Origin: Candidatus Brocadia sapporoensis
GTDB lineage: Bacteria > Planctomycetota > Brocadiia > Brocadiales > Brocadiaceae
Direction of reading: 5' to 3'
Length of the DNA: 64,000 nucleotides
Assembly: GCF_001753675.2 (NCBI RefSeq)
Contig: NZ_MJUW02000086.1
Coordinates: 1-64,000, forward strand
Shown here piece by piece: positions 1 to 64,000 of the stretch. The position numbers were made by a program, and so were the translations under genes. Numbering within the stretch: the stretch's first letter is position 1; each line of letters opens with the position of its first letter. Below the pieces are notes generated by a model, which saw only the letters and a list, made by a program, of their open reading frames with translations, did no database searches and had not been told where the DNA came from.

Positions 1-326
1 TCATATCTGCTCCTCCTCTTTACTGGTTTAAGAGTTTATTTCACGATGCCTCTATAATACAACTTCGCATCGCTTTGTGAAGGAGCCTTCTATATGATTA
101 TCACATCTTGAATATTAAATCAAAGAGGGTTGTACTATTATTTAACTTTTAAGATGTGACCCTACTTGCCTCCTCTACTTGCCTCCATGGTCAAATTGCA
201 TGAGAAACATCAATCTCCTGTAAAGCAAGAGGAGGCAGCACGAGCAGTGTCCCTTTATTACGTGAGCTGCAATCTGCCCCTCACCTTCCCGTAAACCATT
301 CAGGGGCAGGCGCTGCCTCGCTCCCT
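1..326. other. Upstream region of the integrase, no gene seen
   Basis: I see no gene here. A direct repeat (TACTTGCCTCC twice, at about 163-186) is followed by an inverted match: TGCCTCCTCT at 168-177 pairs with AGAGGAGGCA at 229-238. A short hairpin GGCAG-GCG-CTGCC lies near 305-318. In most integrons attI and the cassettes lie upstream of the integrase gene, so this is where attI would be expected, but I cannot define a canonical attI or attC here. The window edge hides what lies further left. Confidence 0.4.
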
Positions 327-1397
327 GTGAGGGGTGAGGGGAATGTTAAACCGGAGGACCGTTCCGATTCTATAACTTCTCCCGCCCCATTCTTCAGCAA
401 AGAAGGGGTATCGAAATCGGGACCGTTGTCAGGGAAAGAGTGGATCAAGGTTTACTCAGACCTGTTTGCAGAGATTAAGGTAAGGCATTATTCCCCAAAG
501 ACATTGAGATCATATTCTACATGGGTGCGGAAGTTTCAAGCCTTTACAAAAACCAAGAAACCTTCTGAATTGAATCCATCCGATGTGAAGGATTTCATAC
601 GCTTTCTGGCTGTGCAATGCCGCGTCTCGGCTTCTTCCCAGAACCAGGCGTTTAATGCCCTTTTGTTTTTATACAGGCGAGTACTAAAAACCGATTTTGG
701 AGACCAGAGCGATAATGTGAGGGCCAGGCGGACCAGATATATACCTGTTGTGCTGTCCCGGGAGGGAGTAGATTTGATAATAGGCAACCTTAATTATCCT
801 TACGACCTTGTGGTTAGGCTTTTGTACGGTTGCGGCCTCCGGCTGTTTGAATGCATGAAGCTCAGGCTGCACAATTTCAATTTAGATGCAGGGATATTGA
901 CGGTGCATGACGGGAAGGGGAAGAAAGACAGGACAGTACCGCTTCCAAGATCTATCCTTCTGCAGATTAAAAACCATATTACCTATGTGACGGAACTGCA
1001 TCAAAAAGACCTCGATGCCGGTTATGCAGGAGCATTTGTTGACGGACTTCTTGAAAAGAAGTATAAAAACATCGGAAAGGATCTGATCTGGCAGTGGTTC
1101 TTTCCGGCCAAGACATTGACGCTTGTCCCCGATGAGGGCAAATACAGAAGGTACCATCTCCATGAAACGCATGTGAATAAGGCGATACGGCGGGCTGTGA
1201 GAAAAGCAAAGATGTTTAAGAGGGTGTCGTCCCACACCTTTCGGCATAGTTTTGCCACCCATATCTTGCAGGCCAATTACGATATCCGCACTATTCAGGA
1301 GATGCTGGGACACAGCGCTGTAAAGACGACCATGATATACACTCATACGATCAAAAGGCAGACCGTCAAAGAGGTAAAAAGCCTGCTTGATTTCTGA
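327..1397 (+). CDS. Integron-type tyrosine recombinase (IntI/XerC-like)
   Basis: This is a 356-residue site-specific tyrosine recombinase. A SAM-like N-terminal core-binding domain lies at about 37-125 and the catalytic domain at about 140-350. The catalytic set is visible: R172, a beta-hairpin Lys at about 198, H303 and R306 (HTFRH), H329 (LGH) and Tyr338 (MIYTH). Between the Lys and the HxxR box is an extra segment (about 222-280, with LEKKYKN and WQWFFPA followed by YRRYHLHE). It matches the additional domain that separates integron integrases from XerC/XerD. The start is GTG at 327; there is no clear Shine-Dalgarno, and the first 30 residues look poorly conserved, so the true start could be later. 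No cassette array is visible within the window next to it. It could be a chromosomal integron integrase or a stand-alone relic; the family assignment is secure, mobility is not. Confidence 0.88.
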   Translation: MRGEGNVKPEDRSDSITSPAPFFSKEGVSKSGPLSGKEWIKVYSDLFAEIKVRHYSPKTLRSYSTWVRKFQAFTKTKKPSELNPSDVKDFIRFLAVQCRVSASSQNQAFNALLFLYRRVLKTDFGDQSDNVRARRTRYIPVVLSREGVDLIIGNLNYPYDLVVRLLYGCGLRLFECMKLRLHNFNLDAGILTVHDGKGKKDRTVPLPRSILLQIKNHITYVTELHQKDLDAGYAGAFVDGLLEKKYKNIGKDLIWQWFFPAKTLTLVPDEGKYRRYHLHETHVNKAIRRAVRKAKMFKRVSSHTFRHSFATHILQANYDIRTIQEMLGHSAVKTTMIYTHTIKRQTVKEVKSLLDF

Positions 1398-1539
1398 TGC
1401 GAAACAGGTTCGGGAATCAAAAGAGCCATTCTTTCGATTTTATCGAAAACGATGTAGTCTGCGTCAATCAGCAGCAACGACATGATTACTATTATTTTGT
1501 GTTCCTATTTCAAGTATAATTTTAGTATTATTGTCTAAT

Positions 1540-2343
1540 ATGGAAAATACTCCTGAAACCGATTATGTCAAATTTCTTGGCACGGCTGGCGCCAGGATTG
1601 TCGTGTCCAAACAGTTGCGCGCATCGGGTGGAATGTGGTATTCCCTTCAGGGTTTTAATGTATTGGTTGATCCCGGACCGGGATGTTTGGTGCGATGCAT
1701 TTCAAGCAGACCCAAGATGGATCCCATGAAATTGGATGCTATTATTCTTACTCATCGACACCTTGACCATGCCGCTGACGTGAATGTCATGATTGAAGCG
1801 ATGACTGAGGGTGGATTCAAGAAGCGCGGTACTCTTTATACGCCAGAAGATGCATTGACAGAAGATCCGATAGTTTTACAATATGTAAGAAGTTATATTC
1901 CTAAGATAGAAATTATCAGAGAAGGTGGCAGATACAAACTCTCCGATACGGTATCTTTTGAAACACCTCTAAAACACCATCATCCAAGCGAGACATACGG
2001 TATAAATTTTTTTACTCCGAACTATACTATTTCATTGATTGTAGACACCCGTTATTTCCCGGAATTATTGAAACATTATAAGGGAGAGATTTTGATTATC
2101 AATGTGGTTCGTTATACTGTGGATAAAGACATGAAAACGTGGCTTTACCATCTCAGCATTGCAGATGTGAAAGAAATTGTCACAACGCTGAAACCGAAAG
2201 TGACGATATTAACTCATTTTGGGATGACAATGATTAAGGCGCAACCCGGCAAGGTTGCTGAACGATTATCGCAAGAGACGGGATCAAAAATTATTGCTGC
2301 TGGTGATGGAATGAAATTTAGCTTCGCAGATATGGAAAAATGA
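1540..2343 (+). CDS. MBL-fold metallo-hydrolase
   Basis: This 267-residue cytoplasmic protein belongs to the metallo-beta-lactamase-fold hydrolases. The metal motif HxHxDH is intact (THRHLDH, H72, H74, D76, H77 from the ATG). Further metal ligands are probable in the HHHPSE, VDTRY and THFG segments, at roughly 158, 170 and 225. The layout resembles RNase Z-like or phosphodiesterase-like MBL proteins; the substrate cannot be told. A TTG three codons upstream (1531) is also open, but ATG is preferred. TATAAT at 1515-1520 would place the transcript start about 13 nt before the ATG and no Shine-Dalgarno is seen, so translation may be near-leaderless. It stands alone and is convergent with the next gene. 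Confidence 0.82.
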   Translation: MENTPETDYVKFLGTAGARIVVSKQLRASGGMWYSLQGFNVLVDPGPGCLVRCISSRPKMDPMKLDAIILTHRHLDHAADVNVMIEAMTEGGFKKRGTLYTPEDALTEDPIVLQYVRSYIPKIEIIREGGRYKLSDTVSFETPLKHHHPSETYGINFFTPNYTISLIVDTRYFPELLKHYKGEILIINVVRYTVDKDMKTWLYHLSIADVKEIVTTLKPKVTILTHFGMTMIKAQPGKVAERLSQETGSKIIAAGDGMKFSFADMEK

Positions 2344-2356
2344 AAAATAAAAATTT

Positions 2357-2390
2357 ACCATAAATTTACAAAACTTTATTTATGGTTTTA
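2357..2390. terminator. AT-rich hairpin between convergent genes
   Basis: ACCATAAAT (2357-2365) and ATTTATGGT (2378-2386) form a perfect 9-bp stem with a 12-nt loop, followed by TTTTA. The position just after the MBL gene fits a weak intrinsic terminator. The stem is AT-rich, so strength is uncertain. Confidence 0.45.
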
Positions 2391-2488
2391 TGATATTCGT
2401 AAGCCTCTTGCCAGATGCCGCAAATACAAGGATGCCCATATTATTTGCTCTCAACTGCAGAGCAAGCTAATTATATATTCTGAGCTTT

Positions 2489-3460
2489 TTACGTCCTTCT
2501 TGTAACTATGTAATCTGCCAGGTCCATGAGCGTCGTTTTATATGGAGATTCAGGAAGTGGAGCAATTTCTTCCTGCGCTTGTTTCACCATATTTTTTGCT
2601 GTAGCAAAGGCATATTCGACAGCATCATGTTCGGTTAACAATTCCATAATGGCGTTTTTTGTTTCTTTTGCGTCATGTTGAAATATCAGTTCTCTGGCCG
2701 ATTCGAGTTTATTCTTGGGGAGTTGGTTCACTAAACGAATGAGAGGTAAGGTGAGTTTGCCTTTTTGAATGTCCGTGTTTAATGACTTTCCAATTTCTTC
2801 TTCCGAGCCCATCACGTCGAGACAATCATCCACGATTTGAAATGCAATACCAATTTTTAAACCATATGTGGACAACATATCAGAAACTTTGTGATTGGAT
2901 CCAGCAAACGCAGCACCTAAGCGGCAACTGGCGGCACATAAAGAAGCCGTTTTTCGTTCGATAATGTCAAAATAATCATTTTCGCTTAGTCCAATATCAT
3001 ACCGTCTTTGAAGCTGGATGAGCTCTCCTTCAGACATAATGTTAACCGTCTTGGAAAGCAAGAGGGTTGCAATCTGAGAATCAAGGGAGGAAAGGATAGT
3101 AAATCCTCTGGAAAATAGATAATCACCAAAAAGAATGGATATTTCTCTTCCCCATTTGGAATTAACACTTTCAACGTGCCTTCTCATTGATGCCTCATCG
3201 ATAATATCGTCATGAACAAGTGTCGCAGTGTGAACCATTTCCACTACAACCGCAATGTCAATATGTTGAGGCCCAACATCTCCAACACATTTACCTGACA
3301 ATAATACCAAGGCTGGCCGTAATCTTTTTCCTTTATATTTGCTAATGTGGATAATAAGATCCGTCAAGGAATTGTTGCTCGGTTTTAATTCTTTATGGAA
3401 TCGTGTTTCAACCTCATCCATGAGGGTTTTAATAGAATCGAAAATACCCGCAGGTTCCAC
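2489..3460 (-). CDS. Long-chain polyprenyl diphosphate synthase
   Basis: A trans-isoprenyl diphosphate synthase that condenses isopentenyl diphosphate onto an allylic primer, probably for the menaquinone side chain. Counting from the upstream TTG at 3517, GKRLRPAL lies at about 63-70. The first aspartate-rich motif, DDIID, is at 103-107 and the second, DDCLD, at 230-234; both are intact. I chose GTG at 3460 as the start because an AAAAGGAG Shine-Dalgarno (3471-3478) precedes it. This gives 323 residues, the usual length for IspB/HepT-type enzymes; the longer frame would be 342. Chain length cannot be read with confidence. The heptosyltransferase gene lies upstream on the same strand. Confidence 0.9.
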   Translation of the reverse strand: MEPAGIFDSIKTLMDEVETRFHKELKPSNNSLTDLIIHISKYKGKRLRPALVLLSGKCVGDVGPQHIDIAVVVEMVHTATLVHDDIIDEASMRRHVESVNSKWGREISILFGDYLFSRGFTILSSLDSQIATLLLSKTVNIMSEGELIQLQRRYDIGLSENDYFDIIERKTASLCAASCRLGAAFAGSNHKVSDMLSTYGLKIGIAFQIVDDCLDVMGSEEEIGKSLNTDIQKGKLTLPLIRLVNQLPKNKLESARELIFQHDAKETKNAIMELLTEHDAVEYAFATAKNMVKQAQEEIAPLPESPYKTTLMDLADYIVTRRT

Positions 3461-3629
3461 CGTTAACAAGCTCCTTTTTGAATTTTGCGAATAGTTAAAG
3501 AAAGGTAATAATATCAAGCAATATGAAAAAAGTCAAACTTCTTTTCTTCGTGTTCTTTCTCAATAAATATTTTTGATAATATCCATTTATTCCCTGGATT
3601 TTACCTTCAGAATAACAGCAGACACAGAG

Positions 3630-4763
3630 TCATTTCGCACCTGCTGTCATAGGTAATTTTGCCAGATCAAGAACTGCCTTAAAAACATCTTCCGGGGTAA
3701 TGGAAAAAATACAGGTAACGTGGTCACATGTTCGTTTCTCACACGGGCTACAGGGGATATCTTTTTTTACCACTAGTGCGTTTCCATCGTAAGGGGCATA
3801 AATCGAAGGATCCTTAGGTCCAAAGATTGCTACGGTAGGAATTCCCATGCATGAAGCAAGATGAGTGGGTCCTGTGTCACCGCCAATATAAAGGTGTGCG
3901 CGTTGTAATAAAGCTATCAGTTGTTTTATCGATGTAGTCCTGCATGCCATCGTGGCATGATGCTGCATCAACGAGAGAATATGTTTTACAAGATCGTATT
4001 CCGGCATACTCCAGGTAAATATAACGGAGTAATTCATTTCTCTTATTAATCTATCAGCAAGAAAAGCGTAGTTTTCAGGAGGCCAGCGCTTGAATTTACC
4101 AAACATGCTTGTTCCCGGATGGAGTACCGCAATGGGCTTTTCATGAAGATGATTCCGGAAAATAAAATCATCAATATAAAGGCGGTCGTTGTCTGAAATC
4201 GAAAATACCGGTCTTTGGTAACATGTTCTTATCCCAATGCCCTGCAAAAGACTAAAATATTTGTCAATTCTGTGCATCCTCTTCTGTTGAGGTTTAATCC
4301 GAAAATTCGTAAAAATAAAATTAAATTCCTTGCAAACTCCTTTCGCAAAACCAACCCGTGTCTTTGCATTACTCAGAAAGGTCAATAAACCGCTTTTAAA
4401 ATTACCATGAAAATCTAAAGCAACATCGTATTCCCTTTCCCTTAGCTTCCGTAAAAAAATACGCAATTCAGAAACTATTTTTAAATATTTATATGGATGC
4501 CTAAGGGCAGTTTGCCATTTTTTTCTGGGGAAGACAAGGACTTCGTCTATTTCCGGAAGTTCTTCAATCAGATCTTTTACTTTGTCTTCCACTAACCATA
4601 CAATATAAGAAGTAGGGAACGCTCTTCTTAGGTTTTTTACAGCAGGTATAACATGAACAATATCCCCCATGGCACCCAACCGTATAACCAGAATATTCCT
4701 GAGATTATCAAATGGTTTTCTCATCTTTGAAATCACAATGTCTCTTTCATACCTGAATGACAC
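3630..4763 (-). CDS. Glycosyltransferase family 9, LPS heptosyltransferase-like
   Basis: A 377-residue GT9 protein of the WaaF/WaaC type, which adds ADP-heptose to the lipopolysaccharide inner core at the cytoplasmic face of the inner membrane. The N-terminal Rossmann motif IRLGAMGDIVHVIPA and the C-terminal donor-binding block GGDTGPTHLASCMGIP are both present. A cysteine pattern typical of the family tail (CSPCEK, CDHVTC) follows. Start is GTG 4763; ATG at 4724 (MRKPFDN) is a good alternative because the first 13 residues look non-conserved. It is divergent from the LPS kinase gene, with a 126-bp shared upstream region. Confidence 0.88.
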   Translation of the reverse strand: MSFRYERDIVISKMRKPFDNLRNILVIRLGAMGDIVHVIPAVKNLRRAFPTSYIVWLVEDKVKDLIEELPEIDEVLVFPRKKWQTALRHPYKYLKIVSELRIFLRKLREREYDVALDFHGNFKSGLLTFLSNAKTRVGFAKGVCKEFNFIFTNFRIKPQQKRMHRIDKYFSLLQGIGIRTCYQRPVFSISDNDRLYIDDFIFRNHLHEKPIAVLHPGTSMFGKFKRWPPENYAFLADRLIREMNYSVIFTWSMPEYDLVKHILSLMQHHATMACRTTSIKQLIALLQRAHLYIGGDTGPTHLASCMGIPTVAIFGPKDPSIYAPYDGNALVVKKDIPCSPCEKRTCDHVTCIFSITPEDVFKAVLDLAKLPMTAGAK

Positions 4764-4889
4764 ATCCGGTTTTCAATAAGAATTCAATTTACGTTTGTAT
4801 TCATTCTCGTGCTGATATATAATTAAATTCAAATGAATTTTTCAAAAAAAGCATGCTTAAGAATAATACGTTCCTAAATCATAACGTAT

Positions 4890-5801
4890 ATGTTACTGAA
4901 ATCAATAATATTACACACTTTTTCTACTGTGAAGAAAGGAAATACGACTTTATTGGTAAAAGACCAATATAAAGAGACACTGTCCGCTGTGATTTTTAAT
5001 ATGAAAACTTTAGATGATAGAAGGACGGATACCGATGCCGTAAAAATTGGAAGAGGAACGTATCAGACCATTCCCGTAGCCGGAAACAACGGGGAAAGAC
5101 TTGTTATCCGAAATTACCGGCACGGCGGTTTATTCGGAAAACTTTCTGGCGGTGTCTTTTACAATAAAAAGAGGCCGGTACATGAAGTGGCGGTCAACGA
5201 AATTGCCTTTAAAAATAATGTACCGTCCGCTGAAGTAGTTGCTATAATTAAAAGAAGGTTCTGTGGTTTGTTTTATAAGGCAGACTTTGTCACCAGGGAG
5301 ATAACTGATGCTGTTGACCTTGTCCAATTGATAACAGAATCTTCCCTGATATTCATACAAAGATTTAAGAGACCCATAATCCGTGCGCTTGCAAAGCTTG
5401 TACGAAACATGCACGACGCAGGCATATTTCACGCAGATTTACACTTGAAAAATATACTTGTCAAACACGATGCAGACGGAGAGTTCCATTCCTATATCAT
5501 TGACCTGGACAAATCGGTGGTTGCAGAAACTCTCAATATCAACCAAAGAATAAAAAATCTCCGGCGCCTTGATCGGTCAATCGAAAAACTCCGATGGGTG
5601 TCAAGTAAAACCAATACGTCTCTGTATCAAAAAATGAGTGTAATTTCTCAGGTTGACAAGATCCGGTTTTTTAGATTGTACATGCTCTGCGGTAATGCAC
5701 TCGATAAAGATTGGAAAAGATACATCCTCAAGCGCCATTCCCGGCATGTTGCACACAAACTCTGGTGGCATATATTGCGTTATTTTCACGCAATCCCATA
5801 A
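4890..5801 (+). CDS. LPS-core kinase-like protein (WaaP/KdkA family)
   Basis: A 303-residue eukaryotic-like kinase fold protein of the lipopolysaccharide kinase family, expected to phosphorylate a Kdo or heptose sugar of LPS core. The family block RNYRHGG is at about 75-80. The catalytic loop HADLHLKN is at 181-188 with catalytic D183, and the metal-binding IIDLDKS is at 203-209. The first 40 residues look poorly conserved, so a later start such as ATG 5001 is possible. plsY starts 20 bp downstream, so the two are probably co-transcribed. The acceptor sugar is unknown. Confidence 0.8.
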   Translation: MLLKSIILHTFSTVKKGNTTLLVKDQYKETLSAVIFNMKTLDDRRTDTDAVKIGRGTYQTIPVAGNNGERLVIRNYRHGGLFGKLSGGVFYNKKRPVHEVAVNEIAFKNNVPSAEVVAIIKRRFCGLFYKADFVTREITDAVDLVQLITESSLIFIQRFKRPIIRALAKLVRNMHDAGIFHADLHLKNILVKHDADGEFHSYIIDLDKSVVAETLNINQRIKNLRRLDRSIEKLRWVSSKTNTSLYQKMSVISQVDKIRFFRLYMLCGNALDKDWKRYILKRHSRHVAHKLWWHILRYFHAIP

Positions 5802-5820
5802 AAACGAGAAAGGTTTTTCC

Positions 5821-6456
5821 GTGTTCGCGCAAGATATATTTGGTCCGATTATTTCATATTTCATTGGCAGCATTCCTTTTGGATTTCTCATTGTCAGGAT
5901 GGTTAAGGGTATCGATATCCGGCAGGTTGGCAGTGGTAATCCGGGAGCAACAAACGTAACCAGGGTTATGGGCAAACCCTATGGTATATTGGTATTTATT
6001 TTAGACATGCTGAAAGGATTTTTTCCAGTGTTTATCTTTGATCACTATCTGGCAGGTCAAGAACACCCTCTCTCGTTGATATTATGCGGAGTTGGTGTGG
6101 TATGTGGCCACGCATATCCTGTTTTTCTTGGTTTTAAGGGAGGAAAGGCCGTAGCAACAGGCTTTGGTGTATTTTTGTGGTTGGCACCCTTACCACTCAT
6201 GATTTCTAGCGCAGTATGGTTGTTAACTGTCGCTATTTCCCGTTACATATCTTTAGGTTCTATTCTAAGTCCTGTGGTATTGGTAATATGCTTGCTGGTA
6301 CTTGGGAATGCCCCTTTTGGAAAAGGGCTTTATTTAACAATGTTTTCCGTATTTATTTCTGTACTGTTAATCATACGTCATAAATCCAACATTAAAAGAA
6401 TTTTAAACGGCACAGAAAATAAAATTGGAAAAAAATCAAAGCCAACATTTCAATGA
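5821..6456 (+). CDS. plsY: Glycerol-3-phosphate acyltransferase PlsY
   Basis: This inner-membrane enzyme transfers acyl groups from acyl-phosphate to glycerol-3-phosphate, the first step of phospholipid synthesis. It has 211 residues with about five hydrophobic segments. The three family motifs are present: GSGNPGATN at 37-45, GHAYPVF followed by GFKGGKAVAT at about 96-113, and a C-terminal RHKSNIKRILNGTE. Start is GTG 5821, preceded by GAGAAAGG. The open frame runs further upstream into the kinase gene, but that part is not PlsY-like. It is convergent with mlaA. Confidence 0.93.
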   Translation: MFAQDIFGPIISYFIGSIPFGFLIVRMVKGIDIRQVGSGNPGATNVTRVMGKPYGILVFILDMLKGFFPVFIFDHYLAGQEHPLSLILCGVGVVCGHAYPVFLGFKGGKAVATGFGVFLWLAPLPLMISSAVWLLTVAISRYISLGSILSPVVLVICLLVLGNAPFGKGLYLTMFSVFISVLLIIRHKSNIKRILNGTENKIGKKSKPTFQ

Positions 6457-6553
6457 ATTCCAATTTGTGGCCATATTTATATTTTAAAAAAAAATCCGAA
6501 CTATCACGTAATAATGCATTTCTTATGTAACTGCAAAATATGGTATCTCAGTC

Positions 6554-7378
6554 TTACTCTTTAATCTTTTTTATCCGATTTTGCAAATAAGCATCCTGAA
6601 GTGCAATATAAGGGTCAATAGCTGGTTTTGTTACACTCTCATACGTATCTCCCTTATCTATTGAAAGGTTGTTGACAGATTCGTAGGTATAACTTCCTAT
6701 GCTTTCAAAAGATTGGAGAAAAAGAAAGGAAACCCATGTTAATGGATCCAACGCAGCATCGCCCAAAAGCCCCAGGGTATCACGAGTATTTGATGGGCCA
6801 ATAATAGGCCATACGATATAAGTGCCGGATTGCATATTGTATTTGCCAAGAGTCTGTCCAAAATCTCTCTCTTGTTTCTCAAAATGAAACTTCGATTTGG
6901 CAGGATCGAGAAATCCAGCCACTCCTACAGTGCTATTAATAACAAAACGCAACATTTCTGTACCTGCACCTTTAAAATTGGACTGAAAAAGACAATTGAA
7001 AAAGCGTACGGGCATCCTTATATTGGAGTAAAAATTTTTAACACTTACCCGTGCCTGTACCGGTATCATAGAATTATACCCGGTATATATTGGTTTAAAG
7101 AAATAATGAAAAACTTTATCATTGAAGACAAACATAGCTCTATTAAAAGGCCGAAGGGTATCTTTTACCGGCGGAATCTCCGCTTCCACCTCGGATTGCC
7201 CTGACTCAGATGACTCTCCATCATCGTCACTATTTCCAGAAACACGGTCTTCGCTTAACTTCCCACCAGATTGCTCTTCAGAAACAGAAATTGGTAAATC
7301 TTCCGCAGGCAATGCCTTCGCTGAAAAAAATGCTGTCAAAACGAAAATTAACATTACAACTATACATTTTTTCATCAT
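6554..7378 (-). CDS. mlaA: MlaA (VacJ) outer-membrane phospholipid removal protein
   Basis: A 274-residue outer-membrane component that removes mislocalised phospholipid from the outer leaflet and passes it to the periplasmic carrier MlaC. A signal peptide (about 1-25, ending KALPA) is followed by a low-complexity acidic/serine stretch at about 30-70. The MlaA domain then runs from DTLRPFNRAMFVFND to SNTRDTLG. The lipobox cysteine usual for MlaA is absent: the only early Cys is at residue 5, in the n-region. It may therefore be a soluble or differently anchored variant. Shine-Dalgarno GAGGGG precedes the start. It is the last gene of the mla operon. Confidence 0.9.
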   Translation of the reverse strand: MMKKCIVVMLIFVLTAFFSAKALPAEDLPISVSEEQSGGKLSEDRVSGNSDDDGESSESGQSEVEAEIPPVKDTLRPFNRAMFVFNDKVFHYFFKPIYTGYNSMIPVQARVSVKNFYSNIRMPVRFFNCLFQSNFKGAGTEMLRFVINSTVGVAGFLDPAKSKFHFEKQERDFGQTLGKYNMQSGTYIVWPIIGPSNTRDTLGLLGDAALDPLTWVSFLFLQSFESIGSYTYESVNNLSIDKGDTYESVTKPAIDPYIALQDAYLQNRIKKIKE

Positions 7379-7429
7379 TTGACCCCTCTTATAGAATAAT
7401 AAACTTTATCCTCAACAATTTCATTTCAT

Positions 7430-8047
7430 TTAGGTTTTTTCTTTATCGTTTTTCCCTTTTATTTTTTGAACAAGCTCTTCATACGATGATTTCATGAGGA
7501 TGTTGTTAAACTGGCTACGGTAATTATTGACCAAACTTACTCCTTCAATAACTACATCATAAATCTTCCACTTCCCAGAATTACTTTGCATACGATATTC
7601 CACCAATACTACAGATCCGGTATTTGTGATAATCTTGGTTTGTACACTGGCATAGTCTTTCTCATCTTGCTTCTCCTTGACAAAGACAATCTTTTCGCCA
7701 GAATAAGTATCGGTTTTACCGATATAGGCATCCTTCAGAATGATGGTAAAGAGTTCCACGAATTCTTTTTTTTCTTCTGGAGAACGTTTTTTCCAGTACT
7801 GACCAAGTGCCCTTTTCGACATTTCTTCAAAATTAAAGATAGGAGAAATTTCTTCCCACAATTGTTGCCTGCGAGTATGCGCTTTCTCCGTTCCTTTCAG
7901 GGAAGGATCTTTCAGTACTGCTAAACCCCTGTCTATTGTTTCCATAACAAGGGTTCCCGGATCTTCCGCAGCCCACAGGAAAGGAGATATAAATATTAAC
8001 AAAATTACGCCACAACAAATCGAAGATATCATTTTTCTCTTGTTCAT
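7430..8047 (-). CDS. mlaC: MlaC periplasmic phospholipid carrier
   Basis: A 205-residue periplasmic lipid-binding protein of the Ttg2D/MlaC family that shuttles phospholipid between MlaA and the MlaFED complex. An N-terminal signal peptide (about 1-26, ending LWAAE) is followed by typical blocks: FEEMSKRALGQYW at about 74-87, VEYRMQ, and KWKIYDVVIEGVSLVNNYRSQFN. Its ATG lies 4 bp after the mlaD stop and is preceded by AAGGAA. Length is normal for the family. Confidence 0.92.
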   Translation of the reverse strand: MNKRKMISSICCGVILLIFISPFLWAAEDPGTLVMETIDRGLAVLKDPSLKGTEKAHTRRQQLWEEISPIFNFEEMSKRALGQYWKKRSPEEKKEFVELFTIILKDAYIGKTDTYSGEKIVFVKEKQDEKDYASVQTKIITNTGSVVLVEYRMQSNSGKWKIYDVVIEGVSLVNNYRSQFNNILMKSSYEELVQKIKGKNDKEKT

Positions 8048-8051
8048 TTCT

Positions 8052-8498
8052 TTATTCCTTCACTTTTCCAAAAACAAAATTTCCTATTAACTTTTCTAAA
8101 TCAATTGGTGGCTCTGTTTCATGCAAGGTATCTCCAGGATGCAACAATTTTTCCGATCCACCGGGTGTTATTTCTACATACTTTTCCCCCAGCAGTCCTT
8201 TAGTACGTATAGAGGCGATAGAATCATCCTGGAGTTTTATATCATCCCGAATCCTTAAGTTAACAACGGCCTCGTAATTAACGAGTTTAATACTATCTAC
8301 CGTACCCACGGCAACTCCTGATATTTCTACCTCGGTATTTTTCTTGAGTCCTTTGACGGTGCTAAAAACGGCCTTTATCGGATAATAATGCCCCCCGATC
8401 AGATCAATTTTCCCCAGATTTACCGAAATAAAAATCAGACAAAGCATCCCAATAAAAACAAAGATACCAACGACAATTTCCACATCAAATTTCTTCAT
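8052..8498 (-). CDS. mlaD: MlaD, MCE-domain substrate-binding subunit
   Basis: A 148-residue membrane-anchored MCE protein forming the periplasmic ring of the phospholipid ABC transporter. One transmembrane helix (about 7-30) precedes a single MCE domain (about 38-116), with GLKKNTEVEISGVAVGTVDSI and the conserved GLLGEKYVEITPGG. Shine-Dalgarno AAGGTGA lies just upstream of the start. Confidence 0.93.
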   Translation of the reverse strand: MKKFDVEIVVGIFVFIGMLCLIFISVNLGKIDLIGGHYYPIKAVFSTVKGLKKNTEVEISGVAVGTVDSIKLVNYEAVVNLRIRDDIKLQDDSIASIRTKGLLGEKYVEITPGGSEKLLHPGDTLHETEPPIDLEKLIGNFVFGKVKE

Positions 8499-8527
8499 TT
8501 AATCACCTTTTTGAATATTGGAACATG

Positions 8528-9274
8528 TTATTTTAAAGAGATAGGGCCTTCCAATTCTCCGTGAATGAATTGATGAACCACAGGATCCAAGGAGGTCTTT
8601 ATTTCTTCCGGAGTTCCTGTAAAAATAATTTTTCCGTTGTACAGCATAGCAACATAATCCACAATAGAGAAAATAGCAGGAATCTCATGGGTTACAATAA
8701 TTGCGGTAAATTTGAGGCTCTTCTGGCACTCCCTGATCAATCTATGGATAGCTTTACTTATCAAGGGATCAAGTCCGGTGGTTGGTTCATCAAAAAGAAT
8801 TATCTCAGGATTCATAATAAGACAACGGGCAAGGGCTGTCCGTTTTTTCATACCACCACTGATTTCAGCCGGATATTTTTTCTTTGCGTCTGAGAGTCCT
8901 ACCCGGGATAACTCCTGTAGCACTTTATCCCTGATTATCGAATCGTTCAGCCTGGTCTTTTCCCTAAGCGGAAAGGCAACATTATCAAAAACGGTAAGCG
9001 AATCGAAAAGGGCTCCCCCCTGAAAAACAATGCCAAATCGCTCTTTTAATTGCTTCAGCGGCCTTCCTCTAACTTTACCGATATCCTGATTGTCTATCAA
9101 TACCCTGCCTTGATCGGGTCTGATGAGACCAATAATATGTTTTAATAATATCGATTTTCCTTGACCACTGCCGCCAATCAAAGCCATGGAACATCCTTCT
9201 TCGATTGTTAAGTTAACACCACGGAGCACCGCCTGATCTTTAAAACTTTTGTATAAGTCTACAACCTTAATCAT
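8528..9274 (-). CDS. mlaF: MlaF, ATPase of phospholipid ABC transporter
   Basis: A 248-residue ABC ATPase. Walker A GGSGQGKS is at 34-41, signature ISGGMKKR at 138-145, and Walker B IILFDEP at 158-164, followed by the family GLDP. The signature uses GGM rather than GGQ, as is common in MlaF. Its start lies 2 bp after the mlaE stop, which indicates tight coupling. No mlaB (STAS) gene follows, so the complex either lacks it or the gene is elsewhere. Confidence 0.94.
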   Translation of the reverse strand: MIKVVDLYKSFKDQAVLRGVNLTIEEGCSMALIGGSGQGKSILLKHIIGLIRPDQGRVLIDNQDIGKVRGRPLKQLKERFGIVFQGGALFDSLTVFDNVAFPLREKTRLNDSIIRDKVLQELSRVGLSDAKKKYPAEISGGMKKRTALARCLIMNPEIILFDEPTTGLDPLISKAIHRLIRECQKSLKFTAIIVTHEIPAIFSIVDYVAMLYNGKIIFTGTPEEIKTSLDPVVHQFIHGELEGPISLK

Positions 9275-9276
9275 CT

Positions 9277-10122
9277 CTAATTATTAAGTACCATCACAGA
9301 AGTCATAAAATAATCCCAAATCAAAATCATAACCGATGAAAGCACCACCGATCGAATGGTTGATTTACTCACACCTTCCGCCCCGTATCCTGTAAAATAA
9401 CCCTTATAACAGCTTATCCATGTTATTAAAAATCCAAAGCTTATTGACTTGTACAAACCTTCAAGAATATCACGGGTTTTTATGAAATCTCTAATACCCT
9501 GGAAATAGGTCCCGCTGGATAAGTCCATGAGTCCTACGCTTATAGTATATCCCCCAAAAACACCCAGAACGACAAAGATAGCATTTAAAAGGGGAAGTGA
9601 CAGGATACCTGCGATTATATTGGGAACGATCAAATACTTGTGAGGGTTTAAAGCCATGGCATCGAGGGCGTCTATTTGTTCAGTTATCCTCATGATACCA
9701 ATTTCAGCCGTTAATGCAGAACCAGCGCATCCCGTAACCATTAAGGCCGAAATGACCGGCCCCAGCTCCCGTATTAAAGACAACGCTACCACCGGACCTA
9801 CACTTGATTCAGCGCCAAACTTGGCTAAGGCGTAATACGTCTGTAATGCCAGAACCATTCCCGTAAATGAACCCGTCAGCACGATAACAGGAGTAGTTTT
9901 AACACCAATAAAATTGATTTGCTTAATAATTCGTTGTATCAAATATGGAGGGAACATCATCCAAAAAAAGGATGTGGCAATAAAACAAACCATTTTCCCT
10001 AATTCACGTATGAATCTATGAGTATAACTTCCGATTAATTTAAATGGGGTAAGTATCCAAATCATGAATGAATTTTTACAAAAAATGTCTCCTAAAACCT
10101 CTCTTAAAATCCGTGATCTCAA
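9277..10122 (-). CDS. mlaE: MlaE, permease of phospholipid ABC transporter
   Basis: The inner-membrane permease of the MCE-type transporter, with about five or six hydrophobic segments and the family block LIRELGPVISALMVTGCAGSALTAEIGIMRITEQIDAL. The frame opens with TTG 10122 (281 residues). ATG 10065 gives 262 residues, closer to the usual 255-265, but neither start has a convincing Shine-Dalgarno. It is the first gene of the operon mlaE-F-D-C-A, transcribed leftward. Confidence 0.92.
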   Translation of the reverse strand: MRSRILREVLGDIFCKNSFMIWILTPFKLIGSYTHRFIRELGKMVCFIATSFFWMMFPPYLIQRIIKQINFIGVKTTPVIVLTGSFTGMVLALQTYYALAKFGAESSVGPVVALSLIRELGPVISALMVTGCAGSALTAEIGIMRITEQIDALDAMALNPHKYLIVPNIIAGILSLPLLNAIFVVLGVFGGYTISVGLMDLSSGTYFQGIRDFIKTRDILEGLYKSISFGFLITWISCYKGYFTGYGAEGVSKSTIRSVVLSSVMILIWDYFMTSVMVLNN

Positions 10123-10345
10123 ACAACATTTGAAATTAATGAAATACGTTGCTCAAAAAACCCAACAAAAATTACACCAATAGCCATGAATGGTTTACAA
10201 ACTTTAATCTATGTTCTTAATTTTACATGGCTTATTGATTATTTATTTTTTGTGTAAAGGCTGACGTGAAAATACGATCAAAATATTTTTACGAAAAAAT
10301 TGCATAAAACAAAAAAATAGACATTAAAAGGTTCGAAATAATTTC

Positions 10346-10532
10346 GTTTCAAGTCAGCGTTGGCCGGTTAGAAATTTGCGCGTCTTGTTTTATTGCTCTC
10401 GAGAGGTCATTCCCGCATGTTTTTAGCAGGAATCCAGGAGGTTCAGAGTTCACTGGATACTCGATAAAAGCGTTCGGGTATGACCAAACCGTACCTGCAA
10501 ATTTTTAACCGGACAACGTTGGTTTCAAGTCA
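10346..10532. mobile_element. MITE-like element with terminal inverted repeats and 11-bp target duplication
   Basis: The 11-bp direct repeat GTTTCAAGTCA (10346-10356 and 10522-10532) flanks a 165-bp core. The core ends are imperfect inverted repeats of about 22 bp: CGTTGGCCGGTT... on the left, and CGTTGTCCGGTT... read inward from the right. Inside, GTCATTCCCG (about 10408) pairs with CGGGTATGAC (ending about 10483). The core has no reading frame. The structure is that of a non-autonomous element that duplicated its target on insertion. A degraded relative lies at 54807-54930. Confidence 0.75.
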
Positions 10533-10755
10533 TTCTTTTTTAAATGGTGTCAATTTTTTCTCAATTTTTGGCACATGTGTATTTTTTTGAAAATACCATG
10601 AGTAATTCTTTGCATAAATTTTTAAACGGCAACATCATACAACGTCATCAATTAATAATCAAGAATTATTCCAGTAAAAAAAGAAAAAAGATTATTTAAC
10701 TTCATTCGAAATATTTTTTTAGTTGTCTTGGGCAACCGAACACTCACTAAGCACG

Positions 10756-10818
10756 CGGCGCAATACTATTTTCGGAGAAACTCCAATAACCTTTAATAAA
10801 ATTATGAGTACTGCGCCG
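10756..10818. repeat. Inverted repeat next to the intron 3' end
   Basis: CGGCGCAATACT (10756-10767) and AGTACTGCGCCG (10807-10818) are inverted copies matching at 11 of 12 positions, about 40 bp apart. The pair sits just outside the predicted group II intron 3' end (about 10844). It may be part of the original target, for example a hairpin terminator; the role is unproven. Confidence 0.5.
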
Positions 10819-10843
10819 TTAGTATTCCATAAAAAAAATATGG

Positions 10844-11220
10844 GTCGAGTAGACGGCGGAATTACTCCTGCCATCCCTCACAGAACCGTGCATGCAGAAT
10901 TACTGCACACGGCCCTTCAAACAGATTCACTGAGTAGAAGAGCATATCCAACTGTAACCTTTCACAATGCTGGGTTTTTTGGTAAGGGACGCCTTTTCAG
11001 CAGCACATGGAAATCATTTCAATTAAAAACCTTCCTTTGGCTGCGCCTATTCAGCCATTTGTACCATAAGCCTTCTGACGGCATAGCTAAATTTGGACAA
11101 CGTCAGACTGTTTCTTGCAAAGCCGCAGCAGTTGTAATATCCCTTCAAGGCTAGACATAGGCGTTTATGCAATTCATAAAACGGTAGCATATTTCTTAGT
11201 TTTCTGAGCCTGTCGTTCAG
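10844..11220 (-). pseudogene. 3' fragment of a group II intron with decayed maturase
   Basis: Read on the minus strand, 11220 to 10921 encodes the C-terminal part of a group II intron reverse transcriptase/maturase. Recognisable blocks are LCLALKGYYNCCGFARNS, SKFSYAVRRLM, then in a shifted frame WLNRRSQRKVFN and FHVLLKRRPLPKNPA, then KGYSWICSSTQ. Frameshifts and stops (one where a Trp codon is expected) show decay. Domain V follows at 10915-10882: GGCCGTGTG, a short loop, then CATGCACGGTTCT. A domain VI-like hairpin ends with CTACTCGAC at about 10844. The intron 5' part and the catalytic RT domains are missing. Confidence 0.82.
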
Positions 11221-11360
11221 TACGATGAGCGTTTATCGCATTCTCTTTTCTATCATTTCATCCTAACTTCGCTGCGCTCCTCCTTCTTTTCCCCATGCAG
11301 TGCGTAGTGCGCCTCTCCTGGTTAGCAATCATAACTCAAAAGGTAACTCTTGCGTTTGTT

Positions 11361-11480
11361 CTAATTCCCTCGTAATAACCTGTCTGTGCCTGCCGTTATT
11401 TGCTCTCCCTTAAATTGCGATATCACCTCCATTCCGTTTAACTCCTGACACTCTATTGCGTCTTTACACCTTGTTCTCAT
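11361..11480 (-). CDS. Possible small protein, 39 residues
   Basis: The frame MRTRCKDAIECQEL...RLLRGN starts at ATG 11480, with a very strong Shine-Dalgarno (GAGGAGGG, 11486-11493) 7 nt upstream, and ends at TAG 11361. The peptide is charged and has two cysteines but no recognised domain. It lies upstream of, and in the same orientation as, the intron fragment, so it could be the stump of a disrupted gene. Only the ribosome-binding site supports it. Confidence 0.35.
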   Translation of the reverse strand: MRTRCKDAIECQELNGMEVISQFKGEQITAGTDRLLRGN

Positions 11481-11665
11481 TTCTGTCCCTCCTCTTGTTG
11501 TGTATAATCTGTTATTTGCATACATCTTATGCCATAAAAATTGTGGAACAACTAACATATCGGTAAGAAATCCGGGTTAACCAAACAATGCTAATTTTGA
11601 GTAAGCGTGCAGGGAATTGCTTTGATAGGCAGCATTGGAACGGACAATTGTTATCATCTCCTCGT

Positions 11666-11694
11666 TTGACTTCAATAATGATAATTGCTAAAAT
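11666..11694 (+). promoter_or_regulatory. Probable sigma70 promoter of mazG
   Basis: TTGACT (11666-11671) and TAAAAT (11689-11694) are 17 nt apart, which would give a leader of about 137 nt before mazG. The spacer contains AATAATGATAATTGC, which resembles a Fur-type hexamer repeat; regulation by iron is only a guess. Confidence 0.5.
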
Positions 11695-11837
11695 TTATGG
11701 TGCTGGAATGTAAAAAGATTATCGTTGTCGGTTGAAGAATACAAGATAGAAACACAAATCAACACCTCACAATGTTCTGCACCGAACCGACAACTTTTAC
11801 TTATTTTTAAATTACTTGTGAAATAAAGAAATTTCCA

Positions 11838-12641
11838 ATGAACACACATGAAAATAAATCCATTTCATCATTTCAGGACTTGATAGAATTAATGCGAAAA
11901 TTACGGAGCAAGGACGGGTGTCCCTGGGATAAGGAACAGAATCACGTTTCTTTGAAATCACATCTGATAGAGGAAACTTATGAGGTGATTGATGCTATAG
12001 ACTCAGGAAACCCCGATAAATTAAAAGAAGAGCTGGCAGACCTTTTTTTTCATATCATATTTCACTGTCAGATTGCCCGGGAAATGGGAGAATTTGATAT
12101 TGACTGCGTAATGGCGCTCTGTATTGATAAAATGACACGCCGTCATCCTCATGTCTTCGGTGATGCCACAGCAACCACCCCCGAAGAGGTAATTCACCAA
12201 TGGGAGCAGATTAAAAAAACAGAAAAAGGGTTTGAGGAGAGAAAATTTATTGTGGATGGTCTCCCCAGGCATCTCCCAGCTCTTCAAAAGGCTCAAAAAT
12301 TACAAAAAAAGGTTGCCAAGGTTGGTTTTGACTGGACGAACATACATGACGTAATTGCTAAGGTGGATGAAGAGTTGAGAGAGGTCAAAGAGGCAATCCG
12401 GGAAAAGAAACCGGAGCATATCGAAGAGGAGGTTGGAGATCTCTTGTTTTCCATTGTCAATCTCGCCCGATTTTTGAAGCTCGATACGGAAAATGTGCTT
12501 CACAAGACTATTTATAAGTTTGTCGATCGTTTTAAGAAGGTTGAGACAGAACTCACATCCATGGGGAAGGACATCGAGAAATGCACTTTAGAGGAAATGG
12601 ATGCCGTTTGGAATAAGGTAAAGAGTAACATTTCAAAGTAA
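11838..12641 (+). CDS. mazG: Nucleoside triphosphate pyrophosphohydrolase MazG
   Basis: A 267-residue house-cleaning enzyme that hydrolyses (d)NTPs to monophosphate and pyrophosphate. Two tandem MazG domains are visible. The N-terminal one has the family signature GCPWDKEQNHVSLKSHLIEETYEV (about 28-51) and EELADLFFHIIFH. The C-terminal one has VDEELREVKEAI and EEEVGDLLFSIVNLARFL. The metal-binding acidic residues (ExxE, ExxD patterns) are kept in both. It is monocistronic behind its own promoter, and its length is normal. Confidence 0.95.
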   Translation: MNTHENKSISSFQDLIELMRKLRSKDGCPWDKEQNHVSLKSHLIEETYEVIDAIDSGNPDKLKEELADLFFHIIFHCQIAREMGEFDIDCVMALCIDKMTRRHPHVFGDATATTPEEVIHQWEQIKKTEKGFEERKFIVDGLPRHLPALQKAQKLQKKVAKVGFDWTNIHDVIAKVDEELREVKEAIREKKPEHIEEEVGDLLFSIVNLARFLKLDTENVLHKTIYKFVDRFKKVETELTSMGKDIEKCTLEEMDAVWNKVKSNISK

Positions 12642-13085
12642 ATTGTTTGTACTATAAGTAAACGTAACAAATAGGTATGCATGCAAGTGTCCTTGCGAGG
12701 GCGACAGCCCGAAGCAACCTCCAGTGCATGGATTGCCTCACTCGCAATAACAACGTTTTTTTGTGTTTGCTTATATCATTCTCGTGTGCAATCGACACGC
12801 TTTTCCTTCTGGATTTCCGTTTATACGAGAATGACAGTGTTGTTTGAATATATCTCCCTTGGACACTGCATATTGCCCGATATGATAGTCTGTAATTGAA
12901 AGTATTTGCGCTATAATTTGCTCAATCCTAAACCAAATGCTGCGGCATCTGTTTGGGGGGGTATAACAAGCATGAGATACTGTTTCCTACCGGTATGGCG
13001 TACAAAATTCCGGTGTCAATATGGTTTTTTAGTTTAACGGTTCGATTAAGGACGATTAGACCAGACTCGAAAGTTCGACAGTTTA
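12642..13085. other. Intergenic stretch with one short repeat
   Basis: This 444-bp gap contains the imperfect palindromic repeat listed at 12688-12752 and several C/T-rich segments. I see no convincing gene; frames here are short and lack ribosome-binding sites. Confidence 0.5.
12688..12752. repeat. Dispersed TGTC(A/C)TTGCGAGG repeat, copy 1
   Basis: The segment begins TGTCCTTGCGAGGGCGACAG and ends CTCGCAATAACA, an imperfect inverted pair. The middle, CTCCAGTGCA-GGATT, is shared with the copy at 28352-28445. It resembles the widespread family of short palindromes with TGTCATTGCGAGG ends. No coding content. Confidence 0.65.
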
Positions 13086-13133
13086 ATGTGTTTCGGGCAG
13101 GCTTGTATTGCTGCGCCAAATGTGGATGAATTA

Positions 13134-13847
13134 ATGGCAAACCTTGAAAAGACGGTTTACAGTGTCATACAAAAAGCACTGCTTCAGAAACGATACGAAT
13201 TACTTGAACCAGAAGCTAAGGATCTCGTTGAGGCATTTGGAATAAAAACCACTAAACACAGAATTGCTTCTTCCCATGCCGAAGCAATTCAAGTGGCGAG
13301 ATCCCTTGGTTACCCTGTTGCCCTCAAGATCGTTTCACCTGATGTCAGCCATAAAACGGATGTGGGTGGTGTAAGGCTTGGAATCGGGGATGATAACGGT
13401 GTTAGGGATGCCTATGACGAGATTCTAAGAAACGTAATAAGGAGGGTGCCTGATGCACGGATTCATGGAGTCCTTGTTCAGGAAATGGCAACGCCTTCCA
13501 CAGAAGTCATTGTAGGAGGGTTGAGAGACCCGCAATTTGGCCCGGCGGTGATGTTTGGACTGGGTGGTATCTTTGTTGAAGTATTTCAGGATGTTTCCTT
13601 CCGCATTGCTCCGGTAGAGGAATACGAGGCGCTTGACATGATTCAATGCCTGAAGGGAGTTCGTATTCTCAAGGGTTTTAGAAATAGAGAGGCTGCGGAT
13701 ATTACCGTACTGGCTCAGGCTATTGTAAAAGTATCGAACATTATGGTTACCGTAGAGGAAATTAGGGAAATAGATCTGAATCCCATCCTGGTTTATCCAA
13801 AAGGTGCGAAGGCTGTAGATGCGAGGGTCATTTTATGTCAACCTTAG
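13134..13847 (+). CDS. ADP-forming acyl-CoA synthetase beta subunit (ATP-grasp)
   Basis: A 237-residue ATP-grasp protein matching the beta subunit of ADP-forming acetate/acyl-CoA ligase, which couples acyl-CoA cleavage to ATP formation. Family blocks run in order: LLEPEAKDLVEAFGI, YPVALKIVSPDVSHKTDVGGVRLG, a VQEM block, VGGLRDPQFGPAVMFGLGG, and EIDLNPI near the end. ATG 13134 was chosen over 13086 because the family begins about 10 residues before the LEPEAK block. No alpha subunit (CoA-binding and phospho-His domain) is in the window, so the partner must be encoded elsewhere. Confidence 0.85.
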   Translation: MANLEKTVYSVIQKALLQKRYELLEPEAKDLVEAFGIKTTKHRIASSHAEAIQVARSLGYPVALKIVSPDVSHKTDVGGVRLGIGDDNGVRDAYDEILRNVIRRVPDARIHGVLVQEMATPSTEVIVGGLRDPQFGPAVMFGLGGIFVEVFQDVSFRIAPVEEYEALDMIQCLKGVRILKGFRNREAADITVLAQAIVKVSNIMVTVEEIREIDLNPILVYPKGAKAVDARVILCQP

Positions 13848-14252
13848 CGCAGCAGGTCTGCAAACAAAAATATTCTGTAACAATTCAGGTTTTTTAAAAA
13901 ATCCCAGCAACATTAGGGTTGCAGCCCTTTATAAAAGATAAGGCGTTTGTTCGTATCAAACACACCCCTAAATCCCCTCTTTCCAGAGGGGACTCTTGCT
14001 CTCCCCTCTAAAAAGAGGGGCCGGGGGGTGTGTTACAAGGCAGCAAATGTTTCGTCTCTTACAGTACACACAAAATACATTGGAAATTCCTTTCAAAAAA
14101 ATAAACTGTTACAATATTCTGATCACGAGATACAGGAACTCTACCCCATCCTTCACCGTAAACGGAGAGGGTGATAGGTCCTTCCCCGTTTATTATAGGA
14201 AGGATAAAAACCTCCCATTCAAAAGGGTTTTAAAAGCTAATATTATAATGAG
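13848..14252. other. Intergenic stretch with a palindromic repeat
   Basis: The 405-bp gap before hflX contains the palindromic element at 13959-14034. I see nothing else convincing; two overlapping open frames across it are encoded by the repeat itself. Confidence 0.5.
13959..14034. repeat. Palindromic CACACCCC...GGGGTGTG element
   Basis: AACACACCCC (13959-13968) and GGGGTGTGTT (14025-14034) form a perfect 10-bp inverted repeat. Inside, CCCCTCTTT and AGAGGGG motifs form further hairpins. This is the usual architecture of a small, non-coding dispersed element. Confidence 0.65.
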
Positions 14253-15557
14253 GTGTACGTGAAACTAAAAGACACTGCATTTACCGTAAAGGCTGAACGT
14301 GCCATTCTTTTTCGGGTTATGCTGACAGGAAATCATTGTGAGGATGAAGCACCACTGGAAGAACTTCAGCAATTGGCAAAAACTGCTGGTGCAAATGTTA
14401 TCCATACGGTAGTTCAAAAAAGGCCACATATCGATCCTGTATATTATATTGGGAAAGGAAAAGCAGCCGAATTATCCCTGATTGCAAAGGATTTCAGCGC
14501 CGATGTGCTGATTTGCGACGATGATCTTACTCCGGCACAGGTCAGGAATCTTGAAAAAGTTATTGAAAAAAAAGTAATCGACAGGAGTGAATTAATCCTT
14601 GATATATTCGCTACCCGTGCAAAGACGTTTCAGGCAAAACTTCAGGTAGAACTAGCCCAATTGGAGTACACACGACCCAGGTTAAAGAGGATGTGGACTC
14701 ATCTTTCCAGGATCGAGGGCGGCATTGGAACAAGAGGCCCTGGCGAAAAACAACTGGAAGTTGATAAACGCATTGTGTTAAGAAAGATCCACGACCTGAG
14801 AAAGAAATTACATGAAATTGAAAAGAGGCAGGAACGAATCGTTGCCTCACGGAAGGAATTTTTCACGGTATCTATTGTGGGATACACGAATGCAGGAAAA
14901 TCGACTTTAATGAATGCCCTGACGACGATTGATACCTTCGTGGAAGACAAACTCTTTGCAACGCTTGATACAAAGACAAGTATCTGCAAATTAGAAAATG
15001 GAAAAAAGATATTAGTTAGTGACACCGTTGGTTTTATCCAAAAGCTGCCCCATCATCTTGTCTCATCGTTTAAAGCAACCCTTGAAGAGTCCCGTCACGC
15101 CGATCTCCTGCTCCATGTTGTGGATATTAGTTCTCCTCTGGCTTATAAACAGATCGAGTCCGTGGATACCGTATTGAAAGAGCTGGGATGCGATAAAAAA
15201 CCAACAATCATGGTATTCAATAAAATAGACGCGATAAAGAACGAGTCAATGATCCCCCTGCTTCAGAATCGTTATAAGGATTGCATCCCGATCTCTGCAA
15301 AGACACATCAGGGAATAGGAAGACTGAAACGAGAGATTGAGGAAAAATTGGAAAAATATTATCTGGACGTGGAACTTACCTGCAGTACAGGCAATGGAAA
15401 ATTAATTGCCTATCTTCACGAACATACGCACGTTTTAAGTAGCTGTTTTGACGAACAGCGAGTAACATTCCGGCTGCTCATGAAAGATAAACTCCTCCAC
15501 AAACTGCGCATGATGGATAATACCATTCAAATAAGAGAAACGACCGGAGCAAATTAA
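14253..15557 (+). CDS. hflX: GTPase HflX (ribosome rescue/dissociation)
   Basis: A 434-residue translational GTPase that binds the 50S E-site region and splits stalled ribosomes. The HflX N-terminal domain has YYIGKGKAAEL at about 64-74. The family signature GGIGTRGPGEKQLE at 156-169 precedes the G domain: G1 GYTNAGKST 210-218, G3 DTVGF 257-261, G4 NKID 323-326. A C-terminal domain follows. Start GTG 14253 is adopted because ATG 14248 is out of frame. Confidence 0.95.
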   Translation: MYVKLKDTAFTVKAERAILFRVMLTGNHCEDEAPLEELQQLAKTAGANVIHTVVQKRPHIDPVYYIGKGKAAELSLIAKDFSADVLICDDDLTPAQVRNLEKVIEKKVIDRSELILDIFATRAKTFQAKLQVELAQLEYTRPRLKRMWTHLSRIEGGIGTRGPGEKQLEVDKRIVLRKIHDLRKKLHEIEKRQERIVASRKEFFTVSIVGYTNAGKSTLMNALTTIDTFVEDKLFATLDTKTSICKLENGKKILVSDTVGFIQKLPHHLVSSFKATLEESRHADLLLHVVDISSPLAYKQIESVDTVLKELGCDKKPTIMVFNKIDAIKNESMIPLLQNRYKDCIPISAKTHQGIGRLKREIEEKLEKYYLDVELTCSTGNGKLIAYLHEHTHVLSSCFDEQRVTFRLLMKDKLLHKLRMMDNTIQIRETTGAN

Positions 15558-15743
15558 ACACCTTGCCGGCTTGATCATCTATCCTGCTGGCCTTGATGGT
15601 TCAATCTGCATGGATGAACCAACCAAAAAATACAAAAATACGGAAAATTTTAAATTGACAGCATTTATTGCATGCCTGTTATGTAAAATGAAATCCATTT
15701 CTCCTGTATTTCCCTATTTCTCCTCAACATTGATATCCAAATT

Positions 15744-17357
15744 CTATTGTGATGCTATTTGTGCGTGAGACTGCTTCCATATCGCCGTCTCCTTCCCTTT
15801 GGATGCCTTGACAATTAAGGCAAGTCCGCTATCCGGGTTCCAAGCCGTGATTGCAGGGGATGCAATCTTCACAACCCCGGGCGTGGATCTCACCACCTTT
15901 CCATCTTTTATGAGGCTCGCATCTCTTACATCGTACCATTTATAGGAATACGCGCCAGCAGGCAGTCTAATACGAACAGCATTCGCGGACTGGCTACCCC
16001 AGAAGTAGGCTACATACTCGGAACCAGGGTTTGCCAAGAGTTGATGTCCTGCACCCGTTGGTCCTTTTTTGATCAGGCGGTCGTACTCTACCCCTTTTTT
16101 ATTCACCGGAGAGAGCTTCCAGAAACTCACCTTCTCGGCAATCTCGCGTAGCGCTTTGAGCCTTTGTGCGCCGTTAACCCACCCTTGGCTCCCGATCCGG
16201 CTTGAGTTGTCCTCATAAAACCCCACGTGCCCACCAGCCATGAATATGGCCCATGCAAACCGGGTATGTCTATCAAGGTCGTTGTGAAAGTCTTCTTTAT
16301 TTTCCGGGAATCCAGGTGTTTCATTCACACTCAGGATCTTACCCTTTAGCTGGCTATAATGCAGGGCATCCGATACTTCCTGCGGCGACCCTCTTAAACG
16401 GAAGTTCATGATATCAACAAATTTGCTATCCCAGTAGTGTTTTGGTCTGAACGGTCCTTCTTTATCCCAGCCAGCGTGGACTGCGACCATATTCGATGCT
16501 GTTTCATTGATGCGCCGTGCCCATTCAAGCTGCCATGGATGCCAGGTATCGACATCGAGATCGTATGTTCCGAATTCATTGCAGACCTCTATGTACACGT
16601 TCTCAAAAGCACCAAATTCGGAGATGACCTTGTCTACGAGATCCTGTTGGTAATCCCGAAGCCTTCTTCCGCTGTGCGAGACCTCCGGATGATTGAGATT
16701 GAAAAACTCCGACTGAAACAACCCCCGTGCATTACTGGAGAAAACACCGTTGACGTTGTTTTTCTTGTTCCATGCGATTTTGAATAGATCCGTATCGGGA
16801 ACACCATCGTCCCTCCACCAGGCCGCCCAGCCAGGATACGGCGCGAATACTGTAATCTCTACCGTAATCTTCCGATCTCTGGCACTTATCAAAAAATCCT
16901 TTGTCCTTTCCCAAAATTCCGGATTCCACTGGTCAAGGTTAAAAAGACCCGTCTGTTCTCTCACCCAGGGTGTGAGCGCCTTAAAGGATGTCGTGCCAAA
17001 CCAGCAGTACGTCCAGATCCTGACCTTATTGATCCGGTATTTGACGAACTGGTCCAGCGCTGCAACGTAATCAATGGTCGGATCGCACGCCAGTTCCTGA
17101 GAATCAAACCCCACGAGGTAGGTCGGCTGACCGTCGTAAGTAAACCATCGTCCCTGTCGCCCGATCCCTTTTGCCGTGTTGCTGTTAAACTTGTCCCGTC
17201 CATCTGGTTGGATAGAATCCAACGGTAACGATTCGTCGTTAGATTTTTTGTCGCTCAGACCACAACCATTTATCTCCTTTAAATCCATGAAGCTCGTACA
17301 AACAGCGATAAACAGTGTTAGTACAAACCCATGTCCAAATATCAGCTTCTTTTTCAT
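15744..17357 (-). CDS. Secreted glycoside hydrolase, (beta/alpha)8 clan A type
   Basis: The 537-residue product starts at ATG 17357 behind GGGAG; the open frame extends 19 codons further upstream without support. A signal peptide (about 1-25) is followed by a TIM-barrel hydrolase. The pattern expected of clan GH-A is seen: acid/base Asn-Glu in EVCNEF (N260, E261) and a candidate nucleophile in ILSVNE (E346). The barrel opens with RWFTYDGQPTYLVGFD. The C-terminal 90 residues (YVAYFWG to DSGLALIVK) look like the small beta-domain often attached to such hydrolases. Substrate unknown. Base composition is richer in G+C than the flanks, which may mean acquisition. Confidence 0.75.
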   Translation of the reverse strand: MKKKLIFGHGFVLTLFIAVCTSFMDLKEINGCGLSDKKSNDESLPLDSIQPDGRDKFNSNTAKGIGRQGRWFTYDGQPTYLVGFDSQELACDPTIDYVAALDQFVKYRINKVRIWTYCWFGTTSFKALTPWVREQTGLFNLDQWNPEFWERTKDFLISARDRKITVEITVFAPYPGWAAWWRDDGVPDTDLFKIAWNKKNNVNGVFSSNARGLFQSEFFNLNHPEVSHSGRRLRDYQQDLVDKVISEFGAFENVYIEVCNEFGTYDLDVDTWHPWQLEWARRINETASNMVAVHAGWDKEGPFRPKHYWDSKFVDIMNFRLRGSPQEVSDALHYSQLKGKILSVNETPGFPENKEDFHNDLDRHTRFAWAIFMAGGHVGFYEDNSSRIGSQGWVNGAQRLKALREIAEKVSFWKLSPVNKKGVEYDRLIKKGPTGAGHQLLANPGSEYVAYFWGSQSANAVRIRLPAGAYSYKWYDVRDASLIKDGKVVRSTPGVVKIASPAITAWNPDSGLALIVKASKGKETAIWKQSHAQIASQ

Positions 17358-17629
17358 TTCAATATCTCCCAAAAAACAGAATATTCTTTGTCTATTCCAT
17401 GCAGGAAACCACAATCACAAAGGATTAACATTCTTGTATGAAACAAAACCCCGAATTTTAATAAGTTCAAACAGCCTATCAGCTTTCTGCTTGAATTCGC
17501 CGCTACAATCATCCTCTCAAAGAACAACAATCTTGCGTGTGACTATTTTAAAAATAAATCAAAACAATGGAAGAAATATTCACCGCTCAATTCTTAATGA
17601 TATATTGTTTTCCACAGGTGTTAAAAAAG

Positions 17630-17684
17630 AGCCTTACTGCAAAAATATTTTCAGAAAACATCTTCAGCAGTAAGGCTGTCTTTT
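17630..17684. terminator. Hairpin with T-run, likely intrinsic terminator
   Basis: AGCCTTACTGC (17630-17640) and GCAGTAAGGCT (17667-17677) are a perfect 11-bp inverted repeat with a 26-nt loop, followed by GTCTTTTT. It lies in the 553-bp gene-free gap 17358-17910, between two minus-strand genes. The T-run is on the plus strand but AAAAAAGA before the stem gives a T-run on the minus strand too, so it could work both ways. I see no gene in the rest of that gap. Confidence 0.55.
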
Positions 17685-17910
17685 TATCAGATATAGGGGC
17701 GTATGCAATACGCCCATACAAAAACCCTTGTACTTTGCTTCCTCTGATAACTCAGGGTTTTCCTTTATCGTAAGGTTTTTTTAACCATCGGTTATTTAGA
17801 AAATGGCACAATAGTATGAAGCTGTCAACAAAAAGCCGTTGTAAGGTGATTTTGCTGTTGTTTAATTCCTGCAATTTTTATTTTTCGTGTTATTTCCATA
17901 CAATTAAAAA

Positions 17911-20583
17911 TTATCTTAATCCACGATTATAATTTCCTAGGCTTGAATATTTCATTCTCGTCCTGTTTTGAATTCCGGAGAATATGTCCTCTATCATTTC
18001 AGGCGTATAATCCCGCCAACACAAATCGATTCTGAAATCCCGCTGTCCGGCCTCCAGAAGTTTTGGGATACCGGGAAAAAGGGAAAGGGGCCTTTCGCTA
18101 ATAACTAACGTCTTACATCGTTCATTGATAGCAACAAACTGGTCGCCATATTCATTTTTAACGGTGACCTTTTTGAAACCACATTCCTTCATGCCGGGAC
18201 ATCTTCTTTTCATATTCGCCCACACACAGGTCTCGGATGTAAAGAGCGGGGTATCCTGATAAATAATGAGATCGGCATCCGCGGAAAACAGTGTCTGGAG
18301 ATTTTCTTTATCATCCTCAGGAGACAAGGTATGCCGGCAAAACCCTAATTCTCTGAGTTTTGCGGCAGAAAGCGGATTCAGACAATACAGGGGGTAATCG
18401 GCATACCATTGAACGTTCTCCCCCTCAAACAAGCCCATGGCACCCAGATTACAAAGCTGAAACTGCCGGAAACCCTGTGCTATCAGCTTCTGCACGATTA
18501 TTTTTATATCTTCATACGTATCCAGCCCATCTCTTCTATCTCTCAGAATAACCGGCAATGAAAACACCATCTTATCTTTTATTTGTGACAAGGTATTCAT
18601 GGCATCTCTTTCTTTCGTGAAAGAGATTTCATCTGACACCGCAAGATAAATTTTATATATTCGTTCCAAAGGTATGTGTTGTATGTAATTCAGTTTGTCA
18701 ATCTTAACGGACAACCGCATAGCATCTTCTGAAAACGTGTCGACAGAACATTCATTCCCGCCCTGAGCATCCTTGTATTCTTCTTCATACCCCTTCATAG
18801 GGGTGCGCATGTGTGAGATTGTTTGGTTGCGGTTATGCTGTGCTAAGGTATCCTGAAAAACGCATTCCCTTATCCACTTCTTTATCTCCCGGGATCTTCG
18901 CTCCCTCTCCTCCTGCCATGCGATGGACAGGTTATGGAAATAATCTCTCCGAACATCATTCAATATACTTAACGGGATAAACAACCCTTCAGAAATGTCA
19001 GCACGGATACTTGCTAACACAAATGATGTCTCTCCTAAACGGGAAAAACAATCCCGGATATGCCCTTCTTCCGTTATCCGGTTAATTCCACTCTCTAATT
19101 TCATGGAGTAATCTTTACTCCATGAAAATTGTCTTATGATGCCTTTTATCATCATTCTATCGTGTCTTATGCTAGCGGTAATATCCACCGGCATCTTTGC
19201 CGGCACTAGTTTTTTTGGAATTTTCGGGGTAACGCTTTCGTTGACTTTTTGAGAAGAAACCAGATAGAGTTTTGCGCCCCGTTTGAACTGCTGCTGCGTA
19301 TTAAGAGCGGCAACATTACCTGCCTTTATGCTATATACCCGTTTCCCGTCCATCGTAATCGTCTTAACATGCAACAAGACAGGTTTTGCTGAATCATGTT
19401 CAAATACCTGAAGCAAATCCCTCACTCCTATATCCGCATCGGCCTTTATTACTATCTGCCCTTTCTCTGACTTTACTACTACTCCTGCGTATAACCCCAA
19501 ATTTGCCGGATATGAAGAATTAATAGCATTTGCGGCCTTGATGTCATTACTCTCCGACAATTGCCCAGTCTTGTTTGTATCCGTCGAGGATTTTGCAACC
19601 ACTCCTCTTTCTCCTCTCTCGTAAGAAGGGGACGGACAGTTGCTTCCCGCCCGATCATGAGATAGCTTGTGCTTTTCACCTCTTTTCGTTTTATCATTCA
19701 TCCCGTAAAACAAGTACGCATGCGTGGTTTCCCTGCTGAATACGGTCATTACCCTGCGAATCGCCTCATCTTCTTCGAGCAGTCTACCGTCAATCGCCTG
19801 TCGGTAGGCATCGGTTACGACAGCTACATATGCTGGTGATTTCATGCGGCCTTCGATCTTAAAAGAATGAACACCCGCGGCCATAATATCGTTTATCCGT
19901 GGAATGGTGAGGAGGTCTTTCATGGAAAAAAGATAACCCCCTTCATCCGTTGAAGTTGTATATCGCATCCTGCAGGGCTGGGCACACCGACCGCGATTTC
20001 CACTCCTCCCGCCGGTCATACTGCTTAAAAGACAAAGCCCGGAATAAGAATAACACAAGGCTCCGTGGACAAAAACCTCTATCTCCGTCGTAGCATTTCT
20101 GGCAATGTTACCTATTTCATCAATCGACAATTCGCGGGCTAACACAACGCGCCGAAACCCCATTTGTTTCAATTGCTTTACTCCTGCAAGATTATGAATG
20201 GTCATTTGTGTGCTGGCGTGAAGATTGATCTGCGGAAATCGGGATCGTAGTAAAAAAAGTAGCCCTAGATCCTGCAGAATCAGGGCGTCTGGCTGCATTT
20301 CTTCCAGGGCAAGTAAAAGGTCTGTCACCCTGTCTATCTCGTTTGTCTTAATCAGGGTATTTAAAGCGATGTAAACTTTGACAGCCTTCTTACGGGCATA
20401 GGCAATGGCCTTGCTGGCATCGGCAAGGGTAAAGTTTTGCGCGCTTGCACGGGCGCTGAACTCTTGTAAGCCAAAATAGACGGCATCGGCTCCGTTTTCA
20501 AGAGCGGCAAAAAAGCACTCCATATTACCGGCGGGGGAAAGCAATTCCGGTTTTTTTTGTTGGGTATTGGGGGGGACATACAT
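17911..20583 (-). CDS. U32 family peptidase-like protein (RlhA/DUF3656 type)
   Basis: A very long (890-residue) U32 protein. The PROSITE-type U32 signature EVFVHGALCYSYSGLCLLSS is at about 169-188, with conserved cysteines following (RGRCAQPC). Members include RlhA, which hydroxylates 23S rRNA cytidine, and collagenase-like peptidases; the long form with a second C-terminal U32-like half (YPLYCLN, CAWANMKRRCPGMKEC-like region) resembles RlhA homologues. About 60 polar residues (about 296-356) interrupt the conserved part and look like an insertion. Start ATG 20583 is chosen; the frame opens at 20631 without a ribosome-binding site. It lies 214 bp downstream of the cysteine-rich gene. Confidence 0.82.
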   Translation of the reverse strand: MYVPPNTQQKKPELLSPAGNMECFFAALENGADAVYFGLQEFSARASAQNFTLADASKAIAYARKKAVKVYIALNTLIKTNEIDRVTDLLLALEEMQPDALILQDLGLLFLLRSRFPQINLHASTQMTIHNLAGVKQLKQMGFRRVVLARELSIDEIGNIARNATTEIEVFVHGALCYSYSGLCLLSSMTGGRSGNRGRCAQPCRMRYTTSTDEGGYLFSMKDLLTIPRINDIMAAGVHSFKIEGRMKSPAYVAVVTDAYRQAIDGRLLEEDEAIRRVMTVFSRETTHAYLFYGMNDKTKRGEKHKLSHDRAGSNCPSPSYERGERGVVAKSSTDTNKTGQLSESNDIKAANAINSSYPANLGLYAGVVVKSEKGQIVIKADADIGVRDLLQVFEHDSAKPVLLHVKTITMDGKRVYSIKAGNVAALNTQQQFKRGAKLYLVSSQKVNESVTPKIPKKLVPAKMPVDITASIRHDRMMIKGIIRQFSWSKDYSMKLESGINRITEEGHIRDCFSRLGETSFVLASIRADISEGLFIPLSILNDVRRDYFHNLSIAWQEERERRSREIKKWIRECVFQDTLAQHNRNQTISHMRTPMKGYEEEYKDAQGGNECSVDTFSEDAMRLSVKIDKLNYIQHIPLERIYKIYLAVSDEISFTKERDAMNTLSQIKDKMVFSLPVILRDRRDGLDTYEDIKIIVQKLIAQGFRQFQLCNLGAMGLFEGENVQWYADYPLYCLNPLSAAKLRELGFCRHTLSPEDDKENLQTLFSADADLIIYQDTPLFTSETCVWANMKRRCPGMKECGFKKVTVKNEYGDQFVAINERCKTLVISERPLSLFPGIPKLLEAGQRDFRIDLCWRDYTPEMIEDIFSGIQNRTRMKYSSLGNYNRGLR

Positions 20584-20797
20584 ACTCAAAGCAGACGTGA
20601 AGCATTTGCCGTCAAAGATGTACGACTGCATTCAGATTTAATATCAGCATACGCTTCGCCCTTACGTGTGACCTTAGACAAAGTCGTCGAAGGTTTAATT
20701 AAGTCGTGTTACCCTAAGAATATTTCTTTTTTAAGGATGTTTTTACAACCTTATCATTCTCTTTTTCCAAATGAGGTTCAGTCGAGAATGATCTTCC

Positions 20798-20971
20798 TTA
20801 CTTACTCAGCGTATCCTTATTTAATGCCTCATACATGGCAATCTGTTCCTCCACGCTTAATTGTCTTGTTTTATGCTTGCTGCACAAACACATAGCGCAG
20901 CGTTCATCACTGCAAAACTGGCAACTAAAACAGTCCTCACAGGGATATTTTTTATCCTGACATTTACCCAT
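20798..20971 (-). CDS. Cysteine-rich small protein coupled to lemA (57 residues)
   Basis: This small frame encodes a 57-residue protein, MGKCQDKKYPCEDC..., with eight cysteines at 4, 11, 14, 17, 20, 25, 28 and 30. All lie in the first 30 residues, mostly as CxxC pairs, followed by a charged helical tail. Its ATG overlaps the lemA stop as TAATG (shared base 20971), a classic translational coupling. The pattern suggests a Zn or Fe-S binding module. I do not recognise the family. Expression with LemA suggests a role in the same envelope process. Confidence 0.78.
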   Translation of the reverse strand: MGKCQDKKYPCEDCFSCQFCSDERCAMCLCSKHKTRQLSVEEQIAMYEALNKDTLSK

Positions 20972-21534
20972 TAGAATTTTACTTTTGGCACTTCTTTCTC
21001 AGCATCGGCTACCTCAAAATATCGCGCCTCAGCAACACCGGTGCGTGCAGCAAAGAAACGGCCATAAAAGCTTTTAATATAGGTATTGAGTTCCCGTACA
21101 GCATCGTTATAGCGTTTCCGCTCCACGGAAATACGGTTCTCAGACCCCTCTAAGGTGTCCTGCATCTTGAGAAACGATTCATTTGCCTTTAATTCCGGAT
21201 ACGTCTCTCTGAACATCAAGAGTCGTGACAAAAAGCCCTCTATCTGTGTTGCTGATCTGGCCTTATCTTCTATCGTTCCGGCACTGAAATAACCCTTTCT
21301 TGCCTCAGCAAGATTTTCAAAGATCTCTTTTTCGTGAGAAGCATAACCTTTCACTGTTTCCACAAGGTTGGGAATAAGGTCGTAACGTCTCTTGAGTTGT
21401 GTGTCTACCTGAGACCACGCATTCTTCACATTTTCGTTGAGCGCAATAACCTTATTATATCCCTTAACATACCAAATACCGAGGATGATGCCCACAAATG
21501 CGATAAGAGCGATCACCGGTAATATCTTCTTCAT
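20971..21534 (-). CDS. lemA: LemA family protein
   Basis: A 187-residue LemA protein: an N-terminal membrane anchor (about 4-22), then the family sequence YNKVIALNENVKNAWSQVDTQLKRRYDLIPNLVETVKGYASHE and long helices to about 165. LemA proteins are membrane-anchored four-helix proteins of uncertain function, often encoded next to TPM-domain (YgcG) proteins, as here. The upstream TPM gene lies 170 bp away on the same strand. Confidence 0.93.
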   Translation of the reverse strand: MKKILPVIALIAFVGIILGIWYVKGYNKVIALNENVKNAWSQVDTQLKRRYDLIPNLVETVKGYASHEKEIFENLAEARKGYFSAGTIEDKARSATQIEGFLSRLLMFRETYPELKANESFLKMQDTLEGSENRISVERKRYNDAVRELNTYIKSFYGRFFAARTGVAEARYFEVADAEKEVPKVKF

Positions 21535-21703
21535 AGTCTACCTTTCTTATTACTTTGTCGGAACGAATTGAAAAGATTATCATAGTCCATGACACATTCA
21601 TCATCTTTCAACAACGAAACGTTTATCACAATGCTCTATAATATTTTTATTTATTTTAGTCCGGGTCAGTTCCATGAAAATACAAACGTAAAGTGCCTTA
21701 CTC

Positions 21704-22495
21704 TTACCACCTTCCTGACGCTCCACCACCACCAAATGAGCCCCCTCCTCCTCCACCAAATCCCCCAAATCCTCCTGAGCCGCCGGAACCAAAATCTCTC
21801 GGCCTACCATAAATAATCGGGGGACCGCCCCACCAATAGGAAGAACGCCGTCTTCGATTGAACAGATAGCTTATGAAAACTGGCAATATAACAAGCAGGA
21901 ATAAGAGCGAATGTAATGGATTCTGTCGCTCTGCCGATTTTTTTCTCACCTTCGAAATATCTGGCATACCGGTAATTTTAATACCGCTTTCTTCCGCAAT
22001 CTTATGAACCATAATTACCATGCCCTGAAATATGCCTTCGCTGAAATGTCCCTTCTGAAAATTGGGGACAAAGTATGTTCTTCCAATCGTACCACAAAAA
22101 CTGTCAGGTAAAACTCCTTCAAGCCCATACCCAACCTCAATCCGGTAAGCACGGTCATTCCTGGCGATAACGACAAGAACTCCGTTGTCTTTCCCCTTTT
22201 GACCCAGTTTCCACTTCGTGGCAAGTTCTATCGCATAGGTCTCAATAGGAATATCCCCGGTTGTATCGACAGTAAAGACAACCATTTGCACACCAGTCTT
22301 CTGTTCCAGTTCCTGGAAGTAACCGTTAAGACCATTCTCAACAGCATCGTCAATAATATTGGCTCTGTCTTCCACAAACCTTTTGGGAACAGGTATCTCC
22401 TGTGCCTCCGAAATGAAACAAAGACAGAAAATTACTGTAAAAAGTCCCATGGAATAGGATAAGTTTTTTCTAAACTGGTTTGATCTCAAATTCAT
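21704..22495 (-). CDS. TPM-domain protein (YgcG-like), membrane-bound
   Basis: A 263-residue protein with signal peptide (about 1-31) and a TPM domain at about 37-170, beginning VPKRFVEDRANIIDD and including VFTVDTTGD and YRIEVGYGLEGVLPD. A transmembrane helix follows at about 199-215, then a glycine-rich tail ending GGGGASGRW. TPM proteins have been linked to photosystem repair and to phosphatase activity; in bacteria they pair with LemA. Its first 26 bp overlap the end of the nucleotidyltransferase gene, so the two are co-transcribed. Confidence 0.9.
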   Translation of the reverse strand: MNLRSNQFRKNLSYSMGLFTVIFCLCFISEAQEIPVPKRFVEDRANIIDDAVENGLNGYFQELEQKTGVQMVVFTVDTTGDIPIETYAIELATKWKLGQKGKDNGVLVVIARNDRAYRIEVGYGLEGVLPDSFCGTIGRTYFVPNFQKGHFSEGIFQGMVIMVHKIAEESGIKITGMPDISKVRKKSAERQNPLHSLLFLLVILPVFISYLFNRRRRSSYWWGGPPIIYGRPRDFGSGGSGGFGGFGGGGGGSFGGGGASGRW

Positions 22496-23225
22496 CTACC
22501 TTTTTAATAACCGTTTCTAAAAGATGATACAGTTTTTCAAATATCTCGCGCAGGACATCAGAGGATGGACGGGTATTGTTTGCTCTTATCTCCATTAATT
22601 TTCTATACACACTCATATCGATATTAAAACACTTTTCCAAGGCGAAGATAACATCCCCTTTCCCTTGAGGAATTTTTTGATCATACAAAAAAAGCAGACC
22701 GCGAAGCACCGGGAAATATCTGGAATGCAACCCCGCAAACAATTTTGTCAAAACTGTCCTGTTTCCCATTGCCTTGATGTAACTCTGACAAATATGCTGA
22801 AGTTTCCCCTTCAATTCCCGTTCGCACTGGAGTCTGACATCGGCTTTATTTACCTGTATATTCTTGAAAACATCGTTTCCGTAAACCAACTGGTGAATTA
22901 ACTTCATCTCCAGGAATTCCAATGGAAATACATCCAATGATCCTTTAATGTAAGCGTTGGTCATGATCAGGGGGGCACACACCTTTTTTTTCCCATAACG
23001 CTTGCCCAAAATTGCGATAAAATCAAATAATGAAACCTTGATTTCCTTCACAATCATTAATGTGTTAATATCCGAATATTTTGGATGGAAGTCTTTTGTT
23101 ACAGCACTGCCAATAACAGATATTGAAAGAATATCTTCCTTGCAATAGGCAAGGACGTCCTGGAGAAATGGCTTTAGAATCTTTTGCGTCTGGTCTGATA
23201 GGTTAGTTACTTGATAATCTTCCAT
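22470..23225 (-). CDS. Nucleotidyltransferase-like protein
   Basis: A 251-residue protein with an N-terminal Pol-beta-type nucleotidyltransferase motif: SVIGSAVTKDFHPKYSDIN (about 36-54), that is GS followed by a single DIN instead of the usual DxD. The missing second aspartate may mean it is inactive. The C-terminal 120 residues look helical (HEPN-like position), with no clear motif. It starts the minus-strand group with TPM and LemA. Function unknown. Confidence 0.7.
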   Translation of the reverse strand: MEDYQVTNLSDQTQKILKPFLQDVLAYCKEDILSISVIGSAVTKDFHPKYSDINTLMIVKEIKVSLFDFIAILGKRYGKKKVCAPLIMTNAYIKGSLDVFPLEFLEMKLIHQLVYGNDVFKNIQVNKADVRLQCERELKGKLQHICQSYIKAMGNRTVLTKLFAGLHSRYFPVLRGLLFLYDQKIPQGKGDVIFALEKCFNIDMSVYRKLMEIRANNTRPSSDVLREIFEKLYHLLETVIKKVDEFEIKPV

Positions 23226-23569
23226 GTGAATATACTCGTGATGCTCACCAGATGCAGTTTTTGAACAGGATGGCTGTTCTGTAATAAATTATGGCAACTC
23301 ACAGATTGAGAGCCTTTCGAGTGCACTATCACCAATGTTTCAAAGGCAGGCGCATTGTCTTAAAACTAAAATACCTCACACCTTTATCCTCCCGTTTAAT
23401 AATGGAGATTCCTGAAGTCCTCTTTAACGGCTGAAAAACAGGAGGTGTTATCGTTATGAACGTTTGGATATAGCAGAGCTCCGGACGATTTTACCAAAAT
23501 TTGTTATATCGAGATTTGCCATCGCAATACATAATTATGGTAATGTGCAGCAAAAAGAACACGATTTGG
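23226..23569. other. Intergenic stretch, no gene supported
   Basis: The 344-bp gap holds a strong Shine-Dalgarno-like AGGAGGTG near 23440, followed by ATG and a frame of only five codons. I see no supported gene or repeat. Confidence 0.4.
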
Positions 23570-23836
23570 CTACTTATTATTCCCCTGTTCCTCCAGCTTT
23601 TTCCTCAATGCAGCATTTTCCTTTTTGGTTACCTCCAAATCAAAAAGTAAATACGTCACATTTAATCGTAATGAATCCAGGGTATCCTGCAATACTACCA
23701 AACCCTTTCGAAGATCTTCGTACTTTTTACCAATCTCACCTGAAAGCATCTCCAGGAGTTCTCTCTTTGCTATAGGGAACTGTTTGATCTCTTCAATTAA
23801 ATCCAGCAACTTTCTTTGAAATAGTTCTTCACTCAT
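23570..23836 (-). CDS. Small coiled-coil protein, 88 residues
   Basis: Starts at ATG 23836 with GGAG nine bases upstream. The protein is almost entirely helical and charged, with heptad-like leucines from LLDLIEEIKQF to ENAALRKKLEEQ, so a coiled-coil dimer is likely. No family recognised. It stands alone between the nucleotidyltransferase gene and the siroheme operon. Confidence 0.65.
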   Translation of the reverse strand: MSEELFQRKLLDLIEEIKQFPIAKRELLEMLSGEIGKKYEDLRKGLVVLQDTLDSLRLNVTYLLFDLEVTKKENAALRKKLEEQGNNK

Positions 23837-24028
23837 AAAAAAATCTCCAGAATCATAATTGTTTCAATCTCCGCAGGAAACGATCGTCTCTTAAAGGCAC
23901 ATAGCCCACAAACGTTTTGCATGATTATTAACGACCACAAGGAACATGAAAATATAAGTGACACCCCATAAAATGTCAAGATTTAAATACCGTGGGCTTC
24001 CATGAAAATAAGATCTCAAAATTTGAAA

Positions 24029-24057
24029 TTGACAATCTTCTTTTTTACACATATAAT
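24029..24057 (+). promoter_or_regulatory. Consensus sigma70 promoter of the siroheme operon
   Basis: TTGACA (24029-24034) and TATAAT (24052-24057) with exactly 17 nt between them match the sigma70 consensus perfectly, predicting a start near 24064 and a leader of about 74 nt. Such a strong core promoter is usually restrained by other control, and the hairpin at 24093-24115 is the obvious candidate. Confidence 0.8.
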
Positions 24058-24092
24058 TTGCAAAAGTTGGCTGTTTTATTTATTAATAACAT

Positions 24093-24124
24093 TTGCCACA
24101 ATTATGTTGTGGCAATTTTGTTTT
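24093..24124 (+). promoter_or_regulatory. Leader hairpin before the siroheme operon
   Basis: TTGCCACAA (24093-24101) and TTGTGGCAA (24107-24115) form a perfect 9-bp stem with a 5-nt loop, followed at once by TTTTGTTTT. It lies about 30 nt into the predicted transcript and ends 7 nt before the Shine-Dalgarno. It can be read as an intrinsic terminator/attenuator or as a dyad operator for a repressor. Confidence 0.65.
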
Positions 24125-24137
24125 AAGGAGATTGCGC

Positions 24138-25022
24138 TTGGAGTGGGATAAGTCCGCATCATTACTGCTGGAAAAAGTTCCTCCCTTTGTCCAAAAGACG
24201 GTCCGTGAAAAGGTAGAAACTCTTGCCCGTGAGCGTGGAAAAACTCATGTAACTGAAGAGGAGGTCATTGCAGCACGCGAATCGTTTATGGGGAAGCAAC
24301 AAAACGCTACATCACAGACTGCAATTGCACACAAACCTATAGACAACAAGAAACTCTCCATCCTCAAAAAATATTCTAAATATTTTGATAAAGACGGCAA
24401 TCCCGTACTCTATCAAATAAAAACCTGCAGGGGCGCTGAGGCTCATTGTCCATTTCTTATTATCAATTCCAATACCCTCGCTGATTCTATCAAGAAGCGG
24501 ATGGAAGATCTGGAATTTACTGAAAAACTCATGGATAAAACGGAAGGACAAATTCTTCCCCATCACACGATGAAACTTGCCGTAGCAGGGTGTCCAAATA
24601 GTTGTTCCATGCCGCAAATCAAGGATTTTGGCGTTCATGCCATCGAACCTGTTTGCGTCGACTCCGAATCCAAATGTATTGAGTGTATGAAGTGTGTGGA
24701 GACATGCAGGGAGGAAGCCATAACCATAAAGGACGCGCAGGTATCCATTAACATGGAAAAATGCGTGCACTGCGGACTGTGCGCTAAGGTATGTCCAAGT
24801 GGATCGATACGTGCTGAAGAAAAAAAATATCGGGTAATGATCGGCGGAAAAGTTGGACGCCATCCCAAATTTGCCATAGAGATATTGCCTCAGTCGGATG
24901 AATCCACGACACTGAAGGCATTAGAGGTCTGCGTGGATATGATACTTTCGGGTAAAACCGGACAACGTTTTCGTACCCTGATAGAGCAACAGGGGGTTGA
25001 GGAAATTAAGAAAAGAATATGA
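24138..25022 (+). CDS. PCP_red domain-siroheme/4Fe-4S reductase-like-ferredoxin fusion
   Basis: A 294-residue protein. The start is TTG 24138, 7 nt after TTAAGGAG. The N-terminal 55 residues match the PCP_red domain (WDKSASLLLEKVPPFV...TEEEVIAA) known from light-independent protochlorophyllide reductase B subunits. Next comes a nitrite/sulfite-reductase-like module with cysteines C97, C104, C152 and C156 (CRGAEAHC and GCPNSC), the siroheme-[4Fe-4S] ligand pattern. Two ferredoxin-type [4Fe-4S] clusters follow (CIECMKCVETC, CVHCGLCAKVC). It overlaps ahbA by 4 bp. It may be a small sirohaem protein serving haem or siroheme chemistry. No standard enzyme name fits. Confidence 0.78.
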   Translation: MEWDKSASLLLEKVPPFVQKTVREKVETLARERGKTHVTEEEVIAARESFMGKQQNATSQTAIAHKPIDNKKLSILKKYSKYFDKDGNPVLYQIKTCRGAEAHCPFLIINSNTLADSIKKRMEDLEFTEKLMDKTEGQILPHHTMKLAVAGCPNSCSMPQIKDFGVHAIEPVCVDSESKCIECMKCVETCREEAITIKDAQVSINMEKCVHCGLCAKVCPSGSIRAEEKKYRVMIGGKVGRHPKFAIEILPQSDESTTLKALEVCVDMILSGKTGQRFRTLIEQQGVEEIKKRI

Positions 25023-25486
25023 TACTCACAGAGACTGACAGAAAAATATTGCACCGATTGCAATCCAATATACCTCTTCTGTCGAGACCATTTCTTGAAC
25101 TTGGCAAAGAGCTTGATATCGATGAAGATACTATCATCGAACGCATCAAGTTTATGGTTGAAAAGGGGTATATAAGGAGGCTTGCACCCATTATTAATAC
25201 CCAGGCCATGGGCAGAGAGGCAACTCTGGCTGCGGTAAAGGTTCCGGAAGAACGCATCGATGAGGTGAGCGCTATTATCAATGAATACAGTGGCGTTTCC
25301 CACAATTACCTGCGAAAAGGGAAAAACAAACATATCCCTTACAATGTGTGGTTTACCATGTCGGCAAAAGACGATGAAGAACTCCACAGCAGATTAAAAG
25401 AGATTGAGACCCGAACTGGCTTAACGGTCCGAACGTTACCCACGGCTAAAAAATTTAAGATTGGCGTTCGTTTTAAAATTTACTAG
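25019..25486 (+). CDS. Siroheme decarboxylase subunit (AhbA-like, Lrp/AsnC fold)
   Basis: A 155-residue protein of the NirD/NirG/AhbA group, which decarboxylates siroheme to didecarboxysiroheme on the alternative haem route. An N-terminal helix-turn-helix of Lrp type (TETDRKILHRLQSNIPLLSRPF) is followed by an AsnC-like ligand domain with the family block GVSHNYLRK...YNVWFTM. ATGA overlap with the upstream gene indicates coupling. Which subunit (A or B) is assigned by order only. Confidence 0.85.
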   Translation: MILTETDRKILHRLQSNIPLLSRPFLELGKELDIDEDTIIERIKFMVEKGYIRRLAPIINTQAMGREATLAAVKVPEERIDEVSAIINEYSGVSHNYLRKGKNKHIPYNVWFTMSAKDDEELHSRLKEIETRTGLTVRTLPTAKKFKIGVRFKIY

Positions 25487-25575
25487 AAATCACAATACCA
25501 AAAGATGATGCGGACAAACCCCGCTATTGTACGTCGTAAGCCGGTGTTTGTTTGTCTGCATTTAACGAGATCATT

Positions 25576-26046
25576 ATGACAAATAAAAAAGAAGACACTG
25601 ATGTTAAACTCATTAAACACATTCAGGAAGGACTGCCGCTTACGAAGACCCCATATAAAGATATTGGGCAGGCACTTGGAATGCCTGAAGAAGAGGTTAT
25701 TCAAAGACTCAAAAAACTTCTTGAAGCCGGGAAAATCAGGCGTCTAGCCGCCTCTATTGCCCATCGCAAGATCGGTATTAATGCCAATGCCATGTGTGTA
25801 TGGAAGGTACCGAAAGAACGGGTTGATGAAGTAGGCAAGATCATGTCAGGTTTTGAAGAAGTAACTCATTGTTACGAACGCCCCATCTATCCCGACTGGG
25901 AATACAACGTCTTTACCATGATTCATGGTTACACCGATGACGAGTGTGAGGCGGTAATTCAAGCCATTAAAGAAAAGACAGGGTTAAATGACTACGTCAT
26001 TCTTTATAGCGAAAAGGAATTTAAAAAGGTCGGTGTAAGAATATAA
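25576..26046 (+). CDS. Siroheme decarboxylase subunit (AhbB-like, Lrp/AsnC fold)
   Basis: Second Lrp-like subunit, 156 residues from ATG 25576 (the frame opens at TTG 25552). It has the HTH (LIKHIQEGLPLTKTPYKDIGQ) and the family block EEVTHCYERPIYPDWEYNVFTMIHG; the H-x-YERP / W-x-YN-x-F pattern is typical of siroheme decarboxylases. It pairs with the preceding gene to form the heterodimer. The 89-bp gap between them includes an imperfect inverted repeat (GACAAAC / GTTTGTTTGTC). Confidence 0.87.
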   Translation: MTNKKEDTDVKLIKHIQEGLPLTKTPYKDIGQALGMPEEEVIQRLKKLLEAGKIRRLAASIAHRKIGINANAMCVWKVPKERVDEVGKIMSGFEEVTHCYERPIYPDWEYNVFTMIHGYTDDECEAVIQAIKEKTGLNDYVILYSEKEFKKVGVRI

Positions 26047-26057
26047 CAACATCGGTA

Positions 26058-27830
26058 ATGAAGCGATTATTCAAGCAGCTAAGGATGCTTTGGGAAAAAA
26101 GCATCATTTACCGTGTTTTTGTAAAGAAGTATAAACGCTACTTTATTTTCGGTACAATATCTCTGATCGTCGTAGATATTGTCAATATCTTTCCACCCCT
26201 CATCATCAAGAAGACCATTGACATCCTTCCAAAAGAGACACATCTTACCAGAATTGTAACCTTTGCCGGACTCTTTATTCTGGTGAGTTTTTGCCAGGGG
26301 GTATGCCGGTACCTTTGGCGGATGAACTTTATTGGAACGTCATTCCGGTGCGATTACGACCTCCGCATGGCCTTCTTTAAGCATATTGAAACACTTTCTC
26401 AGAGATTTTACCAAAAATACAGGACGGGCGACCTCATGTCAAGGGCTACTAATGATATTGGCGCTGTTCGCATGGCCGTGGGACCAGGATTACTGATCGG
26501 ACTTGATGCAATATTTTATTTTTTTGTGATACCTCCGATTATTATCTATTTATCTCCGAAGTTGTCTTTCTATACCTTCCTGCTGATGCCGCTTACACCC
26601 ATCATTGCTTACAAAATCAAGAACATCATCGACCGTCGATTCCGTGACGTACAGGAACACTTTTCAAGGCTCAGCGAAAAGGTACAGGAAAATATATCGA
26701 GCATTCGTGTGGTAAAGTCGTTCAATATGTCCCAACAGGAAGAAAGGAGATTTTTGTGGCTAAGCAGAGATTTTGTAAAAAAGAACCTTAAGCTTGCCAT
26801 TCCTCAATCCCTCTTGGGACCTACGTTCGAGTATATTACCTATATGGGTATTATTATCTTGCTCTTCATTGGTGGAAAAATGGTCATCGGGGGGGTGATT
26901 ACCCTTGGCACCCTTGTAGCATTCCAACGATATATCTCAATGATGGTCTGGCCTATGACTGCCATTGGGTGGTGTTTGTCTCTTTTGCAGCGCGGAAAAG
27001 CCTCTATGAAGCGTATTGACGAGATAATGGAAGAAACACCTGTAATCGTTACGAACGATAAAGGCAAAGAGCAATTTATCTTTACCGGCAATATCGAATT
27101 CCGAGATGTAAACTTCCGTTACGACCCCGAAAAAGAATGGGTATTAAAGGGTATTAACCTTAAAATCTCTTCGGGACAGCGTATCGCCATTGTGGGTCCT
27201 ATAGGAAGTGGGAAATCAACCTTAGTAAATATGCTTCCCCGCATCATTCCGACAAACAAACAGAGTATCTTTCTCGACGGCGTTGATATTAATACGATAA
27301 ATATTAAGGTATTACGGGAGCGTGTTGGTTTTGTGCCGCAGGACACCTTTTTGTTTTCTGAAAAGATTGCAGACAATATATTATTCGGAGCAAAAACAGA
27401 AGGTAGCGATAACACCTCTCTGCGATTTGCACGCATTGTGGGAATTGAAGAAGAGATTCAGGAGCTTCCTCATAAATTTGAAAGTTATCTGGGTGAGCGG
27501 GGAATTAATTTATCAGGAGGACAAAAGCAAAGGATTTCTATAGCGCGTGCACTGGCTATTAACCCCTCGATTATCATTCTGGATGATTGTCTTTCCGCCG
27601 TAGATGCAAGGGTAGAGGATGCTATTATGAAAAATATCCTCATAAACTTTCCTGGCAAAACCTTAATCGTCGTTACCCATAGATTACCAGCAATCAGGGG
27701 TTTTGACATAATTGTAGTCATGAAAGACGGAATGATCGTTGAAAAGGGCACACACAAACAGCTCATCGTCGCCAATGGACTGTACACTTCCTTATATACG
27801 AAAGAGGTGCTGGAAGAAAGATTTCGTTAA
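26058..27830 (+). CDS. ABC exporter, MsbA-like (fused permease-ATPase)
   Basis: A 590-residue half-transporter with six transmembrane helices in about 30-320 and a C-terminal ABC ATPase. Walker A is GPIGSGKST (about 382-390), Q-loop VPQDTFLFSE, signature LSGGQKQR, and Walker B SIIILDDC. The usual Glu after Walker B is DDC here: the residue after LDD is Cys where most exporters have Glu, so ATP hydrolysis could be altered or supplied by a partner. It begins 11 bp after ahbB and is probably in the same operon. Substrate unknown. Confidence 0.85.
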   Translation: MKRLFKQLRMLWEKSIIYRVFVKKYKRYFIFGTISLIVVDIVNIFPPLIIKKTIDILPKETHLTRIVTFAGLFILVSFCQGVCRYLWRMNFIGTSFRCDYDLRMAFFKHIETLSQRFYQKYRTGDLMSRATNDIGAVRMAVGPGLLIGLDAIFYFFVIPPIIIYLSPKLSFYTFLLMPLTPIIAYKIKNIIDRRFRDVQEHFSRLSEKVQENISSIRVVKSFNMSQQEERRFLWLSRDFVKKNLKLAIPQSLLGPTFEYITYMGIIILLFIGGKMVIGGVITLGTLVAFQRYISMMVWPMTAIGWCLSLLQRGKASMKRIDEIMEETPVIVTNDKGKEQFIFTGNIEFRDVNFRYDPEKEWVLKGINLKISSGQRIAIVGPIGSGKSTLVNMLPRIIPTNKQSIFLDGVDINTINIKVLRERVGFVPQDTFLFSEKIADNILFGAKTEGSDNTSLRFARIVGIEEEIQELPHKFESYLGERGINLSGGQKQRISIARALAINPSIIILDDCLSAVDARVEDAIMKNILINFPGKTLIVVTHRLPAIRGFDIIVVMKDGMIVEKGTHKQLIVANGLYTSLYTKEVLEERFR

Positions 27831-28172
27831 TCCGGTATGCGCAATTCGCACAAAAAAAGCTATACCCGTTTTTTTATACTTCAAACAATCTTGATGTTTA
27901 CCGTACCGCACACTGACGAGGATCTTTCTTTACCCCGATTTCAAATTTACGCGGGATTGGGTCGGTTATTACCGTTACCGTTGTGATTTTCCTGGTTCGC
28001 TTTCTGACAGACATCTTATCAAAAGAATTGCTCTCTAAACACACAACAGAGAATGCAAGAAATTTTTAAAAGAGAAATAAATTCTTCTTTGTCTCTCTTT
28101 CAACTTAAGGATATAATACTTTCCTTACTTTGCCAGGATCTTATAATTATCCTTTTTCAAGTTACGCCTTCG

Positions 28173-28282
28173 ATTACAGGGCGGCATGGACAGGTTTGTT
28201 CATCCATGTTGTTTGAATATACACACGGATTTGGAATATATCACACAGACAAACAAAGTTTGTCTGTGCCACTCTGTAACCC
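28173..28282. repeat. Palindromic (G/A)TTACAGGG(C/T)GGCA element, uninterrupted copy
   Basis: Left arm ATTACAGGGCGGCATGGACA and right arm ending GTCTGTGCCACTCTGTAAC are imperfect inverted copies over about 27 bp. The copy at 41301-41426 has similar ends (GTCACAGGCGGCACGGACA, CCACCCTGTAAC). No coding content. Confidence 0.65.
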
Positions 28283-28351
28283 ACTTAAATAAAATGAAAA
28301 TTGCTGTACAATTAAAATACTACTGTGCCATAATATAATGTAACATACAAG

Positions 28352-28445
28352 TGTCATTGCGAGGACGACAGACCAAAACAATCTCCAGTGCAGGGATTCC
28401 TTCGCGGAGTTTACACGGAACCATGCGAATATACTCATAATGACA
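28352..28445. repeat. Dispersed TGTCATTGCGAGG repeat, copy 2
   Basis: Begins TGTCATTGCGAGGACGACAG and ends ATAATGACA, with CTCCAGTGCAGGGATT in the middle. It matches the copy at 12688-12752, including a few bases left of the element (ACAAG or GCAAG before TGTC). Confidence 0.65.
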
Positions 28446-28586
28446 AATTTCTTTTTGCGTTTACTATATTTGAGCGGAGCTATCGATACATATCGTGCAG
28501 CGTATACAGTATAATCTGTATTGTGTTTTCCTGATATAGTCGCACCACACGGCTTTGGGGAGTAGTATAGATAAGGAGAATTATGA

Positions 28587-31500
28587 ATGTCTGCTGATGG
28601 AGTTTACCTCGCAGATGATCCGCTCTGGTATAAAGACGTCATCATATATGAACTTCATGTACGGGCATTCTTCGATAGCAATGCTGATGGGGTTGGCGAT
28701 TTTGAAGGGCTTATAGAAAAACTGGATTATCTGGAGAATCTTGGCGTAACCGCAATATGGCTTCTCCCTTTTTACCCATCTCCTCTTAAAGATGATGGAT
28801 ACGATATTGCAAATTATTTTGGCGTCCACCCTGATTATGGTTTATTGCGTGACTTCAAGGAGCTTATCAGGAAAGCTCACAAAAAGGGCATACGGGTTAT
28901 TACCGAACTTGTTTTGAATCATACATCAGAACGGCATCCCTGGTTTCAAATGGCAAGGAGGGCAAAACCAGGTTCGGCATTACGGAATTTTTATGTGTGG
29001 AGTGACACCTCTGAAAGATATAAAGAGGCAAGGATCATTTTTAAGGACTTCGAATTATCCAACTGGACGTGGGATCCCATGGCAAAAGCCTATTACTGGC
29101 ACCGTTTTTTTGCTCACCAGCCTGACTTGAATTATGATAATCCACTGGTGCAAAAGAAAATCCTGAGAGTTATTAATTATTGGCTGGATATTGGTGTTGA
29201 TGGGTTTCGTCTGGATGCCGTTCCTTACCTCTTTGAAAGAGAGGGCACGGCTTGTGAAGGCTTACCGGAAACCCATGCATTCTTAAAGAAACTCAGGGCA
29301 TACATTGACAGTAAGTTTAAGAACAAAATGCTACTTGCAGAGGCAAATCAATGGCCAGAGGATGCGGTAACCTACTTTGGGAGTGGGGACGAATGTCATA
29401 TGGCATTCCATTTTCCACTGATGCCCAGGTTGTTTATGGCAATTTGGACCGAGGACAGATTTCCCATCATTGATATCCTTGAACAAACCCCCTCTATCCC
29501 TGATGCGTGCCAGTGGGCATTTTTCTTGAGAAACCATGATGAGCTTACCCTTGAGACAGTAAGTGATGAAGAAAAAGATTATCTGTGCCGGGTCTACGCG
29601 AGAGACCCGGTGGCAAGGATAAATCTCGGCATACGGAGACGGCTTGCTCCTCTCCTTGGAAATAACCGGAGAAAGATTGAAATCATGAATATTCTGCTTT
29701 TTTCTCTCCCCGGCACCCCCATCGTTTATTACGGAGATGAAATTGGCATGGGAGACAATTACCACCTTGGCGACAGGAACGGCGTAAGAACACCCATGCA
29801 ATGGAACGTAGACAGAAACGGGGGGTTTTCCCGTGCAAATCCCCAAAAACTCTATCTCCCCATTATTATAGACCCAGAATATCATTACGAGGCCGTTAAT
29901 GTAGAAAATCAGGAAAAGAATCAGGCATCGCTGCTCTGGTGGATGCGAAGGGTCATTGCCATGAGGAAGCGCTTTAAAGCGTTTGGGAGGGGAACTATTG
30001 AATTTTTATTTCCTGACAACCCAAAAATACTCGCATTTATTCGTCAGTATCACGACGAGGTTATTCTTACGGTAATTAATCTTTCGCGTTTTTCACAAGT
30101 AGTTGAACTCGATCTTTCAAAATTCTCCGGATATCAGCCCGAAGATATTTTTAGCGGAAATAAATTTCCCTGCATAAAAAGTGCTCCTTATCTCCTTACT
30201 CTCGGCCATTATGACTATTTCTGGTTTGTCCTAAAGAAAGAAGATGAATCCGTATCGTTTCGTAAAACACGACAAATCCCCCATATCGGCAGTAGCTGGG
30301 AAACTATTTTTAAGGGAAAAACAAAGGAAGTAATGGAAAGGGAAATTTTGCTTCCTTACTTAAAAATGTCCGGATGCTTTGGTGGTAAAATGAAGGGACT
30401 GCGGGAGGTCAAAATTTTCGAGAATATTAATATTAAGGAAAAAGCATGCGATGTACAACTTCTTTTCCTGGAAATAAAATATATAACAGGTTTATCCGAT
30501 ACCTACTTTCTTCCCCTTTCTTTCTCATCCGGTAACGCTGCTGATGGCATTGTCTCAGAAAACCCACATGCGGTCATTGCGCAGTTCGGATCTAAAAATA
30601 CCGAAGGAATTGTCTATGATAGTATCTACGATGAAGAATTCAGGAAACATCTTCTATGGATGTTTGCCGGAAGACATACCCAACATGGTCTTCACGGGGA
30701 GCTTCTTATCTTTGCAGTAAAGGCGATAAAAAAACGTAAACGGGAGGAACTCTTTTCGTTACAATCCCATGTCAGTAAGGAATCGCAGAATAACTCGTCC
30801 ATCTTTTACGGCAAAGAATTTATTTGTAAACTTTACCGGCGCCTTGACGAAGGGGTAAACCCAGAGTTAGAGATTTGCAAGTTCCTCACCGGGAAGACCT
30901 TTTTTCAACACGTTCCCGCATTTCTGGGAGCACTAGAATACAGGAGACGCGGATGTGAATCCGTAACTCTAGGCATGCTCCAGACTTTTATTCCGAACGA
31001 AGGAGATGCGTGGACATATACCCTTGATTGGGCAGGAAGATACTTAGACACAATCCTTGCGAGAAAAAATGAGATTCAGGGAATATCTCCTATTCCACAT
31101 TCTTTTTTTGATACAACACTTAACGGGATACCGATACTTTTTCAGGAATTAATAGGTGGTGTTTATCCTGAGATGATAACCCTTCTTGGGAAAAGAACGG
31201 CAGAACTTCATTTAGCGCTTGCATCTGAAACAGAAGATATCCATTTCGTGCCGGAATCCTTTACCGCATCCTATCAACGATCACTGTATCAATCCATGCA
31301 TGCTCTTACAAAAAGGGTTTTTGTGCTCCTCAGAAAAAACATGAATACTGTTCCTGACGGCCAAAAAGGATTAGCAAACGAGATCCTGAACCTTGAAAAG
31401 GAGATCCTCGGACGTTTCAGAGCAATTTTCATGAAGAAGATATCAGCAGTGAAAATAAGAATCCATGGAGACTACCACCTTGGGCAGGTTCTCTTTACGG

Positions 31501-31910
31501 GAAATGATTTTGTTATTATTAACCTTGAGGGAGAACTGGTAAAAAATATAAGTGAAAGAAGATTAAAGATGTCTCCTTTAAAAGATGTGGCGAGTATGAT
31601 ACGATCATTTCATTACGCTACCCATGCTGCCCTTTCAAAGTATGTACATACAAGACCGGAAGACATTCCATTCTTGGAACCCTGGATAAATTTATGGTGT
31701 CGATACATTAGTGGCGTTTTCTTACGGTCATATCTGGATACGGCAGGAAATGCACCTTTTATCCCAAAGGGCAGAGAGGAGCTTGATATTATGCTACGGG
31801 TATATCTTTTGAAAAAAGCCATTTATGAAGTTGGACACGAATTAAACAATCGTCCGGAATACCTTGTTATTCCATTCAAGGGGATAAAACAACTGCTCGA
31901 GATAATATAA
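28587..31910 (+). CDS. treS: Trehalose synthase-maltokinase fusion
   Basis: An 1107-residue two-domain enzyme. The N-terminal 550 residues are a GH13 trehalose synthase that interconverts trehalose and maltose: nucleophile D210 (DGFRLDAV), acid/base E252 (LLAEANQW), third acid D318 (RNHDE). The C-terminal half is a maltokinase making maltose-1-phosphate, with HGDYHLGQ at 960-967. The next metal-binding motif, normally DFEGE, reads NLEGE (N979). ATG 28587 follows AAGGAG. Together the domains feed the GlgE route to alpha-glucan; glgE itself is not in the window. It is first in a cluster with glgB, GH57 and malQ. Confidence 0.9.
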
Positions 31911-31936
31911 TCATTTCATATGAAACGGATAATTTT

Positions 31937-33850
31937 ATGAGTAAGACGAGCCTTTTCACCGATCATGATGTCTATCTCTTCAAGGAAGGAAGCCATTTTC
32001 AGCTTTATGACAAACTTGGCTCTCATCTGATGGCAGTACATGAAAACAAAGGAGTATATTTTGCCGTATGGGCACCAAATGCTGCAAGGGTGTCGGTCAT
32101 AGGTGATTTTAATCAATGGGATAGAGAATCCCATCCGTTAACAATGCGAAAAGACGATTCTGGCATATGGGAAGGATTTATTGAGGGCGTTGGAAACGGA
32201 ACGGTTTATAAATATCATATCATTTCCCGATACAAAAACTATAGCGTAGACAAAGGTGACCCATTCGCCATGCGCTGGGAGACTCCCCCCAAAACTGCAT
32301 CTTTGGTCTGGGATCTGAATTATAAATGGCAGGACGATGCATGGATGAATACCCGTCACAAAGTTAACTCGTTGAAAGAGCCATTTGCTATTTACGAAAT
32401 TCATCTTGGTTCGTGGAGACGTGTTCCTGAAGAGGGTAACAGATACCTTACCTATAAAGAAATAGCGCACTATCTTGCAGATTACGTAAAAGAGATGGGC
32501 TTTACTCATGTTGAACTATTACCTATTACAGAGCATCCCTTTTATGGCTCGTGGGGATACCAGACTGTTGGGTACTTTGCGCCTACCAGCAGATACGGAA
32601 CTCCTCAGGATTTTATGTATCTCGTTGATTATCTGCACCAACAGGGAATCGGAGTAATTCTTGACTGGGTTCCTTCCCACTTTCCTACTGATGAGCATGG
32701 ACTTGTCTATTTTGACGGGACGCATCTCTATGAACACGCGGATCCAAAGAAGGGTTTTCATCCGGACTGGAAGAGTTACATTTTTAATTATGGCAGAAAT
32801 GAAGTGAGGAATTTCCTTATCAGCAGCGCCTTCTTTTGGCTTGACAAATACCATATAGACGGTCTCAGAGTCGATGCCGTAGCATCTATGCTCTATCTTG
32901 ATTATTCAAGAAAAGACGGGGAATGGACGCCAAACAAATACGGGGGTAGAGAAAATTTGGAGGCAATCGCTTTCATCAAAAGATTTAACGAAGCTGTTTA
33001 TAAGTCTTACCCAAGTGTTCAAACGATAGCCGAAGAGTCCACTGCGTGGCCTATGGTGTCTAAGCCAATATATGTTGGCGGTCTCGGGTTTGGTATGAAA
33101 TGGAATATGGGATGGATGAACGATACTCTGGCATATCTTTCAAAAGACCCGGTTTATCGAAAGTTTCATATTAACCAACTTACCTTTAGTATTATGTATG
33201 CATTTTTTGAAAACTTTATCCTACCATTTTCTCACGATGAAGTTGTTCATGGAAAAGGCTCTTTACTTGGAAAGATGCCGGGTGATGAGTGGCAGCGATA
33301 CGCTAATCTCAGACTTCTCTTTGGATATATGTATGGACACCCCGGGAAAAAACTTCTTTTCATGGGAGATGAGTTCGCACAAGTCAAAGAATGGCACCAT
33401 GAGGAGAGTCTGGAATGGCATGTACTACAATATCCTTTTCATCAGGGAATGCAACGGTGGGTCAGGGATTTAAATCATCTTTACAGAAACGAGCCAGCAC
33501 TGCATGAACAGGATTTTCACATTGATAGTTTTGAGTGGATAGACTTTCATGACTGGGAATCTAGCATTGTCAGTTTCATAAGGAAGGGAAAATTAACCGA
33601 CGATATCATCCTCGTAGTATGCAATTTTACTCCTATACCACGGAATAATTACAGCATCGGCGTCCCCCGCGGCAGCTTCTGGAAAGAATTATTGAACAGT
33701 GATGCAAATATTTATGAGGGTAGCGGACTGGGAAATTCCGGCGGTGTGGAAGCTGCGCCGGTACCTAAGCACGGAAGAGCTTATTCTCTTTCTATAACCT
33801 TACCGCCCTTAGGAGTGCTTATCTTTAAACATGAAGGCGGAATCCGATAA
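31937..33850 (+). CDS. glgB: 1,4-alpha-glucan branching enzyme
   Basis: A 637-residue GH13 enzyme forming alpha-1,6 branches in glycogen. The N-terminal CBM48/E-set domain has [21 protein letters not shown] at about 42-62. The catalytic barrel has nucleophile Asp in [11 protein letters not shown], acid/base Glu in IAEESTAWP, and [13 protein letters not shown]-terminal beta domain follows. The stop overlaps the next start by one base (TAATG), so GlgB and the GH57 protein are translationally coupled. Confidence 0.96.
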
Positions 33851-36291
33851 TGGATAGATATATCTGCATTCATGGACATTTCTATCAACCGCCAAGGGAA
33901 AACCCATGGCTGGAAGCCATTGAACTGCAGGATTCTGCCTCTCCATATCATGACTGGAACGAAAGAATCACCGCTGAATGTTACTCCTGCAATTCTGCAT
34001 CCCGAATCCTGGATACAGAAGGCCGTATTCTGGATATCGTCAGTAATTATGCGGGGATGAGCTTTAATTTTGGCCCTACCCTTCTTTCATGGATGGAGAA
34101 ATATGCTCCTGATGTATATCGGGCTATACTTGATGCAGATAAAAAAAGTATGGAATGGCGATCCGGTCATGGAAATGCCATTGCGCAGGTTTATAACCAC
34201 ATGATCATGCCCCTTGCTAATACCCGTGATAAACGTACTCAGATTGTATGGGGAATAAAGGATTTTGAGTATCGTTTTCAACGTTTTCCCGAAGGCATGT
34301 GGCTCTCAGAAACGGCAGTTGACCGTGAGACCCTGGAAATTATGGCAGCACATGGTATACAATTTACCCTGCTCTCACCACACCAGGCATTTAGGGTAAG
34401 AAAGATAGGAGCGGAAAAGTGGAAAGATGTGAGTGGAGGACGAATCGATCCCACGAGAGGCTATGTATACAAACTACCGTCAGGCAGGATAATCAATATC
34501 TTTTTTTACGATGGTCCCATATCCCGGGCAGTAGCATTCGAGAAATTATTAAATCGGGGAGAGGATTTTGCCAATCGACTGCTAAGCGGTTTCTCTGATG
34601 CACGGAAACAACCTCAAATTCTTCATATTGCTACCGATGGAGAATCGTATGGACATCATCACCGGCATGGTGATATGTCTCTTGCCTTTGCTCTTAATTA
34701 TATAGAATCCCATAGGCTGGCACAGCTAACAAATTACGGCGAGTATCTCGAAAAACATCCTCCAACACATGAGGTTGAAATATTTGATAACACATCCTGG
34801 AGTTGTATGCACGGCATAGAACGATGGAAGAGCAACTGTGGGTGTAATTTTAACGTACATCCCGGATGGAATCAGGAATGGCGGACTCCTCTCCGGAATG
34901 CTTTTGACTGGTTGAGAGACCAGATCGTGATTAAATACGAACGAAAGGCAAAAGAATATCTGAAAGATCCCTGGGAAGCACGGGATGAATATATAACCCT
35001 TCTTCTGAAGCGTTCAGAAGAGAATATAAACAATTTTTTTGAGAGATACGCGATAAAAACCCTCAACACCGATGAAATAGTTTCCGCACTGGCATTACTC
35101 GAAATTCAAAGAAACGCCTTACTGATGTATACAAGCTGCGGATGGTTTTTTGACGAGCTTTCAGGTATTGAAACCATACAGATCATTCAATACGCTGGAA
35201 GGGCAATTCAACTGTCAAAAAAAGTATTTGGTGACAGCTTGGAAAACGCATTCTTAGACAAACTTTCTCAGGCAAAAAGTAATATACCGGAACATAAAGA
35301 CGGGGCACATCTTTATATGAAATTCGTTAAGCCGGCTATAATCAATACCAAAAAAGTTGGAGTACACTATGCTGTAAGTTCCATCTTTGAGGATTACCCT
35401 GAAAGCACCGGAATTTATAGCTATTCGGTTACCAGAGAAGACTGTCATCAAGCAGAGACCGGCAAAATGAAAATCTCCGTGGGACGAATTTCCATCAGGT
35501 CTGAAATAATTAAAGAAACAGAACGTTTAAGCTTCTGTGTATTATACCTTGGTAATCATGATTTCAACGGTGGCGTGCGCACTTTTTTTGGAAACGATGA
35601 GTATGAATCGATGAAAGACGAAATTCTGACGACATTTGAAAAAGGCGCATTTTCAGATATTGTAAGGTTGATGGAAAAACATTTCGGTATGCATAACTAT
35701 TCACTAAAACATCTTTTCAAAGACGAACAACGAAAAATTGTGAATCAGGTCATTAACGCAACGATTGAGGAATTCGAGGAAACCTGTTGCGGATTATATG
35801 AGAACAATCGCAGTTTAATGGGCTTTTTACAGCAGACGGGTATGTCAATACCAAGAACACTTTATACCGCTGCGGAGTTCACTCTTAACCGTAATTTAAA
35901 AAAGGCACTTGAAAATGACAAGAATATAGGCAGGATACAAAATATTCTTTATGATGTAAAAAGATGGAATATCTCTGTGAATACGATGGATCTTGAATTC
36001 CTGGTTCGCCGCAAGATCGAAAAAGCAATAAATGAAATGCACAAGAATCCTTCAGACTTTAATATGCTTCAGACAATAGAGAAAGATCTGAATATCTTTT
36101 TACTGTTGCCTTTTAAAATTAATCTTTGGCAGGTACAAAATGTTTATTATGATATGGCAAAAATAATATATAAAGAATTTCTGTTAAAGGCGAAATCGGG
36201 TAACGCTGATGCCATTCGTTGGGTAGAAATGTTCAGACAGATTGGACACAAGCTATCTTTCAATCTGACGATAGTGCTGTCTGAAACTTAA
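33850..36291 (+). CDS. GH57 family protein with DUF3536
   Basis: An 813-residue protein of glycoside hydrolase family 57. The N-terminal block is YICIHGHFYQPPRENPWLE, followed by FNFGPTLLSWME and the putative catalytic region RFPEGMWLSETAVDRETLE. TDGESYGHHHRHGD and SWSCMHGIERW follow, and then a long helical C-terminal half (DUF3536). Members act on alpha-glucans as amylases, branching enzymes or transferases. The position between glgB and malQ supports glycogen or maltodextrin processing. The exact reaction is not known. Confidence 0.85.
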   Translation: MDRYICIHGHFYQPPRENPWLEAIELQDSASPYHDWNERITAECYSCNSASRILDTEGRILDIVSNYAGMSFNFGPTLLSWMEKYAPDVYRAILDADKKSMEWRSGHGNAIAQVYNHMIMPLANTRDKRTQIVWGIKDFEYRFQRFPEGMWLSETAVDRETLEIMAAHGIQFTLLSPHQAFRVRKIGAEKWKDVSGGRIDPTRGYVYKLPSGRIINIFFYDGPISRAVAFEKLLNRGEDFANRLLSGFSDARKQPQILHIATDGESYGHHHRHGDMSLAFALNYIESHRLAQLTNYGEYLEKHPPTHEVEIFDNTSWSCMHGIERWKSNCGCNFNVHPGWNQEWRTPLRNAFDWLRDQIVIKYERKAKEYLKDPWEARDEYITLLLKRSEENINNFFERYAIKTLNTDEIVSALALLEIQRNALLMYTSCGWFFDELSGIETIQIIQYAGRAIQLSKKVFGDSLENAFLDKLSQAKSNIPEHKDGAHLYMKFVKPAIINTKKVGVHYAVSSIFEDYPESTGIYSYSVTREDCHQAETGKMKISVGRISIRSEIIKETERLSFCVLYLGNHDFNGGVRTFFGNDEYESMKDEILTTFEKGAFSDIVRLMEKHFGMHNYSLKHLFKDEQRKIVNQVINATIEEFEETCCGLYENNRSLMGFLQQTGMSIPRTLYTAAEFTLNRNLKKALENDKNIGRIQNILYDVKRWNISVNTMDLEFLVRRKIEKAINEMHKNPSDFNMLQTIEKDLNIFLLLPFKINLWQVQNVYYDMAKIIYKEFLLKAKSGNADAIRWVEMFRQIGHKLSFNLTIVLSET

Positions 36292-36319
36292 GATTACCAT
36301 TTTCATGCATGAGGACTGA

Positions 36320-37816
36320 ATGAACAGAAGAAGCGGTATATTACTTCATGTCACTTCCCTTCCGGCTTCTCATGGGATAGGCGACTTTGGTGAAACGGCT
36401 TACCAATTTGTCGATTTTCTTACTGAAACCAGACAGTCTTTGTGGCAAATTCTCCCCTTAAATCCCACCTCCACCGTATACGGGAATAGCCCTTATAGCA
36501 GCAATTCAGCGTTCGCGGGGAACAAGAATATGATAAGCCTTGATCTCCTTATACGAGACGGTATCCTCTTAAAGTCCGATATGAAGAGCCACTCAGTCTT
36601 TCCTAACGATATAATTGAGTATGACCGTGTTTCTGCCTTTAAGCAGGATATGCTTTGTTCAGGATATAAAAATATCCGTCACACGCTGGAAAAAAATGTG
36701 GAATTTAAAACATTTTGCAACGAAAATGCACATTGGCTTGATGATTATACCCTGTATGTTACACTGAAGGATAGCTTTCATGGAGCTGCCTGGTATGATT
36801 GGCCTGAAGACTTGCGACACAGAAAAGAAGCAGCCATGAGTGAATGGAGAAATACCTTAAATGACAAGATACTGATGGAGAAATTCTTTCAATTTCTTTT
36901 TTTCAAGCAGTGGTTTTCTCTGAAAAAATATTGTAATTCAAAAAATATTCATATAATCGGCGATCTTCCTATCTATGTAACAGATGACAGCGTTGACGTC
37001 TGGGCAGAACCTGAAATATTTAAGCTGGATAATTCAAAAAAACCAACCTTTGTAGCAGGAGTTCCACCCGATTATTTCAGCACAACCGGGCAGCGGTGGG
37101 GAAACCCAGTTTATAACTGGGACATCCTTAAAGGCAGCGGATACTCATGGTGGCTAAAACGCATAGAACATAATCTTAAATTGTATGATATTGTCAGACT
37201 CGATCACTTCAGAGGTTTTGTTTCATACTGGGAAATTCCGGTCAATGAAATGACGGCAATCCATGGGAAATGGGTGGATGCGCCGGTAAAAGATTTCTTT
37301 AACATCCTGTACCGGCATTTTCCAAGCCTTCCCATTATTGCCGAAGATCTGGGAACGATAACTCCGGACGTAAGAGAAATTATGCATATGTTTGGAATTC
37401 CCGGTATGAAAGTACTTCTCTTTGCATTTGGGGATGATTTGCCCAAAAATCCCTACATACCACATAACTATACACACCAGTGCATTGTCTATACGGGGAC
37501 GCATGATAACAACACGGTGAAAGGCTGGTTTAAAAAGGAGGCGAACACGGAGGACAAAAAAAGAATTCACAGATACTTAGGTAAGGAAATTACGGAAGAC
37601 ACTATTCATCAGGAAATGATTCGTCTTGCGATGATGTCCGTTGCAAATACGGTGATAATACCCATGCAGGATGTGCTTGGTCTGGGCGAAGAATCGAGGA
37701 TGAATCTGCCGTCGTCTTCCAAAAATAATTGGAAATGGAGGCTCTTGCCGGATCAAATTACCTCCGCTCTCAGACAAGAATTAACGGAAACAACGATTAT
37801 CTTCGGCAGAGGATAA
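36320..37816 (+). CDS. malQ: 4-alpha-glucanotransferase (amylomaltase)
   Basis: A 498-residue GH77 enzyme that transfers glucan segments between maltodextrins. Family hallmarks: GILLHVTSLPASHGIGDFG at the N-terminus, GDLPIYVTDDSVDVW, VAGVPPDYFSTTGQRWGNPVYNW, catalytic Asp in VRLDHFRGF, acid/base Glu in PIIAEDLG, and GTHDNNT near 393. Length is normal. It starts 28 bp after the GH57 gene and closes the glucan cluster. Confidence 0.96.
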   Translation: MNRRSGILLHVTSLPASHGIGDFGETAYQFVDFLTETRQSLWQILPLNPTSTVYGNSPYSSNSAFAGNKNMISLDLLIRDGILLKSDMKSHSVFPNDIIEYDRVSAFKQDMLCSGYKNIRHTLEKNVEFKTFCNENAHWLDDYTLYVTLKDSFHGAAWYDWPEDLRHRKEAAMSEWRNTLNDKILMEKFFQFLFFKQWFSLKKYCNSKNIHIIGDLPIYVTDDSVDVWAEPEIFKLDNSKKPTFVAGVPPDYFSTTGQRWGNPVYNWDILKGSGYSWWLKRIEHNLKLYDIVRLDHFRGFVSYWEIPVNEMTAIHGKWVDAPVKDFFNILYRHFPSLPIIAEDLGTITPDVREIMHMFGIPGMKVLLFAFGDDLPKNPYIPHNYTHQCIVYTGTHDNNTVKGWFKKEANTEDKKRIHRYLGKEITEDTIHQEMIRLAMMSVANTVIIPMQDVLGLGEESRMNLPSSSKNNWKWRLLPDQITSALRQELTETTIIFGRG

Positions 37817-38264
37817 TGAAAAATGAGATGCTCGCTGGGGCAATACACAGTGGACAATTCCGCTGTATCTTGACCAAGACCAGAATGGAATGTCAAACAA
37901 GAATCACGATGATTATTCCGGCGTTGTGTCAGGTGCAAAAATTACCATAAACGATAACCACAATGGGAGAAGAACTCCTACGAAACCAAAACAGAATAAT
38001 ATCATAACGCAGCATATCCGCAACCAAATCTTCCTGTCGTTCGACTGATCCTTCGGCAGGCTCAGCATATTGCGCCGCGCATGGTGAGCTTGTCGAACCA
38101 TCACGACAAAGTCAAGGGGGGGCGAAAGGGGGCAAAAATACATGCGAAAAAAGAAAGATTTTACGCGAGAATACTATAAATGCGCTTATATAGGAGTTTT
38201 TTTTGTCTCAGAAAATTGGGTAACAGGTGGGATAAAATAAATTCTAACTGAAGGAATAAAATTT
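37817..38264. other. Intergenic stretch with nested repeats
   Basis: The 448-bp gap holds the composite repeat at 38003-38178 and otherwise nothing I can support. Confidence 0.5.
38003..38178. repeat. CATAACGCAGC repeat interrupted by a REP element
   Basis: The outer part begins CATAACGCAGCATATCCGCA and ends AGAAAGATTTTACGCGAGAA; it matches the copy at 63415-63516. Between them, at 38038-38107, lies CGTTCGACTGATCCTTCGGC...TGTCGAACCATCACGAC, an inverted-repeat REP absent from the 63-kb copy. Confidence 0.7.
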
Positions 38265-38726
38265 ATGAAAGTAAAAGAAATTTTGGACCCGTCACCAAAT
38301 CTTATCCGTACTTCGGATACCTTTGAACATCTTATAAAAATACTCGATGCCGTTAAATATCACGTAATCTTTGTCGTCGACAAAGAGGACAAGCTGGTAG
38401 GAATCGTAACTGAAGGTGACATCATAAAAGTTCTCATCCCTAAGTACATAAACATGGACGAATCGCTTATCTCGGTAATGGATGTGAATTATTTTGAGAG
38501 GAAATGTATAGAAAATAGAAATTTGACTATCGACAAAATAATGTCCACAACAACTATTGCCGTAAATGAAGAAGATACCATAATTAAAGCTGCTGCACTC
38601 ATGGTTGTAAATAAGATACACACTCTTCCTGTAGTAAGAAAAGGGAAGGTTGTTGGAATTGTGCCACGATTAACGCTGTTAAAGCACATCACAAAAGTCC
38701 TTTCCAAATATGAACAGGAAAGATAA
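38265..38726 (+). CDS. CBS domain pair protein
   Basis: A 153-residue protein made of two CBS motifs (about 7-60 and 85-145; VDKEDKLVGIVTEGDIIK and VVRKGKVVGIVPRLTLLK), a Bateman module that binds adenine nucleotides as an energy sensor. It lies 32 bp upstream of the ion transporter gene in the same direction, so it probably modulates that transporter. Confidence 0.85.
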   Translation: MKVKEILDPSPNLIRTSDTFEHLIKILDAVKYHVIFVVDKEDKLVGIVTEGDIIKVLIPKYINMDESLISVMDVNYFERKCIENRNLTIDKIMSTTTIAVNEEDTIIKAAALMVVNKIHTLPVVRKGKVVGIVPRLTLLKHITKVLSKYEQER

Positions 38727-38758
38727 TTCAAATATTTTGTAAAAAGGAAGATAAGCTC

Positions 38759-40090
38759 ATGAACTTCTGGATCGCCACCGCCATCTTTATTATATCCTAT
38801 GGTTTAATTGTCTCTGAAAAAATAGACAAAACAAAGGTTGCATTAATTGGTGCGGGCTTAATGATGATACTCAAAATAGTAAGCCAATACGAGGCGTTCT
38901 ATAATGTCGAGTATGCCATAGATTATAATGTGATCTTTTTACTAATCGGTATGATGATCATCGTTAACCTCCTCAGCAAAACAGGTGTATTTCAGTTCCT
39001 GGCTATAAAATCGGTAAAACTGGCGAAGGGAAACCCCCTCCAAATTCTTATCCTCTTCGTCTGTATTACGGCAATTTTTTCTGCCTTTCTTGACAATGTA
39101 ACCACGGTTTTGCTTCTCGTGCCAGTTACACTCTTTGTTGCTGATGAACTGGAGCTTGATCCGTTTCCGTTCCTGATATCAGAAGTCATGGCTTCCAACA
39201 TTGGTGGTACAGCGACACTTATAGGTGATCCACCCAATATTATGATCGCCAGCAAGGTACAACTCACATTTCTGAATTTTATCTGTCATATGGCCCCAGC
39301 GATCTTCTTTGTTTTTTCGTTCTTCATCCTAACCATAAAACTTCTCTTTGGCAGAAAGCTTCACGTCAAAGAAGAGATACGACAAAAGATACTTTCTATA
39401 GACGAATATAATCTCATTAAAAACCCTACTCTGTTAATAAAGTCACTTGGTGTATTAGGAATAGTCATTTTAGGATTTATTCTGCATGGAACACTTCACT
39501 ACGAACCCGCAACAATCGCTATTTTAGGGGCTGCCATTCTTCTTGTTATCTCAAAGGAAGACCCACATCATGTCTTAAAAGAATTAGAATGGCCAACCCT
39601 TTTCTTTTTTATTGGACTATTTATTATCGTGGGTGGAGTCGTTAAGGTAGGTTTGATTTCAAAACTCTCTGAAGGTATGATTTCGCTGACAAAACCGAGT
39701 GCAGAAAACATGTTTGTTACAGCGATTGCAACCTTATGGTTTTCAGCCATCAGTTCAGCAATTATTGACAACATCCCCTTTGTGGCGAGCATGATTCCCT
39801 TGATCACAAATACAGCCCATGCGGTATTACCAACAACTGCAGATGTCAAACCGGTTATTCAACATTCAACCCTTATGCCAGTATGGTGGTCTTTAGCTCT
39901 GGGGTCTTGTCTTGGCGGAAATGGTTCACCGGTTGGTGCATCTGCCAATGTTATCACCATAAGCCTTGCGGAAAAGGCGGGATATCCAATGTCGTTTAAA
40001 AAATTTATTATCTATGCAATACCCATTACCATTGAAACAATTATCATATCTACGATTTATATCTGGCTAAGATATTATGTTATCTGTTGA
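38759..40090 (+). CDS. ArsB/NhaD-type ion transporter
   Basis: A 443-residue membrane protein of the ion transporter (IT) superfamily, with about 10-12 hydrophobic segments. Family blocks are SAFLDNVTTVLLLVPVT, MASNIGGTATLIGDPPNIMIAS and IIDNIPFVASMIPLI, plus the second half GSCLGGNGSPVGASANVI. These match Na+/H+ antiporter NhaD and arsenite permease ArsB. Without ars genes nearby, cation/proton exchange is more likely. Confidence 0.87.
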   Translation: MNFWIATAIFIISYGLIVSEKIDKTKVALIGAGLMMILKIVSQYEAFYNVEYAIDYNVIFLLIGMMIIVNLLSKTGVFQFLAIKSVKLAKGNPLQILILFVCITAIFSAFLDNVTTVLLLVPVTLFVADELELDPFPFLISEVMASNIGGTATLIGDPPNIMIASKVQLTFLNFICHMAPAIFFVFSFFILTIKLLFGRKLHVKEEIRQKILSIDEYNLIKNPTLLIKSLGVLGIVILGFILHGTLHYEPATIAILGAAILLVISKEDPHHVLKELEWPTLFFFIGLFIIVGGVVKVGLISKLSEGMISLTKPSAENMFVTAIATLWFSAISSAIIDNIPFVASMIPLITNTAHAVLPTTADVKPVIQHSTLMPVWWSLALGSCLGGNGSPVGASANVITISLAEKAGYPMSFKKFIIYAIPITIETIIISTIYIWLRYYVIC

Positions 40091-40179
40091 AACGACAATA
40101 AATCTGTATTATAATTTTCTCGACAAAATTTAAGAAATGGTTTAATCTATGCCGAGATACGGATTGTTTTCCCTCGATC

Positions 40180-41082
40180 GTGTTTCTGCGAAGGATTTTC
40201 CGGACGATTGCAAATATTCATGTTTCTAATGGAATCAATGTACCGATGACAGAAAAGAACCTCCCTGTAGACAGACATATTAAATTCAACGAGGCAGAGA
40301 AGGTACCGGCAAAGGTTAAGCCAATGAATACCTGGAAGCACATGGTTGCTCATGTATGTATATGGTTCTTGGTCATTGTGCTAGTCATGGTTTATTTTAC
40401 CTCAACAGGTTCACCACAGGCCGGGCTCCTCGAGGTTGGAATGTCTGCGTTAATTTTTGTCGTTCTGTTCCATCTTGTCATGAAGTATTTTCCTCTTGTT
40501 TCTAAGATCATTACTTCGGTAATTGCAATTGGCTTTGGGATTGCGTTAATCTTTGTGAATTATCATTATTTGAAAGTCGTAAAAACGGATGCTTCATTAA
40601 AACAACTCTTAGTGGGTGACCTGCTCGTTCATAAGATTTTAAAGACTATAAAAAAAGAGCCAATTGCTTTAGTAATAAAGAAAGAAAATCCTCAGGCAGT
40701 TATGGAACCAAAATCCAAAACACCAGCACCTGCAGCATCTCTTGATCAACTAAAAACTTCAATTGCAGAACCCATAGCATCCGATACGAACGTTGAATTA
40801 TTACATGTCACATCATTAGAACCGGCAATCACAAGCGAAGCATTATCTATAGATGAAAGATACAAAATTGAGCCTTTTACAGGTAAGATGGTGAAAGAAA
40901 TCTCGCATTTCCCATTTAGTGTAAAAGAATGTGAACCGACAATCAGATGCATTACAGAAAAAAACGATATGAGCTATGCTATGCTTCTTGGAGTCATACA
41001 AGACACGCCAATTACTGGATTAAAAGAACAAAAGATTCAAACGCCTCTATTGGGGAAGATTGAATCAATTCCTGTAAGATAA
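40180..41082 (+). CDS. Unknown membrane protein with three helices
   Basis: A frame of 300 codons from GTG 40180; ATG 40246 (MTEKNLPVDR) may be the true start. Three hydrophobic helices lie at about 57-75, 85-103 and 108-128, followed by a 170-residue soluble tail containing a Pro/Ala-rich linker (about 165-185) and five or so cysteine-poor charged stretches. No family is recognised. It lies 90 bp after the transporter gene, on the same strand. Confidence 0.6.
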   Translation: MFLRRIFRTIANIHVSNGINVPMTEKNLPVDRHIKFNEAEKVPAKVKPMNTWKHMVAHVCIWFLVIVLVMVYFTSTGSPQAGLLEVGMSALIFVVLFHLVMKYFPLVSKIITSVIAIGFGIALIFVNYHYLKVVKTDASLKQLLVGDLLVHKILKTIKKEPIALVIKKENPQAVMEPKSKTPAPAASLDQLKTSIAEPIASDTNVELLHVTSLEPAITSEALSIDERYKIEPFTGKMVKEISHFPFSVKECEPTIRCITEKNDMSYAMLLGVIQDTPITGLKEQKIQTPLLGKIESIPVR

Positions 41083-41463
41083 TGGCTCGAATCAGAAAAA
41101 GATAATTATAACGCTGGTCAATTTCCCTGACTGTAAAAAAATATCGTTTTATTTAAACAGATTCCAGGTTGATATAAATTCCCAATAGAAAAATGGCAGG
41201 CCGGGCTATAAAACGAATATGAAAAAAGAAAATTCTGTTTTTTCCCTTTTGCAAAACAGACTAATTTAATTGTATAGGAATTTCTATTTTATTTATGCGG
41301 GTCACAGGCGGCACGGACAAACAAGTTTGTCGTTCGACGGATCTTTCGGCAGGCTCAGGATGTAGCGCTGTGCATAGTGTGAGTCTGTCGAACCATCACG
41401 ACGAAGCCCATTGCCACCCTGTAACCGAAGACATAACTTGATAGTATTTGAAGGAGCCATATT
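41083..41463. other. Intergenic stretch with a nested repeat
   Basis: The 381-bp gap contains the composite repeat at 41301-41426. The rest is AT-rich with no supported feature. Confidence 0.45.
41301..41426. repeat. ACAGG(C)GGCACGGACAAAC palindrome interrupted by a REP element
   Basis: Outer arms (GTCACAGGCGGCACGGACA and TTGCCACCCTGTAACC) match the element at 28173-28282. The inner part, about 41331-41403 (GTTCGACGGATCTTTCGGC to TGTCGAACCATCACGAC), is the same REP that interrupts the 38-kb repeat. Confidence 0.7.
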
Positions 41464-42195
41464 ATGAGAATGTATATCAGTATCGTTTTTATCCTGTTAA
41501 TTCTAATAAATGTATGTTACGGCCAGGAGCAGGATAAAGACGAATCTTTAGATGCTGCAATTAAATCATTTCAGCAGGCGATAGAAAAAAATCCAAAACT
41601 CGCTGAGGCACATTATAACCTTGGAATTCTATACAACGAAAAAGGAATGGTGGAAGAAGCTGTCACCGAATACAAAAAAACGTTAGAGATTGAACCCAAT
41701 TTTATAAAAGCACAGAACAATCTCGGAATAATTTATTACGAGACAGGTCGACTAGACGAGGCTATCGAAAGTTTAGAGAAGGCGGTTACCGCATCTCCAC
41801 AGTATATCGAGGCACAGTATAATTTAGGAATTGTTTATTATGGAAAGAAGCAATATGCTGATGCTGTGGCGGTATTCAAAAAGGTTGTGGAGCTTAACCC
41901 AAAGTTTGAAAAGGGATATTATAATTTAGGAGTTACCTATGCCTCAATGGATTCCCTTGATGATGCTCTTGTTGCATTTAAAAAAGCTGTGTCAGTTAAC
42001 CCGCAATTTTCGGATGCTTACTATAATATGGGCGTAGTTTATGCAAAGAAAGAGCAACTTGATGAGGCTATTAAATCCTTGCAAAAAGCCTTGGAACTTA
42101 ATCCAAACGATGATAAATCACATTTCGCCTTAGGGGTGATCTATCAAGCAAAACGGAAGAGAAAACTGCCCAGCGGGAAGTCTGAAAAACTCTGA
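41464..42195 (+). CDS. Secreted TPR-repeat protein
   Basis: A 243-residue protein with a signal peptide (about 1-20, ending CYGQE) and about six tetratricopeptide repeats filling 28-230. Repeats such as AEAHYNLGILYNEKGMVEEAVTEYKKTLEIEPN recur every 34 residues. It is probably a periplasmic scaffold for protein-protein contacts. A GAAGGAG Shine-Dalgarno lies just upstream. Confidence 0.9.
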   Translation: MRMYISIVFILLILINVCYGQEQDKDESLDAAIKSFQQAIEKNPKLAEAHYNLGILYNEKGMVEEAVTEYKKTLEIEPNFIKAQNNLGIIYYETGRLDEAIESLEKAVTASPQYIEAQYNLGIVYYGKKQYADAVAVFKKVVELNPKFEKGYYNLGVTYASMDSLDDALVAFKKAVSVNPQFSDAYYNMGVVYAKKEQLDEAIKSLQKALELNPNDDKSHFALGVIYQAKRKRKLPSGKSEKL

Positions 42196-42285
42196 TATCC
42201 CGCTACTTCAAAAAATCTAATATCGCCAAATTAATTAATCCTAATGACAAAAGAGGATAAATATTAAAAAGTATGGAGACTGTAT

Positions 42286-43710
42286 ATGGCTTTTCTTATC
42301 GAAAAAAAGAATGATATTTCTACAAACCGATTTCTGAAGGACCTTACCGATACAGAATTGTTTGAAGTGTGTAATATCGGAAGAATAAAACATTTTAACA
42401 CGGGGGATATCATTATCAAGGAAGGCGATGCTGATAAATCTTTATGCTTTATATTACAAGGATCGATAAAAGTAACGAGGAAATTTGATGGTCAGGAAAG
42501 AGATATTGTAACAATCTTCAAGGGTGACGGACTGGGCGATATTGATTTTACAAAAAGCACTGTAAGAACCATTTCCGCAGTGGTTTTACAGCCCTCGACC
42601 ATTATGGTTTTAGACAGTTTAGATATGCAAAAGCTGAAGCCGGGAACGCAGATATGTATTTATAAAAATATCAACAAGGCATTCTCAGAAAGAATGGATC
42701 ATTTTATTTCCCAGCAAGCAAAGTTAGCAGACCAAAATAACTCCTTTAAGGTAAAAATAAAAAAATTTCTTCATTCCAATAAAAGCAGTTATGCCCAATC
42801 AGAAATAATTCAGGACATCCTAAAAAATATTCCCCGATTGCCAATGTATACCAACAAGTTATTTACGTTGCTTCATGACGAAAAGGCGCAAATAAAAGAA
42901 ATCGTTGATCAAGCAAAATTAGACCCCTCGCTGGTGGGTGCTATATTAAAAACAATCAATTCTGCTTTTTACAGTGTGAAAAATAAGATATCGGACGTTC
43001 AACATGCGATTATGCTTTTAGGATTCAATCAAGTTTATCAGTTAGTACTCGATAATGGCATCAAAAGCACCATGCCAAACACGCCGCAGTTTCAGGAATT
43101 GCAATGTCATTCTGTTATTACGTCTACAATAGCTTTCGAAATCGCAAAATTAAGCGAAGCAAGCAATGCCGTAATTATGAGCACGATTGGATTATTGCAT
43201 GATATAGGAAAAAGTGTTATTCTTTTGCTAAAACTCCAGCATCAAAAACTCAATCTGCTTATTGATTCGTTAGACCCTGCTGCCATTGGTTCTCTCTTAT
43301 TAAAGGAATGGAACGTTCCTGATATTGTTTGCAAGAGCCTTGAGTATCAATCCTTTCCCGAATTCTTTCCGCCTTCCGAAATTCCTGCTGAATATACGAA
43401 TAATGTAGCAATTCTTTATATTGCCCATCTCTGTTATGAATATATGAATGGCGAGAAGGAAAAGGAGTTGCCAATGGCCTTTCTTGAAGAATATTTTAGA
43501 GTATTGAAATTTACTGAAGGCTCTCTCTCTGAATTGATAAAGAAACAAATAATACCGGCGCTGCACAAAAAAATAAAAACATATCCCGACGATGTTCGAC
43601 TGTTTATTATGAAAAATAAGGACAGTAGCATGTCAGAGGGACTCGGTGATGATTATAAAACTAAAATAGATGATGTATTTAAGCTGAAAGAAAAAGATGT
43701 ATTGAAATAA
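42286..43710 (+). CDS. Cyclic-nucleotide-binding-HDOD signalling protein
   Basis: A 474-residue cytoplasmic regulator. An N-terminal cNMP-binding (Crp-like) domain occupies about 15-125 (GDIIIKEGDADKSLCFILQGSIKV). An HDOD domain follows at about 175-375 (LPMYTNKLFTLLHDEK, KLDPSLVGAILKTINSAFY, TIGLLHDIGKSVIL). HDOD proteins resemble HD phosphohydrolases but usually lack catalysis and act in signal transduction. The RGDLS-type cNMP phosphate-binding motif is not obvious, so ligand binding is uncertain. Confidence 0.85.
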   Translation: MAFLIEKKNDISTNRFLKDLTDTELFEVCNIGRIKHFNTGDIIIKEGDADKSLCFILQGSIKVTRKFDGQERDIVTIFKGDGLGDIDFTKSTVRTISAVVLQPSTIMVLDSLDMQKLKPGTQICIYKNINKAFSERMDHFISQQAKLADQNNSFKVKIKKFLHSNKSSYAQSEIIQDILKNIPRLPMYTNKLFTLLHDEKAQIKEIVDQAKLDPSLVGAILKTINSAFYSVKNKISDVQHAIMLLGFNQVYQLVLDNGIKSTMPNTPQFQELQCHSVITSTIAFEIAKLSEASNAVIMSTIGLLHDIGKSVILLLKLQHQKLNLLIDSLDPAAIGSLLLKEWNVPDIVCKSLEYQSFPEFFPPSEIPAEYTNNVAILYIAHLCYEYMNGEKEKELPMAFLEEYFRVLKFTEGSLSELIKKQIIPALHKKIKTYPDDVRLFIMKNKDSSMSEGLGDDYKTKIDDVFKLKEKDVLK

Positions 43711-44046
43711 GCAGTGGACTAGAGAATACAAAGACAATCTTATTGTTCAAGTATGATAATTTACAAAGGGGATCTTGTTGCGGGAGCTAGTGATAATTTG
43801 GGAAATATTTTTGTTGCAAATGATGGATAAGTTCTGATATACTCTTTCAGATTTTCCTGCATGCTTTACGTGTTTTGTTAGTTACATAACAAAGGTATAG
43901 AATCATACCGTGGAAAATATACAAACAAATCCTCCTTAAAATGAGCACGAAGATAGTTAAAAAACTTATCAAAAAGTTTTTATGGATAATGTGATAATGA
44001 TTAAGGAGTGTTTCTTAAAGTAGATTTTATGTAAGGAATATAAGTA
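43711..44046. promoter_or_regulatory. rpsO upstream region, possible promoter
   Basis: In this 336-bp gap, TTGCAA (43814-43819) and TATACT (43838-43843) with an 18-nt spacer could be a promoter for rpsO-pnp. AAAACTT and AAGTTTT near 43960-43980 can form a small hairpin. No gene is seen. Confidence 0.4.
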
Positions 44047-44313
44047 ATGATGGATAAAGAAGTAAAAAAAAGGATTATTAACGATCTCAGGGTTCATGAA
44101 AGCGACACCGGTTCCCCTGAGGTCCAGGTTGCGTTGTTAACAGAACGAATTAATCATTTGAGTGATCATTTAAAGAAACACAAAAAAGATCATACATCTC
44201 GCAGAGGGTTATTTTTGATGGTTGGGCACAGGTCGGCACTATTGAAATATTTATCAAACACAGATAACGAAAGATATAAAAAACTCATTGCGAAGCTTGG
44301 TATTAGAAAATAG
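44047..44313 (+). CDS. rpsO: 30S ribosomal protein S15
   Basis: 88 residues, the normal length. The S15 signature is visible from [32 protein letters not shown] to [18 protein letters not shown]. It binds the central domain of 16S rRNA early in 30S assembly. rpsO-pnp is a conserved gene pair. Confidence 0.98.
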
Positions 44314-44430
44314 CAGAAAATCTTTAGGAGGAACCTAATAGACTTATTTAAAAATGTTTAAAAAATTTGAATTGTTCATATCTTTTGCTGGTCAAAAACA
44401 AGATATAGATACAAAAGCAGGAGGGATTAA

Positions 44431-46518
44431 ATGACGTATTGTAGGGTCGAGAAATTGATCGGCAAAGAGATGCTTATTATAGAAACAGGAAAAATTGCAA
44501 AGCAGGCTAATGGCGCAGCGGTAGTAAGGTATGGCGATACGATAGTATTGACTACGGCAGTATCATCAGCAGAAGAAAATGACGAAGCGGATTTTTTCCC
44601 ACTCACCGTTGATTATCGGGAAAAGACATATTCAGCAGGAAAATTCCCCGGCGGCTTCTTTAAAAGAGAAGGCAGGCCAACCTCAAAAGAAATATTAACC
44701 ATGAGGTTAATAGATCGCCCCATAAGACCACTCTTTCCGGAAACATATCTTCGTGAAGTTCAGATCATGTCCATGGTGCTTTCTGCAGACAAAGAGAACG
44801 ATCCTGACATTCTTGCTATGATAGGGGCATCTGCAGCCCTATCGGTGTCATGTATTCCTTTCGGAGGGCCTACAGGTTCTGTTAGGGTTGGTCAAGTCGA
44901 CGGAGAGTTTATTGTAAATCCTACGCATTCCGAGCTTGAAAAAAGTATGATAGATCTTGTTGTTTCCGGAACTGAAGATGCGGTTACCATGGTTGAGGCA
45001 TCAGGTAAGGAGGTTTCTGAAGAACAGATGGTGGATGCAATTATGTTCGGACATGCCTATATAAAAGAAATAGTTCAAGTACAGAAAGAACTGTTGGCCA
45101 AATGTGGAAAAGTAAAGCAACCCATTCCACTTTTGAAACTTGATATGAATCTCCTGGATGAAATTAAACAGAAATATTACACAGAAATATTAGAGAAAAA
45201 CCAAACGCCGGGTAAAGATTCTAGAAAACGAGCATTGCATGAAATACTGAATCAGATTATACAGGAGTATTGTACTGAAAAAGAAGGTGCTCCTACAAGA
45301 AAAGCAATTAAGGCTATTTTTGAAAGACTTGAGACTATCATAGTGCGTGACCAAATTGTGCAGGAAAAGAAAAGGCCGGATGGCAGAGGGCTAAAAGATA
45401 TTCGCCCCATTACCTGTGAAGTGGGGATTTTGCCAAGAACCCATGGCTCCGCGTTGTTCACACGAGGTGAGACCCAGGCTATTGTGGTTACGACACTGGG
45501 CACGACAATGGATGAACAGCGGGTAGATACCCTTGAGGAAGAATATTCAAAGAAGTTTATGTTGGATTATAATTTCCCGCCTTTTTGCGTTGGTGAGGTG
45601 AAACCATTGCGTGGGCCAGGTAGACGTGAAATTGGTCATGGGGCTTTGGCAGAACGGGCATTAGAAGCAGTGCTTCCCCCGTTAACGACTTTTCCCTACA
45701 CGATACGAATTGTTTCTGATATTACCGAATCCAATGGATCCTCTTCAATGGCTACGGTTTGTGGTGGAACTCTTTCCATGATGGATGCTGGTATTCCTAT
45801 TGCTACGCAGGTGGCTGGTATCGCAATGGGCCTGGTGAAAGAGGATGAAGATGTATGTATTCTGTCTGATATTTTAGGGACAGAAGATCACCTGGGTGAT
45901 ATGGATTTTAAAGTTGCCGGAACATTGAAAGGTGTTACCGCACTCCAGATGGATATAAAGATTTCAGGAATTACTGAAAAAATTATGCGGGATGCATTGG
46001 CGCAGGCTAAAGAAGGAAGGATTTACATTCTCCAGGAACTGGCAAAGGTTATCGATAAACCAAGGGAAGAAATTTCCGTGTATGCGCCGAAATTAGTGCA
46101 TATTAAAATCAATCCGGAAAAAATCGGGATGGTCATCGGTCCAGGTGGAAAAAATATTAAAAAAATACAGGAAGAAACCGGCGCAAAGGTAGAGATACAG
46201 GATGACGGTACGGTTATTATTTCGTCGATTCTTGCCGAGTCCTCACAAAAGGCAAAAATATGGATTGAGCGCATGACAGAAGATGTCCAGGTAGGGAAAA
46301 CTTATATGGGAAAAGTTCTTTCTTTAAAAGAGTATGGTGCTTTTGTGGAAATTATCCCGGGGCACGATGGACTGGTACATATTTCTGAATTGTCTGATGG
46401 CTACGTTGAAAAGGTCGAAGATGTTGTAAAGGTCGGTCAAGAAATTAAAATAAAAGTTATCGGAATAGATGATCAAAAAAGGGTTAAGCTAAGCCGAAAA
46501 GCTGCATTGAAAGAATAG
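44431..46518 (+). CDS. pnp: Polyribonucleotide nucleotidyltransferase (PNPase)
   Basis: A 695-residue 3'-5' phosphorolytic exoribonuclease of the RNA degradosome. It has two RNase PH domains (about 1-230 and 310-545, including FMLDYNFPPFCVGEVKPLRGPGRREIGHG), then KH (HIKINPEKIGMVIGPGGKNIKKIQEETGAKVEI) and S1 (VGKTYMGKVLSLKEYGAFVEI) domains. Shine-Dalgarno GGAGGG precedes the ATG. It lies 117 bp after rpsO. Confidence 0.98.
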   Translation: MTYCRVEKLIGKEMLIIETGKIAKQANGAAVVRYGDTIVLTTAVSSAEENDEADFFPLTVDYREKTYSAGKFPGGFFKREGRPTSKEILTMRLIDRPIRPLFPETYLREVQIMSMVLSADKENDPDILAMIGASAALSVSCIPFGGPTGSVRVGQVDGEFIVNPTHSELEKSMIDLVVSGTEDAVTMVEASGKEVSEEQMVDAIMFGHAYIKEIVQVQKELLAKCGKVKQPIPLLKLDMNLLDEIKQKYYTEILEKNQTPGKDSRKRALHEILNQIIQEYCTEKEGAPTRKAIKAIFERLETIIVRDQIVQEKKRPDGRGLKDIRPITCEVGILPRTHGSALFTRGETQAIVVTTLGTTMDEQRVDTLEEEYSKKFMLDYNFPPFCVGEVKPLRGPGRREIGHGALAERALEAVLPPLTTFPYTIRIVSDITESNGSSSMATVCGGTLSMMDAGIPIATQVAGIAMGLVKEDEDVCILSDILGTEDHLGDMDFKVAGTLKGVTALQMDIKISGITEKIMRDALAQAKEGRIYILQELAKVIDKPREEISVYAPKLVHIKINPEKIGMVIGPGGKNIKKIQEETGAKVEIQDDGTVIISSILAESSQKAKIWIERMTEDVQVGKTYMGKVLSLKEYGAFVEIIPGHDGLVHISELSDGYVEKVEDVVKVGQEIKIKVIGIDDQKRVKLSRKAALKE

Positions 46519-46760
46519 GAGTAATCCAAATTTCTAGTGTAAAGTAAAAGGATCTTTTAATCTGTAAAACGGGATTTACTGGGATTAAGCCGGTTTTAAA
46601 ATATTTGCTATGAAAGATGTATTGAAAATAAATTTAAAAATTTTATCGTTTATCTTTCGGTTTTTTTGGGGAGGATAGAGAAGGCATAAAGGATAAAAAA
46701 ATAGGTGCAAAAAGATTTTTCTTTGTAGACGTTGTGTTTATTCAATAGGAGAACAAGAGA

Positions 46761-46967
46761 ATGGCAATTGGTAAAGTGAAATGGTTTGATGCAAAAAAAG
46801 GGTTTGGTTTTATTGAACAAGAAGGCGGAGGGGATGTTTTCGTTCACTATTCAAATATTTCGAGTGAAGGATTTAAGACGCTGGAAGATGGAGAAAAGGT
46901 GGAGTTCGATATCGTAGACGGGGCAAAAGGTTTGCAAGCCCAAAAAGTAATGCGTCTTAATTCTTAA
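46761..46967 (+). CDS. cspA: Cold-shock domain protein
   Basis: A 68-residue CspA-family RNA chaperone with RNP1 (KGFGFIEQ) and RNP2 (VFVHYS) motifs. The 240-bp gap upstream is long and AT-rich, as is typical for cold-regulated 5' leaders, but no defined structure can be assigned. A terminator follows. Confidence 0.95.
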
Positions 46968-46990
46968 TTTACCTATAGACTGTATCTTTG

Positions 46991-47036
46991 AGCCAGGGAG
47001 ATAGTGATCCAAAACATCTTCCTGGCTTATTTTTTT
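46991..47036 (+). terminator. Intrinsic terminator after cspA
   Basis: AGCCAGGGAGAT (46991-47002) pairs with ATCTTCCTGGCT (47016-47027), 11 of 12 with one G-T, followed by TATTTTTTTG. It sits 24 bp after the cspA stop and runs into the start region of the kinase gene. Confidence 0.8.
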
Positions 47037-47856
47037 GTTTTCTTTAAAAAATGTGATTCAATATTTAGTTGGTGCAGCAATAGCCGGCATGATCTTTATT
47101 CCATTGGCGTTTTTCTCCATTCGGAGGGCTATCGATAAGACCAGAGAGCTAGAGAAAAGGGCAATGCATTCTGAAAGACTCGCTTTTGTGGGAACACTGG
47201 CTGGCGGGCTTGCTCACGAGATAAAAAATCCGTTGAGTACGTTCAGTATCAATCTGCAACTTCTTATGGAAGATGTACAAAACCTGAAAGGGGAAAACAA
47301 CAAAAAGGTGTATACACGGATACAGGCTTTGCAAAGAGAGGTACAACGCCTGGAGGAAATCCTGAATGATTTTCTCAGATATGCAAAGGGACAAAAACTA
47401 ACATTGGAAGATTGCAATATTAATGAAGTTGTAGATGAAGTTGTAGACTTTATCACCCCGGAGATAAAACAAAAGAAGATATTGATACTCAAAAGTTACG
47501 ATGCTCATCTGCCTCCCTGTCGTTTAGACATCAACCTTGTTAAACAGGCAATTTTAAATGTGGTTATCAATGCAGAACAGGCAATGGAACATGGTGGGGA
47601 ACTTATGATTCGTACATCCGGGAATAAAAAATATATACAAATCGATGTTACTGATACGGGGACGGGTATTTCAAAAGATATTCTTGATAAAATATTCCAA
47701 GTCTATTATTCAACGAAAAAAACTGGGACAGGTCTTGGACTTCCGACTGCAAAGCGCATTATTGAGGAACATAAAGGGACAATTTCTGTTCAAAGTGAAG
47801 AGAATAAAGGAAGTAACTTTTCTATAAAGTTACCGGTAGATGTAAATATTTATTAA
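47035..47856 (+). CDS. Sensor histidine kinase (short, NtrB-like)
   Basis: Up to 273 residues. One N-terminal transmembrane helix (about 9-29) leads directly into a HisKA/HATPase core: H-box ERLAFVGTLAGGLAHEIKNPLS (phospho-His at about 62), N-box NVVINAEQAM, G1 DTGTGIS, G2 GTGLGLP. No periplasmic sensor domain is present. The frame opens with TTG 47035 inside the terminator; GTG 47053 is a better start. The regulator gene follows after 9 bp. Confidence 0.87.
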   Translation: MFSLKNVIQYLVGAAIAGMIFIPLAFFSIRRAIDKTRELEKRAMHSERLAFVGTLAGGLAHEIKNPLSTFSINLQLLMEDVQNLKGENNKKVYTRIQALQREVQRLEEILNDFLRYAKGQKLTLEDCNINEVVDEVVDFITPEIKQKKILILKSYDAHLPPCRLDINLVKQAILNVVINAEQAMEHGGELMIRTSGNKKYIQIDVTDTGTGISKDILDKIFQVYYSTKKTGTGLGLPTAKRIIEEHKGTISVQSEENKGSNFSIKLPVDVNIY

Positions 47857-47865
47857 AACACATAT

Positions 47866-49224
47866 ATGGCTGACCATACAGTAATTCTGGTTATTGATGA
47901 TAAAAAAGAGCATGCATCTGCGACGGCAGAAGCGCTTCAGAAGGTTGGATATACATGCCTTATTGCTACCAGTGGTAAGGAAGGATTGCAACGTATAGAA
48001 ACTGGAGAGGTGGATATTGTAATAACGGATTTAATTATGCATGATATAGACGGCCTGCAAATACTCAAAATAACAAAGGAGAGACTGCCTGAGGCCGAAG
48101 TTATTCTGATTACTGGTTATGGTACCGTAGAAACTGCGGTTGATGCAATGCGAAAAGGGGCCGCTACCTATCTCCTAAAACCTATTAATATTAACCATCT
48201 TCGTGCGGAGATTGCAAAACTCGTTGAAAAACAGACGCTGGTAAGGAGTAATAAAGAACTTCACAAACAACTTGACGAAAGATTTGGTCTGACTGGAATT
48301 ATTGGCAATAGCCCAAAGATACAGAAAGTACTGAATATCGTTAAACAGATTTCTAGCACTACAGCCACGGTTCTGATAACTGGTGAAAGCGGGACGGGGA
48401 AGGAGCTCATTGCAAAAACTATTCATAACAACAGCCCAAGAAAGAATAGATCAATGGTCGTTTTAAATTCCGCAGCAATTCCGGAAAACCTCCTTGAGAG
48501 TGAACTTTTTGGACATGAAAAGGGAGCCTTCACGGGAGCGCTCTATCAGCGAAAAGGAAAATTCGAGTGTGCTCATCACAGCACATTGTTTTTAGATGAG
48601 GTTGGTGATATGCCACTTTCTACTCAGGTTAAACTATTGCGAGTTATAGAGGATGGCATGATTACACGTATCGGAAGTAATGAGCCTATTGAGGTTGATG
48701 TCCGTTTGATCGCAGCTACAAATCAGGACATAGAAAAACTCATAAAAGAAGGAAGGTTCCGGAACGATTTATACTTCAGACTAAATGTTGTTTCTCTTAA
48801 ATTGCCGCCTCTTCGTGAGAGGCTTGAGGACACGACCTTGCTCATCGATGCCTTTCTGCGGGAATATTCACAGTTACACGCTAAGAATGTCTCACAGATA
48901 TCTCCCGATGCCAGAAAAATTTTATATAAATATTCATGGCCGGGAAATATACGGGAATTAAAAAATTGTATAGAGAGTATGATTGTTGTAAGTACAAAAG
49001 ATACCTTAGGTGTTGAGGATATTCCTGACCATATATTACAACGAAGTAATGAAGTATCGTATTCTCCTGGTTTTGTGGCTGGTATGACTGTTGAAGAGGC
49101 GGAGAGGGAACTCATCAAAAGTACCTTAATCACGGTAGGTGGAAATAGAGAAGAAGCAGCAAGGATGCTTGGCATTGGAGAGCGGACCCTTTATCGGAAG
49201 CTGGACAGATATGGTCTTAAATGA
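47866..49224 (+). CDS. Sigma-54-dependent response regulator (NtrC family)
   Basis: 452 residues: receiver domain with phospho-acceptor D55 (VITDLIM) and K105; AAA+ ATPase with Walker A GESGTGKE (173-180) and the sigma-54 loop GAFTGA (220-225); C-terminal Fis-type HTH (GNREEAARMLGIGERTLYRKLDRYGLK). It activates sigma-54 promoters when phosphorylated by the adjacent kinase. No sigma-54 promoter could be identified in the window. Confidence 0.95.
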   Translation: MADHTVILVIDDKKEHASATAEALQKVGYTCLIATSGKEGLQRIETGEVDIVITDLIMHDIDGLQILKITKERLPEAEVILITGYGTVETAVDAMRKGAATYLLKPININHLRAEIAKLVEKQTLVRSNKELHKQLDERFGLTGIIGNSPKIQKVLNIVKQISSTTATVLITGESGTGKELIAKTIHNNSPRKNRSMVVLNSAAIPENLLESELFGHEKGAFTGALYQRKGKFECAHHSTLFLDEVGDMPLSTQVKLLRVIEDGMITRIGSNEPIEVDVRLIAATNQDIEKLIKEGRFRNDLYFRLNVVSLKLPPLRERLEDTTLLIDAFLREYSQLHAKNVSQISPDARKILYKYSWPGNIRELKNCIESMIVVSTKDTLGVEDIPDHILQRSNEVSYSPGFVAGMTVEEAERELIKSTLITVGGNREEAARMLGIGERTLYRKLDRYGLK

Positions 49225-49342
49225 AGATACGGAGCAGATAGTGAGTATCACGCGTATACCGCCGCAAGGCCTAACCAAATCTCTTTTATTAAAGTAAACA
49301 TTGTTATAAAATAGATATTTGGAAAAGATAAAGAAAGATATG

Positions 49343-49717
49343 ATGGAAATTAAACTTTGTTCTAATTGCAAAAGGAGTCTGTCGAAGCATGATATGGACT
49401 CTGGGCGGGTCGTGTACCAGGAAGATGGAAGTTTGTTTTGCGGAGAATGTTTCACCATAAAAATCAGAAAGGAAAAGGGATATGAGGAGAAAGATTTTAT
49501 CATGGAATCTCTGTTAAACGAAGTAAAAAATATAAACCGGACTTTAGTTTATGCATCCGCATCATGGTTGAATATTCTGGCTGCTGTTATTCAATGTTTC
49601 GTTTTTGGCTCACTTATTTTTGCTTACCTCAACCGCAGTGGCGATGTTCATGCGTATCTCTTGCTTGCATTGGTTTTTCAGGTAATGGCACTGACTTTTT
49701 TTGTCATTAAAAAATAA
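49343..49717 (+). CDS. Small zinc-ribbon membrane protein
   Basis: About 124 residues from ATG 49343 (TTG 49319 and ATG 49340 are also open). An N-terminal zinc ribbon (CSNC...CGEC) is followed by a charged region, then two hydrophobic helices (about 69-90 and 98-117). It lies 118 bp downstream of the response regulator. No family recognised; it may be a membrane-associated accessory protein. Confidence 0.7.
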   Translation: MEIKLCSNCKRSLSKHDMDSGRVVYQEDGSLFCGECFTIKIRKEKGYEEKDFIMESLLNEVKNINRTLVYASASWLNILAAVIQCFVFGSLIFAYLNRSGDVHAYLLLALVFQVMALTFFVIKK

Positions 49718-49739
49718 ATCGAGAATCCTAGAAAATCTC

Positions 49740-49767
49740 TTGACAAAAAATATCTAATCTTTACAAT
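49740..49767 (+). promoter_or_regulatory. Probable sigma70 promoter of the peroxiredoxin gene
   Basis: TTGACA (49740-49745) and TACAAT (49762-49767), 16 nt apart, lie 50 nt upstream of the peroxiredoxin start. Confidence 0.65.
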
Positions 49768-49818
49768 ACAAATTTATATCTATTTAACAATAATTTCATT
49801 TTGAAAATGGAGGATCCT

Positions 49819-50340
49819 ATGAGTGTAAGAGTTGGGCAAAATGCGCCTGAATTTACGTTGCAAGGGCTTGTAGATGAAAAGTTCAAAGAGGTAAGTTTGG
49901 ATGATTATAAAGGTAAATGGATTGTACTTTTCTTTTACCCCCTTGATTTTACTTTTATCTGTCCTACGGAAATTACTGAATTTTCAAAACGAGACGGTGA
50001 ATTTAAAGAGTTAAATGCACAAGTATTAGGAGTAAGTGTTGACAGTGTGTTTTCTCATAAGGCGTGGTTAAAAGAACTTGGAAAAATAAATTTTCCATGG
50101 CTGAGTGATATGACAAAAGAAGTTTCGAGAAAATATTGCGTACTCATTGAAGACAAAGGTATTGCCTTAAGAGGGACATTTATTATAGACCCTGAGGGTA
50201 AAGTAAAATATCAATTAGTTCATGATTTGGGTGTTGGTAGAAGTGTTGAAGAGGTTCTTAGGGTTTTAAGGGCATTACAGACGGGAGAACTTTGTCCCGT
50301 TGAATGGAAGCCTGGTAAAAAGACCTTAGGAAAGGCGTGA
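49819..50340 (+). CDS. 2-Cys peroxiredoxin (AhpC/Prx1 type)
   Basis: A 173-residue thiol peroxidase that reduces H2O2 and organic peroxides. Peroxidatic C48 lies in DFTFICPTE and resolving C159 in GELCPVEWKPG, with the usual PxxxT/SxxC context. ATG 49819 is chosen because GGAGG lies 5 nt upstream; the frame opens at 49801. No reductase (AhpF/TrxR) is adjacent. Confidence 0.95.
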   Translation: MSVRVGQNAPEFTLQGLVDEKFKEVSLDDYKGKWIVLFFYPLDFTFICPTEITEFSKRDGEFKELNAQVLGVSVDSVFSHKAWLKELGKINFPWLSDMTKEVSRKYCVLIEDKGIALRGTFIIDPEGKVKYQLVHDLGVGRSVEEVLRVLRALQTGELCPVEWKPGKKTLGKA

Positions 50341-50598
50341 TTCAGCTTAGATTCTGCCTGACGGGTCCGCCGATGCTAATAAATTTTTGTTCAAATAATA
50401 TGTTATAACAAACATAGATTTTAACAAAAACCATAGGCTCACAGAAATTGTGAAACAGTGAATCTCTTTGTAGTCTGTGGTTCTGATCTTATGAAAGATC
50501 TGGGTTCTGCAAGATATTTTTCTTGTGTTCCATTTAAATTGAAATTTTGGATATATCTCTTGGGGCGTGGATATGTACAATACTCCAGCGAGATAGTT

Positions 50599-52803
50599 TC
50601 AGACATGGGTATTCATATCTGACTTGTAGAATCGGTAGGTATTTTTACCATGTTCTTTTGAGAGATACATAGCAATATCTGCCTTTTTGATCAGATCATC
50701 TCTGTCGCTGGTATCAACAGGATAAAGGCTAATGCCTATGCTAACGGTGATATTGAGTTCGTGCCCTTCCACTAAAAAAGGATTTGATAAAGTATCAAGG
50801 ATTTTATTGGCGACAATGGCAGCATTTATAGGATAAACAATTTCTGGAAGGATGAGGATAAATTCATCCCCTCCGGTGCGGGAAATCGTATCACTTTCCC
50901 GCACGCATTTTGTCAGTCGCTCGGCAACTGCCAGAAGTAGCAAATCACCTGCATGATGCCCTAATGAATCATTAATGGTTTTAAAATTATCCAAGTCAAT
51001 GACCATAAGTGCCATAATCTTACCCGTGCGCTTTGCATGGACTATTGCTCCCTGAAGACGGTCTTGAAATAAATTACGATTGGGTAAGTTGGTAAGAGGA
51101 TCATGGTAAGCCATATGTGTGATAAGCGCCTCGGACTTCTTCCGCGCTATTGCATTTCCTATGATTTCTGCCATAATGCGTAACCGTGCAATATCTTCTT
51201 CGTGCCATGGGCCGATACTAACGACGTTTTCAAAACCAACATATCCTGCCAACTCGTTTTCAGCATAAACGGGCAGAATTAAAAGTGATTTAATACCCTC
51301 CTTTTCAAATTCGTTTTTTTCAGCGGCAGCTTCAGAAGACATTTTAGAAACATCGGCAATGTGAATTATGTTGCCGGCGTGGAGATTTTCCATCAACCAT
51401 GGGTACGTAGCAGAGGACAGATTTTGACGAAGCTGAATTCTCGGATTAACCCCTTCATTACACCATTCATGCGTGTTGTTTACGATATTGCCGTTATCAT
51501 GAATCTGGAAGAGGTATGTCCGGCTGGCCTTGCTCAGCTGACCTGCATCAGCCAGTGATTTGAAAACAGCGTTGTTAAAGTCTGAAATTACAAGAAATTT
51601 TGTGGATATGCTGGCAACGGTTTTTTCGAAGTCAATTCTGCGTCTGAGAGCATTTTCAGTTTGCTTGTGGGCGGTAATATCGGTAAGAGAAACAAAGATT
51701 TTTTCCCACGTGTGTTCGTATCCTGGAGCTATAGATAATCTCAGGTACACATAGTTCTTTGTACCACGAAGCGTGCGGGTAGTAGCTTCCGCTTCAAACA
51801 ATGTTTGGCCTTCCGACAAAGCAACCAATGCCTGCCGGTATACGAGGAATGATTCTTTGTCAAAGGTATGGGCCAAACCAGTTAATAGCTGCTCTTTACT
51901 GGTGGCTTCGTACATCTTTAACGTAGCCTTATTTACATCAAGAACCTTCATCATCGCGACACATTTATAGATCTCTTCTGGATAATTATCAAAGTAGGTA
52001 TTGAGATCATTGATTCCTGCTGCTCGCAAATGATTAATGTAAGTTTTCACTGCGGAGGAATCCTCTTCCCAAAGAGAAACAGGCGAATTTTCAAAGAGTC
52101 CGCGGTATCGGGCTTCGCTTGCGTTCAGTGCATCCTCAGCTAGTTTACGTTCGATAATTTTTACTTGTAGTTTTTTGTTGGCTTGTACCAGGGCAGATGT
52201 TCGTTTTTTAATCTTCATTTCTAAGTTGTTGTATGCCTGACGCAAAGCATTTCCTGCTCGTATCCTTTTTATAAACTGGCCAACCATGCTGCCAGTAGAG
52301 GCTAATATCATGAGGAGATCTTTGTTGTGCGGTTGTATCTTATGGCTAAAAAATATGAAAACACCTAGAATTTCGTTTTCGTATGTAATGGGAATACCTA
52401 TTGCGCCATGAAAATCCTCTTTCGTAGCAATTTTTGCATGATGGAGATAGGTGGTTTGAGCGATGTCAGGGATCCAGACAGGCTTTTTGCTATGATAAAC
52501 TATGCCAGGCAATCCCACTCCAGGTGAAAAGAGGATTTGCCTGGTTAGTGTATGGTATTCCGAAATATTTACTGACGGTTTGTGCCATATTTCTGTACAG
52601 CGCAGCACGTTATTTTTACTGTCAGCAGTCCAGAATTCACCAAGTGTCCACTCCAGGCTTTCGCTAATAGTTTGAAGGATTTTTGAAATAGCTTCATCCG
52701 GTGTGGACGACTCTGCTAATACTCGCATTGCAGCGTGTATTCCGCAGCATCGTTCATGCTGCTTATTCTCTGCAGAGTTATTTTCTGGGAAGAATGACTT
52801 CAT
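50599..52803 (-). CDS. GAF-PAS-GAF diguanylate cyclase
   Basis: A 734-residue cytoplasmic signalling protein with no transmembrane helices. The order is GAF (about 22-175), coiled coil (about 180-220), PAS-like (about 225-370), GAF (about 390-545) and GGDEF (about 565-725). The active site GGDEF at 644-648 is canonical, and an I-site RESD at 635-638, five residues upstream, gives product inhibition. It should make c-di-GMP. It is divergent from the first radical SAM gene, with a 509-bp gap. Confidence 0.92.
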   Translation of the reverse strand: MKSFFPENNSAENKQHERCCGIHAAMRVLAESSTPDEAISKILQTISESLEWTLGEFWTADSKNNVLRCTEIWHKPSVNISEYHTLTRQILFSPGVGLPGIVYHSKKPVWIPDIAQTTYLHHAKIATKEDFHGAIGIPITYENEILGVFIFFSHKIQPHNKDLLMILASTGSMVGQFIKRIRAGNALRQAYNNLEMKIKKRTSALVQANKKLQVKIIERKLAEDALNASEARYRGLFENSPVSLWEEDSSAVKTYINHLRAAGINDLNTYFDNYPEEIYKCVAMMKVLDVNKATLKMYEATSKEQLLTGLAHTFDKESFLVYRQALVALSEGQTLFEAEATTRTLRGTKNYVYLRLSIAPGYEHTWEKIFVSLTDITAHKQTENALRRRIDFEKTVASISTKFLVISDFNNAVFKSLADAGQLSKASRTYLFQIHDNGNIVNNTHEWCNEGVNPRIQLRQNLSSATYPWLMENLHAGNIIHIADVSKMSSEAAAEKNEFEKEGIKSLLILPVYAENELAGYVGFENVVSIGPWHEEDIARLRIMAEIIGNAIARKKSEALITHMAYHDPLTNLPNRNLFQDRLQGAIVHAKRTGKIMALMVIDLDNFKTINDSLGHHAGDLLLLAVAERLTKCVRESDTISRTGGDEFILILPEIVYPINAAIVANKILDTLSNPFLVEGHELNITVSIGISLYPVDTSDRDDLIKKADIAMYLSKEHGKNTYRFYKSDMNTHV

Positions 52804-53188
52804 AATTCATTTTGATATGCCTTGGTAGTTTTTTTGAAAAACTCCTCTTGGGGACTGAAGTACGTAGATATGACGTCCCGCAATCAACGCCATAATCATC
52901 TTTCCATTAATGCTATCTGTTAATAACATCAATAAACAATAATACTTATATATCGACATGATTTAAAATAAATTTACATGAATCTTGTTAAATTGCATAT
53001 ATGCTTACACCAGGATTTTGCAGCAAGCCTGACGATACATAGGTAAAAGCTCATCTTTGTATCAATCACAAGATTGATCATGATAATCGTTCTGTCGGTA
53101 ATTTTATCCATCAATTATAGCTTTCAAAATGGTATATTGTTTGTCTTGAATCGAAAAAGATTTAAAAAATGCATTTTTGTTTGTAATC

Positions 53189-53216
53189 TTGACAATGTGT
53201 TTTAACAAAGTAAAAT
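53189..53216 (+). promoter_or_regulatory. Promoter of the first radical SAM gene
   Basis: TTGACA (53189-53194) and TAAAAT (53211-53216), 16 nt apart, would start transcription near 53223 and produce a leader of about 105 nt before the ATG at 53328. Confidence 0.6.
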
Positions 53217-53270
53217 ATTCGTGTATTAGATTTTACCATTGTTGGTGCTTAACATCCAATCAACACTGAG

Positions 53271-53297
53271 AACCTTCTTTGTAGAAGGTTTTTTTCA
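53271..53297 (+). terminator. Leader hairpin with T-run before the radical SAM gene
   Basis: GAACCTTCT and AGAAGGTT form a short stem around TTGT, followed by TTTTTTC. It is in the leader of the radical SAM gene, upstream of its Shine-Dalgarno, so it could be an attenuator rather than an end-of-gene terminator. The rest of the 524-bp gap 52804-53327 shows only AT-rich sequence. Confidence 0.5.
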
Positions 53298-53327
53298 CAA
53301 ATACTTTGTAATGTGAGGTTTTTTAAG

Positions 53328-54794
53328 ATGAGGATTTTATTGTGTTCCATGCCCGACACGGTTCCCCAGTTTTCTGCTAAGACATGGAGGGCTCCCAACC
53401 TTGCTATCTCTTCTCTCGCGGGAAATATTCAGCCACACCATGATGTGGCACTTGCTGATCTGGTACTCAAAAGAAACAACTTATTACCTTCTCTAAAAAA
53501 AGCTATTGAGGATTATCAACCGGACATAATAGGATTAAGTGCCATGACGTTCCAATTTGATACAGCGAGAAGGATCGCAATGTTTATAAAAAGTTTGTGG
53601 AAAGATATAAAAATAGCCATTGGCGGGTATCATGCTACTCTTATGTATGAAGAAATTGCTTCTGCTGACGATGATAATCCTTTTGATTATATCGTACGCG
53701 GAGAGGGTGAAGAAACCTTTCGTGATTTATTGGAAGCAATGGATGGCGGGCGCGAATGGAAGGATATTCCTGGTCTGTCCTATCGTCATAATGGAAGATT
53801 TTTGCATAACCCACCAAGACCGTTAGAGAACTTGGATACCCTGAAGCTCCCGCGGAGGGATGTCCGCATTTGGAATGATTACCTCTTTTCCGGGAAAGTA
53901 CTGGATATGGTCGAAACATCGCGTGGTTGTACAATGACCTGTAATTTTTGCAGCATGAACCGTATGTATGGACGTACGTTCAGGGCATACAGCTTTGATA
54001 GAATTATGCAAGACCTTGCAAACGCCAAAAAATTCGGGGCGAAATATATAGCTTTTTCAGATGATAATATCACTTTAAACGTAAGGAGGTTTGAATCCTT
54101 ATGTGACGCCATTGTCGAAGCAGGGCACAATGATCTCCGTTATATTGTGCAGGCAAGTACATCAGGTATTGCATCATCTCCAACATTAGCTCTAAAAATG
54201 GCACGTGCGGGGATACAAATTGTATTCCTGGGGATTGAGAATGTATCTGAAAGAAATTTAAAAATCATGAATAAGGGAGGTATGCTGGAAAAGACAAAGA
54301 AGGCCATCGATTACCTGCACTGCAACAACATTCTTATCGTCGGTGGGATGATTCTTGGTCATGCAGAGGACAAGGAAGAAGATATTGCCCAAAACTTTGA
54401 ATTTTTTGACAAGGCCGATATCGATTTTTATGGTGAACAGATTATTACTCCTTACCCGAAAACAGGCATGCGTGATATTTTAATCAAAGAAGGACTTGTC
54501 ACCAATGTAAATAATTATAAAAAATACAATGGTTTTTGGGCGAATGTGAAGACAAAGTACCTTTCATCGGATGATTTACAATTTTTACGATGGAAATATA
54601 AACGGAAATACTCCACATTTTTTAAAACAACACCAGCGTTTAAGGCTAATTTCTTAATAGTTAACCTCTTGCGGGTAATCGTCTTAAGGCCGTTTTACCG
54701 AATTAAAAATTTCTTTGCCTCAATAGGTAAAACAGAACGAGACATGTTTGAAAAAGATATGAAGAGGTTTGCCGAGATGAACAAATTTTTTTGA
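53328..54794 (+). CDS. B12-binding-type radical SAM protein, copy 1
   Basis: A 488-residue protein from ATG 53328 (GTG 53313 is open; GAGG lies nine bases before the ATG). The N-terminal 150 residues resemble a cobalamin-binding fold (IAIGGYHATLMYEEI, VRGEGEETF). The radical SAM core carries CxxxCxxC at C201, C205, C208 (RGCTMTCNFC). The C-terminal region (YPKTGMRDILIKEGLV, AEMNKFF) is shared with copy 2. The reaction is unknown; members of this class methylate or rearrange unactivated carbon. In anammox bacteria, radical SAM proteins have been proposed in ladderane lipid synthesis; that link is a hypothesis only. Confidence 0.87.
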   Translation: MRILLCSMPDTVPQFSAKTWRAPNLAISSLAGNIQPHHDVALADLVLKRNNLLPSLKKAIEDYQPDIIGLSAMTFQFDTARRIAMFIKSLWKDIKIAIGGYHATLMYEEIASADDDNPFDYIVRGEGEETFRDLLEAMDGGREWKDIPGLSYRHNGRFLHNPPRPLENLDTLKLPRRDVRIWNDYLFSGKVLDMVETSRGCTMTCNFCSMNRMYGRTFRAYSFDRIMQDLANAKKFGAKYIAFSDDNITLNVRRFESLCDAIVEAGHNDLRYIVQASTSGIASSPTLALKMARAGIQIVFLGIENVSERNLKIMNKGGMLEKTKKAIDYLHCNNILIVGGMILGHAEDKEEDIAQNFEFFDKADIDFYGEQIITPYPKTGMRDILIKEGLVTNVNNYKKYNGFWANVKTKYLSSDDLQFLRWKYKRKYSTFFKTTPAFKANFLIVNLLRVIVLRPFYRIKNFFASIGKTERDMFEKDMKRFAEMNKFF

Positions 54795-54806
54795 ATAATT
54801 CTCAGT

Positions 54807-54930
54807 GCTGTTCGGATAAAAATTTGCAAATCGTATTTTATTCTTCGCGGGAGGTCATTCTCTCATATTTCTAGCGGGCATCCTTGAAGTTTAGGGTTCG
54901 CTGGAACCCTATAAAGGCTCCCTCTGTGTC
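54807..54930. repeat. Degraded relative of the MITE at 10346-10532
   Basis: GCTGTTCGGATAAAAATTTGC at 54807, then GGAGGTCATTC and CTAGCGGGCATCC, parallel the left half and middle of the 10-kb element. The right terminal repeat is not recognisable, so this copy is truncated or diverged. Confidence 0.5.
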
Positions 54931-55075
54931 AATAATAGTTGGACACTTTAACCCATAGAGTTTTGTGTAGGGTATAAAGTAGGAAAAATCCGAAGACAAA
55001 AAAAACTTGAAAATATAGCAGAATCTCCTACGTGCCGCACACGCTTTGCCAGGTTGTTCTTGCTTCACAATACTC

Positions 55076-55798
55076 CTAACTTTTTATCGCAAATAATTCT
55101 TTATGTTGTTTGTAGCAATCCCAGCAAGCAGGCTTATTGATTGTTGAAGCGTTATCTTTGCCACAAACATGACAACTTTTTTCCTGATGCGAAAGGTTCT
55201 CATACTTTTTCCAACTCTTATAACATTCGGCGCAATAAGGAGCAGAAGGATCCAGTGCAATTTCTTTCTTGCAACGGATACAAAACCCCTTTTTGCCGTT
55301 CGTAGCTTTTTTGTCGCCTTTTTTTTCTGTCGGCTTGCCCTTAGATTCTACAATCTTTTCAACAGACAGGCGAACTTCGTCGCTGATACGGATTAGTCGC
55401 CGTGCTTCATTGTAAATATCATCATACAACTGTGAGTCATCGGCTTTCGTGACATAAATTCCCATCTCTTGATTATTGACCTGCGAAAACTCATACAAAT
55501 TCATCGAAGTAACTACTGCTTCGCTCTCATTCAAATAACACTTTGCATGTAAGTTTTCGCAAAAACTCGTCCGCACGGACTTAAGCGACTTGAGCCAGAT
55601 AATTTGGTCGGGCTGTAACTCGTTTTTGCCATATACTACCCGAACATCGATTTTCATGCGATCTTTATCATCTAAAGATTGGCGCAAACGTTCATTGATT
55701 TTCAAATAGGGACTAATCAAAATAAGTGTATCATTAGATTGGTTTATCAATTGCTGAAGATGATAAGAAACACCAGTTGTATCAAGAAACTTAGCCAC
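55076..55798 (-). CDS. PLD-like protein with C-terminal zinc ribbons
   Basis: 240 residues. The N-terminal 150 residues have a single phospholipase D-superfamily half: DTLILISPYLKINERL at the start, and an HxK motif in ENLHAKCYLN followed by AVVTSMNL. The C-terminal 75 residues hold two cysteine ribbons (CIRCKKEIAL...CAECY and CHVCGKDN...CWDCY) that suggest nucleic-acid binding. A DNA nuclease or helicase-associated role is possible. It is on the minus strand, downstream of the Mrr-like gene. Confidence 0.75.
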   Translation of the reverse strand: MAKFLDTTGVSYHLQQLINQSNDTLILISPYLKINERLRQSLDDKDRMKIDVRVVYGKNELQPDQIIWLKSLKSVRTSFCENLHAKCYLNESEAVVTSMNLYEFSQVNNQEMGIYVTKADDSQLYDDIYNEARRLIRISDEVRLSVEKIVESKGKPTEKKGDKKATNGKKGFCIRCKKEIALDPSAPYCAECYKSWKKYENLSHQEKSCHVCGKDNASTINKPACWDCYKQHKELFAIKS

Positions 55799-55910
55799 AG
55801 TTATTCTCCTATATACAAAAAAGTCTATTGCTATTTTACTTTACGTTCATTGCACCAAGAACAGTCCAACGCTTCAGTACTTCAGCAGTGAACAAGCGGC
55901 CGCATTCCAA

Positions 55911-55951
55911 GCCTAACGCATGTGTGAGTCGATTGGAAACACTTGTTAGCC
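55911..55951 (-). repeat. attC-like inverted repeat at the end of the Mrr-like gene
   Basis: On the minus strand, GGCTAAC (55951-55945) and GTTAGGC (55917-55911) bracket a 41-bp site. CTAAC/GTTAG and an inner GTGT/ACAC can pair, leaving a small loop. The gene stop TAA lies inside the first box and the second box fits the GTTRRRY core. This is the arrangement of an integron cassette recombination site, but it is shorter than known attC sites (57 bp upwards). Confidence 0.4.
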
Positions 55952-56749
55952 AGACGCCACTTCGGTGTAGCGGCAGTTCGGAAAGTTCTGGCAGCCCCAA
56001 AACTTGCCCCCCGTATTCGCGCCGCGTCTTGCGGTCCTGAGCACCAGGTCTTTACCGCATCTTGGGCACGTGCGAGCGGAGACAGTTAGTGCGGATGATA
56101 CCGCCGTAATTGCTGGCGTCGCTTGCAACGTACTAATCATGCGGACGAGGCCATCGCCGTCGATGAGTTCGATGTGCTGCGCGGTCGCGAAGTCAATAGA
56201 CTCTTTGGTGAAAACACCGGAGGTTACAACGATCGCGCCTGTTGCGCCGTGCGCTGCCATGAGCCCAAGCATCTCTCGTACGACCTTCACCCCGACCTTG
56301 TGGGTCTTCCAGTGCTTGCACTGGACGAGATAGGTATTGCTCCCACGCTTGATTGTCAGGTCGATACCGCCGTCTGTGCCCTTATCGGGGTTCTCGAAAA
56401 CCGTGAAACCCTGCCGACGGTAAGCTTCCCCGACTAGCTCCTCAAACCGCTTCCATGGGAGTGAACGGATAGATCCAATCCCATTCTGCCGATCTAGCAT
56501 GCGCCGTTTACCGGCTGACTGAAACATCGAGACCATAGCAGGAAATGCGAATATTACTGATATCCACGCAAACTGCGAGGTCGCGCCCGCTAATATACCC
56601 AACATAGTCTTCGGGTTAGACCAGATTATTGGAAATGCAAAGCGCAAGGCCGCGTATGAAATACCTCCAACAAGCAAGCTTGTCCACCAAGGCGCATCCG
56701 TTAGAATATCAAATAACGCCTCGAGCGCACTCAGATTCCGACGTGCCAT
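55946..56749 (-). CDS. Membrane-anchored Mrr-like restriction nuclease with zinc finger
   Basis: 267 residues. Two N-terminal hydrophobic helices (about 20-38 and 45-70) are followed by an Mrr-type PD-(D/E)xK nuclease domain (about 98-210). It contains FEELVGEAYRRQGF, the catalytic DGGIDL and QCKH, and VVREMLGLMAAHGATGAIVVTSG. A C-terminal topoisomerase-type zinc finger ends the protein (CPRCGKDL...FWGCQNFPNC). GC content is clearly above the flanks, indicating recent acquisition. GGAGG lies 6 nt before the ATG. Probable role: restriction of modified or foreign DNA. Confidence 0.87.
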   Translation of the reverse strand: MARRNLSALEALFDILTDAPWWTSLLVGGISYAALRFAFPIIWSNPKTMLGILAGATSQFAWISVIFAFPAMVSMFQSAGKRRMLDRQNGIGSIRSLPWKRFEELVGEAYRRQGFTVFENPDKGTDGGIDLTIKRGSNTYLVQCKHWKTHKVGVKVVREMLGLMAAHGATGAIVVTSGVFTKESIDFATAQHIELIDGDGLVRMISTLQATPAITAVSSALTVSARTCPRCGKDLVLRTARRGANTGGKFWGCQNFPNCRYTEVASG

Positions 56750-56959
56750 GCATGACCTCCTGTGTTTAAACGAAGGATTGTCATTATTCCGTTTCTAACC
56801 ATTTGCCTACCTCCTTTATGTTTAGACACTTTTGAAAAAATTGACAAACTAAGACAAATAACGATCGAGCTAAGCAGTGCAATGTTTTATTGGCATCTGC
56901 TCGAGCGATTTGTTTGTCCTTGCCTTTATTCATGTTTTCCATGTGGTCCTTTATTTAGC

Positions 56960-57575
56960 TGTTTATTTTATGCAGATCAAATGCACGTATAAAAATCCTT
57001 CATCCCTTTATCGCCATTAGTAACAGCCTGTTTATTGATTTTAATAAAATACCTTTTCCGTGCCTCTGTTTGTGATTAATTTTTCTTTAGAAGGTTATGT
57101 TTCATGCATAAGGTTCGTCCGTTATCAACAAAATTGCCGCCGCTGAGGTCTTTCGGATTTATGGTCTGCAAAAATTTTAATGCTATTATCGGATGTTACC
57201 GAGTAAATCTTAGAAAGTCATCCAGCTTAATATGGTTTGCACAGATCCCAACGCCTTCTTTTCGTACTCATCCACATACGATGCTTTTATAAATATCTCT
57301 TTTAAATGTTTCCTCTTTAATTTCTGAAGATAATCAAATAGTTCAACTTCTTTAATTATGGTCAGGATTATAACGATAAATGCCTTTGCTAACCTTGATT
57401 AATTTTCCTTCTTGCTGCAAGTCTGCGGATTGCACTTCAAGTGTTCCTTGACGGTACAGGGTTATCTTTAAGATATTATTCTGTAACCCGATCTACAACA
57501 GATCCATGTTTGAGGTCTTTTTTAGGTGTTTTTTGAAAGAAATCCATGATTAAGTCGCTAATGCTTTTTTGTCAT
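56960..57575 (-). pseudogene. Decayed HNH restriction endonuclease
   Basis: Read on the minus strand from ATG 57575 (with GGGAGG upstream), several frames together give ISDLIMDFFQKTPKKDLKHG, a helix-turn-helix-like LQQEGKLIKVSKGIYRYNPDH, then VELFDYLQKLK and the HNH part: VRKEGVGICANHIKLDDF, DNGRTLCMKHNL and RYFIKINKQAVTNGDKGMKDF. Frameshifts and stop codons are many, so it is dead. It resembles type II HNH nucleases with a winged-helix N-terminus. Confidence 0.7.
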
Positions 57576-57619
57576 TATCAGCCTCCCGTTGCGATATCAA
57601 AATGGAGATGATTTATTTG

Positions 57620-57790
57620 TTCTTTTATCAAAAGGCGGCTTTTTGCTAATTCTCAGTATTTCCTTTCTATGTCAATACCTAGGCCTTTTCGGCCAGTCTT
57701 TATACGAACGAGTAAAGTTAAACAGCCGCCAGGGAAGGAGCAATGGCAGTATCCTCAGGAAAAATAAAAAGTTTTGTGCGAATTCCCGGC
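57620..57790 (-). pseudogene. C-terminal remnant of a DNA methyltransferase
   Basis: On the minus strand a short stretch reads IKTGRKGLGIDIERKY-stop-ELAKSRLL, the usual last conserved block of N4/N6 adenine or cytosine methyltransferases (ends of the DPFxGSGTT region). It is directly upstream of the HNH remnant, in the M-then-R order of a type II system. Upstream (to about 58430) short coding-like segments occur in several frames but I cannot assign them. Confidence 0.5.
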
Positions 57791-59000
57791 AGTTCAACGT
57801 AAGTGGAGGATAATTAACCCTTTTTCTCATTCTCCATAAAGGCTCCACACGTCAGGTGCATGCGTTTGACTTACAGAAATTGCTTGAAATCTATCATGTT
57901 TTATATTCTGTCACATTTTCAAATACAACGGATTGATAATCATTAAGACTCAGCACCGTATCCTATAAGCCAATAACTTCTCCTTTGTGTTTATTGATTC
58001 CAGTATAAACCAAACTGGCATCTTCATAGCGTTGAATTTATACACGGCATCGTTCAGTAATGCGTTATTGAATATGTTGAGACTAGCCAGAAATTCAAAG
58101 TCTTTAACCTCCAGTGGAGAGAGAAATCTTTTGAGTATTGAAATTGAGGGGTTTGAAGATTTCTCCGTTCGATTGAAATGACAAAAGTATGTGTTTTCGC
58201 TCAGACACTACGTAGGTACAAACCTCTCCACAAGGATTAGGCTTGTAGAGATGGTATTTTTAACCACTCGGGCACTTCGTACTTCAAGGGCACTTTACCT
58301 GAGCAATGTATGTCTCAATAATGAAGGAAATGCAGAAAAGCTACAAAGATTACCATGCCTCCGCGATCCAGCCAAAAACGAGATCGGACTTTTATTTGTT
58401 AGCCTGGACAAATATTAGCATACTCAACTACAGGACGAGTTGGTGACTCTGAATATTCGTAAATCCATTGCCGATTGTTCGCGGAAAATTTGTCTTTTTT
58501 GTCTCTGCTAACCCATAACCCAGCTGTGGGTTCTACAGATAGTAGCCAAAGTCGGTGGCATGAGGCTGGGCTGGATGAATGTGAGGAATCAGTTTCGCCA
58601 GATATTTGAAGAGACGGATAGCCAGTGAGAGCGAAGAGTGCGATTCACAGTGTAGCAACTTTACCGGTAACAGCCGGCATTACTTCAGAAGAGATGACTG
58701 GCTGCGTAATGGTGAAAATCGCTTATAGAATAAATGGTAAATAGTCTCCGGTAGACATGGAACTGCCATGGAGGTTTTAAGGTCTTTCTCTTGAGGCGAA
58801 GTATTCTTTCCTGTATATAACTAAATATTAATTTCATTTATTTACTTAAAGCCACTTGAGTTACCAAAAAAGCAAGGATTGAATTTCCTTGAATGACTTG
58901 AAAATACTGATAAAATGTAACAAGAAAAGTCTCTGGTTTGTTTCGTGATAAACAACAGGAAGAATTTGGTTGAATAATTATCTGCGAAAAAGAAAAAGAT
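57791..59000. other. Decayed, unassigned DNA
   Basis: This 1.2-kb stretch before radical SAM copy 2 has only short frames. On the minus strand near 58000-58180 a segment LSPLEVKDFEFLASLNIFNNALLND looks coding but is bounded by stops. It fits continued decay of an acquired island. Confidence 0.4.
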
Positions 59001-60464
59001 ATGAACATACTTTTAATGTCCATGCCCGATTGTGCTCCTCATTTCAATGCAAAGCGGTGGAAGCCGCCAAACCTTGCAATCTCATCGATTGCAGGCAATA
59101 TTGAGGGGCATAACGTTTTTATAGCAGATCTTATTCTCCGGAGGGAACGTATTCCTGAAACCGTTAAAGACCTGATTGCAAAATATCGTCCGGATGTGGT
59201 TGGGCTGACGGCCATGAGTTTTCAATTTTCAACGGCCCGAAGGATAGCGAGTCTTATAAAAAATCTCAATAAAGATATTAAAATTATCCTGGGCGGGTAC
59301 CACGCCACGCTTATGTACGATGAAATAAGCAAAAGCGATGAGTCTGCCCCCTTTGACTTTCTCATTCGCGGAGAAGGAGATTTGTGTTTTGATGAATTGT
59401 TAAAGGCTATAAACGGTGAGAGATCTGTTAATAGTGTTCCGGGCGTTTCCTATCGTAATTACAATGGTTTTACTCACAACTCCCCACGTCCTTTGGAAGA
59501 CCTGTCGAAGATCAAAATACCGGATCGCTCCAAACGGATATGGAAGGGATATCAATATTACGGCTTTACCCTGGATATAGTAGAGTCTTCCCGCGGATGC
59601 ATTATGCCCTGTAATTTTTGTAGCATGGACAAGATGTATGGTAAGACATTCCGAAGATTTAGCGTGGAAAGGATGCTCGCTGACATCTCTGACGCCAAGC
59701 AGCAGGGAGCAAACTTTATCATCTTTTCGGATGATAACTTTACTTTAGACATCAAAGGATTTGAATCTCTCTGTGATGCGATTGTTAAGGCCGGACATGA
59801 TGATGTTCGGTATATCATCCAGGCAAGCAGTTCAGGCATTGCGTCCTCCGATACCCTTGCGGAAAAGATGGCCCGGGCTGGCTTCCGTATCGTCTTCCTT
59901 GGAATCGAAAACGTCTCAGAAGAAAATTTGCGACTCATGAAGAAGGGAAATATTATTGAAAAAACAAAACTCGCGGTTAAGCGATTACATGAACAGAACA
60001 TCATGATTGTCGGTGGTATGATTATCGGTAACCCGAATGATAAGGAAGAAGATATTGCCAGGAATTATGAATTTTTTGTAGATCTGCAAATAGACTTCTT
60101 TGCAGATCAGATACTTACTCCTTATCCCAAAACCGGCATGCGGGATGAATTGTTGAATGCCGGACTGGTGACAAATATCCATGATTATAGCCGGTACAAT
60201 TGCTTTTGGGCAAATATCAAAACAAATTATTTAGGACCGGAAGACATCCAGTTTCTCAGATGGAAATACAACAGGAAATACGCAAATTATATTTGCACGA
60301 CTCCGGCCTTTATTAAAAATTATCCTCTCGCCTATTATTATCGGCAGTACTTGAGGAGGCCATTTTTAAAGCTTAAAAATAAATTTTTCAGAAATAATTT
60401 AACTGAGATAGAAGCATATAAGAAGGATATGGCAAGGGCAGAGGCTATGAATAAATTCTTTTGA
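59001..60464 (+). CDS. B12-binding-type radical SAM protein, copy 2
   Basis: 487 residues, clearly paralogous to the 53.3-kb gene over its whole length: MNILLMSMPDCAPHFNAKRW, KIILGGYHATLMYDEI, radical SAM cluster C200/C204/C207 (RGCIMPCNFC), DDNFTLDIKGFESLCDAIVKAGHDD, the YPKTGMRDELLNAGLV block and AEAMNKFF at the end. By eye roughly 60% of residues match. It probably shares a reaction class with copy 1. The DUF362 gene follows after 239 bp. Confidence 0.87.
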   Translation: MNILLMSMPDCAPHFNAKRWKPPNLAISSIAGNIEGHNVFIADLILRRERIPETVKDLIAKYRPDVVGLTAMSFQFSTARRIASLIKNLNKDIKIILGGYHATLMYDEISKSDESAPFDFLIRGEGDLCFDELLKAINGERSVNSVPGVSYRNYNGFTHNSPRPLEDLSKIKIPDRSKRIWKGYQYYGFTLDIVESSRGCIMPCNFCSMDKMYGKTFRRFSVERMLADISDAKQQGANFIIFSDDNFTLDIKGFESLCDAIVKAGHDDVRYIIQASSSGIASSDTLAEKMARAGFRIVFLGIENVSEENLRLMKKGNIIEKTKLAVKRLHEQNIMIVGGMIIGNPNDKEEDIARNYEFFVDLQIDFFADQILTPYPKTGMRDELLNAGLVTNIHDYSRYNCFWANIKTNYLGPEDIQFLRWKYNRKYANYICTTPAFIKNYPLAYYYRQYLRRPFLKLKNKFFRNNLTEIEAYKKDMARAEAMNKFF

Positions 60465-60703
60465 GTATTTTGTTGTAATATTCTTTTCCTTTGCTATATT
60501 GTTAACTGTAACGTGAGAAATTATTCTTTTTAACAATTTTTTATTCGTACCCTCCTAACACCCCTTTAGGTCTATTGTAATCACTCAATTTAACGGGGGG
60601 ATTGGTTTATGGCTTTGCAGTCAATGAGTACATTACTGGTTTCCAGCGTGCAGTTTTTGTTATTTAAACAGGTTTTCTTGATACATTTAGAAGAGGTTAT
60701 TTT

Positions 60704-61894
60704 ATGCCAACCGTATCGATCGTTAAATGTAGCGATTATGACTTAGAAAAGGTTTATCATTCCATTCATAAGTCTTTAAGCTTGCTCAATGGCATTGACA
60801 AGATGATTAGACCTGGCATGAAGGTGCTTTTAAAACTTAATCTCCTTTCCTCTTCTCAACCACCGGAAAGGGCTGTAAATACGCATCCCATCGTGATAAG
60901 GGCTCTTGTTAGAATATTTCAAAAGGATTTTGGTTGCGATGTTTCTATTGGAGATTCCTCCGGCAGCGTAAAGAACGCTTCTACCTTTAATGCATTTCGA
61001 ATTACCCGCATCAATGAAATCGCAGAGGATACCGGTGCGAAGATTGTTAATTTTGATAAAGATGAGTATATTGACGTTTACAATAAAGATTATGAAGTTT
61101 TAGATAAGTTCCGTATTGCCAGGTCACTGCGAACGGTGGATTTTGTGGTTTCAGTGCCCAAACTGAAAACCCATGGTTTAACGCAATATACCGGCGCGAT
61201 AAAAAACATGCTGGGCAGCATTCCAGGCAATGGAAAAAAGAACGTGCACCTGATTGCGCCTAAACCAACAGTATTTGCAAAAGCTCTGGTAGACATTTAT
61301 CATATGGTACAACCCCATCTTATTGTAATGGATGCCATTGTGGGAATGGAGGGAAATGGACCCAATGCCGGCCAACCGAAAAAGGTGGGTTTGATTTTAG
61401 CCAGCCAGGACAGTGTTGCTCTGGATGCGGCAGCGAGCAGTATTATCGGATTTGAACCCATGGCTATACCGACTATACGGTTTGCACATCAGCGTGGATT
61501 GGGTGTTGGTGTGCTCGATACCATCAACGTAGCCGGTGAAACTATTAATGACGTATCCGTTCCTGATTTTCAAAAACCTTCCAGCGGTGCCCAGGATTTT
61601 GCCGGAAAATATCTGCCCGACTTCCTTCTGGCTATGATGTTTGACAGTACCTGTTCCACATTTTCTACAGTAAATCATTCGAACTGTACGCGGTGTTATG
61701 AATGCATAAGGAATTGCCCTGCCGGCGCTATGTCGAAAGAGAGTGGCAAGGTGATTGTTGATAAGAAGAAATGTATCGGATGTTTTTGTTGTGATGAAGT
61801 GTGCGATTTTCATGCAATCGAAATGAAGCGCTCGCTGCTGGGAAGAACCCTTCTGGGCATGGCAAAGGCTCTTGGTGTGGAAAAGGTAGAATAA
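60704..61894 (+). CDS. DUF362 domain ferredoxin-like protein
   Basis: 396 residues. An N-terminal DUF362 domain of about 300 residues has GMKVLLKLNLLSSSQPPERAVNTHP, PKLKTHGLTQYTGAIKNMLG and VMDAIVGMEGNGPNAGQPK. It is followed by two [4Fe-4S] cluster motifs: C328, C331, C334, C338 and C357, C360, C363, C367. DUF362 proteins are poorly known electron-transfer candidates. Position after the radical SAM gene suggests it may supply electrons to it. mgtE starts at the next base after its stop. Confidence 0.87.
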   Translation: MPTVSIVKCSDYDLEKVYHSIHKSLSLLNGIDKMIRPGMKVLLKLNLLSSSQPPERAVNTHPIVIRALVRIFQKDFGCDVSIGDSSGSVKNASTFNAFRITRINEIAEDTGAKIVNFDKDEYIDVYNKDYEVLDKFRIARSLRTVDFVVSVPKLKTHGLTQYTGAIKNMLGSIPGNGKKNVHLIAPKPTVFAKALVDIYHMVQPHLIVMDAIVGMEGNGPNAGQPKKVGLILASQDSVALDAAASSIIGFEPMAIPTIRFAHQRGLGVGVLDTINVAGETINDVSVPDFQKPSSGAQDFAGKYLPDFLLAMMFDSTCSTFSTVNHSNCTRCYECIRNCPAGAMSKESGKVIVDKKKCIGCFCCDEVCDFHAIEMKRSLLGRTLLGMAKALGVEKVE

Positions 61895-63259
61895 ATGGAA
61901 TTGCAGTGGACGAAGATATTTCTTCCCGAAATAAAAGAACTTATCGAAACCAAGGATTTCAAAGGATTGCGTGATTTTCTTCGGGAGCGCCATCCCGCTG
62001 ATATTGTGGATATCCTCCGTGAGCTTGATCCTACGGAGCGTGTCATGGGATTCAGACTACTTGACAAACGTAAAATATCCGAAGTCTTTGCCCTTGTTGA
62101 ACCGATGGAACAGGAAGAACTTCTTAAACGGTTTACTGAGCAGCATGCAAAAGAAATTTTGGTGCAGATGCAGCCGGACGATCGGACACAACTCTTTGAT
62201 GAATTACCGGCCCATGTGGTCGAAAAACTCCTGAAACTCCTCCCTCCGGCAGAACGCAAGGAAGCCAACGAACTTCTGAATTATCCTCATAACTCTTCTG
62301 GCCGTATCATGACCCCGGAATATGTAGATCTTCAAATGGGTATGACTGTAGCAGAAGCATTGGAACACATACGCAAAACTGGCCCAAACAGAGAAACGAT
62401 TTATATTTGTTATATCGTTGATGAGACAAAAAAGCTTCGTGGTGTTGCCTCTTTGAAGAATATTATTCTTGCCAGCCCTGACCAGTTTATTAAAGACATT
62501 ATGAATGAAAACGTCTTTTACGTTCATACTACCGATGATCAGGAAAAGGCAGTTCAGGTAGTTCAAAAGTATGATATTCTGGCAGTTCCCGTAGTGGATA
62601 ATGAAGACAGACTCGTCGGTATCGTTACCGTAGATGACGTGTTGGACGTTGTACAGGAAGAGGTAACAGAGGATTTTCAGAGGATGGCCGGTATTCACAC
62701 TACGGAAGAAGAATATTTTCGGGTGGGCTTTTCAAAACGAATCATCAACCGGGTTTCATGGCTTGTTATCCTGGTAATTGCCGCAACTATTTCACAAACC
62801 ATTCTAAAAAGTTATTCCGGAGTCCTCAGCTCCGTGATTGCACTCGCTTATTTTATTCCCATGCTTACGGGAACCGGGGGCAATACAGGGTCGCAGTCTT
62901 CTACCTTAATAATTCGTGCTTTGGCTACGGGAGAAATTAAATCGAAAGAATGGTGGAAGATTTTATTGTGTGAATTTAAGGTTGGCGTTTCGCTGGGGCT
63001 TATCATGGGTATTATTGCCTTTATCATTGCCGCACTATCATTGGGAAAAATAACAGTAGCTGCAATCGTGAGCGTTTCCTTGTGTATCGTAGTGAGTGTT
63101 GGCAATATTGTTGGCCTTGCGATACCTCTATTCTTCAGATTTATAAAACTGGACCCTGCCTTTGTATCTGCCCCGCTTATTGCTACACTTTTGGATGCTA
63201 CTGGTTTAGTGATTTATTTTGAGATTGCCAGAAGAACGCTCTCTAAGTCTGCCTCTTAA
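61895..63259 (+). CDS. mgtE: Magnesium transporter MgtE
   Basis: A 454-residue inner-membrane Mg2+ channel. The order is an N-terminal superhelical domain (about 5-130; RERHPADIVDILRELDP, MTPEY at about 140), a CBS pair (about 145-260) that gates by Mg2+, and five transmembrane helices in the last 190 residues, including ALAYFIPMLTGTGGNTGSQSS. It is adjacent to the DUF362 gene and likely in the same transcript, perhaps by chance. Confidence 0.95.
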   Translation: MELQWTKIFLPEIKELIETKDFKGLRDFLRERHPADIVDILRELDPTERVMGFRLLDKRKISEVFALVEPMEQEELLKRFTEQHAKEILVQMQPDDRTQLFDELPAHVVEKLLKLLPPAERKEANELLNYPHNSSGRIMTPEYVDLQMGMTVAEALEHIRKTGPNRETIYICYIVDETKKLRGVASLKNIILASPDQFIKDIMNENVFYVHTTDDQEKAVQVVQKYDILAVPVVDNEDRLVGIVTVDDVLDVVQEEVTEDFQRMAGIHTTEEEYFRVGFSKRIINRVSWLVILVIAATISQTILKSYSGVLSSVIALAYFIPMLTGTGGNTGSQSSTLIIRALATGEIKSKEWWKILLCEFKVGVSLGLIMGIIAFIIAALSLGKITVAAIVSVSLCIVVSVGNIVGLAIPLFFRFIKLDPAFVSAPLIATLLDATGLVIYFEIARRTLSKSAS

Positions 63260-63368
63260 AACAAGCGATATACTATATATCCTTTTTTAATGATAACACA
63301 AATGGAGGAGCATCGGCAAATCTCATGAAAGTGGCTGTTTCTACGAGAGTAAGATAGGACATATTAAC

Positions 63369-63397
63369 TTGACATTTTTCAGGTGGAATGGTATCCT
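63369..63397 (+). promoter_or_regulatory. Probable promoter before the 63.5-kb gene
   Basis: TTGACA (63369-63374) and TATCCT (63392-63397), with 17 nt between, precede the CATAACGCAGC repeat and the small gene at 63556. Confidence 0.5.
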
Positions 63398-63414
63398 TTT
63401 CTAGCAAGGTAATT

Positions 63415-63516
63415 CATAACGCAGCATAGCCGCAACCAAATCTCCCTATAAAAGAGAGGACGAAGTGGGGAGTAAAATACTTGCGAAAAAAGAAAGATTT
63501 TACGCGATAATACGAT
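63415..63516. repeat. CATAACGCAGC repeat, uninterrupted copy
   Basis: CATAACGCAGCATAGCCGCA to AGATTTTACGCGATAATACG. It matches the two flanks of the 38-kb copy but lacks the REP insert. It ends just before the ATG-containing segment of the next gene. Confidence 0.7.
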
Positions 63517-63555
63517 AACATGCAATATTCTATACTGGCGGAAAGGAGTGATGAT

Positions 63556-63837
63556 TTGAATAATCAGAATAAATCATGCAAGGATAATGCAATTCTTTAC
63601 GGTCTCGCCTTTGACAACAAGGACAATCATAAAAGAATTACAACCGGTGAAGATTTTTACATTGTGGGCGGTTCTGCAGAAACTCATGATACTCTTGTTG
63701 AAAAGGTATTGGAATTCAGTGAGACGGTAAAAAAATATGGTAAAAAATTGAATGATCTTTCTGAATCTGAATTTCATACGATTGCAAAAGAAGTTTCCTC
63801 AAAAAACGAAAAAATGTATTGGTTATTTCACATCTGA
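63556..63837 (+). CDS. Unknown small protein, 93 residues
   Basis: A TTG start at 63556 with AAAGGAGTG 6 nt upstream is preferred; an ATG at 63520 in the same frame gives 105 residues. The protein is charged (KDNAILYGLAFDNKDNHK, EKVLEFSETVKKYGKKL), has no membrane segment, and has an aromatic C-terminus. No family recognised. Confidence 0.6.
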   Translation: MNNQNKSCKDNAILYGLAFDNKDNHKRITTGEDFYIVGGSAETHDTLVEKVLEFSETVKKYGKKLNDLSESEFHTIAKEVSSKNEKMYWLFHI

Positions 63838-63848
63838 TTTAAAAATAA

Positions 63849-64000
63849 ATGAAAAAATTTTGTTTTACTACCTTGCTATTTTTGAACCTCGTCTACACCG
63901 TTGATAATTACGGTGCTGATGAGTTTGGCGACTTTGATGTGCACTATCAGATGGGAAATGAATACAATGACCGTGGGCTGGTTGATTTAGCGATTACAGA
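63849..64000 (+). CDS. Secreted protein, cut by the window end
   Basis: The frame starts ATG 63849 (MKKFCFTTLLFLNLVYTVDN), a clear signal peptide, and continues as GADEFGDFDVHYQMGNEYNDRGLVDLAIT to the window edge without stop. The YQMGNEYNDRGLVDLAI stretch resembles the start of a TPR repeat. Only the first 50 residues are visible. Confidence 0.6.
   Translation, partial: MKKFCFTTLLFLNLVYTVDNYGADEFGDFDVHYQMGNEYNDRGLVDLAIT

Follow-up and report, generated by a model that had tools for sequence, protein, structure and literature searches.

The window, a 64,000-nucleotide stretch of contig NZ_MJUW02000086.1 of Candidatus Brocadia sapporoensis, carries towards its end two genes for cobalamin-binding radical SAM proteins, rSAM-A and rSAM-B (hereafter the twins), of which B is followed by genes for a DUF362 protein and an MgtE-type magnesium transporter (Table 1). 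The genome contains an HZS-alpha match and shares its GTDB genus with Ca. Brocadia pituitae, which bears out the original prediction of an anammox host. Since domain searches also found the HZS_alpha domain outside anammox bacteria, it was not used alone as a marker. The start of rSAM-A was placed at the ATG at 53328, the position at which its orthologues start; a longer open reading frame with a GTG start at 53313 adds 5 residues. The transporter scored 471.7 bits with TIGR00400 (cut-off 232.75), and its first base directly follows the DUF362 gene. Between copies A and B lie 4.2 kb with two genes on the opposite strand, so the conserved module consists of B, DUF362 and MgtE, with A merely nearby. 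The two intervening genes, PLD-like and Mrr-type, are missing from the corresponding site in relatives according to the locus comparison, and are possibly defence or mobile genes inserted in the Brocadia genome. Beyond MgtE, c7 is followed past the end of the window by a TPR gene and two more conserved genes, in an order shared by Brocadiaceae and Kuenenia stuttgartiensis. Within the window, no FAS genes lie near the twins and copy A has no PlsC gene alongside. The search for RNA elements near the genes, cobalamin riboswitches included, gave no match, nor did one for tandem repeats.

Table 1 Genes of the twin radical SAM locus, in window coordinates
Feature	Position	Strand	Basis
rSAM-A, cobalamin-binding radical SAM protein, 488 aa	53328..54794	+	Pfam B12-binding + Radical_SAM
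PLD-like protein, between the twins, outside the conserved unit	55076..55798	-	Pfam PLDc_2
Mrr_cat restriction-endonuclease-like protein, between the twins, outside the conserved unit	55946..56749	-	Pfam Mrr_cat
rSAM-B, cobalamin-binding radical SAM protein, 487 aa	59001..60464	+	Pfam B12-binding + Radical_SAM
DUF362 protein, C-terminal double 4Fe-4S domain, 396 aa	60704..61894	+	Pfam PF04015, Fer4
MgtE-type magnesium transporter, 454 aa	61895..63259	+	TIGR00400 above cut-off
c7, small conserved protein downstream of MgtE	63520..63837	+	Conserved gene order

Both twin reading frames are open, and both proteins contain PF02310 (B12-binding) and PF04055 (Radical_SAM) domains above the gathering scores, in agreement with the original description of two full-length paralogues with a B12-type layout and an intact CxxxCxxC motif. 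The proteins are 58% identical from end to end, and the three cysteines of the motif (C200, C204 and C207) are invariant. The fold of an AlphaFold model of rSAM-B matches those of TsrM, AprD4, OxsB and MgmA, and among proteins of solved structure MgmA was the closest by sequence (9ccb, E=9e-21); the entry 9ccb, considered for a time as a possible new relative, was dropped once the structure proved to be MgmA. On the basis of domain layout, motif and fold match, the twins are thus predicted to be cobalamin-dependent radical SAM enzymes.

A tree of the family (94 rows) placed A and B in two clades, each with members from Brocadiaceae, Scalinduaceae, Anammoxibacteraceae and a fourth family, f3. 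Support was 95% for the B clade and 83% for the A clade, which contains one long branch and is drawn open. Because both clades span the four families, the duplication is older than the split of the anammox families, and a recent duplication is ruled out by the tree. Within Brocadia, dN/dS was 0.05-0.08 for A and 0.04-0.08 for B, so both evolve under strong purifying selection. An additional family member, 44-49% identical to B, occurs in f3 after an O-methyltransferase-like gene (L101:8901-11476; also in L098, L100, L102 and L103).

A family member at E ≤ 1e-60 was present in 41 of the 62 genomes of the order Brocadiales. The 38 good genomes comprised 26 with at least two members, three with one and nine with none, and both twins co-occurred even in genomes where A and B are unlinked. 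The single-copy genomes were G036, where the start of B lies at a contig end, G013 and G022 (fragmented). Directly after an intact A, G013 carries a remnant of B in which about 33 N-terminal residues are fused to the C-terminal tail (L079:11431-11685). This genome is a case of recent loss of B alone, and since it retains A next to a mere remnant of B, the two copies are not strictly interdependent.

The nine good genomes without twins were a closed 4.4-Mb Kuenenia genome (G031; best match 27%), the complete genome G035 and seven genomes of the Scalinduaceae genus g20, all 13 genomes of which lack the twins. In those twin-negative genomes that were rechecked, the best matches were paralogues of 25-30% identity, and tblastn searches at five loci found no twin remnants at the former site. 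G031 is almost certainly K. stuttgartiensis, of the same genus as K. hertensis, and g20 is probably Scalindua in the strict sense. In K. hertensis, B is located between the M50 peptidase gene and DUF362; at the K. stuttgartiensis site, DUF362 comes after the M50 peptidase gene, MgtE and the genes normally found downstream follow, and B is missing. Likewise, g20 has no B between the pair of genes that enclose it in other Scalinduaceae. The twins have been lost in several anammox lineages, and the patchiness of the loss argues that their product is dispensable.

The original prediction had joined the twins and DUF362 in one coherent module, under a heading that also named MgtE. What holds of this is the order of B, DUF362 and MgtE, which is kept in about 29 loci. 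Copy A, on the other hand, stands apart, and the DUF362 gene was found in 57 of the 62 genomes at the threshold used (a distant paralogue in a few of them), twin-negative ones included, where it is 85% (Kuenenia, G035) or 63-66% (g20) identical. In Kuenenia without twins, MgtE still lies behind it. As DUF362, and in Kuenenia also MgtE, persist without the pair, the three genes form no obligate module, and this arrangement was rejected. The DUF362 protein itself (Pfam E=2.7e-58) has two 4Fe-4S motifs, whose cluster cysteines are all invariant across 13 orthologues. Searched with Foldseek, its model (mean pLDDT 63) returned LarA-like matches that were all weak; these agree with Pfam clan CL0471 but give no clue to function.

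We also looked at homologues outside the anammox bacteria. Among 392 sampled Planctomycetota genomes, E ≤ 1e-75 was reached by Brocadiales alone, while a wider GTDB scan recovered single homologues, 40-45% identical, from Desulfobacterota, plus one from an Elusimicrobia MAG. In addition, a planctomycete MAG that does not belong to the Brocadiales set (G418, JAADGH; loci L095 and L099) has three homologues of 43-52% identity. This MAG also gave eleven HZS_alpha-domain matches.

The gene neighbourhoods of these homologues point towards lipids. Of 23 Desulfobacterota loci, 18 have PlsC immediately upstream of the homologue, 12 have a preceding ketoacyl synthase (KS), 10 an ACP and eight a second B12-type radical SAM gene; the clusters often include a lipid-A-type acyltransferase and LolA. 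The neighbour profiles were built from these same loci, with the assignments confirmed by Pfam in one representative, and genes in GC-rich loci were called on all six frames. One such cluster (L110:4111-17791) encodes DegV/DAK2, a glycosyltransferase, a lipid-A-type acyltransferase, an ACP, a KS, PlsC, two B12-type radical SAM proteins and LolA, and is presumably similar to aryl-polyene clusters. Within Brocadiaceae, PlsC stands directly before rSAM-A in Loosdrechtia, Jettenia and G033 (PF01553, 97-107 bits). The anammox neighbours of B (DUF362, MgtE and TPR) are not lipid genes. Since acyltransferase, KS and ACP neighbours recur, an acyl or lipid substrate is the most likely one.

In line with the original prediction, which assigned the twins no reaction, no curated family fits. 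The top curated model for both was BchE (TIGR02026), the anaerobic Mg-protoporphyrin monomethyl ester cyclase, which likewise combines a B12-binding N-terminus with a radical SAM core. This best NCBIfam match would suit BchE-type tetrapyrrole enzymes supplied with magnesium by MgtE, but the scores of 165.9 and 168.6 bits are only a third of the equivalog cut-off of 481. Moreover, the Mg-chelatase BchH stays below its cut-off in the Brocadia genome itself and in all but one of 61 Brocadiales genomes, and DUF362 and MgtE are kept in Kuenenia without the twins. We consider a tetrapyrrole role very improbable, and the weak model scores and missing BchH led us to discard it. The sole Brocadiales match over the BchH cut-off lies in K. 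hertensis (G029:C49:4034-7480; 845 versus 829 bits), and the lower-scoring ones are probably CobN. The hopanoid enzymes HpnJ and HpnR are also B12-type radical SAM proteins and act on lipids; with their models, whose cut-offs are 578 and 650 bits, the twins reached 94-104. The solved structures of MgmA, TsrM, OxsB and AprD4 have a similar overall fold, but their identity to the twins is 15-19% and their substrates differ. A protein- or peptide-modifying C-methyltransferase like MgmA could nevertheless be envisaged, as MgmA is the closest of the solved structures by sequence and among the top folds, and the models of ApyD and RiPP radical SAM proteins came second or third by score. Against this, the ORFs of at least 80 aa beside either copy included neither a precursor peptide nor a conserved protein target in any lineage, and acyltransferase and ACP genes recur nearby instead, which makes such a role unlikely.

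The original prediction had further proposed the twins as candidates for unusual lipid chemistry, including ladderane steps. The lipid part is plausible given the contexts of the homologues; a necessary ladderane step is not supported. In favour of an essential role in ladderane ring formation are the B12-radical SAM type of the twins, their confinement to Brocadiales among the sampled planctomycete genomes, and the Scalinduaceae genus g19, where 7-11 kb and unrelated genes separate copy A from an ACP-FabZ-KS-KS-desaturase-rSAM cluster, an arrangement seen in this genus alone. However, K. stuttgartiensis (PMC2649909) and Scalindua (PMC3558802) make ladderanes, and the genomes almost certainly (G031) or probably (g20) theirs lack the twins, which are therefore not required for these lipids. 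The phylogenetic profile, with both copies missing from the closed Kuenenia genome, from g20 and from G035, speaks against a core ladderane role, which we reject as extremely improbable. The family also has members in Desulfobacterota and in the planctomycete MAG G418. TIGR04072 (rSAM_ladder_B12, lipid biosynthesis) resembles the twins in domain layout, occurrence in anammox bacteria and proposed lipid role but differs in distribution, and the twins scored 81.7 and 74.6 bits against its cut-off of 360.

Candidates for ladderane chemistry already exist in the radical SAM proteins of FASII clusters (PMC2649909, PMC4790861). In the Brocadia genome, contig C59 carries an ACP-FabZ-KS-KS-desaturase-rSAM cluster with the gene order of kuste3603-3608 (PMC4790861), and on contig C79 a paralogous radical SAM gene lies beside two KS genes (compare kuste2802-2805). 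These proteins share the B12-binding and radical SAM domains with the twins, but are embedded with ACP, FabZ, KS and desaturase genes and are only about 25-30% identical to them. Matches were found in all eight anammox genomes tested, including G031, G035 and G056, which is the profile expected of a ladderane enzyme; in G418, no orthologue above 36% was found. The comparison thus removes one tempting candidate and returns attention to the FASII-cluster proteins. A narrower version of a lipid role, in which the twins would tailor anammox lipids, ladderanes or others, in particular lineages, for example with side-chain methyls or cross-links, would fit both the lipid context and the patchy presence. 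As adjacency to the FASII cluster occurs in g19 alone, we judge it unlikely.

Our tentative preference, held a little short of even confidence, is that the twins belong to an uncharacterised family of cobalamin-dependent radical SAM enzymes, of which they form the anammox branch, and that they tailor lipids in an accessory role, with no obligatory part in ladderane synthesis. Because a model ladderane-making anammox species has lost both copies, the twins are probably optional lipid-modifying enzymes and not ladderane makers. With a [4Fe-4S] cluster, SAM and cobalamin, each twin would turn a carbon atom of an acyl chain or of a membrane-lipid precursor into a radical, which could lead to C-methylation or to C-C bond formation by ring closure or cross-linking. 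A and B may act at different positions or on different substrates of one lipid. The double-cluster DUF362 protein could supply electrons to B, and it must have a further role too, as it is conserved independently of the twins. The Desulfobacterota proteins, being merely 40-45% identical, may have another substrate.

A more specific scenario, which we offer as possible but doubtful, is that the pair descends from the ancestor of all anammox bacteria and places a C-C bond or methyl group on an undescribed membrane lipid, that some lineages (K. stuttgartiensis and one Scalinduaceae genus) gave it up, and that sulfate reducers use the same chemistry in a polyketide-like lipid cluster. The analysis defines an uncharacterised B12-radical SAM family that extends from anammox planctomycetes to sulfate reducers and has a recurring acyltransferase neighbour. 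K. hertensis, with twins, and K. stuttgartiensis, without them, form a natural pair for a direct lipid comparison.

Elsewhere in the window, the minus strand encodes an MlaE-type permease (9277-10122, 265 bits), beside which the minus-strand genes at 6554-9274 may form what we take to be a putative lipid ABC transport operon. A match to a group II intron catalytic domain was found at 10844-10917 on the same strand (45 bits; gathering score 40).
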